16,909 bases of DNA from Chloroflexota bacterium (GTDB taxonomy: Bacteria; Chloroflexota; UBA5177; JANWHV01). The position numbers and the translations under genes were made by a program. The notes under the pieces were generated by a model, which ran no database searches, was not told the DNA's origin, and saw only the letters and a list, made by a program, of their open reading frames with translations. Each line of letters begins with the position of its first letter. Positions within the stretch are counted from its first letter, which is position 1. The stretch lies in assembly GCA_025924845.1 (NCBI GenBank), contig JAICHN010000058.1:1-16909 (forward strand), in the 5' to 3' direction. Of the stretch, positions 1 through 16,909 are shown one piece after another.

Positions 1-752
1 AGGACTGCCTCGGGATCGCAGCCCCGCAGCATCATGCCCTGACCACGCGACTGATGGGTCTTTACGGTTGGCGGGTCGAGCGGATCACGCATTTGGATCA
101 GCACGGTTGTCCGCGCCTCAGTGCTGACGTTGACGCCTGAGCCGTGAATGGTCAGATAGCTAAAGAAGAGCACGTCGCCCGCCTTAGCTGGGCAGGGCAC
201 GGCCGACTCAAGTGGATACCGGTCGAGCGGGAGGTGGTGGCTACCGGTTGGATCGTGCTCCAGCGGGCCGAGCTGGTGGCTGCCGGGCACCACGCACACG
301 CATCCCTTCTCGACCGGAGCATCGTCGAAGTGGCAGATCGCCGCGATCATGCTGTCCCGCTTGTGAGGGAAGAACGGGTAATCCTGATGCAGCGGAAAGG
401 GCGACCCCTTCTCCGGCGGTTTAATGAACATTTTGGTGTGGTGCAGCTGTACGTTGGGGCTCCCAATGAGGTCGGCCGCCACGCCGGTCAACCGCTCATC
501 CACGATCAGGCGGCTGAAGGCGGCGGCATAGAATTGCACATTATGACAACCCAACAACATCGTGTTCTTGCCTTGCGACGCTTCTCCCTTGGCACTCTGC
601 CACGTGCTCTCGAGCGAGGCATTGGCGGACAGCCGCTCGGCCAGGGCGTGGCACTCACGGCGGAACATGTCGGCTTCCGTGGGTGAGAAAAGGCCCTCCA
701 CCAAGAGATAGCCGTTTTCCTGGTAGGATGTGCGTTGCTCGCTGGTCAACAT
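1..752 (-). CDS. Phytanoyl-CoA dioxygenase (PhyH) family protein, 3' end cut by window edge
   Basis: This is a non-haem Fe(II)/2-oxoglutarate-dependent oxygenase of the PhyH family; the substrate cannot be told from sequence. The minus-strand frame is open from an ATG at 752 to the window edge, giving 250 codons without a stop. The start follows a good ribosome site (GGGAGGAC, about 8 nt upstream). The protein opens with the typical family N-terminus (YQENGYLLVEGLFSP, residues 10-24). The facial triad is visible as H122-Q-D124 in LHQDYPFFPH and H203 in TIHGSG. R214, eleven residues after H203, fits the 2-oxoglutarate carboxylate anchor. The VPGSH motif at 155-159 is also typical. Family members are usually 250-300 residues, so only a short C-terminus is missing. 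It is divergent from the aminotransferase on its right. Family assignment is strong; the reaction is unknown. Confidence 0.9.
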   Translation of the reverse strand, partial: MLTSEQRTSYQENGYLLVEGLFSPTEADMFRRECHALAERLSANASLESTWQSAKGEASQGKNTMLLGCHNVQFYAAAFSRLIVDERLTGVAADLIGSPNVQLHHTKMFIKPPEKGSPFPLHQDYPFFPHKRDSMIAAICHFDDAPVEKGCVCVVPGSHQLGPLEHDPTGSHHLPLDRYPLESAVPCPAKAGDVLFFSYLTIHGSGVNVSTEARTTVLIQMRDPLDPPTVKTHQSRGQGMMLRGCDPEAV

Positions 753-870
753 TACCCAGTCCTCCCTATCTCGCGTCGTTACCGACGTACGCCGTCTATC
801 CGGGGCCGGTTCTCCTGGCCGGCTGGAACCTTATGTCGTCTTTCAATCAATGTCGCCGGGGCGGGGCTCG

Positions 871-900
871 TTGCGCTAGAATTGCCGGTACCATCATAGT
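871..900 (+). promoter_or_regulatory. Candidate sigma70 promoter for the aminotransferase
   Basis: TTGCGC (871-876) and CATAGT (895-900) are separated by 18 nt. The same -35 hexamer TTGCGC is used in better-supported promoters in this window (for blaI and for the EamA gene). Transcription would start near 907 and give a leader of about 75 nt. The -10 match is only moderate. Confidence 0.35.
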
Positions 901-950
901 ACATAGGTGCCGGCATGCTTTGCCGGGCGAATGAAGCGTGGAGAGAGGAA

Positions 951-980
951 GCGGCGGTACTGCCGCCCGTTTTATTTTTT
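951..980 (+). terminator. Intrinsic-terminator-like hairpin in the aminotransferase leader (possible attenuator)
   Basis: GGCGG (953-957) pairs with CCGCC (963-967) over a 5-nt loop; an alternative register, GCGGC (951-955) with GCCGC (962-966), is also possible. The hairpin is followed at once by TTTTATTTTTT (970-980), the strongest T-tract in the window. The tract ends directly before the ATG at 981. A second hairpin, CCGGCA (910-915) with TGCCGG (921-926), lies upstream. The arrangement looks like an intrinsic terminator or attenuator. It argues against translation beginning at the upstream in-frame ATG at 915. Confidence 0.5.
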
Positions 981-2255
981 ATGATCGATCACGATATGAG
1001 ATCGCACCTCGCCCCTGTATGGGCGCACTATACGGACATCGTGGCTGCCCGGGGCGAGGGCGCCTACCTGTACGGTACGACCGGAGAGCGGTATCTCGAC
1101 TTCACCTGCGGCATCGGCGTCACCAACACCGGACACTGCCATCCCCGCGTGGTGGCCGCTGTTCAGGAACAAGCGGGGCGCCTGTTGCATGGGCAGATCA
1201 ATATCGTGTATCACGAGCCGGTGCTGCGCCTGGTCGAAGCGCTGTTGCCCGAGATGCCGGCCGGTCTCGATACCTTTTTCTTCGCCAATAGCGGGGCCGA
1301 GGCGATCGAGGGCGCCATGAAGCTGGCCCGCGCCGCCACCGGACGGGAGGCCGTAATCTGCTTCCAGGGCTCGTTTCACGGGCGCACTACCGGCGCTCTG
1401 GCCCTGACCAATTCAAAGGCGCGCTACCGCGCTCACTCCGGTGCCCTTCCCGGCGCCGCCCACGTTGCCCCGTATCCATACTGTGTTCGCTGCCCGCGTC
1501 GAAGGGCGCATGAAGGCTGCTGTCAACAGCAGTTGGCCGACCTACGCGAACTGTTGGCCACTCGCGCCGCGCCGGAAACAATCGCCGCCGTGCTGGTCGA
1601 GCCGGTGCTCGGCGAGGGCGGCTATGTGGTGCCGCCGGCCTGGTTCCTCCCGGCCCTGCGCGCCCTGTGTGATGAACACGGTATCCTGCTCGTCGCCGAT
1701 GAGGTGCAGACCGGCTTCGGGCGCACCGGCAAGATGTTCGCGGTCGAGCACACGCGGGTCATCCCCGACATTATGATCATGGCCAAGGGTCTTGGCTCCG
1801 GCCTCCCGATCAGCGCCATTGCCGCCCCACGGACCGTGATGGCTCACTGGACCCCCGGCTCGCACGGCGGCACCTACGGGGCGAATGCCGTGGCGTGTGC
1901 CGCCGCCGAGGCCACCGTACGTACCATTCGCGACGAGGGATTGGTCGAAAACGCCGCCCTTCAGGGCCGAACCCTGCTGGAAGGACTGCGGGCGATTCAG
2001 GCCGAGCAGCCCGGCATACTCGACGTGCGTGGCCTGGGCCTAATGGTAGCCGTGGAATTCGCCCGCGCGGATGGGGCGCCTGACGGCGCGCGGGCCAAAC
2101 AGGTGCTGCACCATTGCGCGGACCACGGGCTACTCGTACTCACCTGCGGCCCCTACGACCAGACACTGCGCCTGATTCCGCCGCTCATCGTCAATGCCGA
2201 GCAAATCGACCAGGGACTGGCCATTCTCCGCGGCGCTATCGAAGCTCACGCCTGA
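981..2255 (+). CDS. Class III aminotransferase (aspartate aminotransferase family, GABA/acetylornithine aminotransferase-like)
   Basis: PLP-dependent fold-type I, class III transaminase that moves an omega- or alpha-amino group to a 2-oxo acid. Numbering from the ATG at 981 (424 aa): LDFTCGIGVTNTGHCHP near the N-terminus; SGAEA at 104-108 contacts the cofactor phosphate; D240 in ADEVQTG binds the pyridine nitrogen; K269 in MAKGLGSGLP forms the Schiff base. A cysteine cluster (C168, C171, C180, C181; PYCVRCP then EGCC) occurs in 4-aminobutyrate aminotransferase-like members. An in-frame ATG at 915 would add 22 residues with no family similarity and would run through the terminator-like hairpin, so I prefer 981. 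Neither 981 nor 996 has a clear Shine-Dalgarno. The substrate is undecided: GABA, ornithine derivative or diamine. Confidence 0.88.
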   Translation: MIDHDMRSHLAPVWAHYTDIVAARGEGAYLYGTTGERYLDFTCGIGVTNTGHCHPRVVAAVQEQAGRLLHGQINIVYHEPVLRLVEALLPEMPAGLDTFFFANSGAEAIEGAMKLARAATGREAVICFQGSFHGRTTGALALTNSKARYRAHSGALPGAAHVAPYPYCVRCPRRRAHEGCCQQQLADLRELLATRAAPETIAAVLVEPVLGEGGYVVPPAWFLPALRALCDEHGILLVADEVQTGFGRTGKMFAVEHTRVIPDIMIMAKGLGSGLPISAIAAPRTVMAHWTPGSHGGTYGANAVACAAAEATVRTIRDEGLVENAALQGRTLLEGLRAIQAEQPGILDVRGLGLMVAVEFARADGAPDGARAKQVLHHCADHGLLVLTCGPYDQTLRLIPPLIVNAEQIDQGLAILRGAIEAHA

Positions 2256-2258
2256 GCG

Positions 2259-2277
2259 GCGGGCTTCGGCAGCCCGC
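2259..2277 (+). terminator. Hairpin just after the aminotransferase stop codon
   Basis: A 7-bp stem (2259-2265 with 2271-2277, arms GCGGGCT and AGCCCGC) with a 5-nt loop begins four bases after the TGA. There is no T-tract behind it, so it may be a weak terminator or a 3' stabilising hairpin. A second small palindrome, GCGAA-GTAA-TTCGC (2287-2300), follows. Confidence 0.35.
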
Positions 2278-2300
2278 GGGCACGCCGCGAAGTAATTCGC

Positions 2301-2427
2301 AGGATCCGTCTGCCACAATTCCCAGACGCACCAGGCAGACTGCCGCACCCTGCACGGATCCTTTCCTCCCTGTACCCTAAGAAGGAACGAAACAGCATCG
2401 CGGCCCATTCCCGGCCGCCGACAGGAG
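2301..2427 (+). promoter_or_regulatory. Candidate structured leader RNA upstream of lepA
   Basis: AGGATCCGT (2301-2309) can pair over 9 bp with ACGGATCCT (2354-2362). It encloses CTGCC (2310-2314) paired with GGCAG (2334-2338). A competing 7-bp pairing of 2308-2314 with 2334-2340 (GTCTGCC/GGCAGAC) shares bases with the outer stem. Downstream, CTCC-C-TGT (2366-2373) can pair with ACAGGAG (2421-2427), the lepA ribosome site, with one bulged base. GCGGCC/GGCCGC (2400-2405 with 2413-2418) forms a hairpin inside that loop. It matches no riboswitch class I recognise. The pairings are seen; function is inferred. Confidence 0.3.
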
Positions 2428-2430
2428 CGC

Positions 2431-4242
2431 ATGGACCAGCAATTCATCCGAAACTTCTGCATCATCGCCCACATCGATCACGGCAAGTCCACCCTCGCCG
2501 ATCGTTTATTGGAGATTACCAATACGGTTCACAAACGCGATATGGAAGAGCAGGTCCTTGACCTGATGGACCTGGAGCGTGAGAAGGGCATTACGATCAA
2601 GGCCCAGGCCGTGCGCATGGCCTATACCGCCGACAACGGCACGACCTATGAACTGAACCTGATCGATACTCCCGGCCATGTGGACTTCAACTACGAGGTA
2701 TCGCGCAGCCTGGCCGCCTGCGAGGGCGCTATTCTAGTGGTGGATGCGACCCAGGGTATCGAGGCGCAGACCCTGGCCAATGTTTATCTGGCCTACGGCC
2801 TGGATTTAATCCTGGTGCCCGTGATCAATAAGGTGGATCTGCCGAGCGCGGAGCCGGAGCGGGTGCGCGAAGAGATCGAACGCGTGATCGGTCTGGACCC
2901 CGAGGATGTCGTCCTGATCAGCGCCAAAAGCGGCCTGGGCGTACATGACGTGCTCGAAGCGGTTGTGCGCATGGTGCCGCCGCCCAGCGGCGATCCCGAG
3001 GCCCCGGTGCGGGCCTTGATCTTCGACTCCAAATACGACTCTTATCGCGGCGTGATTGCGTATGTGCGCATGATGCACGGCACTCTCCGTTCCGGCGAGC
3101 GCATCCTCCTCCTTGGATCGGGGGCGCAAAGCGAACTGATGGATCTCGGCAGCTTCCGTCCCATGCTCACCCCGCTGCCCGAGTTGAGCGCGGGCGAGGT
3201 GGGCTACATCGCCACCGGATTCAAGAATGTAAAGGACTGCCAGGTCGGCGATACGATTACCAACGCCGACCGCCCGGCCTCCGAGCCGTTGCCCGGTTAC
3301 AAACCTGCTCAGCCCATGGTGTTCGCCGGCCTCTATCCGATCAACGGCGAGGACTACCCGCTACTGCGTGACGCCCTCGATCGCCTGCAACTGAACGACG
3401 CCAGCCTCACCTACGAGCCGGAAAGCTCGGTGGCGCTGGGCTTCGGCTATCGCTGCGGTTTCCTGGGTTTGCTGCATATGGAGATCATCCAGCAGCGACT
3501 GGAGCGCGAGTACAAACTGGAACTGCTTACCACGGCGCCCAGTGTTGAGTACCAGGTCACCCGCACCGACGGCACGATGGTCACCGTGGATAACCCCGCC
3601 CATCTGCCGCCGCCGGACACCATAGCAAGCATCGCCGAGCCGTGGGTCAAGGCCGCTATCTTCACGCCCACGAACTATATTGGGGCGATCATGGAACTTT
3701 GCCAGTCGCACCGGGGCGTTTTCGTGCATATGTCGTATCTGGATGAATCGCGCGTCCAGCTCGATTACGAGGTGCCGCTCTCCGAGTTGATCATCGATTT
3801 TTATGACCAGTTGAAGTCGCGGTCCCAGGGCTACGCCTCGCTCGACTACACGATTACCGACTACAAAGTTGGGAAGCTGGTCAAGCTGGACCTTCTGGTC
3901 AATGGTTCCCCGGTCGATGCGCTGTCGCTGATCACCCATCAGGAAAAGGCGTACGCGCAGGGCAGGCAACTGGTGGACAAACTGCGCGCGATCATCCCCC
4001 GCCAGCTGTTTGAGGTCCCGATCCAGGCGGCAATCGGCTCCAAGATCATTGCCCGCGAGACGGTGCGCGCCATGCGTAAGGACGTGCTGGCCAAGTGTTA
4101 CGGCGGCGACATCACGCGGAAACGCAAGCTGCTTGAGAAGCAAAAGGAAGGCAAGGCGCGCATGAAACGCGTCGGTAACGTGGAGATCCCCCAGGAAGCG
4201 TTCATGGCGGTGCTCTCGCTTAACAGCGGGAAGGGCGATTAG
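2431..4242 (+). CDS. lepA: Translation elongation factor 4 (LepA, ribosomal back-translocase GTPase)
   Basis: LepA/EF4 is a ribosome-binding translational GTPase that acts on stalled or mistranslocated 70S ribosomes and during assembly. At 603 aa it has the standard family length. GTPase motifs are intact: G1 AHIDHGKST (13-21), G2 threonine in EKGITIK (T55), G3 DTPGH (79-83), G4 NKVD (133-136) and a G5-like SAKSG. The EF-G-like domains II, III and V follow ([18 protein letters not shown] segment near 345-360). The LepA-specific C-terminal domain is complete, with [18 protein letters not shown] and [15 protein letters not shown]. The ATG at 2431 is preceded by AGGAG (2423-2427). The gene ends convergently with the metal-transport operon; the short gap holds a CGTTAC-CC-GTAACG palindrome (4247-4260). 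Confidence 0.98.
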
Positions 4243-4318
4243 CGGCCGTTACCCGTAACGAACCAACCAGTAACAACGCGAGGTGCGGGCCAAGCACCAG
4301 CCCCATCTACGCCGCAAG

Positions 4319-5014
4319 CTATGACGTGCAAGTCCCTTCACCGCAACCGCAGCCGCCATGCCCGGCCCTTGCAGCTCCCAGGGCCTCGCGCGCTTCGTGC
4401 CCAAGCCAGTAGAGCAAGGCCAGGGCGGCCACGCTGTCCGCCCACCACCAGCCCAGAGCGGCATTCAGCAGCAGCCCGACCAGCAGGGCGCCCGCCATGT
4501 AGGCGCAGGTGATCGAGCAGGCTGCATCACCGCGCAACGCGGCGCTGTTCAGTTGACCGGCGATACGTCGCTTGCGGCGGGCCAAAATGGGCATGCCGAT
4601 GACCGCGGCGAGAGCAACGGCTATGCCTGCGTAAGAGCGATCGGGATCGGCGCGGGTCAACAACGCAGCAAAAGCGCTGACCACGATGTAGAGGCAGAGC
4701 AGGACCAGCATCACCCCTGTGATCCAGGCGGCGCGGTTCTCAGCGCGTTCCACGCGTTCCATGGTACCGCCGTGCGCCTCGGTCAGCAGGCGCCGGAGCA
4801 GCACGACACCCGCTGCCAGCTCGATCACGCTGTCGAGGCCGAAGGCGATGAGCAGCACGCTATGCGCGAGCAGGCCCGCGCCTATGGCCACGGCGGCCTC
4901 CACCGCCATCCATGCAATAGAGACCAGTTCCACATGCACGCCGGCCCGTACAGAGGCGCCGCGCACACGAGCAGGCTCATCTGATGTCGCGACACCGTTC
5001 AGGGCAACGGTCAT
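4319..5014 (-). CDS. Small CDF-like cation transporter with Cys/Gly-rich tail
   Basis: Multi-span inner-membrane protein resembling the short cation-transporter branch of the cation diffusion facilitator family, which lacks the cytoplasmic C-terminal domain. From the ATG at 5014 (231 aa) about six hydrophobic segments are visible. The membrane metal motif FGLDSVIEL supplies D61 and E65; a second set of polar residues, D163 and C166/C170 (RGDAACSITC), sits in a later helix, followed by ADSVAAL. The last residues are GHGGCGCGEGTC, a probable metal-binding tail (C222, C224, C229). A TTG 12 nt upstream (5026) is an alternative start, but neither has a strong ribosome site. It begins 15 nt after the stop of the upstream CzcD-like gene, so it is third in the ArsR-led operon. 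Probable role: divalent-metal efflux; metal not determined. Confidence 0.82.
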   Translation of the reverse strand: MTVALNGVATSDEPARVRGASVRAGVHVELVSIAWMAVEAAVAIGAGLLAHSVLLIAFGLDSVIELAAGVVLLRRLLTEAHGGTMERVERAENRAAWITGVMLVLLCLYIVVSAFAALLTRADPDRSYAGIAVALAAVIGMPILARRKRRIAGQLNSAALRGDAACSITCAYMAGALLVGLLLNAALGWWWADSVAALALLYWLGHEAREALGAARAGHGGCGCGEGTCTS

Positions 5015-5029
5015 CGCCCGCCCCAACCG

Positions 5030-6046
5030 TTAGCCATGCACATGCATCCCGTCCGCGACGTGCTCATGCCGCTGTTGACCAGGGGCATGGCGAGGCCTGC
5101 CACGATCGTGGGCTGCTTCCTCATCGGCCATGCCGCCGCAATACAGTTCAGCCGACTCATGGCGGTCACAGCAGGCATATTCGAACTGAATAGTGCTGTG
5201 ACCGATGTTGTAGCGGTTCGCCAGCAGCGTATTCACCTGCTCCAGCAGGCCATCGCAGGCGGAAAGCGGGCAATCGTCGGCGACCTGCACGTGGGCCGAA
5301 AGGGCGGTCATACCGCCCGCTATAGACCAGACATGTAGATCATGCACATCGGTAATCCGAGGCACCGCTACGATGTCCCGGGCCAGCTGCTCCACGGCAA
5401 TACCCTTCGGTGTGGCCTCCATCAGGATGCCCATTGTCTCGCCCAAAATGCTCCAGGCGCCGAACGCAATCAACACGGCGATGAACAATGAGATCAGCGG
5501 ATCGGCGGGATACCAGCCGGTGGTCAGGATCACCAGGCCGCCGACGATCACGCCCACCGACGCGCCCACGTCACCCAGCACATGGAGCATGGCCGCGCGA
5601 ATGTTCAGATTCGCCCCGCCCTCCTTATGGAAACCGAAGGCGATATAGAGGTTAACCGTAATGCCCACGGCGGCGGAGACGAACATCAACCACGGGGTAA
5701 CCTTGTCGGGATGCTGGAAGCGCCCGATCGCCTCGTAGACGATAAATAGGACGATCAGGATAAGGGTGACGGCGTTGGCCAGGGCGGCAAGGATCCCGGT
5801 GCGATGGTAGCCGTAGGTCTTGCGGGCATCGGCCGGCCGCTCGGCCTGGGCGGCGGCAAACCAGGCCAGGCCCAGGGCGAAGATGTCGGTGAGCACGTGG
5901 CCGGCATCGGCAAGCAAAGCCAGGGAGTGGGATAGGACCCCGCCCGTCAGTTCCACCGCCAGAATGATCGCCGTCAGCAGGAAGGCGGTACGCAGCCGCT
6001 TGCCGGTCATGTCATGAGCGTGGTCGTGATGGTGCGAGGCACTCAT
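5030..6046 (-). CDS. Cation diffusion facilitator (CzcD/ZitB-like) Zn/Cd/Co efflux transporter
   Basis: Proton-coupled exporter of Zn(II), Cd(II) or Co(II) in the cytoplasmic membrane. The 338-aa protein starts with a His-rich cytoplasmic segment (MSASHHHDHAHD). Six transmembrane segments follow. The two halves of the transport site are intact: H50-x3-D54 (DAGHVLTD, TM2) and H155-x3-D159 (LHVLGDVGAS, TM5). The cytoplasmic domain (about 205-290) carries the TDVHDLHVWSI motif. The C-terminus is unusually long and rich in Cys and His (CCDRHESAELYCGG, later HEHV and GMHVHG), which suggests extra metal binding. The ATG overlaps the ArsR stop by one base (TGATG), implying translational coupling to the sensor gene. 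The assignment to the CDF family is firm. Confidence 0.95.
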   Translation of the reverse strand: MSASHHHDHAHDMTGKRLRTAFLLTAIILAVELTGGVLSHSLALLADAGHVLTDIFALGLAWFAAAQAERPADARKTYGYHRTGILAALANAVTLILIVLFIVYEAIGRFQHPDKVTPWLMFVSAAVGITVNLYIAFGFHKEGGANLNIRAAMLHVLGDVGASVGVIVGGLVILTTGWYPADPLISLFIAVLIAFGAWSILGETMGILMEATPKGIAVEQLARDIVAVPRITDVHDLHVWSIAGGMTALSAHVQVADDCPLSACDGLLEQVNTLLANRYNIGHSTIQFEYACCDRHESAELYCGGMADEEAAHDRGRPRHAPGQQRHEHVADGMHVHG

Positions 6047-6462
6047 CAGCGCACTCCGGCGCTCGCGGCCGAGGCGGCGATGTCCGTGATGCCGGCGTCC
6101 TCCTCGTGCCCGAGGTGGACCAGTCCGATCTGTACCAGCAGATCGATGTGAGCATCGTCCAGGCTGTAGTAGACGAACTTTCCGGCCCGGCGTTGCTTCA
6201 CCAGGCGCAGCGAACGCAGCACCCGCAAATGCTGCGAGACGCCCGATTCGGAAACTCCCACCACGGCGGCGATGTCACAGGTGCATAACTCCTGGTGCCG
6301 CAGGATATGCACGATCGCGGCGCGGGTGGCATCGGCCAGGGCGCCGAATAGCTCGGCGAGCTCGATATACGTATCGTCCTCGTGCAGAAACGAGCGCGCC
6401 CGCGCGACATCTTCGACATGAATGCAGCGCTCCTGACAGGTCTCGGCGCCGGCTCGGAGCAT
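6046..6462 (-). CDS. ArsR/SmtB-family metal-sensing repressor (CadC/CzrA-like)
   Basis: Winged-helix dimeric repressor expected to leave its operator when metal binds. I start at the ATG at 6462 (138 aa) because GGGGAGA lies 9 nt upstream; an ATG at 6480 has no ribosome site. The N-terminal pair C9-x3-C13 and C60-T-C62 in the ELCTCDI helix have the same spacing as C7/C11/C58/C60 of CadC (thiolate site for Cd, Pb, Bi, Zn). The last helix holds D103, H105, H116 and H119, the spacing of the CzrA alpha-5 zinc/cobalt site (D84, H86, H97, H100). The recognition region is VGVSESGVSQHLRVLRSL. It leads the operon with the two transporters and likely represses it through the dyad at 6504-6518. CadC comparisons are from memory of the family. 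Confidence 0.95.
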   Translation of the reverse strand: MLRAGAETCQERCIHVEDVARARSFLHEDDTYIELAELFGALADATRAAIVHILRHQELCTCDIAAVVGVSESGVSQHLRVLRSLRLVKQRRAGKFVYYSLDDAHIDLLVQIGLVHLGHEEDAGITDIAASAASAGVR

Positions 6463-6503
6463 ACCGGTTATTCTCCCCATAAATAGTTCATCAATTGCGT
6501 GAT

Positions 6504-6518
6504 CACTACATCATAGTG
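6504..6518 (-). promoter_or_regulatory. Dyad operator with -10-like element upstream of the ArsR operon
   Basis: The inverted repeat CACTA-N5-TAGTG lies 42 nt upstream of the preferred ArsR start. On the minus strand the dyad contains TATGAT, a 5/6 match to a -10 box, so a bound repressor would cover the promoter. No good -35 is seen 16-18 nt upstream. This fits autoregulation by the ArsR protein but is unproven. Confidence 0.45.
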
Positions 6519-6553
6519 TACCAGGCTTGCCTACGGATGCCGTCGCCGCACCC

Positions 6554-6778
6554 GGAGCGTCACGGGCGCGCCAGTGCCTCGGGCAACATATGATAGCCCT
6601 CGACGGTGTGTACAAAGACCCAGGGGTGGACAACCTTGCTGCCGCCCGCCACTACACTCTGTCGTAGGTTCTCGGCCCGTGGTCCGAGCCGGCCGACAAG
6701 GGTCGCGATTGTATCGGTGTGCTTGGGAGTACCGAGCGCTGCCGTGGGTCGATGACTTGAGGGTCTCTCGGTATTTGC
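6554..6778 (-). other. Protein-like open frame without a start: possible gene remnant in the ArsR-BlaI gap
   Basis: The 397-bp gap 6463-6859 has no convincing complete gene. One minus-strand frame stays open for about 74 codons after an in-frame TAG near 6778 and ends with TGA at 6554-6556. Its last half reads like ordinary protein: LGPRAENLRQSVVAGG, then SKVVHPWVFVHTVEGYHMLP and EALARP. No ATG with a ribosome site precedes it. It could be the decayed 3' end of a gene, or chance. A 94-codon frame overlapping it (6531-6815, minus) has poor composition and I reject it. A dyad, CTACA-N6-CGTAG (6652-6667), also lies in this gap. Confidence 0.25.
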
Positions 6779-6803
6779 GCGCTACGATGCAGTGTCGTAG
6801 CAT
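6775..6803 (+). promoter_or_regulatory. blaI promoter with embedded dyad operator
   Basis: TTGCGC (6775-6780) and TAGCAT (6798-6803) are 17 nt apart. A perfect dyad, CTACGA-N7-TCGTAG (6782-6800; 7 bp per arm counting the flanking G/C), fills the spacer. Its placement between -35 and -10 is typical of an autorepressor operator, and CTAC/GTAG half-sites resemble those of BlaI/MecI operators. Transcription would start near 6810. Confidence 0.55.
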
Positions 6804-6859
6804 GGAGCAGAACATGTGATGCTTCCGACGCCAGGCACGAGAAAAGGGATGGCCCCGAC

Positions 6860-7264
6860 ATGACCGATCACGAAGGCGGGACGCTCGGCCTGGGCGAATT
6901 GGAAGCCGCGATTATGGAGGTGGTCTGGGCTCGCGCCCCGATCACCGTGCGCGAGGTGTTGGGTGAACTCAGGCGTTCGCCCCGGCCGGGCTACACTACC
7001 GTGGCCACGGTGATGAATCGCTTGGTCGACAAGAGGATTCTCCAACGGGCACGCACAGGCAAAGTGGATGTCTACCAGGCTCCTATGACCAGGGAACAGT
7101 TCATGCGCCAGGTGGCCGCCACCGCGGTGAATCGGCTGATCACGGAGTGTGGCGACGTGGCGCTGGTGCAGTTCGCGGCCGCGCTGGAGCACGCTGATCC
7201 AGCGCGGCTTGCCCGTCTTCGGGAGCGATTAGCCGAGCAGCCGGCGGAGGCCGCCGATGCGTAG
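6860..7264 (+). CDS. BlaI/MecI/CopY-family transcriptional repressor
   Basis: 134-aa winged-helix repressor of the BlaI family. The family controls beta-lactamase, copper homeostasis or envelope-stress genes and is inactivated by proteolysis or by metal. The DNA-binding region spans about 10-70: LGELEAAIMEVVWARAP, then ITVREVLGELR, then the recognition helix YTTVATVMNRLVDKRIL. The C-terminal half is the helical dimerisation domain. The position that aligns with the Asn-Phe cleavage site of BlaI appears to be Q104-F105 (ALVQFAAALE), so the scissile bond may differ. No CopY-type C-x-C metal motif is present. Ribosome site AAGGGA lies about 10 nt upstream. It overlaps the M56 peptidase gene by 8 nt, the standard blaI-blaR order. 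Dyads with CTAC/GTAG half-sites precede it. Confidence 0.95.
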   Translation: MTDHEGGTLGLGELEAAIMEVVWARAPITVREVLGELRRSPRPGYTTVATVMNRLVDKRILQRARTGKVDVYQAPMTREQFMRQVAATAVNRLITECGDVALVQFAAALEHADPARLARLRERLAEQPAEAADA

Positions 7265-8195
7265 CCTGCTGATCGGGCTCGTGCTTTGGCTGACCGCCAC
7301 GGTGTGGCTGATCACACTCCCTGCGCCGCGGGCGGTCCATTGCCTCATGGTGGCCAACTGCCAGGCAGGCGTCACTGTTTGGTCGCAGCTCTGCAACGGC
7401 CTCATCTTCGGCGGCGCCGGCCTCGGCCTCGTGCTCGTGGCACGGATAGCCCTGAGCATACGCCGCCAGATCCGCGGCACCGCTCACACCCTGGCGCCCG
7501 TGCTCTCGCTCCTCAGAGCCTCGCTTCCGCACGATCTTCATGCTCGCCTCCGCGGGTCTGGGCCGTTGACGGTCGTGGTTGATTGTCAAGAGCCGCTGGC
7601 TCTGTGCCATGGCCTAATGCGCCCGCGTATTCTGTTGTCCACCGGCTTGCTCCGCAACCTATCTCAAGACGAAATCGAGGCGGTGTGGCGGCACGAATGG
7701 GCCCACTGCGTGCGGCGCGATCCGCTTCGCTTGGTCGCGGCGCGGGCCCTAGCCGAGGGATTTCCCGGTGTGCCGCTCTTGCAAAGGATTGCGGCGGTGG
7801 CGCCGGTGGCGCAGGAACTCGCGGCGGACCGCTCCGCTATCCGGGTCGTTGGCACGGAGGCGCTGGGCCGAGCCTTGCTCAAGGTAGGAGATGCCCAGGG
7901 GTCATTGGCAGGCCAAGGGCTTGCAATCGGCGCCTTCAGTGCGGTCAACGCTCGATCAGATCAACTTCTAGTGGACGCTCGTTTGGATCAGCTTCTTGGT
8001 GAGACGCCTCGCATCGAGCTGCCTACATCCAGGGCACTCTTGCCCGCGGCGGTGCTTCTTCTGCTCATTCCAGTTCTCTGTATCGGACTCTCGTTCACCT
8101 GGTGCGTCGCGCTGGTACCGCCGCTCGCGATCGCCGCACGGATACAATCGCTCCGCGCGGGCGCGGAACCCGCCTCGGTCATTTCACCAAGTTAA
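7257..8195 (+). CDS. M56 family (BlaR1-like) membrane zinc metalloprotease without sensor domain
   Basis: 312-aa integral-membrane peptidase, the expected partner that relieves repression by the upstream BlaI protein. N-terminal hydrophobic segments lie near 4-21 and 43-66. The zinc site is H146-E147-W-A-H150 in WRHEWAHCVRRDPL, with the probable third ligand E187 in the QELAAD motif. The family segment CHGLMRPRILLSTGLL precedes it (117-132). A hydrophobic segment at 260-290 is followed by only about 20 residues. BlaR1 and MecR1 end in a penicillin-binding sensor of about 250 residues; that is absent, so the signal is not a beta-lactam sensed in this polypeptide. It starts inside blaI, overlapping by 8 nt. 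Its stop overlaps the convergent redoxin remnant by 17 nt. Confidence 0.92.
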   Translation: MRSLLIGLVLWLTATVWLITLPAPRAVHCLMVANCQAGVTVWSQLCNGLIFGGAGLGLVLVARIALSIRRQIRGTAHTLAPVLSLLRASLPHDLHARLRGSGPLTVVVDCQEPLALCHGLMRPRILLSTGLLRNLSQDEIEAVWRHEWAHCVRRDPLRLVAARALAEGFPGVPLLQRIAAVAPVAQELAADRSAIRVVGTEALGRALLKVGDAQGSLAGQGLAIGAFSAVNARSDQLLVDARLDQLLGETPRIELPTSRALLPAAVLLLLIPVLCIGLSFTWCVALVPPLAIAARIQSLRAGAEPASVISPS

Positions 8196-8437
8196 TCGCT
8201 TGGACGATCTCCGGATAGCTGAGCGGTCCCAAGTGGGCCTGTCGTATAATGCCGCTCGCATCCACGACCAAGGTGAACGGGATGTTGGCTGCGTGGTAGG
8301 TAATGAGCGAGACGTGGAGCACGGGATCCAGGAGAAGTGGGTCGGTGACGCGCACCTGGCGGGCATACCGCGTCATCGTTGTGCGGTCCTCTCCTCCGGC
8401 ATCGATGCCGAGAACCAGCGGCGCCTTCGAGCCGCGG
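8179..8437 (-). pseudogene. C-terminal remnant of a TlpA/ResA-like thioredoxin-fold protein
   Basis: The frame ending with TGA at 8179-8181 reads as the C-terminal half of an AhpC/TSA- or TlpA-type redoxin: PLVLGIDAGGEDRTTM, then ARQVRVTDPLLLDP, the cis-Pro segment IPFTLVVDASGIIRQ and HLGPLSYPEIVQAINLVK. The N-terminal half with the catalytic W-C-x-x-C motif is absent. Upstream of about 8437 this frame runs antiframe through ccdA and yields Arg/Pro-rich sequence with no redoxin character. The similarity therefore starts abruptly where that of ccdA ends. It has no start codon of its own and lacks the active site, so I call it a pseudogene fragment left by a deletion. ccdA followed by a redoxin is a usual gene pair for extracytoplasmic thiol reduction. 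Confidence 0.7.
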
Positions 8438-9092
8438 ATAACAAGCTGATAAAGCCAAAATACCGGTTGAGCGAGCGCAGGAATCCGGCTAGTCCCCCGA
8501 CGGCGAACGCGACGGCCAGGAATGGCAGGCCAAGGCCTAGGGCATAGGCCGGCAGCAGCACGACGCCCTGAGCTAGGGTGTTGCCGGCGGCGCCCAGCAG
8601 CAAAATCAATCCCAATATCGGCCCCACGCAAGGCGTCCAGCCGGCCCCGAATGCCAGACCGAGCAAGGCGCTGCGGAGTAAACTACCCTCCCCGAATGGC
8701 GACCCCCGTGGGCGCCACTCACGATATAACCATCGCAGGCGTAGCAACCCCGATGTGTGAAGCCCAAGAACGACGATGACGATCCTGGATAACTGGCGCA
8801 CCGTGATCAGGTGAGCGCGCAACAAGCCGCCCAGCACGCTTGCATTTGCGCCAAGTGCCACGAACACCAGGGCGAAGCCCGTCACGAAACAGATTGCGTG
8901 CGAGACCACGAGCCAACGTCCCGGCGCTGGTCGAGATGAGGGCGGTCCATTCGCCGCGTCGGTGGTTGACGAAGAGGCGCTGGCTGAGATACCCGACAGG
9001 TACGATAGATACATCGGGACCAGCGGCAAGCAACGTGGCGAGATAAAAGAGAGAACCCCAGCCACGACGGCGAGCACCAACTCTCCCAACAT
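8373..9092 (-). CDS. ccdA: Truncated CcdA/DsbD-type transmembrane thiol-electron carrier (probably non-functional)
   Basis: CcdA passes electrons from cytoplasmic thioredoxin across the membrane to extracytoplasmic redoxins. Five hydrophobic segments match the family: LVLAVVAGVLSFISPRCLPL (6-25), 65-92, about 100-118, SALLGLAFGAGWTPCVGP (141-158) and 173-200. C155 in the second half is intact. In the first half the motif is SPRCLPL where the family has SPCVLPL: R20 sits at the expected cysteine position and C21 is one residue later. The sixth segment stops after FGFISLLS (about 219) and is replaced by an Arg-rich tail that ends at 8373, in a frame different from the redoxin remnant. The ribosome site at 9092 is weak. 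The open frame is intact, but truncation and the altered motif suggest loss of function. Confidence 0.7.
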   Translation of the reverse strand: MLGELVLAVVAGVLSFISPRCLPLVPMYLSYLSGISASASSSTTDAANGPPSSRPAPGRWLVVSHAICFVTGFALVFVALGANASVLGGLLRAHLITVRQLSRIVIVVLGLHTSGLLRLRWLYREWRPRGSPFGEGSLLRSALLGLAFGAGWTPCVGPILGLILLLGAAGNTLAQGVVLLPAYALGLGLPFLAVAFAVGGLAGFLRSLNRYFGFISLLSAARRRRWFSASMPEERTAQR

Positions 9093-9221
9093 AGTGAGGC
9101 ACCGTTTCCCACGCGGGCGCGCATCCTACGGGGGCTTCTATCCGGGGCGCGATGGGGCTACGTCCCGCGGCCGGCCGGCCTTGCGTTCCCCAATCGTCTT
9201 GGCTCGGCTGGGGCGGCTTGC

Positions 9222-9263
9222 TTGGTATGGCTCCGGCACGTAGTATACTACGCAACGTCGTAG
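9222..9263 (+). promoter_or_regulatory. Promoter with clustered CTACG/CGTAG half-sites before the His-rich protein gene
   Basis: TTGGTA (9222-9227) and TATACT (9244-9249) are 16 nt apart. The -10 lies inside a perfect 14-bp palindrome, CGTAGTATACTACG (9239-9252). The right half of that palindrome also forms CTACG-N6-CGTAG (9248-9263), so three half-sites are stacked over the -10 and start region. The arms match the dyads before blaI (6652-6667 with N6, 6782-6800 with N9). This suggests control of the downstream gene by the BlaI-type repressor; the link is inference. Confidence 0.5.
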
Positions 9264-9301
9264 TTAGGTAGAGCACTGGAATGACATGAGGAGAATGGAA
9301 G

Positions 9302-9919
9302 ATGACACAACAGCCTACATCCCACCCCAAGCGGCGGCAAGAGCGTGCGGGTCACCGGGAACGTCGAGAGGCGGCGGCGCGCCGGCGAAGGCGTATGCGT
9401 CTGGGCTGGGCGGCTGCCGGCTTGGTGGTGGCGCTTGGCCTGATCGCTCTTGTCCTCTGGAGCAGCCTGTCCGGCTCGAGCAATGCCGATCCAATCATCG
9501 ACGGAGTACAGTGCAATGCCAACGAGCAGCTCGTCTACCACATCCATGCGCACCTCACTATCTACGACGCAGGCAAGCCGGTGACCGTGCCCCAGGGCAT
9601 CGGCATTGACCAGAAGAACAAATGTATCTACTGGCTGCATACGCACGACACCAGTGGAGTTATCCATGTGGAGTCGCCTACCGAGAAGCAGTACCCGCTG
9701 AAGACCTTCCTCGACATCTGGGGGCAGGCAGTGAATAAAACCGCCTTCCTCACACACGGTATCGCGGCCGGCCACAGCGTTCGTGCCTATGTGGACGGCG
9801 CTCTCTATCGCGGGGATCCTCGGACTATCCTTCTCACGCCGCACAAAGTCATCACACTCGAATATGGGCCGCCCTGGATCACTCCCGACTCCTCCTATAG
9901 CTTTCCCGGCGGGGAATGA
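9302..9919 (+). CDS. Membrane-anchored His-rich extracytoplasmic protein of unknown function
   Basis: 205-aa protein with an Arg/Lys-rich cytoplasmic N-terminus (1-33), one transmembrane helix (about 34-54) and an extracytoplasmic domain, probably held by an uncleaved signal anchor. The domain has HIHAHLTIY (H80, H82, H84), a long CIYWLHTHDTSGVIHVESP block (C108, H113, H115, H122), then FLDIWGQ, HGIAAGHSV and a conserved-looking AYVDGALYRGDPRTI segment. C71 and C108 could form a disulfide. I have seen similar His-rich domains in Chloroflexota, actinobacterial and archaeal proteins but know no assigned function; metal binding is plausible. AGGAG lies about 8 nt upstream of the ATG. The permease gene follows 90 nt downstream with no terminator visible between, so the two are probably co-transcribed. 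Confidence 0.85.
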   Translation: MTQQPTSHPKRRQERAGHRERREAAARRRRRMRLGWAAAGLVVALGLIALVLWSSLSGSSNADPIIDGVQCNANEQLVYHIHAHLTIYDAGKPVTVPQGIGIDQKNKCIYWLHTHDTSGVIHVESPTEKQYPLKTFLDIWGQAVNKTAFLTHGIAAGHSVRAYVDGALYRGDPRTILLTPHKVITLEYGPPWITPDSSYSFPGGE

Positions 9920-10009
9920 GATCATTAACCTACCCAGCCGCCCAGTAAGGGTGCAGGGGTAGCCGCGGCCATCCCGCACGGGCGGTTGCTTTCAACATAG
10001 GGTGGCACT

Positions 10010-11197
10010 ATGAAGATCTTCACCGCTATCGGCCCGGCACTGCGCGAGGCATTAAACATGTCCTGGGAGGTTTTCTGGCCGCTCGTGCTTGGTTTCGGCC
10101 TCTCCTCAGGCGTCCAGGCGCTGGTCTCCCACAAAACCATGGCCAGGCTGCTGGGCGACGACTCGCCCCGGAGCCTTACCCTGGCCACGCTCTTCGGCGT
10201 CGCCTCCAGTTCCTGCTCCTATGCCGCCGTCGCGCTCGCCCGCTCCATCTTCCGCAAGGGCGCGAGCTTTACGGCGGCGATGGTCTTCGAGCTGGCCTCG
10301 ACCAACCTGGTGATCGAGCTGGGGATTATCCTGGTAGTACTTATGGGACCATCATTCGCCGCCGCTGAATACCTGGGTGGCCTTGTGATGGTGATCGGAA
10401 TCGCCCTATTGTTCCGGCTGACCCTGACGCCGCGGCTGGTGAGTCTGGCGCGGGAGCATGCGGAGCGGGGTGCAAGGGGCCGCATGGAAGGTCACGCCAC
10501 CATGGATATGAGCGTGGAGGGCGGACCGTTCCTGTCTCGCCTGCTCAGTGGGCGCGGCTTCACCGCGATCAGCCACCTGTTCGTCATGGACTGGGCATCG
10601 GTCTGGCTCGATGTCGTCGGCGGCTTTCTGATCGCGGGCGCGCTCGCCGCCTGGGTGCCTGAAGCCTTCTGGCACGACTTCTTCCTCGCCGGTAACCCCA
10701 CCCTGGCCAAGATCGAGGGACCGCTGGTCGGCCCCCTCATGGCCATCGCGAGCTTCGTCTGCTCGGTCGGCAATGTCCCGCTGGCGGCGGTGCTCTGGCG
10801 CGGGGGAATCAGCTTCGGCGGGGTCGTCTCCTTCATCTTCGCCGACCTAATTGTGCTGCCCGTGCTCGATATCTACCGCCGCTACTATGGCGGGCGCGTC
10901 GCCCTCTATCTCCTGGGCACGTTTTATGTCACCATGGCCTTCGCCGGCTATCTGGTAGAGGTCGTATTCGGTGCCCTGGGCATTATCCCGACCAGCCGCG
11001 CCATAAGCGCGATCGATCAGGGACCTACTTGGAACTATACGGCCGTGCTGAATATCATCTTCCTGATGGTGGCAGTCATTCTGGTCGCTCGCTTCCTGCG
11101 GACGGGCGGCCCGGCGATGTTGCGGATGATGAGCGCATCCAGCGACGCCACGCCCATGGACCACGATGGCCACGGCGGATCGGCGATGCAACATTGA
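10010..11197 (+). CDS. ArsP/UPF0718-family permease (SO_0444-like metal efflux candidate)
   Basis: 395-aa inner-membrane permease of the PF03773 type, with about eight to ten hydrophobic segments. Conserved features include LLGDDSPRSLTLATLFGVAS, SSSCSYAAVALA (C69) and, in the second half, the pseudo-repeat SFVCSVGNVPLAAVL (C251), which resemble the paired cysteine motifs of this family. The linker at 149-172 contains H150, M159, H162, M165 and M167. The C-terminal tail has M383, H385, H388, M393 and H395. Both are plausible soft-metal (Cu/Ag/Zn) binding segments. Family members export trivalent organoarsenicals (ArsP) or copper/zinc (SO_0444 type); the substrate here is not established. The ATG at 10010 has a modest GGGTGG ribosome site. 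It follows the His-rich protein gene and is probably in its operon. Confidence 0.88.
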   Translation: MKIFTAIGPALREALNMSWEVFWPLVLGFGLSSGVQALVSHKTMARLLGDDSPRSLTLATLFGVASSSCSYAAVALARSIFRKGASFTAAMVFELASTNLVIELGIILVVLMGPSFAAAEYLGGLVMVIGIALLFRLTLTPRLVSLAREHAERGARGRMEGHATMDMSVEGGPFLSRLLSGRGFTAISHLFVMDWASVWLDVVGGFLIAGALAAWVPEAFWHDFFLAGNPTLAKIEGPLVGPLMAIASFVCSVGNVPLAAVLWRGGISFGGVVSFIFADLIVLPVLDIYRRYYGGRVALYLLGTFYVTMAFAGYLVEVVFGALGIIPTSRAISAIDQGPTWNYTAVLNIIFLMVAVILVARFLRTGGPAMLRMMSASSDATPMDHDGHGGSAMQH

Positions 11198-11232
11198 GTA
11201 ATGGCAATGGCTGCCCGGCAGCGGGCTATAGC

Positions 11233-12147
11233 CTATGACCGGTTGATCAGCACGATGCCGGCGGCCACTGCCGCCAAGCCCAGGAGGTCGCGTGGTCCCA
11301 CCGACTCGCCCAGCAGAACCGCAGCCAGGCCAAGCCCGAAGATCGGGGTCAGAAAGTAGTAGGCGCTCGCTACGCTTGCCTCGCCGCGCTCAAGCAAAAG
11401 GAACCACAGCAGTGAAGCCGCGATGCTGATCACCAGCACCAGATACACGAATGACCAGAGCAGCGGTCCATCGAGCCGCATAGTCGTGGGGTGCTCGAAC
11501 AGTGCCGCCGGGACGATCAGCGCCAAGCCGGCCGAACCGAGCTGTACCGTGTTCACTACCAGAGGATGTTGGGGCAGGGGCCGCCGTTTATAGAGCACGG
11601 TGGCAGCCACCAAGCACGCCACGCCGCTGAAGGCCAGGATCACTCCCTCGCTGGAATCGGCGCCGGTGCCGCCGTCCAGCCGAGCCCCGACCACGAATAG
11701 CACGCCGCCGAAGCCCAGGATAAGACCGAAGACACGGACCACGGATAGGCGCTCGCCCAGTAAGCGGGGCGCCACCAAGGTGAGCACCAGTGGATTGGTC
11801 GCCGAGATAATCGTCGCCATGCCGGCCGAAAGATGACGGATCGCCTCGTAGGAGAAACCGAGATACAGCCCTGAATTGAGGAAGCCAAACAGCATCAAGG
11901 CAACCCAGTCGCGCCAATGGTTCGGCCAGGTCAGGCCGCGCGCCCGTACCAGCAGCGCCAGCAACGCACCGGCAACCAGGAACCGAGCCGAGAGCAGGGT
12001 GAGCGGCGGACTATGGCTAACCCCTACCTTGGTGGCGATGAACGCGGAACTCCATAGCAGGATGTAGAGCAGGGCGATAGCGGACGCCGGAATCGTAGGC
12101 TCAGGGGCCACGACCCGCGGACGCGGAACGCCGATAGTCTCCCGCAC
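11233..12147 (-). CDS. EamA/DMT-superfamily transporter (RhaT-like drug/metabolite exporter)
   Basis: Ten-transmembrane-segment member of the drug/metabolite transporter superfamily, built from two EamA repeats. Repeat 1 runs from about residue 20 (ALLYILLWSSAFIATKVGV) to about 140 and includes ATIISATNPLVLTLVAPRLL then GERLSVVR. Repeat 2 runs from about 155 (GVILAFSGVACLVAATVLY) to the end and includes ASAYYFLTPIFGLGLAAVLL then GESVGPRDLLG. I start at the GTG at 12147 (304 aa) because GGAGGT stands 5 nt upstream; the longer GTG start at 12159 would put that ribosome site inside the coding region. Substrates of such proteins are varied (amino acids, nucleosides, drugs) and not predictable here. 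It faces the permease gene tail-to-tail over 35 nt containing GCTGCC/GGCAGC and GGCTATAGCC palindromes. Confidence 0.93.
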   Translation of the reverse strand: MRETIGVPRPRVVAPEPTIPASAIALLYILLWSSAFIATKVGVSHSPPLTLLSARFLVAGALLALLVRARGLTWPNHWRDWVALMLFGFLNSGLYLGFSYEAIRHLSAGMATIISATNPLVLTLVAPRLLGERLSVVRVFGLILGFGGVLFVVGARLDGGTGADSSEGVILAFSGVACLVAATVLYKRRPLPQHPLVVNTVQLGSAGLALIVPAALFEHPTTMRLDGPLLWSFVYLVLVISIAASLLWFLLLERGEASVASAYYFLTPIFGLGLAAVLLGESVGPRDLLGLAAVAAGIVLINRS

Positions 12148-12195
12148 GCCTACCTCCACGCCGCCCGACTGTGCCCTGGAGCCACGTCGTGTGGT

Positions 12196-12239
12196 AGGTG
12201 CACCTGACTGTTATAGCGGCCGGAGCGGTCCGAGCGCAA
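12196..12239 (-). promoter_or_regulatory. EamA-gene promoter with palindrome at the start site
   Basis: On the minus strand, TTGCGC (12239-12234) and TATAAC (12215-12210) are 18 nt apart. Just downstream, covering the expected transcription start, lies the perfect 10-bp palindrome AGGTGCACCT (12196-12205), a possible operator. The leader to the GTG at 12147 is about 55 nt. Confidence 0.5.
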
Positions 12240-12401
12240 TTAACTGAGTTACAGTGGATGCCCACGAACCGGAGAGCGATAGCGCGCGGTCGGTCGCGAT
12301 TGGGTGAGATTGGCAGTCCAGTGCAATTACTGCTAGCCCGCTATGATATCCTCACCGGAGGATGGGGACGACCGCTAAACGGCCGCCCACCATGAAAAAT
12401 A
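12240..12401 (+). other. Non-coding part of the EamA-hsp20 divergent gap
   Basis: Divergent gap 12148-12537 is 390 bp. Its ends hold the EamA promoter (12196-12239) and the hsp20 operator/promoter (12402-12456). Between them I see no gene, tRNA or strong hairpin; the only short frames are Arg-rich and lack ribosome sites. Confidence 0.6.
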
Positions 12402-12456
12402 CTTGCAAGTATAGTACTCAAGTGTATTGACATGACTACCGTCCCTATGCTATAGT
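12402..12456 (+). promoter_or_regulatory. hsp20 promoter with HAIR-like (HspR) inverted repeat
   Basis: A near-canonical sigma70 promoter has TTGACA (12427-12432), an 18-nt spacer and TATAGT (12451-12456). Five bases upstream of the -35 is CTTGCAA-N7-ACTCAAG (12402-12422). The HAIR element bound by the heat-shock repressor HspR is CTTGAGT-N7-ACTCAAG: the right arm matches 7/7 and the left arm 4/7, with exact N7 spacing. The overlapping ACTTGCAAGT (12401-12410) is itself a 10-bp palindrome. Heat-shock control by an HspR-type repressor is inferred. Confidence 0.6.
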
Positions 12457-12537
12457 CTAAGCGCAAGGGGCTAAAGAATAGGCCCCGAGATAGATTTGAG
12501 TAGAGCCGGAAGGACCGGCACGGAAGGAGCAAGTACC

Positions 12538-13023
12538 ATGGCCATTCGTGCGTATTGGAGCCCTGCTTCAGAGTTTGTCTCTCTCCGCGAGGCGATGGAT
12601 CGTCTGGTCGCGGACAGCTTTATCAGCCCGCGTAACTTGCTCGGCAGCGTTGGGATGTCCAATGGGATACCCGCCAACCTGTTCGAGACCGCCGAGGGCT
12701 TTATCGTCCAGGTAGCCTTGCCCGGCATCGACCCCGACAAGGTGGAGGTTACGGTGAAGGGCGCTTCTCTGTTGGTCAAGGGCGAGCGGCCCGAGCAGCA
12801 GTTCGAGCAGGCCCAGCAGGTCTGGAGCGGGATCCCCACCGGTCCGTTCGAGCAGACCTTTACCTTGCCCACCGCGGTAGAGTCCGAGGGGGCCGAGGCC
12901 AACTACGAGCAGGGTGTGCTTACCCTCCACCTTCCTAAGATTCGGCAGGCACGGGCGCATACCGTAAAGGTGACGGCGCCCAAGAGGGAGGCCATCGAGC
13001 AAAGCGTGACATCCGGCAAGTAA
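12538..13023 (+). CDS. Hsp20/alpha-crystallin family small heat-shock protein
   Basis: ATP-independent holdase chaperone that binds unfolding proteins as an oligomer. The ATG at 12538 (161 aa) is preceded by AAGGAG about 8 nt upstream; an in-frame ATG at 12496 lacks this and lies close behind the promoter. N-terminal arm 1-44; alpha-crystallin domain about 45-147 with LFETAEGFIVQVALPGIDP, DKVEVTVKGASLLVKGE and the signature GVLTLHLPK (126-134). The C-terminal VKV (143-145) could act as the I-x-I-type oligomer motif. Length and layout match ordinary class A Hsp20 proteins. It is monocistronic: its own strong promoter with a HAIR-like repeat precedes it and a long hairpin terminator follows 31 nt after the stop. 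Confidence 0.96.
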   Translation: MAIRAYWSPASEFVSLREAMDRLVADSFISPRNLLGSVGMSNGIPANLFETAEGFIVQVALPGIDPDKVEVTVKGASLLVKGERPEQQFEQAQQVWSGIPTGPFEQTFTLPTAVESEGAEANYEQGVLTLHLPKIRQARAHTVKVTAPKREAIEQSVTSGK

Positions 13024-13054
13024 TGGCCTGAGTGCGGCCCACCGGTCGGCTCCA

Positions 13055-13111
13055 ACTAAACAGGGGATGGGCCGGGGTGACAATGTCATCCCGGCCCATC
13101 CCCTGTTTAGT
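13055..13111. terminator. Long bidirectional hairpin terminator between hsp20 and the ThDP enzyme gene
   Basis: The arms 13055-13076 and 13090-13111 are perfectly complementary over 22 bp (outer bases ACTAAACAGG; CCTGTTTAGT). The stem continues inward through one G-T wobble and four more pairs to a 3-nt loop (13082-13084), 27 bp in all. The outer stem supplies A-rich and T-rich ends on both strands, suiting termination of both convergent genes. The right end reaches the first base of the TGA of the minus-strand gene. Stem length is well above a usual terminator. Confidence 0.85.
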
Positions 13112-14742
13112 CAGGGAAACTGAAGGGTTACCGGCAACTCAATCAGGGTTGGCCTGTCCGCCGCCCAGGCATCCAAAAGCGCGCCTTGCAGGTCATAGGG
13201 TCGCTCAATGCGGACCCCGTAAGCATGGCAGGCCCTGGCAAGAGCAGGGAAGTCCGGGGTGTCGAGGGCCACGGCGGTGTGCCTGCCGCCGAAGCGCTTA
13301 GTCTGATTCTCGCGCACCGATCCATAGGCGGCATCGTTGAAGACGACCACCGGAAGGTTAAGACCCAGTGACACTGCCGTCATGAGTTCCTGACAGGTGA
13401 ACATGAACCCACCGTCGCCGCACAGGGCCACCACCGGTCGGTTTGGAAAGGCTACCTTGGCGCCGATTGCCGCCGGCAGAGCGAAGCCCAGCGTGCAAAA
13501 CTGCATGGGAAACTGCCAGCCGCGTGGTTGTTCAATGGGCAGGTAACGCCCAGCCCAAAAGCAGAACAAGCAGTTATCGCCGGTCACTATAACGTTGCTG
13601 GATAGGACTTGCCGCAGGGCTTGTAAAGTCTCATGCACGATAGGCGAACGCTCCCGTACGCTGGATTCGATTCGCGCCCGAATGTCACGGCGGTAGTCGC
13701 GCCGAGCACTCAGATCACGTGACGCTCCGGCCAGGCTCAAAGCGACTAAGGCCGCTAAGCGCTCCAGTACCTCCCCAGCGTCGCCGGTGAGAGCCAGATC
13801 CACCGGTACGGTACGCCCGAACGCCTTTGGATCGGCGTCGATCTGAATCAAAGCAGGGGCGATCGGCACTCGTCCCCATGACGCGGTACGCAGCGTGAAG
13901 CGGGTGCCGATGGCCAGCATCACGTCGGCTTCGGTTAGGGCCTGCGATTCGCGCACCTCCTTCGCCCAGGCGCACCCCAGGCATAGCGGATGCTGGTCGG
14001 GAAGCGCCCCCTTTCCTTTGATGCTGGTGGCCACCGGAGCACCCAACAACTCGGCCAGTCGCGCCAGAGCGCCGGAGGCATCAGCGCTGATCACTCCCCA
14101 GCCCGCGTAAATCACCGGGCGGTCGGCCGCGCATAAGAGCGCCGCCGCGCGAGTGAGCGCTTCTTCGTCCACGGCGGCGGGCGCCAGGGCACTTGGTGCG
14201 GTATGGAACGCCGGCAGATCCGCTTCATCGTCCAATAGGTCCAGCGGAATCTCGATATAGGCGGGAGTTGGGCGGCCACGGGCGAGATGGGCCATCGCGG
14301 CATCAATGGTGGGGCCGATATCCGCCGCCCGCGTCACCTGGGCCGTCCAGTCGGTGACGGCGTCGAAAGCACCGCGTTGGTCGCGCATCTCATGCAAAAA
14401 CCCTAGCCCCTTACCCAGATAAGGGCGGGGAATCTGGCTACTGATCACGAGCAGCGGGCTGGAATCGTTGTAAGCGCCCCCAACCGCCGTGAGTACGTTG
14501 GCGGCGCCCGGTCCGGTAACGGTGAGCACGACGCCGGGCTTGCCCGAGGCACGCGCATAACCGTCCGCCATGTAGCCCGCGCCGCCCTCGTGCCGTGCCG
14601 TCACGATGCGGATTCCAGGTTCATCGCGCAGGGCATCGTAGATTGCCAGGGTATGGGCGCCCGGAATGCCGAACACCGCCTCCACGCCGTGGGCCTTCAG
14701 GGCACTCACCACCGCCTGCCCGCCCGTTCTCCTGGTCTCCAT
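13111..14742 (-). CDS. Thiamine-diphosphate-dependent enzyme, acetolactate synthase large-subunit-like
   Basis: 543-aa member of the acetolactate synthase/2-oxo-acid decarboxylase family, which acts on a 2-oxo acid through ThDP and Mg2+. The Pyr domain (1-170) carries the catalytic glutamate E52 in TARHEGGAGYMADGYARA. The central domain (about 190-335) follows. The PP domain (about 370-543) has the cofactor motif starting GDGG (442-445) and ending NDAAYG (469-474). It is not clearly a biosynthetic AHAS: no regulatory-subunit gene (ilvN) or ilvC is adjacent and it is shorter than IlvB. Related enzymes such as 5-guanidino-2-oxopentanoate decarboxylase or other 2-oxo-acid decarboxylases are equally possible. 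AAGGAG lies 12 nt before the ATG, a slightly long spacing. The YbjQ-domain gene lies 127 nt upstream on the same strand. Confidence 0.9.
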   Translation of the reverse strand: METRRTGGQAVVSALKAHGVEAVFGIPGAHTLAIYDALRDEPGIRIVTARHEGGAGYMADGYARASGKPGVVLTVTGPGAANVLTAVGGAYNDSSPLLVISSQIPRPYLGKGLGFLHEMRDQRGAFDAVTDWTAQVTRAADIGPTIDAAMAHLARGRPTPAYIEIPLDLLDDEADLPAFHTAPSALAPAAVDEEALTRAAALLCAADRPVIYAGWGVISADASGALARLAELLGAPVATSIKGKGALPDQHPLCLGCAWAKEVRESQALTEADVMLAIGTRFTLRTASWGRVPIAPALIQIDADPKAFGRTVPVDLALTGDAGEVLERLAALVALSLAGASRDLSARRDYRRDIRARIESSVRERSPIVHETLQALRQVLSSNVIVTGDNCLFCFWAGRYLPIEQPRGWQFPMQFCTLGFALPAAIGAKVAFPNRPVVALCGDGGFMFTCQELMTAVSLGLNLPVVVFNDAAYGSVRENQTKRFGGRHTAVALDTPDFPALARACHAYGVRIERPYDLQGALLDAWAADRPTLIELPVTLQFP

Positions 14743-14869
14743 TATGTCACTGTGCTCCTTCTTCGCATTCCACGGCTTCCTTGCGGCGGCTCAGTAGGCC
14801 AATGAGCGATTGCCCGTTTCCCTGCACGGGCGATACTTCTGTGCAAGGCCACTCGCTCCGCCACCCGCC

Positions 14870-15739
14870 CTAACCACCGGTCGGAGTCACGGCGGCGGCG
14901 TGAACCACGGAGGGCGGATGATGATCGGCATTGAGCGACATGGTAATCTGAGGCGAGGCGATGATATGGTCCGCGGACGTACTGGTGATCGCCGTGCCCA
15001 CGGCAAGAAACTCGATCACGTGGCTGCTCCAGCTATGCGTACTCTCGTGGATGTTGGCACCGACAATCCCTTCGGCCCCTACCGCGTCCGCTTCATGCTG
15101 CATGCGCTCCATGGCCACCTCACGGGCATCATACAGAGCCTGCGTGAAGTTCGGCATCTCCACGTTCCTCCCGATCTGCTGAAACCACTGCCCGAATGAC
15201 TGGTGCGCCACGTGGTACACGCAGGTACCGAACACGAGGGCGATCGGCATATAGCCGGCGCGCAGGAGGGTCCAGAAGTCCTGCCCGGAGAGGTCGGAAG
15301 TAAAGGGCTTGCCGTTCGGCTGACGACGACTCCGGCCGTCGCGCGACTTCACGGCGGTGCCGATCGCCTTAAATTCGGCCAGATTGGCGCCCCAACTGTA
15401 CCGCCCTACCACCAGGCGTACCCCGACCACGCCGTCCGCCCCCAGCACATGCGCTTCCTCTTCCATGCGCCGCATTGCCAGTTCACGCGCGTGATACATG
15501 GCCTGGGTGAGCACATCCATCTCCATGTTCTGGCGGAGGCGGGCCACTTGCAGGCCGATATGGTAGATACTGGTGCCGACCACCAGGCCCAACGGTTCGA
15601 AGCCGGCCTCCTTTACCAGGAGAAACTCGCTGACCGTCAGATCGCTGGTAAAAAGCTGTTTCCTTCCGCCCTCGCCGCGCATCCCCCGCAAGCGCTCCAG
15701 GGCATGTGGTGGTATGCCTTGCTCCTGTTCGGCGGCCAT
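14870..15739 (-). CDS. Tandem YbjQ/UPF0145-type (putative heavy-metal-binding) domain protein
   Basis: 289-aa soluble protein made of two copies of a YbjQ-like domain (PF01906 type). Copy 1 is about 28-131 and copy 2 about 144-252, aligned through FTSDLTVSEFLLVKEAGFEP/FTSDLSGQDFWTLLRAGYMP, VVGTSIYHIG/VFGTCVYHVA, TQAMYHARELAMRRM/TQALYDAREVAMERM and GADGVVGVRL/GAEGIVGANI. The C-terminus (about 253-289) is low in order with several His. I chose the ATG at 15739 because AAGGAGG lies about 9 nt upstream; a start at 15781 would add an Arg-rich run. The family is often named 'heavy-metal-binding' from its oligomeric structure, but no biochemical role is established; only one Cys is present in copy 2. 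It is divergent from the M24 peptidase gene. Confidence 0.88.
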   Translation of the reverse strand: MAAEQEQGIPPHALERLRGMRGEGGRKQLFTSDLTVSEFLLVKEAGFEPLGLVVGTSIYHIGLQVARLRQNMEMDVLTQAMYHARELAMRRMEEEAHVLGADGVVGVRLVVGRYSWGANLAEFKAIGTAVKSRDGRSRRQPNGKPFTSDLSGQDFWTLLRAGYMPIALVFGTCVYHVAHQSFGQWFQQIGRNVEMPNFTQALYDAREVAMERMQHEADAVGAEGIVGANIHESTHSWSSHVIEFLAVGTAITSTSADHIIASPQITMSLNADHHPPSVVHAAAVTPTGG

Positions 15740-15899
15740 GAACTGCTCCCTCCTTCGGCGGCCGGTTCGAGCGGCCGGCAATCGCCAGGTTCAAGGTACC
15801 GCGAATCCGCGTATGAACCGCGCTCGCTGTACCATGAGCGTGGATGGACACGAGAATACCTGATCCGGATCGCGTTGAGTACACAGGGAGTGTGAGGCG

Positions 15900-16909
15900 A
15901 TGGCAACGGCGACAACTATGGCCTATCCTCGCGCGGCGAGAATGCGGCAAGCATTGGGCGCGTCGGGAATCGACTTGTTGGCCCTGGCGCCAACCAACAA
16001 TCTGCGCTACGCTCTGGGAGGCTTTGCCCCGCCCGGCGACGAGCGCTTTTGCGCCCTATTGATCACGGCGGAAGGCATCGCGATGGTCATCCCCTCGCTT
16101 AATCTGCAACAGGCCCGCGAGAACGTGAGCGGCGTGCCCTTTTACCCCTACGCGGACGAGGCGGGGCCTTCGGCCGCGCTGGCCGAGGCACTGCGCTTAC
16201 TGCATGCCTCGCATGCGGCCACCGTGGCCGTAGACGAGGAAATGTATGCCGACCACCTGCTTGTGTTGCAGGCCGCCCTACCAAACGCGAAGTATCGTCG
16301 TGCCGGCGAGGTTGTGGCTCCCCTGCGCTCCCGGAAGGACGCGGCCGAGATCCAGGCCCTGAAGGCTGCCGCCGCGACCGCCGACGCCGGGGTACTGGCC
16401 GTCTACGAGGCGTTGCGGCCCGGCATCACCGAGACCCAACTCGTGGAGGTGGCGAGCGCGGCGATGCGCCGCGCCGGAGCCGACGCGGTTGCCTTCGCCG
16501 GCATAGGGGCCGGTCCCCATACCGCCCTACCCCATCATCATCCCGGTCAGACCGCGCTCCGCCCCGGCGACATGGTGTTCATCGACATCGGTAGTACGCT
16601 GAACGGCTATTGCTCCGACATTACCCGTATGGCCGTCGTGGAGGGCGCCGCGCCCGACCCGGAGTTTGCCCGCGTCCGCGCCGTGGTCGAGGCGGCGGTA
16701 CAGGCGGCGCTCGCCGCGGCCCGACCCGGCGTTACGGCACGCTCGGTGGACGCGGCGGCGCGGGACGTGATCACCGACGCCGGCTACGGCGACAACTTCG
16801 TTCACCGAACCGGGCATGGGCTTGGCCTGTCCGTACACGAGCCGCCTTATATCACCAGTACGGAGGATCTGGTGCTGGACGAAGGGATGGTGTTCAGTAT
16901 CGAACCCGG
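15900..16909 (+). CDS. M24B family Xaa-Pro peptidase (aminopeptidase P/prolidase-like), 3' end cut by window edge
   Basis: Cytoplasmic dinuclear-metal peptidase cleaving Xaa-Pro bonds. The frame opens at the ATG at 15900, preceded by AGGGAG 9 nt upstream, and runs open to the window edge (336 codons). Residues 1-135 form the creatinase-type N-terminal domain, with LLALAPTNNLRYALGGF at its start. The pita-bread catalytic domain follows from the segment RSRKDAAEIQALKAAA. Metal ligands are in place: D229 in VFIDIGST, D240 in CSDITRMAV (11 residues later, as usual), H306 in RTGHGLGLSVHEPP and E335 in SIEP. H313 is the conserved second histidine. The last glutamate ligand would lie beyond the window, with about 30-45 residues missing. 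Substrate choice between PepP and PepQ type is not determined. Confidence 0.94.
   Translation, partial: MATATTMAYPRAARMRQALGASGIDLLALAPTNNLRYALGGFAPPGDERFCALLITAEGIAMVIPSLNLQQARENVSGVPFYPYADEAGPSAALAEALRLLHASHAATVAVDEEMYADHLLVLQAALPNAKYRRAGEVVAPLRSRKDAAEIQALKAAAATADAGVLAVYEALRPGITETQLVEVASAAMRRAGADAVAFAGIGAGPHTALPHHHPGQTALRPGDMVFIDIGSTLNGYCSDITRMAVVEGAAPDPEFARVRAVVEAAVQAALAAARPGVTARSVDAAARDVITDAGYGDNFVHRTGHGLGLSVHEPPYITSTEDLVLDEGMVFSIEP

Follow-up and report, generated by a model that had tools for sequence, protein, structure and literature searches.

A BlaI–M56 gene island in a Chloroflexota bacterium as a candidate copper and thiol-redox stress regulon

A gene island in a 16,909-nucleotide stretch of Chloroflexota DNA (the whole of which we call the window) is, in the reading that we favour with moderate confidence, a copper and thiol-redox stress regulon, possibly extending to a wider range of soft metals, that would be switched by a BlaI-family repressor and an M56 membrane protease (Table 1). 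The blaI promoter and the promoter of H205, an anchored histidine-rich protein, carry candidate operators of a common type, and this operator type is enriched, together with copper and thiol genes, at related BlaI loci. A preliminary description of the sequence had proposed a metal or envelope-stress system; comparison with relatives supports the metal or redox link, with copper as the most likely metal, and goes against the arrangement as one conserved system.

Genes and candidate operators of the island

The M56 gene starts within the end of blaI, in an overlap of eight bases. The repressor has a single cysteine (residue 97) and lacks a CXC motif. In the protease, a scan for transmembrane segments and cysteines predicted four segments, with C29, C35 and C46 in the loop between the first and second; the active site is HEWAH (residues 146–150), and the HExxH motif is kept in all 23 aligned M56 sequences, that of the window included. 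The preliminary description had reported a BlaI-type repressor, an M56 protease whose gene overlaps blaI and which has no beta-lactam sensor, and the absence of a beta-lactamase, and all three observations hold: no penicillin-binding sensor domain was found on the 312-residue protein, which matches only M56/M48 families (Pfam, E 0.01), and no beta-lactamase was found among 19 window open reading frames (ORFs) scanned against Pfam. A classical beta-lactam resistance switch of the BlaI–BlaR1 kind, for which the family names are all that speaks, is extremely improbable in view of both results.

Table 1 Features of the island and its surroundings in the window
Feature	Position	Strand	Basis
Two CDF-family cation transporters, first ZitB-like	4319..6046	-	PF01545
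ArsR/SmtB-type metalloregulator	6046..6480	-	NF033788, 94.4 bits, above cut-off 55
Weaker second candidate operator, arsR–blaI intergenic	6650..6667	+	CACTAC-N5-GTCGTAG
Candidate BlaI operator	6782-6800		CTACGATGCAGTGTCGTAG; TACGAT-N5-GTCGTAG at 6783..6800
BlaI/MecI/CopY-family repressor	6860..7264	+	134 aa; PF03965, 85.9 bits vs gathering score 22.6, E 3e-24
M56 membrane metalloprotease	7257..8195	+	312 aa; PF05569, E 1e-7
Redoxin (TlpA)-like C-terminal frame	8179..8520	-	Identified by eye; in ORF 8179-8631
CcdA/DsbD_TM-type thiol-redox membrane protein	8373..9092	-	PF02683, 36 bits vs gathering score 27.1
Sigma-70-like promoter TTGGTA-N16-TATACT	9222..9249	+	Pattern match only, 9/12
Candidate BlaI operator, ccdA/H205 divergent promoter	9239-9263		CGTAGTATACTACGCAACGTCGTAG; palindrome CGTAGTATACTACG and TACTAC-N5-GTCGTAG
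H205, anchored extracytoplasmic protein	9302..9919	+	One predicted transmembrane segment; near-invariant His/Glu set
PF03773 permease	10010..11197	+	PF03773, 217 bits vs gathering score 32.3, E 4e-64

A ccdA gene, absent from the preliminary description, lies inside the range that it had claimed for the island. It is divergent from the H205 gene, and the common promoter region carries the second dyad. A redoxin-like frame adjoins ccdA in another reading frame; it lacks CxxC, has no Pfam or NCBIfam match and looks like a truncated remnant. On the other side of blaI, the first CDF gene reaches the cut-off of the CDF superfamily and misses that of the ZitB equivalog, and the second reaches neither; the ArsR/SmtB gene and the CDF pair are taken as units separate from the island.

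The two dyads that had been described, in the blaI and H205 promoters, are present, and a third, similar site lies further upstream of blaI. The candidate operator at 6783–6800, around 60 bp upstream of blaI, reads on both strands, and that of the H205 promoter overlaps the -10 hexamer of the sigma-70-like promoter. The pattern YACKAY-N5-GTCGTAG (at most one mismatch) gave four matches at three places, compared with 0.07 expected in shuffles, a post hoc count with a pattern derived from the window itself. A pattern derived from relatives (at least 10/12, spacer 5–7) gave four window sites, compared with 0.92 expected and a maximum of five in 60 shuffles; three of these sites are at the blaI and ccdA/H205 promoters. 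A weak site also lies at 12400–12416. Those on the blaI side match the relatives' pattern at only 10/12, and the spacer is 5 in the window and 6 in most relatives. The cop-box core KACANNYGTM has no exact match in the window.

Operators and copper or thiol genes at related BlaI loci

Dyads of the form TACTAY-N4..7-RTAGTA (scored at 11/12 or better, spacer 4–7) were found at 16 of the 20 window-like BlaI loci examined (245 kb, 29 sites). In two comparison sets of 20 regions each, they occurred in 2 arbitrary regions taken from the same genomes (207 kb, 2 sites) and in 4 regions around other BlaI genes (297 kb, 5 sites). Copper or thiol markers, 25 genes in total, were found at 11 of the 20 window-like loci and in none of the 20 arbitrary or 20 other BlaI regions. 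The window-like set (L222–L241) holds 14 of the 15 best BlaI places, the second place of G082 being the one omitted, and six picks from lower ranks (G035, G214, G107, G202, G200 and G174); H205 or the permease is also present in the genomes of five of these six. Among the 14 loci chosen by rank only, dyads occur in 10 (p 4e-4 versus arbitrary regions) and markers in 7 (p 6e-4). The other BlaI loci (L282–L301; 31–35% identity) rank between the rank-only group and the lower picks, and part of the contrast between the BlaI sets may be one of M56-paired versus unpaired loci, because M56 was matched at only 2 of these 20. The arbitrary regions, 2–16 kb long, come mostly from the beginning of contig 3. 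A further count, 71 dyad matches versus 4.7 expected, includes overlapping registers and is partly post hoc, because the spacer came from inspecting sites and was not set beforehand; the three-way comparison of 20 loci each and the count of operators in upstream regions given below are the fairer tests.

The dyads adjoin blaI (for example, L223, L227, L237 and L261), stand immediately before TlpA genes (L226, L235, L237 and L243) or a multicopper oxidase gene (L240), or lie between divergent genes, as in DUF305/blaI (L227) and TlpA/CsoR–permease (L244). The copper-type markers of the window-like loci are CopC/CopD, DUF305, multicopper oxidase and HMA-ATPase. Of the 25 markers, 13 are TlpA/CcdA frames, which would also fit a general envelope thiol or sulfur stress response: M56 would then sense the state of disulfides or of the cell wall, and the metal genes would be there incidentally. 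In the stretch read, copper and thiol markers are absent from five loci (L222, L223, L224, L228 and L230), a group that includes the three closest BlaI relatives, and a Pfam scan of four of the five showed as neighbours PLP-dependent enzymes of the cysteine-synthase superfamily, Rrf2, ThiS, ferredoxin, EamA or HTH-TPR proteins; the first three kinds, near blaI in such close relatives, are further points for a thiol or sulfur signal, as are the L,D-transpeptidases that occur near mycobacterial loci. Copper-type genes at many loci argue against it, as do the metal clusters in which H205 and the permease occur, and we consider this explanation distinctly unlikely.

The M56 loop carries cysteine in 15 of the 23 sequences, at least two residues in 10 of these 15, and none in all five of the loci named above. 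Across the 19 window-like loci that bear M56, loop cysteines occur at 8 of the 10 with copper or thiol markers versus 3 of the 9 without (p 0.055), an association that is a lead only. In Actinomycetota, markers were found at 8 of 15 M56-paired BlaI loci versus 0 of 5 unpaired, a comparison that has no random control and covers 20 of the 23 best BlaI places (G428, G280 and G385 omitted).

H205, the permease and their neighbourhoods

H205 appears to consist of an N-terminal membrane anchor and an extracytoplasmic beta-grasp-like domain. Its single predicted transmembrane segment (residues 34–52) and the clusters HIHAH (80–84) and LHTHD (112–116) bear out the anchored His-rich protein of the preliminary description. 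A near-invariant set of seven histidines and one glutamate (H80, H82, H84, H113, H115, H122, E124 and H181) is kept, residue by residue, in 115–125 of 126 sequences, and C71/C108 are present in most homologues. In all, 2437 proteins of the family were found. The window's protein has no Pfam (E 0.01) or PHROG counterpart, and its NCBIfam matches are N-terminal only (19–21 bits versus cut-offs of 55–100). DUF4430, presumably PF14478, was likewise without a Pfam match to H205 at E 0.01. The DUF4430/transcobalamin beta domain (PDB 3u7z, 5no0) is among the closest known systems compared with H205.

Plasmid-borne H205 genes have metal genes within 5–6 kb at 8 of 13 annotated loci and BlaI/M56 at 4 (14 of 20 records examined; H43, H45, H46, H51, H54 and H57, unannotated or near-duplicates, were omitted). 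Across 80 genome loci (735 kb), a copper or thiol marker lies within 5 kb in 11 and in the other 69 none was found; one of the 11, in Ferroacidibacillus (L061), holds a copper-oxidase/CsoR/ATPase cluster. BlaI lies within 5 kb in 6 of the 80, and counts anywhere in these loci are 1 for the permease, 3 for CcdA and 9 for BlaI-like proteins (Eremiobacterota and WPS-2). When the neighbours were clustered, the groups proved lineage-specific; the largest covered 15 of the 80 loci, and none was an obvious metal family.

The permease had been described as ArsP/UPF0718-type with a His/Met-rich linker and tail; the family holds up, and the linker is conserved whereas the tail is not. C69 and C251 are invariant in 51 sequences, and M159, H162, M165 and M167 of the linker (159–167) are kept in 88–94% of them, the window's included, whereas in the tail H385 is kept in 47%, H388 in 33% and H395 in 4%. 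The protein falls far below the NCBIfam cut-offs of SO_0444 (equivalog NF033936; 51.4 of 300) and SaoE (49.3 of 325). A CsoR with the Y-C...H-x3-C copper ligand pattern adjoins the permease in 8 of 40 Chloroflexota loci; the CsoR match beside the permease at L151 was spurious and is left out of the eight. Six of the 40 plasmid records listed were examined, and copper clusters adjoin the permease at three and a metal ATPase at a fourth.

The same machinery could serve another metal (zinc, mercury, arsenicals or several soft metals), with copper as one inducer or none. The ArsR and ZitB-like CDF genes adjoin the island, H205 homologues follow merA–merB on two Pseudarthrobacter plasmids, and members of PF03773 are known for organoarsenical export; the first two observations, which permit other metals, count against the copper reading. 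The many copper-type markers near window-like BlaI genes and the ligand pattern of the permease-adjacent CsoR proteins tell against another metal, and we consider it unlikely.

BlaI–M56–H205–permease was rejected as a conserved block, and the exact gene order of the window is not kept in relatives. Co-occurrence of H205, the permease and blaI/M56 had been put forward for a search, and across the 251 Chloroflexota genomes compared the only case of H205 next to the permease is G001, the seed genome, itself picked for this adjacency. In G025 they are 11.6 kb apart; BlaI adjoins H205 only in G069 and lies 3–6 kb from the permease in G061 and G198 and 15 kb from it in G142. Neither G069 nor G001 has a match to the window's M56. 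Both the permease and H205 are present in 36 of the Chloroflexota genomes versus 13.3 expected, a figure uncorrected for kinship. BlaI shows no genome-level excess with either H205 (16 versus 16.3 expected) or the permease (13 versus 13.3). Of 119 distinct regions upstream of H205 genes, with the window's among them, only 3 have a strong operator within 350 bp, and of 52 upstream of permease genes none has one.

The missing block, the lack of BlaI co-occurrence and the rarity of the dyad at H205 promoters would fit a chance neighbourhood, in which blaI–M56 regulates only itself and H205–permease are unrelated adjacent metal genes. Matching operators at both window promoters argue against this, as do two independent cases. 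Mycolicibacterium chubuense pMYCCH.01 carries the same long palindrome ahead of blaI–M56, the H205 operon and MPT63. In G069, two operator sites precede a DUF2933–H205–TlpA–CcdA run (L249), and another H205 gene sits between blaI and a second operator site (L242). We therefore regard a chance neighbourhood as very unlikely, and BlaI-type operators common to blaI and H205 promoters in the window, as had been proposed, and in these two cases are probably real.

A proposed switch and its relation to known systems

In the copper and thiol-redox scheme, we infer BlaI binding, M56 cleavage, the signal, the bound metal, the direction of transport and the co-transcription of H205 and the permease. In unstressed cells, a BlaI dimer would occupy TACTAY-N5-RTCGTA operators at the blaI–M56 promoter and at the divergent ccdA and H205–permease promoters, where the operator overlaps the -10-like hexamer. 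Excess copper, or the extracytoplasmic disulfide damage it causes, would be sensed by M56, perhaps through the cysteines of its first loop, and M56 would then cleave or inactivate BlaI and so turn on the target genes. The His cluster of H205 may bind metal outside the membrane, the permease may move it, and CcdA may supply reducing power for thiol repair.

The principle of a protease-switched copper response is already known from cyanobacterial PetR/PetP and, in part, from CopY. According to reviews, PetP of Synechocystis degrades PetR in response to copper, and one of them leaves open whether PetR also binds copper. The window has the same pairing of a BlaI-family repressor with a BlaR-type membrane protease, whereas PetR, in these sources, controls plastocyanin and cytochrome c6 and not copper detoxification; no plastocyanin or cytochrome c family (petE/petJ-type targets) was found in the Pfam scan of 19 window ORFs. 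CopY/CopR of Firmicutes share the DNA-binding family, dyad operators and copper-stress genes. By contrast, the C-terminal CXC motifs with which CopY binds metal (PMC7253601) are absent from the window BlaI, as is the cop-box core from the window, and this repressor has an M56 partner; BlaI scored 46.3 bits against the CopY/TcrY model TIGR02698, below the equivalog cut-off of 121.95.

BlaI–BlaR1 and MecI–MecR1 likewise have repressor and M56 genes side by side, with an HExxH-bearing M56 domain as in BlaR1 and release presumably by proteolysis; they differ in the sensor domain and beta-lactamase discussed above. In Corynebacterium glutamicum, work on the CopRS regulon (copO, tlpA and copB) describes copper induction of TlpA, multicopper oxidase and ATPase genes, strong for tlpA and copO, although the switch there is a two-component system and not BlaI–M56. 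SO_0444 (Cu/Zn efflux), ArsP and SaoE are of the same Pfam family as the permease, whose subfamily has the invariant C69/C251, and the scores above set it apart from SO_0444 and SaoE.

Our literature search found no paper on BlaI–M56 control of copper detoxification genes in heterotrophs, the H205 family offers no name to search by, and the accessible part of a Frankia paper contains nothing on BlaI or PF03773. The term 'undescribed' in the preliminary description thus fits the H205 family and, within the literature searched, the regulon, but copper-responsive CopY and PetR/PetP are published in the sources cited.

A broader reading, which we hold tentatively and rate below the island's own, is that BlaI–M56 is a widespread copper and thiol switch of heterotrophs (Chloroflexota and Actinomycetota) with a Cys-loop M56 sensor, and that a large family of extracytoplasmic beta-grasp metalloproteins, with H205 as the first to be singled out, partly serves copper and mercury handling. 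If true, BlaI–M56 would control copper detoxification and disulfide repair in these organisms. One review states that what such BlaR homologues do in heterotrophic marine species 'remains to be elucidated', and on their role in heterotrophs we offer candidate operators, candidate target genes and a putative sensor loop. We also single out, in H205, a large unnamed family, part of which adjoins copper, mercury and P-type ATPase genes. Genes called BlaI and M56/BlaR are easily taken for parts of a beta-lactam resistance system; such annotation may mislead, because the circuit here is more likely one of copper and thiol stress.

Gene content and candidate operators

ORF, family and pattern scans confirmed the island genes noted in the preliminary description of this sequence, and recovered both dyads where it had placed them, in the blaI promoter and in that of H205 (the 205-aa membrane-anchored His-rich protein). 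That account had omitted a CcdA/DsbD_TM gene and an overlapping redoxin/TlpA-like frame that, judged from its sequence, looks like a truncated remnant. Left of the island, Pfam/NCBIfam scanning identified an ArsR-type metalloregulator and two CDF transporters, which look like a separate metal unit. Farther right, a Pfam scan found an EamA transporter, Hsp20 and a YbjQ-type putative heavy-metal-binding protein. The LepA encoded in the window matches those of ten sampled Chloroflexota genomes at 67-72%, making it likely that the sequence comes from this phylum.

Features of the island and its flanks in the window
Feature	Position	Strand	Basis or remark
ArsR, ZitB-like CDF and second short CDF genes	4319-6480	-	
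Dyad ACTACATCATAGT	6505-6517		upstream of arsR
Candidate BlaI sites	6650, 6783		upstream of blaI
blaI	6860-7264	+	ORF + Pfam scan
M56 protease gene	7257-8195	+	ORF + Pfam scan; overlaps blaI
Redoxin/TlpA-like frame	8179-8520 within ORF 8179-8631	-	lacks CxxC half; overlaps ccdA in another frame
CcdA/DsbD_TM gene	8373-9092	-	PF02683; inside the described island range
Promoter-like match TTGGTA-N16-TATACT	9222-9249		
Candidate BlaI site	9246		in promoter common to ccdA and H205
H205 (205 aa, anchored)	9302-9919	+	ORF + Pfam scan
PF03773 permease	10010-11197	+	ORF + Pfam scan
Weak BlaI-type site (10/12)	12400-12416		~80 bp upstream of Hsp20 open frame
Protein with two YbjQ_1 ('putative heavy-metal-binding') stretches	14870-15781	-	PF01906

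Many blaI promoters among relatives of the window BlaI bear dyads of the type TACTAY-N6-RTAGTA, sometimes with N5 or N7. At a threshold of at least 10 of 12 matches, this pattern gives four sites in the window (0.92 expected), with a spacer of 5; the site at 9246 overlaps the -10 hexamer of the promoter-like match. Because the pattern was picked after inspecting relatives, the controls outweigh this raw count. Window-like BlaI loci carried 29 dyad sites (16 of 20 loci), compared with two in arbitrary regions of the same genomes (2 of 20) and five at other BlaI loci (4 of 20). Only 14 of the window-like loci were selected by similarity rank, and 10 of these bore dyads (p 4e-4 versus arbitrary regions, 4e-3 versus other BlaI). 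Strong dyads lay upstream of just 3 of 119 H205 genes and none of 52 permease genes.

Copper and thiol genes beside BlaI–M56 pairs

Copper/thiol genes occurred at 11 of the 20 window-like loci (25 genes), versus 0 of 20 in each control set; among rank-selected loci the count was 7 of 14 (p 6e-4). This contrast may partly be one of paired versus unpaired BlaI, because just 2 of 20 other-BlaI loci had an M56 match. Near BlaI relatives in Actinomycetota, compared without a random control, had such markers at 8 of 15 M56-bearing loci and 0 of 5 M56-less ones; one (L326) combines two TlpA genes, BlaI, M56, CopC-CopD, CsoR and an ATPase.

Individual window-like loci place dyads close to these genes: between divergent DUF305 and blaI frames beside M56 and a P-type ATPase (L227), near each unit of a CsoR-ATPase, M56-BlaI and two-TlpA locus (L237), immediately 5' of a multicopper oxidase frame (L240) and ~0.6 kb upstream of TlpA in a BlaI, TlpA, CcdA locus (L241). 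Three extra loci were selected for BlaI near the permease or adjoining H205. Within 11 kb, L244 brings together BlaI-M56, CcdA, an HMA-type ATPase, TlpA, CsoR and permease, and a dyad separates TlpA from CsoR-permease; L243 has CcdA, TlpA, M56-BlaI, permease and CsoR; and L242 combines CopC-CopD with BlaI and H205, its dyads lying at blaI and 5' of the H205 unit. In the genome of L242, another locus (L249) carries a DUF2933-H205-TlpA-CcdA run preceded by two dyads.

The proposed metal or envelope-stress system is partly supported by the copper/thiol company of BlaI–M56 loci, but its four-gene arrangement is not conserved. Among 251 sampled Chloroflexota genomes (permease subfamily in 52, H205 in 64, window-similar BlaI in 64), H205-permease adjacency occurred only in the seed genome G001 (L021), chosen for that adjacency, and BlaI co-occurred with H205 or permease no more than expected by chance. 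Five close BlaI relatives, including the nearest three, had no copper marker within the stretch read; the four that were Pfam-scanned neighbour PLP-dependent cysteine-synthase superfamily enzymes, Rrf2, ThiS, ferredoxin, EamA or HTH-TPR. The window's copper case therefore rests on its CcdA, H205 and permease company and on the wider BlaI–M56 pattern rather than on its nearest relatives. Close BlaI–M56 relatives at L222, L223, L228 and L230 adjoin genes for PLP-dependent enzymes (cysteine-synthase superfamily), Rrf2, ThiS-family proteins, ferredoxin or EamA, a hint that BlaI–M56 regulation may include a sulfur branch.

Probable sensing by the M56 protease

Unlike CopY, which according to PMC7253601 binds copper through a CXC motif, the window repressor lacks that motif, and the exact cop-box core has no match anywhere in the window; sensing is therefore most likely by M56. 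The window M56 has HExxH, and a search of it for a beta-lactam sensor found none. Cys occurs in 15 of 23 sequences, and at least twice in 10 of those 15, in the loop that joins M56 membrane segments 1 and 2 and presumably faces outward. According to reviews, the Synechocystis protease PetP, of BlaR type, degrades PetR, a BlaI-family protein, in the presence of copper; one of them states that this pair drives no response for copper homeostasis, and that what BlaR homologues do in marine heterotrophs has yet to be clarified. The window, along with its relatives, fits that missing heterotroph case. In Corynebacterium glutamicum, tlpA is documented to be copper-induced together with a multicopper oxidase, which supports the TlpA/CcdA-copper pairing. 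Every function assigned here to island genes is putative.

The permease and the H205 family

Of 40 Chloroflexota permease loci, eight have a CsoR-type repressor as immediate neighbour of the permease, and all eight repressors keep the Tyr-Cys ... His-x3-Cys pattern, the signature of copper CsoR. Permease C69 and C251 are invariant across 51 sequences. Six of 131 matching plasmid permease records were opened: three lie in copper clusters, one beside an ATPase, ArsR and a CsoR-type regulator, and two showed nothing telling.

Mycolicibacterium chubuense plasmid pMYCCH.01 is an independent case, with H205 beside BlaI, M56, TlpA, CadD and a P-type ATPase. One long palindrome, TACTAT-N12-ATAGTA, differing in spacer from the Chloroflexota dyads, is present at three places within the 12 kb opened, upstream of blaI, the H205 operon and MPT63; the same search found none beside H205 or BlaI at eight other plasmid loci.

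In two phyla, a small Met-rich CPxxMxxMM membrane protein lies directly 5' of H205 (L087 5501-5695, L303 4396-4569, L249 8439-8660); the L249 copy matches DUF2933 and the L087 copy has no Pfam family. On Pseudarthrobacter plasmids, an H205 homologue immediately 3' of merA-merB (L304 4809-5432, L309 5058-5411) is possibly an accessory mercury protein. On a plasmid of Anoxybacillus, an H205-like match within a gene labelled skfF (L302 3393-5429) could be a fusion of this domain to a membrane protein. Further copies (L061, L004, L052, L063) have copper oxidase/CsoR/ATPase, multicopper oxidase or CopC-type genes as neighbours; they come from Ferroacidibacillus, one Rubrobacteraceae MAG and two genomes of Nitrosotalea. 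We regard this H205 family, unnamed and partly metal-linked, as the most interesting part of the island.
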